A stretch of 6,868 bases of DNA from positions 1 through 6,868 of the forward strand of contig JAMORD010000102.1 of NCBI GenBank assembly GCA_027063755.1. Reading direction: 5' to 3'. Source of the stretch: a bacterium. GTDB lineage: Bacteria > Coprothermobacterota > Coprothermobacteria > Coprothermobacterales > JAADFF01. Below, piece after piece: positions 1 to 6,868 of the stretch (position 1 is its first letter; every line of letters starts with the position of its first letter). Made by a program: the position numbers and the translations under genes. Under the pieces are notes generated by a model. The model worked only from the letters and a program-made list of their open reading frames with translations. It had not been told where the DNA came from and made no database searches.

Positions 1-522
1 TATTTAATAAAACATGCATTTGTTGAGGATGATAATGTATATGTGGAGCATGACGGAGATATTTATAACCCACCGTCCGCTCCTGCAGGACATATCGTCA
101 ATGCTTATGTTGGATTTTATCAACCTTCTTCCGATGATAAGCAGTCAAATATTGTCAAAGTAGGACGCATGTACGAAGAACCAGTTTCTTCTGTTTACTG
201 GCATATGACAGCAACAAATGCTTGCTTACAAACGGGTGGTTCGTTTTTCATGCCTATTATTACATTTGAAATTCCTGAGAGACAAATTGCAGTTATAGGA
301 CTGCCTCAATATGAGCCTGAAGATATATACTTTGTCCCCATATATGCTTCTTTGAAAGGAGAAGTAAGGAAATATCATCCTTTGGTTGAGATAAAAGGTT
401 ATCTCATTGTTAGGGTATATGGAGATGTTGCTTACGGAAACGAGAGACAGAGACATCTTATTGTTGTAGATGTGCCCGTATATATAAAACAACTTTTCAA
501 AGTGGTGGATATCGGTGGCTAA
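1..522 (+). CDS. Uncharacterised protein, 3' part (N-terminus outside window)
   Basis: The frame is open from base 1 to a TAA at 520-522, giving 173 visible residues. A GTG at 43 is in frame, but there is no Shine-Dalgarno before it and coding-like sequence continues upstream (YLIKHAFVEDD), so the gene very probably starts outside the window. The visible part has no transmembrane segment. It alternates short hydrophobic stretches rich in V, I and Y with polar turns, ending in repeated beta-like strands (ITFEIP, QIAVIGLP, YLIVRVYGDV, HLIVVDVPVYI), which suggests a beta-sandwich-like fold. I recognise no family. Its 3' end overlaps the next gene by 8 bases in another frame, so the two are probably translationally coupled; the partner is a membrane protein. 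It could be a soluble or surface-exposed companion of the membrane proteins downstream, but that is inference from position only. Confidence 0.75.
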   Translation, partial: YLIKHAFVEDDNVYVEHDGDIYNPPSAPAGHIVNAYVGFYQPSSDDKQSNIVKVGRMYEEPVSSVYWHMTATNACLQTGGSFFMPIITFEIPERQIAVIGLPQYEPEDIYFVPIYASLKGEVRKYHPLVEIKGYLIVRVYGDVAYGNERQRHLIVVDVPVYIKQLFKVVDIGG

Positions 523-973
523 CTGGTGCTATGTATTCATGCATCCCTGTATATTCAATATTGAAAGCATGTTGCTGACAGCAACTACTGTGGCTTTGGT
601 TAGAACGCGGTTTTACAAACCCCTTCAGAGATGGGTTATATCTGTTTTCATGATACTGTCTAATGCCTTAATGCTACTTGTGTTTCCCTATATGGGGCTA
701 TGTGTGTATATTCCGCCACTGCCCCGCAGTGTTTTATGGATATCTATGATAGCAGTTTACCTTCTTATATGGCATGTCAAAGACATCGTAGATATCGCTC
801 CAAAGTGGATAAAGATAGTGTTGGTGGCTTTGATATTTGTTCTTTTCTTTATTTCCCATAGATTTATAGTTCTGTCGTTTGTCGTGTCTTATATGCTTTT
901 GCATATTACTGACCTGATAAATGAGTTTCGTGCCATACGGCCTATTGATAGTGAAGAAGACAAAAAAGCATGA
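515..973 (+). CDS. Small polytopic membrane protein, unknown function
   Basis: This 152-residue protein starts at GTG 515, inside the end of the preceding gene, with a purine-rich GTGGTGGA about six bases upstream. An in-frame ATG at 539 (residue 9) is a possible alternative start. Hydrophobic segments near residues 12-30, 40-60, 70-88, 98-115 and 117-132 suggest four or five membrane spans. Basic residues (R30, R32, K36, R39) sit between the first two spans. The C-terminus is charged and polar (INEFRAIRPIDSEEDKKA) and probably cytoplasmic. No catalytic or transport motif is visible and I do not recognise the family. The 8-base overlap with the upstream gene argues that the two products are made together and may interact. 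Confidence 0.8.
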   Translation: MANWCYVFMHPCIFNIESMLLTATTVALVRTRFYKPLQRWVISVFMILSNALMLLVFPYMGLCVYIPPLPRSVLWISMIAVYLLIWHVKDIVDIAPKWIKIVLVALIFVLFFISHRFIVLSFVVSYMLLHITDLINEFRAIRPIDSEEDKKA

Positions 974-1014
974 GATTAGGCGTTTTGTGTTGTAAAGAAC
1001 AATATGAACATTTT

Positions 1015-1024
1015 AGGGGGTGAG
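1015..1024 (+). promoter_or_regulatory. Ribosome-binding site that fixes the start at 1028
   Basis: AGGGGGTGAG lies seven bases (from the last G of the run) before ATG 1028. An earlier in-frame ATG at 1004 has no Shine-Dalgarno and would place this G-run inside the coding sequence. The same G-run style of ribosome-binding site precedes the ATPase and kbl genes in this window, supporting 1028 as the start. Confidence 0.7.
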
Positions 1025-1027
1025 TGT

Positions 1028-1537
1028 ATGTCTGAAAAGAGGTTGGGAGGATTGTTTCTTAATCTTGTTGTTATCAGTTTTGCTGTCATGTTTTTGTTTG
1101 GCGATGGCATGTGGGTTTCTTTATCTACACATCGGTGGTTTCGTATGACCGTTTTTCCGCTGGCACAGAGGGTAAGATTCTTTGTTCTTCCTCTCATGTA
1201 TACTGTGCTTCCTTTGATTATATTGTTGGGGATGGCCTTTGCCATATGGCGTTATCGTTCTTTATTTCCCGTATTTGGCGTCTTTGCTTATGGTTTGTTT
1301 ATGCAGGAGGATTCTCTGTACCTGATATGGCAGGATTTAACACACGGCACTCATTACTTCAGTGGTAGTGTTGCCGCGGTATTGTCTCTCAGAGTGATAC
1401 TTGTGGTGCTTTCTTTGACTTTACTCTACCTTCTCAAAAGGCCTACGAAATATAGCCTCTGGTCTTTGCCGTTTGTCATTTTGCCTTACATGGGTAGTGT
1501 GATATTTATTATTTCTGCTACCCTTGATTACTTCTAG
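1028..1537 (+). CDS. Polytopic membrane protein, first half of a TAG-split reading frame
   Basis: A 169-residue product begins MSEKRLGGLF and ends at TAG 1535-1537. Membrane spans are predicted near residues 8-25, 50-72, 78-93, 113-136 and 145-165. The polar link WRYRSLF and the loop with HGTHYFSG separate spans. I recognise no family. The notable feature is what follows: the same frame stays open after the TAG for 24 codons with a further hydrophobic, helix-like stretch (EFVITGLAFFLLAEH) and runs straight into the next open frame at 1610. Read as one, the two would form a membrane protein of about 339 residues with roughly ten or eleven spans. The gene may be one protein broken by a nonsense mutation, or two separate subunits. 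It follows the previous gene by 54 bases and probably shares its transcript. Confidence 0.7.
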   Translation: MSEKRLGGLFLNLVVISFAVMFLFGDGMWVSLSTHRWFRMTVFPLAQRVRFFVLPLMYTVLPLIILLGMAFAIWRYRSLFPVFGVFAYGLFMQEDSLYLIWQDLTHGTHYFSGSVAAVLSLRVILVVLSLTLLYLLKRPTKYSLWSLPFVILPYMGSVIFIISATLDYF

Positions 1538-1609
1538 GTAGATTTTAAACTTTATCCTGAGTTTGTCATCACAGGCTTAGCCTTTTTTCTCCTTGCCGAG
1601 CACTCTCAC

Positions 1610-2047
1610 ATGGTGTTTTCCTGCTGTTTTCCCGAAGATGAAACTTACCATGTCGTTGTTGCAGGTGTAATATTTCTACTTGCTGTGTGTTTAACCGGTG
1701 TTGTATGGCTCAGGTGGAGATATTCTCTGCCATTTGGAGTAGGTGTTATTACATCTGTTATGTCACTTATTGCACTATACGGTGCCTTTAAGTATGGATA
1801 TTCTCATCCCAATTATCTGTGGCACATGTTCTTTGTATGGGGCCTGTTTGTCTTGTCTATTCAGTGGCAGTATGGGAAGAGACTGCCTATATGCTTTGCT
1901 GTGGCTGTTTTATTGTTGCTATTATTGGAAATAGGTTTGTTTCCCGAAGGTGGCGGTATTGTGTTTGCCGGTATATTACTAATTTTGGGATATATAAATC
2001 CCTACCTATTTGAAAGACAGCCTTCTGTGTCTTATGCAATAACTTAA
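1610..2047 (+). CDS. Polytopic membrane protein, second half of a TAG-split reading frame
   Basis: This frame encodes 145 residues from ATG 1610 to TAA 2045-2047, but nothing resembling a good Shine-Dalgarno precedes the ATG (only GAG at 1598-1600). The 72 bases between TAG 1535-1537 and this ATG are open in the same frame, contain no ATG, GTG or TTG codon, and encode a hydrophobic stretch. It therefore looks like the continuation of the gene at 1028 rather than an independent gene. Spans are predicted near residues 13-33, 40-60, 67-86, 93-111 (with a run of seven leucines) and 114-129, and a short polar tail ends it. No family is recognised. If it is translated today, it may be reinitiated or made as a separate C-terminal half; otherwise it is the untranslated remainder of a broken gene. 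Confidence 0.5.
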   Translation: MVFSCCFPEDETYHVVVAGVIFLLAVCLTGVVWLRWRYSLPFGVGVITSVMSLIALYGAFKYGYSHPNYLWHMFFVWGLFVLSIQWQYGKRLPICFAVAVLLLLLLEIGLFPEGGGIVFAGILLILGYINPYLFERQPSVSYAIT

Positions 2048-2057
2048 GTATGCCCGA

Positions 2058-2096
2058 TGCGGTATACTATCTATGAAAATACCTTTAAAGGGGGGA
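2058..2096 (+). repeat. 39-bp exact direct repeat, copy 1
   Basis: This 39-base stretch (starting TGCGGTATACTATC, ending TTTAAAGGGGGGA) is identical to 6046-6084 in the same orientation. It contains a -10-like TATACT at 2063-2068, an inverted repeat GGTAT/ATACC (2061-2065 with 2079-2083), the 10-bp palindrome CCTTTAAAGG (2082-2091) and a run of six G. In copy 2 that G run is the Shine-Dalgarno of kbl. Here no credible gene follows: the longest frame from ATG 2073 is 31 codons without a ribosome-binding site. It begins 11 bases after the stop codon of the plus-strand membrane gene. Confidence 0.9.
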
Positions 2097-2221
2097 CGTA
2101 TACGGTATTGTGTGATTGTATATGAAATACGTTCTCCCAGAGTATCTGGGTTAATATTAGTTCTATAACACAAATCGTTTCATTTCAAATGTTCAGACCT
2201 GTTTTACTGTTAATTTTTCTC
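2097..2221. other. Non-coding stretch between repeat copy 1 and the eroded gene
   Basis: I see no coding frame on either strand here. The stretch contains a small perfect hairpin at 2136-2150. It also contains an imperfect echo of part of the upstream repeat, with CGGTAT at 2103-2108 and ATGAAATAC at 2122-2130, compared with CGGTAT and ATGAAAATAC in the 39-bp element. Confidence 0.5.
2136..2150 (+). terminator. Possible weak terminator hairpin
   Basis: CCCAGA and TCTGGG form a perfect six-base-pair stem around a three-base loop GTA. On the plus strand it is followed by TTAATATTAG rather than a clean T-run; on the minus strand the tail is not T-rich. It lies between the convergent plus and minus gene groups, where a terminator would be expected, but the stem is short and the tail imperfect. 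Confidence 0.3.
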
Positions 2222-2586
2222 TCAAGAGGCTTGTATCCCCAGTATCTCTATAAGCATCATTACAAATAACACATCTGCCTCTATGATGTTGTCATCAAAC
2301 ATTCTGCCAGTCATTTTTTACAGATACTTTGTCTTCACTGATTATTACTTCATAAGGATCATTTGAAAAGTCAATGTTCATATAACTCTGAGTTTTGTTG
2401 TTGTGTCATCCAGCTTTGACCTTCTTATATCTTACCCACCTTAATATCTTTCTCTTCTAGCACCTTCAGAAGCGCCTTATAAGAGTTACATCACACAATG
2501 CAGACAGTCTCCGTTCTTTTCTCTTTAATAAAAATCCTTGTCAGGACACGTATATTGCCACACTCGCATGGTTTATAATATAGCAC
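2222..2586 (-). pseudogene. Eroded small gene with zinc-ribbon-like N-terminus
   Basis: On the minus strand, coding-like fragments follow one another across frames. From GTG 2586, which overlaps the end of the ATPase gene by 14 bases, a frame reads YYKPCECGNIRVLTRIFI and then KEKRTETVCIV up to TGA 2493-2491. The same frame continues CNSYKALLKVLEEKD to TAA 2427-2425 and a little beyond. A second frame from ATG 2381 gives MNIDFSNDPYEVIISEDK and stops at 2297-2295. A third from ATG 2314 gives MTGRMFDDNIIEADVLF and ends at TGA 2224-2222. The CxCG pair and later Cys residues resemble a zinc ribbon. Two in-frame stops and two frame changes within about 365 bases indicate a decayed gene that was once the last member of the ABC operon. 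The family is not recognised; chance open frames remain a possible alternative. Confidence 0.45.
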
Positions 2587-3262
2587 CTGATGATGGGATT
2601 CTACCATCTTCAATATGGATAATTCTTGATGGTATACTGTTGACCAGTCGCATTGAGTGTGTGGCTATGATGAATGTTGTTTTCATTTTGTTGTTGATGT
2701 CTATAATCATCTGTGCTATGTACTTTTCCGTTTCTGAGTCAACATTGCCTGTTGGTTCGTCCATGACGACAATGCGTGCTTGAGACGCGATGGCCCTTGC
2801 AATACTTGCCCTTTGTCTTTCGCCTCCACTCAGTTGATAAGCTAGTCTATGTGCCTTGTCACTTAGACCTACATATTCTAATGCCTGGGTAATACGGTTT
2901 TTCTGTGTTTTCTTATCCAGATTTCTTATAGGTAATGCTATGTTTTCCCATACTGTCAGTTCTGGTAATAGATTGAATTCTTGAAATACAAATCCAAACC
3001 ATTGTTTTCTTATCTGAGCTGCTTCTTTTTCTGATAAACGAGACATATCTTTACCCATAAATATACGTTTGCCATCTGTTGGTGTGTCTAAAAACGATAT
3101 GATATGTAGTGTTGTACTTTTTCCGCTACCACTAGGTCCCATGATGAAGACGATTTCTCCTTCGGAAACAGACAAATTGACGTCTTTCAATGCGTTTACT
3201 GTTATATTACTGTCTTTGTATGTTTTTTTAACATGCTCTAGTTGTATTATAGGTGTGCTCAT
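2573..3262 (-). CDS. ABC transporter ATPase, LolD/MacB type
   Basis: This 229-residue nucleotide-binding subunit would hydrolyse ATP at the cytoplasmic face to drive the permease encoded just upstream. All motifs are intact: Walker A GPSGSGKST (residues 42-50), Q-loop glutamine in FVFQEFNLLPELTVWEN (Q94), signature LSGGERQ (144-150), Walker B RIVVMDE (163-169) followed by PTGNVD, and the switch histidine in ATHSM (H202). The V in GNVD, where L is usual, is conservative. Length and motif wording fit the LolD/MacB/FtsE branch that pairs with FtsX-like permeases and serves mechanotransmission, lipoprotein or peptide/bacteriocin export systems. ATG 3262 has a six-G Shine-Dalgarno seven bases upstream, formed partly by the permease stop codon. 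Substrate cannot be read from the ATPase; context suggests the Cys-rich product of the same operon or resistance to a toxic peptide. Confidence 0.93.
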   Translation of the reverse strand: MSTPIIQLEHVKKTYKDSNITVNALKDVNLSVSEGEIVFIMGPSGSGKSTTLHIISFLDTPTDGKRIFMGKDMSRLSEKEAAQIRKQWFGFVFQEFNLLPELTVWENIALPIRNLDKKTQKNRITQALEYVGLSDKAHRLAYQLSGGERQRASIARAIASQARIVVMDEPTGNVDSETEKYIAQMIIDINNKMKTTFIIATHSMRLVNSIPSRIIHIEDGRIPSSGAIL

Positions 3263-3274
3263 TTCATATCCCCC

Positions 3275-5422
3275 CTAAATATCTCTCTTAAGTATGGTTG
3301 TAATATCGCTATCTTGTAGTGCTTTTGGTATGGTGTATAGCATGAGAATAAAGAGTATGAGAAATACAATTATGGGTATGGTGCCTATCACTATCCACGG
3401 TGTGTATGACCAGCCTAAGTATATAAATCCACCTATTGTTAGGCTTATGCCCAATATGGTGCCTATAACAACTGCTATTAGTATGGAACTACTGTATCTT
3501 TTAATGATAAACATCAAACCTTCATGCATAGTAAAACCACATGTTAACAAACTTGCAACTCTGTAAGGACCTCTCGTTACCATAATAGAGTATATGCTTA
3601 GTGCTAGTATATATATTACCAGCAGTGCGGATAATATAACAATAGTTGCCAGTATATGAATGTTATACTTGCTATATAAGATAGTTGATTTGATGTTGTT
3701 TCCCAAATCCATTGCCTTTTTGAGCCTTCTGCTGACATAGAGTACAAAGGCATGCTCTTCCGACTGAGATGAGATTTTTATGGTGGGATATGAATCTAAT
3801 ATTATATTGCCTTCTACATTGCCTGATAGATTCTTCCAGTTATCTATAACCTTGACCGGTGCATGGAACTTAATCTTTGCCCATGGGGATAGATATGATA
3901 ATGATTTGCTAAGAAATACTGTTTGTCCATCATATGATATGCCACCAATAACATGATCTGATAGGGTGGGTATATCTTGTATAGAGGTTGTTATATCTGA
4001 TAGAGGCATAAACAGGTATCCTCCCGTAAGAATATGGTCGAAAGAGTAAAGATTGGTGTTAGCTTTACCAGTATATAGTGTTGTGGCAAGTATGGAAAAT
4101 GTGAATATAGAAAATGCAGAGAATATAAGTAATGGCATGATGATTAATTTAAAATTTATGATAATATACCCATGTCCTCCAACACTGATATGTATTTGTT
4201 TACTCATTGCTCTGTGTATAAGTGCTATGAATATTATGGGGAGAGTTAGTGATAGTAGTGTAATACTATTCCACGGATGTATGTTGAGAATATAATTAAC
4301 TTTGTTAAGATTAACGCTGACAGATAGAAATGTTGGAATAGTAATATGCCATAGATCAGTTAGAATCAGTGAGATGATAAGACCAACAATATAACCTGTA
4401 AGTACTGATAGTATTTCTCCTTTTATTAGTGTCCATGAAGTATTCCCCAGTGCATAAAGCACCAACAAATTTTTGCTATTAATTTGATAGACACTACGAT
4501 GTAGAAGGTATATGCCAGTGATTATTGATATTATTAAGGACATTGACAGTATGAGTAATACAAGACTCAGTATGGCACCAATAAGAACACCTACTGGACT
4601 ACCAAGCCATCGATATTCTTTCCAGTGTTTCCCTGTTTGTATAGCCCATCTTTCAATATTATTCTTGTTGTCTTTGAACAAGAAACGTGTATTATAAAAG
4701 ACCTTGTTAGGTTGGGTTTGTAAGTCTCTGACATACTTCCATGGAATATACAAAACAGCTGTATTTACTGGGCAATTTTGTTCGTATAGTGGATTAATGG
4801 TAGATATATTGTGTGTGTTATGAAAGGGAATATTTATGTTAGGAATGAATTGCTTTAGTTTTTGATATTCACTTTGTGGACCGATCAGGGCTATATCTGT
4901 GGGTTTCTTCTCAAATGAGCATGGTAATGCCTCAATATCCCCGAGCAGTATGTGGGTAGGATATTCCAGAGAAAGTTTATTAATAAATTCTTCCATTGTA
5001 GGTGGTACTTTTACTAAGTTTCCATGGTTGTACAATGGTGTTTCAACAAGCACATGCGAGATGTATTGTTTTGAGAGATATACATCTCTTTGTGTTACTG
5101 GAAGTTGTTTTCCATACTTCAACCATATTATATTGTTACTTTCAAGGTTTTTCATAATTTTATAGACATCGGCAATAGTGATGCCACCGACAATGATGTG
5201 TGGTAGTCCTTTAAGAACACGTATTTTCATAACAGGAAATAGGTACTTCATCGGTTGCCAGAAGTCTATGCCAGGTTGCCCTTCTTCTGCTAACGGTACG
5301 TATACGTAGCTTGATGGCTTATGTTTCCAGCCAAAGGTGTAACTGGCTATATTTAGTGATAGCACGAACAGGATAACACTAAGCGCCACGGATACTGAGA
5401 TAATAATGTATCGGTTTTTCAT
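3275..5422 (-). CDS. Large ABC permease with two MacB/FtsX-type halves
   Basis: The protein has 715 residues from ATG 5422, chosen because GGAGGAG (5434-5428) lies five bases before it; the longer open frame to 5527 runs through the preceding gene and has no such site. Predicted spans lie near residues 5-27, 277-304, 338-357, 387-404, 424-449, 588-613, 645-669 and 675-697. This gives two repeats of one span, an external domain (about 250 and 140 residues) and three spans, the MacB/FtsX layout duplicated in one chain. FtsX-like coupling sequence appears as VASLLTCGFTMHEGL, and the C-terminus has DITTILKRD, like the usual end of such permeases. One chain would make a pseudo-dimer serving an ATPase dimer. 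The architecture resembles bacteriocin-associated integral membrane proteins of lactococcin-972-type cassettes, though I cannot confirm family membership by eye. Stop TAG at 3277-3275 is 12 bases from the ATPase start. Codon use is rich in ATA, TTA and AAT. Confidence 0.88.
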   Translation of the reverse strand: MKNRYIIISVSVALSVILFVLSLNIASYTFGWKHKPSSYVYVPLAEEGQPGIDFWQPMKYLFPVMKIRVLKGLPHIIVGGITIADVYKIMKNLESNNIIWLKYGKQLPVTQRDVYLSKQYISHVLVETPLYNHGNLVKVPPTMEEFINKLSLEYPTHILLGDIEALPCSFEKKPTDIALIGPQSEYQKLKQFIPNINIPFHNTHNISTINPLYEQNCPVNTAVLYIPWKYVRDLQTQPNKVFYNTRFLFKDNKNNIERWAIQTGKHWKEYRWLGSPVGVLIGAILSLVLLILSMSLIISIITGIYLLHRSVYQINSKNLLVLYALGNTSWTLIKGEILSVLTGYIVGLIISLILTDLWHITIPTFLSVSVNLNKVNYILNIHPWNSITLLSLTLPIIFIALIHRAMSKQIHISVGGHGYIIINFKLIIMPLLIFSAFSIFTFSILATTLYTGKANTNLYSFDHILTGGYLFMPLSDITTSIQDIPTLSDHVIGGISYDGQTVFLSKSLSYLSPWAKIKFHAPVKVIDNWKNLSGNVEGNIILDSYPTIKISSQSEEHAFVLYVSRRLKKAMDLGNNIKSTILYSKYNIHILATIVILSALLVIYILALSIYSIMVTRGPYRVASLLTCGFTMHEGLMFIIKRYSSSILIAVVIGTILGISLTIGGFIYLGWSYTPWIVIGTIPIIVFLILFILMLYTIPKALQDSDITTILKRDI

Positions 5423-5427
5423 ATTAT

Positions 5428-5434
5428 CTCCTCC
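5428..5434 (-). promoter_or_regulatory. Ribosome-binding site of the permease gene
   Basis: GGAGGAG precedes ATG 5422 by five bases. Its first G is the last base of the TAG stop of the Cys-rich gene, so termination of one gene places ribosomes directly at the start of the next. Confidence 0.8.
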
Positions 5435-5941
5435 TATTGTCCACATGTTCCTTCCCTGCATAAAACTATGAATCCCAAGCTTGCGCCACAACAGGATTTG
5501 ACTACTCTTCCATCTGTTGTGCCACACAAATAGCCTTCCCGTTCATACATGGACCATGTCTGTGGGGAACAATGGTTGCATTTGCAGCAGATCCATCCTC
5601 CCTTAACGGGACGGCATGGATTACATCCTGTAACACATACAGGACATTCATCATGGTTTATTGATATGCACCATGGCGCTTTTAAACAGTAATTTATTGG
5701 TGCTGGGTCTTTATAATCTTTATTTGGGATAAATGAGCAGTTGTCTGATTCATTTGTTTGGTTTACGGATAGGGAATGATTGCCTTGAAGGCAGTTTTTG
5801 GATGGTAGTTTAAAATCAGGATAGGATGAATATTGCATTGCAGACGAATATGGAGGATAAATAGATATTAGTAAGATAAATATAATTGCTATTACCCCCC
5901 CATAAACTTGATGTGAGTTTTATTGACCTGCTTTTTTGCAT
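5434..5941 (-). CDS. Exported cysteine-rich precursor, frame broken at a G-run
   Basis: The uninterrupted part, from ATG 5838 to TAG 5436-5434, encodes 134 residues with 17 cysteines, dense in the second half (ECPVCVTGCNPC, WICCKCNHC, SCCG). ATG 5838 has no Shine-Dalgarno, and the frame extends upstream through a hydrophobic stretch VIAIIFILLIS ending IYPPYSSA, which looks like a signal-peptide core and cleavage region. The matching basic start, MQKSRSIKLTSSLW, is in a different frame from ATG 5941, which has a good Shine-Dalgarno (AAGGTGG at 5953-5947). The two frames meet at seven G (5901-5895); six G would join them into a preprotein of 168 residues. It is the first gene of an operon with an ABC exporter. 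It may be a secreted disulfide-rich or metal-binding protein, or a bacteriocin-like precursor; I recognise no family. Phase variation, programmed frameshift, inactivation and sequencing error are all open. Confidence 0.65.
5895..5901 (-). repeat. Homopolymer run of seven G inside the signal-peptide region
   Basis: The minus strand reads TTTATGGGGGGGTAATAG here. The basic N-terminal frame enters it as TTA TGG GGG GGT and goes on to a hydrophobicity-free reading; the frame that carries the hydrophobic core leaves it as GTA ATA GCA. Loss of one G connects them. Such runs are prone to slippage. The alternative is that the run serves as a Shine-Dalgarno, but the nearest codon at suitable spacing would be the rare start ATT (5886). 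Confidence 0.6.
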
Positions 5942-5946
5942 CTTTT

Positions 5947-5953
5947 CCACCTT
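5947..5953 (-). promoter_or_regulatory. Ribosome-binding site of the Cys-rich gene
   Basis: AAGGTGG lies five bases upstream of ATG 5941. This is the best start signal anywhere upstream of the Cys-rich frame and is the reason for placing the gene start at 5941 rather than at the unsupported ATG 5838. Confidence 0.65.
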
Positions 5954-5977
5954 CTTTCTTTTGATTTTTCCAACAAC

Positions 5978-5985
5978 ATTATAAC
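5978..5985 (-). promoter_or_regulatory. Extended -10 promoter of the ABC operon
   Basis: The minus strand reads TGTTATAAT (5986-5978), a perfect TATAAT preceded by the TGn extension. No good -35 hexamer is present at 16-18 bases (a poor TCGACT lies at 19), which is common for extended -10 promoters. Transcription would begin near 5971 and give a leader of about 30 bases before ATG 5941. It lies about 70 bases from the opposing -10 of the kbl gene. Confidence 0.6.
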
Positions 5986-6050
5986 ATAGATAATATATAG
6001 ATAGTCGATATTAGAGAGTTGTCTTTACTTCTCTTTATGCGTTTGTGCGG

Positions 6051-6056
6051 TATACT
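6051..6056 (+). promoter_or_regulatory. Probable -10 box of kbl
   Basis: TATACT matches TATAAT at five of six positions and lies 40 bases before the kbl start. No convincing -35 hexamer is found 16-18 bases upstream. Transcription from here would start near 6063 and leave a short leader carrying the palindrome and Shine-Dalgarno. Confidence 0.4.
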
Positions 6057-6069
6057 ATCTATGAAAATA

Positions 6070-6079
6070 CCTTTAAAGG
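6070..6079 (+). promoter_or_regulatory. Palindrome overlapping the kbl ribosome-binding site
   Basis: CCTTTAAAGG is a perfect 10-bp palindrome whose right end runs into the six-G Shine-Dalgarno (6078-6083). An additional arm pair GGTAT/ATACC (6049-6053 with 6067-6071) overlaps its left end. It could be an operator or a switch that hides the ribosome-binding site; a repressor or ligand is not identifiable here. The same elements occur in repeat copy 1. Confidence 0.35.
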
Positions 6080-6090
6080 GGGGATATGTG

Positions 6091-6868
6091 GTGGAGGAAA
6101 AACTGAAATGGATGGAAGAAGAGCTTGAACGTCTCAAAGAAGAGGGCAGGTATGTTACCATACGCACCCTTGAAAGCCCTCAGGGTGCATGGATTGTTGT
6201 TGATGGTAAGAAGGTTCTCAACCTGTGTTCCAACAACTACCTTGGCTTTGCCAATGACCCAAGACTGAAGGAAAGTGCCAAGAAGTATATTGACCAGTGG
6301 GGGGTTGGCCCCGGTGCCGTGCGTACTATTGCCGGTACTATGAAGATACATGTAGAGCTTGAGAAAAAGCTGGCAGAGTTTAAGCGTGTAGATGCCGCTA
6401 TACTGTTCCAGACAGGTTTCAATGCAAACTTGGGTGTTATCCCGTCTATTGTCGGTAAAGAGGATGTTATCTTCTCTGATAGACTCAATCACGCCTCTAT
6501 CATTGACGGTGCAAGACTTTCCAAGGCTAAGATTGTTGTATACGAACATATTGACCCCGATGATCTGTATAAGAAGATGAAGGAATATGCTCCAGAGTAT
6601 AAAGGTAAGAGAATGCTTGTTGTAACCGATGGTGTGTTCTCTATGGATGGAGATATTGCACCGCTTGACAAACTATATGAGATTGCCAATGACTTTGGTG
6701 CCATTATGATGGTAGACGATGCCCATGGTGAAGGTGTACTAGGTGAGGCAGGAAGAGGTATTGTTGACCACTTCGGTCTGCACGGCAAGGTAGATATTGA
6801 GGTGGGTACCCTCTCCAAGGCCTTTGGTATCATTGGCGGATTTGCAGCCGGTAAGCAGATTATCATAG
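6091..6868 (+). CDS. kbl: Glycine C-acetyltransferase (2-amino-3-ketobutyrate CoA ligase), 5' part
   Basis: The frame is open to the window end and gives 259 residues of an expected 390-400. It is a PLP-dependent fold-type I enzyme of the alpha-oxoamine synthase family. Kbl cleaves 2-amino-3-ketobutyrate with CoA to glycine and acetyl-CoA, the second step of threonine breakdown. Visible motifs are [11 protein letters not shown] (46-56), the Kbl-style [15 protein letters not shown] (77-91), [10 protein letters not shown] (106-115), H134 in [28 protein letters not shown] (179-192), D209 and H212 in VDDAHGEG, and the PLP lysine K243 in GTLSKAFG, close to K244 in E. coli Kbl. GTG 6091 sits six bases after the G-rich Shine-Dalgarno; GTG 6088 and ATG 6061 are in-frame alternatives. 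BioF (8-amino-7-oxononanoate synthase) is the main other possibility. It uses many C-ending codons (AAC, GCC, GGC, CTC), unlike the neighbouring ABC operon. No tdh is visible in the window. Confidence 0.88.

Follow-up and report, generated by a model that had tools for sequence, protein, structure and literature searches.

A cysteine-rich gene encoded with an orphan double-MacB transporter in a cassette of lactococcin-972-like layout

A cassette composed of a cysteine-rich gene, a large permease with two MacB/FtsX-like units and a stand-alone ABC ATPase, which is unrecognised by current family models, occurs twice in one bacterial genome. One copy lies in the window (the whole stretch of DNA analysed, 6,868 nucleotides), which is the entire contig C102 of a 1.5-Mb genome in 251 contigs; the other lies on contig C92. 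The layout resembles that of lactococcin 972 loci, and it is about an even call, in our judgement, that these are self-contained cassettes for exported-peptide competition and self-protection, working like lactococcin 972 with a cysteine-rich product. The features of the window on which this analysis draws are as follows.

2058 to 2096, plus strand: left copy of an exact 39-bp direct repeat (sequence comparison).
2058 to 6045, no strand assigned: 3,988-bp insertion carrying the cassette (comparison with the sister species, genome G001).
2097 to 2570, minus strand: decayed copy of a PCC-domain (PF03479) gene and the first ~100 bp of lgt (comparison with the intact counterpart on contig C13).
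2573 to 3262, minus strand: 229-aa ABC ATPase of the LolD/FtsE/MacB class (motifs, family scores).
3275 to 5422, minus strand: 715-aa permease with two MacB/FtsX-like units (8 TM), an orphan family (open reading frame, hydropathy, searches).
5434 to 5838, minus strand: Cys-rich frame, presumed mature portion of a secreted protein, 17 Cys in 134 aa (open reading frame).
5894 to 5941, minus strand: ATG preceded by a ribosome-binding site (RBS), with the charged n-region of a signal peptide, one base off-frame from the rest (sequence reading).
6046 to 6084, plus strand: right copy of the 39-bp repeat, which is the leader/RBS region of a Kbl/BioF-type gene (sequence comparison).

An earlier sequence-only reading of this DNA had described a tight minus-strand operon of three genes and the fusion of its stop codons with the RBS of the gene that comes next, and both points were borne out. 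The Cys-rich frame (5838-5434), the permease (5422-3275) and the ATPase (3262-2573) follow one another in this order, and stop codons run into the following RBS, as read in CAATAGGAGGAG.. and ATTTAGGGGGGATATGAAATG. Codon-usage scoring did not separate the ATPase and permease from their own reverse frames. The proposed LolD/MacB class of the ATPase was confirmed by its Walker A (GPSGSGKST), signature (LSGGE), Walker B (VVMDEP) and H-loop (THS) motifs and by a score of 124 bits against PF00005. The highest scores of the window and C92 ATPases were to the LolD model (TIGR02211; 222 bits, E 6e-66, and 214 bits, under the equivalog cut-off of 307.75). Hydropathy of the permease revealed a pattern of TM1, a large loop and TM2/3/4 that occurs twice, with which the weak AF2 secondary structure is consistent. 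The duplicated MacB/FtsX layout proposed earlier for the permease held in topology (two units, 8 TM), but the family assignment did not, as the permeases matched neither Pfam FtsX nor MacB_PCD at E values up to 1.

The Cys content of the window frame (17/134, 12.7%; binomial P about 6e-19) is far beyond chance, because genes sampled from this genome (about 310 kb) and from its sister (268 kb) have a background of only 0.4-0.6%. Cys-rich exported genes are otherwise nearly absent from the sampled ~310 kb. The sequence-only reading had taken this gene for a signal-peptide-like, 17-Cys protein; the Cys count stands, but a single intact precursor does not, since the start and n-region occupy a different frame from the body. 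From the ATG at 5941, which a good RBS precedes, translation gives MQKSRSIKLTSSLWGG before running on in the wrong frame, whereas the hydrophobic signal core VIAIIFILLISIYPPYSSA shares the frame of the Cys-rich body, one frame away from that ATG. The body frame stays open upstream to about 5920 and so covers the signal core; a TAA closes its upstream end, and this extension has no start codon (no ATG, GTG or TTG before 5838). The frame break coincides with a run of seven G (G7; about 5896-5904), at which the precursor may be broken by a fixed mutation, phase-variable through slipped-strand or transcript-slippage switching, or mis-assembled.

Within the genome itself, searches turned up a single permease homologue and a single close ATPase, each of them on C92, where a diverged second cassette is contiguous and in the order Cys-rich gene, permease, ATPase. 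The association between the Cys-rich gene and the transporter is thus replicated within the genome. The C92 precursor is intact: a signal peptide is plain to the eye (MKDIVKPLLMCVIVGAVFLSFLSFIPNVSA), and the mature part of 100 aa holds 11 Cys. Its permease (682 aa) is homologous to that of the window (C-terminal BLASTP E 3e-08 at 28% identity; 23% across the whole alignment), and the two ATPases are 53% identical. In a quick tree of 74 sequences, these ATPases were mutual closest relatives with a support of 99. Homologues of the permease or ATPase consistently lacking an adjacent Cys-rich gene had been named beforehand as evidence that would speak against the association; the sole detectable permease homologue, on C92, has such a gene directly 5' and the ATPase directly 3', which favours the association. 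The precursors are far more diverged between the two cassettes than the ATPases, and the alignment of the two Cys-rich proteins was not above that of shuffled sequences (p 0.18-0.33). We do not claim a common scaffold seen by eye, C-x2-C-x2,3-C-..-C-x9,10-CC-..-C-..-C, because shuffles attain its alignment score. The C92 precursor gene has its RBS, start codon and N-terminus duplicated by a 54-bp in-frame tandem repeat (L013:2297-2404), and a secreted 344-aa orphan protein without a family match is encoded downstream of this cassette (L013:5944-6978).

Relatives of the permeases and Cys-rich proteins were sought widely. No convincing match was found in Pfam, NCBIfam, PHROGs, PADLOC or the PDB, where we disregarded a few sub-threshold matches (E 0.03-0.5). 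Viral contigs contained no relatives of either protein, and plasmids none of the permeases. Among up to 386 genomes, only the C92 paralogue was recovered, besides short weak stretches, so the cassettes are known from one genome only. Weak matches of the permease profile in other genomes (E 1e-4 to 1e-2) were short and mostly C-terminal, and we judged them to be chance or general FtsX-like similarity. One such match that we inspected, in genome G021, falls among three tandem permeases of ~850 aa with no Cys-rich gene adjacent; these proteins (839-853 aa; L160:5063-12824) have a double-MacB-like TM pattern, and TIGR01654 and the cassette permease profile each match them weakly. No convincing Cys-rich secreted gene was seen beside the 80 nearest reference-genome ATPases. 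The AF2 models of the permease and Cys-rich protein (pLDDT 34 and 32) were too poor for fold comparison.

Both cassettes have the order precursor, permease, ATPase of lactococcin 972 loci (lcn972-orf2-orf3; streptococcin scbABC), with which the cassette also shares a ~700-aa permease with TM1-loop-TM2/3/4 twice and a stand-alone MacB-class ATPase. As for the signal peptide of such precursors, one is apparent by eye in C92, and in the window its parts are divided between two frames. In a Paludifilum genome (L239), an authentic lcn972 cassette whose precursor carries GGGTWSYG agrees in both gene order and TM topology, although its permease is interrupted by a stop codon in that assembly, and the permease and ATPase of L240 likewise show this layout. 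The family models the sequence-only reading had pointed to nevertheless came out negative. TIGR01654 did not match the permease by hmmscan or in the own-genome search, and HMM and profile-profile comparison with TIGR01654-type permeases found no similarity (hhalign probability 0.3%). The ATPases scored 177.3 and 206.6 bits against TIGR03608, under its cut-off of 254.85, and three lactococcin-972 ATPases formed a separate clade in the 74-sequence tree, also with a support of 99. Neither Cys-rich product matched the lactococcin_972 family in Pfam or NCBIfam. As judged from sequence, the cassette is therefore lactococcin-972-like in its predicted working and not a member of the lcn972 family, since precursor, permease and ATPase all fall outside it; it may be convergent with lactococcin 972 or too diverged for a membership call. 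In lcn972 itself, orf2-orf3 are regarded as an ABC transporter for immunity (PMC4055356), and some pneumococci without a functional peptide retain scbBC; the roles of B and C in lcn972 loci are themselves unproven (PMC11796350).

Other known systems resemble parts of the cassette. MacB/LolCDE ABC transporters share the ATPase class and FtsX-like topology, but the permease here comprises two fused units, has no Pfam FtsX/MacB_PCD match and lacks a membrane-fusion partner gene. The ATPases score 190-202 bits on the DarD model of the darobactin exporter DarBCD, below the 375-bit cut-off, and no radical-SAM enzyme or RiPP precursor adjoins the cassette. Laterosporulin-type defensin-like bacteriocins, as small disulfide-rich bacterial peptides, are a possible parallel. 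The products here are larger, with 11-17 Cys, and match no Pfam or NCBIfam family.

In the window, the cassette lies within a 3,988-bp segment that G001 lacks. Positions 1008-2096 and 6046-6515 match one G001 contig and overlap there by the 39-bp sequence, which occurs once in G001 and twice here, and the Kbl/BioF-type protein is 97-99% identical to that of G001. Because the G001 flanks are joined over a single repeat copy (an empty site), the segment is an insertion unless G001 has lost it; it may also be an artefact of the assembly graph, created around the element in circular form. We set aside a transposon target-site duplication, as the repeat is too long for one at 39 bp, no transposase is present, and the junction on the left, between repeat and pseudogene, falls within a shared CCCCCCTTTAA. 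The adjacent fragment (2570-2097) is 61% identical to the intact PCC-domain/lgt locus on C13 and ridden with indels. Since this end of the insert is a decayed copy of the PCC gene and the start of lgt, the cassette probably once adjoined a ppc-lgt locus. The permease and ATPase stayed open while this passenger decayed, which suggests selection on the transporter.

From the layout we infer function, and with it secretion, disulfide formation, antibacterial action and the transporter substrate. The first gene would encode a small Sec-exported protein with many disulfides, or bound metal, whose folding takes place outside the cytoplasm and whose targets are neighbouring cells. Together, the double-MacB permease, with its two large extracytoplasmic domains, and the separate LolD-type ATPase would make up an ABC module that lifts the peptide off the producer membrane or extracts it from there, conferring self-protection and possibly release. 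Unless G7 is an assembly error, the window copy may have retained self-protection after reversible or permanent peptide loss, given that the peptide gene is off-frame, both transporter genes are intact and the adjacent passenger gene has decayed; this parallels the pneumococci that keep scbBC. The absence of both cassettes from G001 fits accessory loci and counts for a competition cassette, whereas three points count against it: no known bacteriocin or immunity family proved homologous in Pfam, NCBIfam and other family searches, the Cys-rich pair failed to align above shuffles, and the B and C roles are unproven even in lcn972 loci. Of the secreted Cys-rich peptide or bacteriocin system proposed earlier, the lactococcin-972-type layout, replicated on C92, thus survives, but the window precursor is off-frame, the lactococcin models are unmatched and the Cys-rich pair is not alignable.

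ATPase scores that are highest against LolD, CxxC/CCxC clusters that could bind metal and the absence of a matched toxin or immunity family would also suit a Lol/MacB-like envelope transporter for a metal- or redox-active Cys-rich exported protein (metal capture or envelope redox) with no antibacterial role. We consider this somewhat unlikely, as the cassette is a duplicated accessory element carried on an insertion, no metal site can be aligned between the two Cys-rich proteins, and no metal genes adjoin either cassette. The frame break and the indel-rich PCC/lgt fragment could instead mark a decaying insert, in which a transporter remnant and a dead Cys-rich gene leave the window copy without present function; frames of 715 and 229 codons that remain open with all ATPase motifs kept despite decay of the passenger, and an entirely intact C92 cassette, make this decidedly improbable. 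More improbable still is a sensing role for the ABC module, in the manner of Bce-type peptide-sensing and detoxifying transporters, with the Cys-rich protein as the signal or surface peptide that it senses. Co-transcription and an 8-TM FtsX-like permease whose extracytoplasmic loops are large fit such a role, but no two-component system or regulator adjoins either cassette, and the permease has two similar MacB units against the 10-TM layout of BceB.

If the competition and self-protection reading is correct, the precursor-plus-double-MacB plan of lactococcin 972 here accommodates a Cys-rich product that is unrelated, together with a permease family so far unrecognised; family-model searches overlook such cassettes, and layout, not sequence, is the way to find them. 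A bolder and unlikely extension is a new class of Sec-exported, highly disulfide-bonded peptide toxins with orphan double-MacB self-protection transporters, mobile in a sparsely sampled small-genome phylum and switched on and off by poly-G frameshifting. The intact C92 copy renders the exported-peptide idea directly testable.

A pair of genes for a secreted protein and a membrane protein (window 1-973) lies beside the insertion site. Neither this pair nor a paralogous one has a convincing Pfam family for any member; the paralogous pair (L175:2215-4003; 32% and 26% identity) lies beside the intact ppc-lgt locus on C13.
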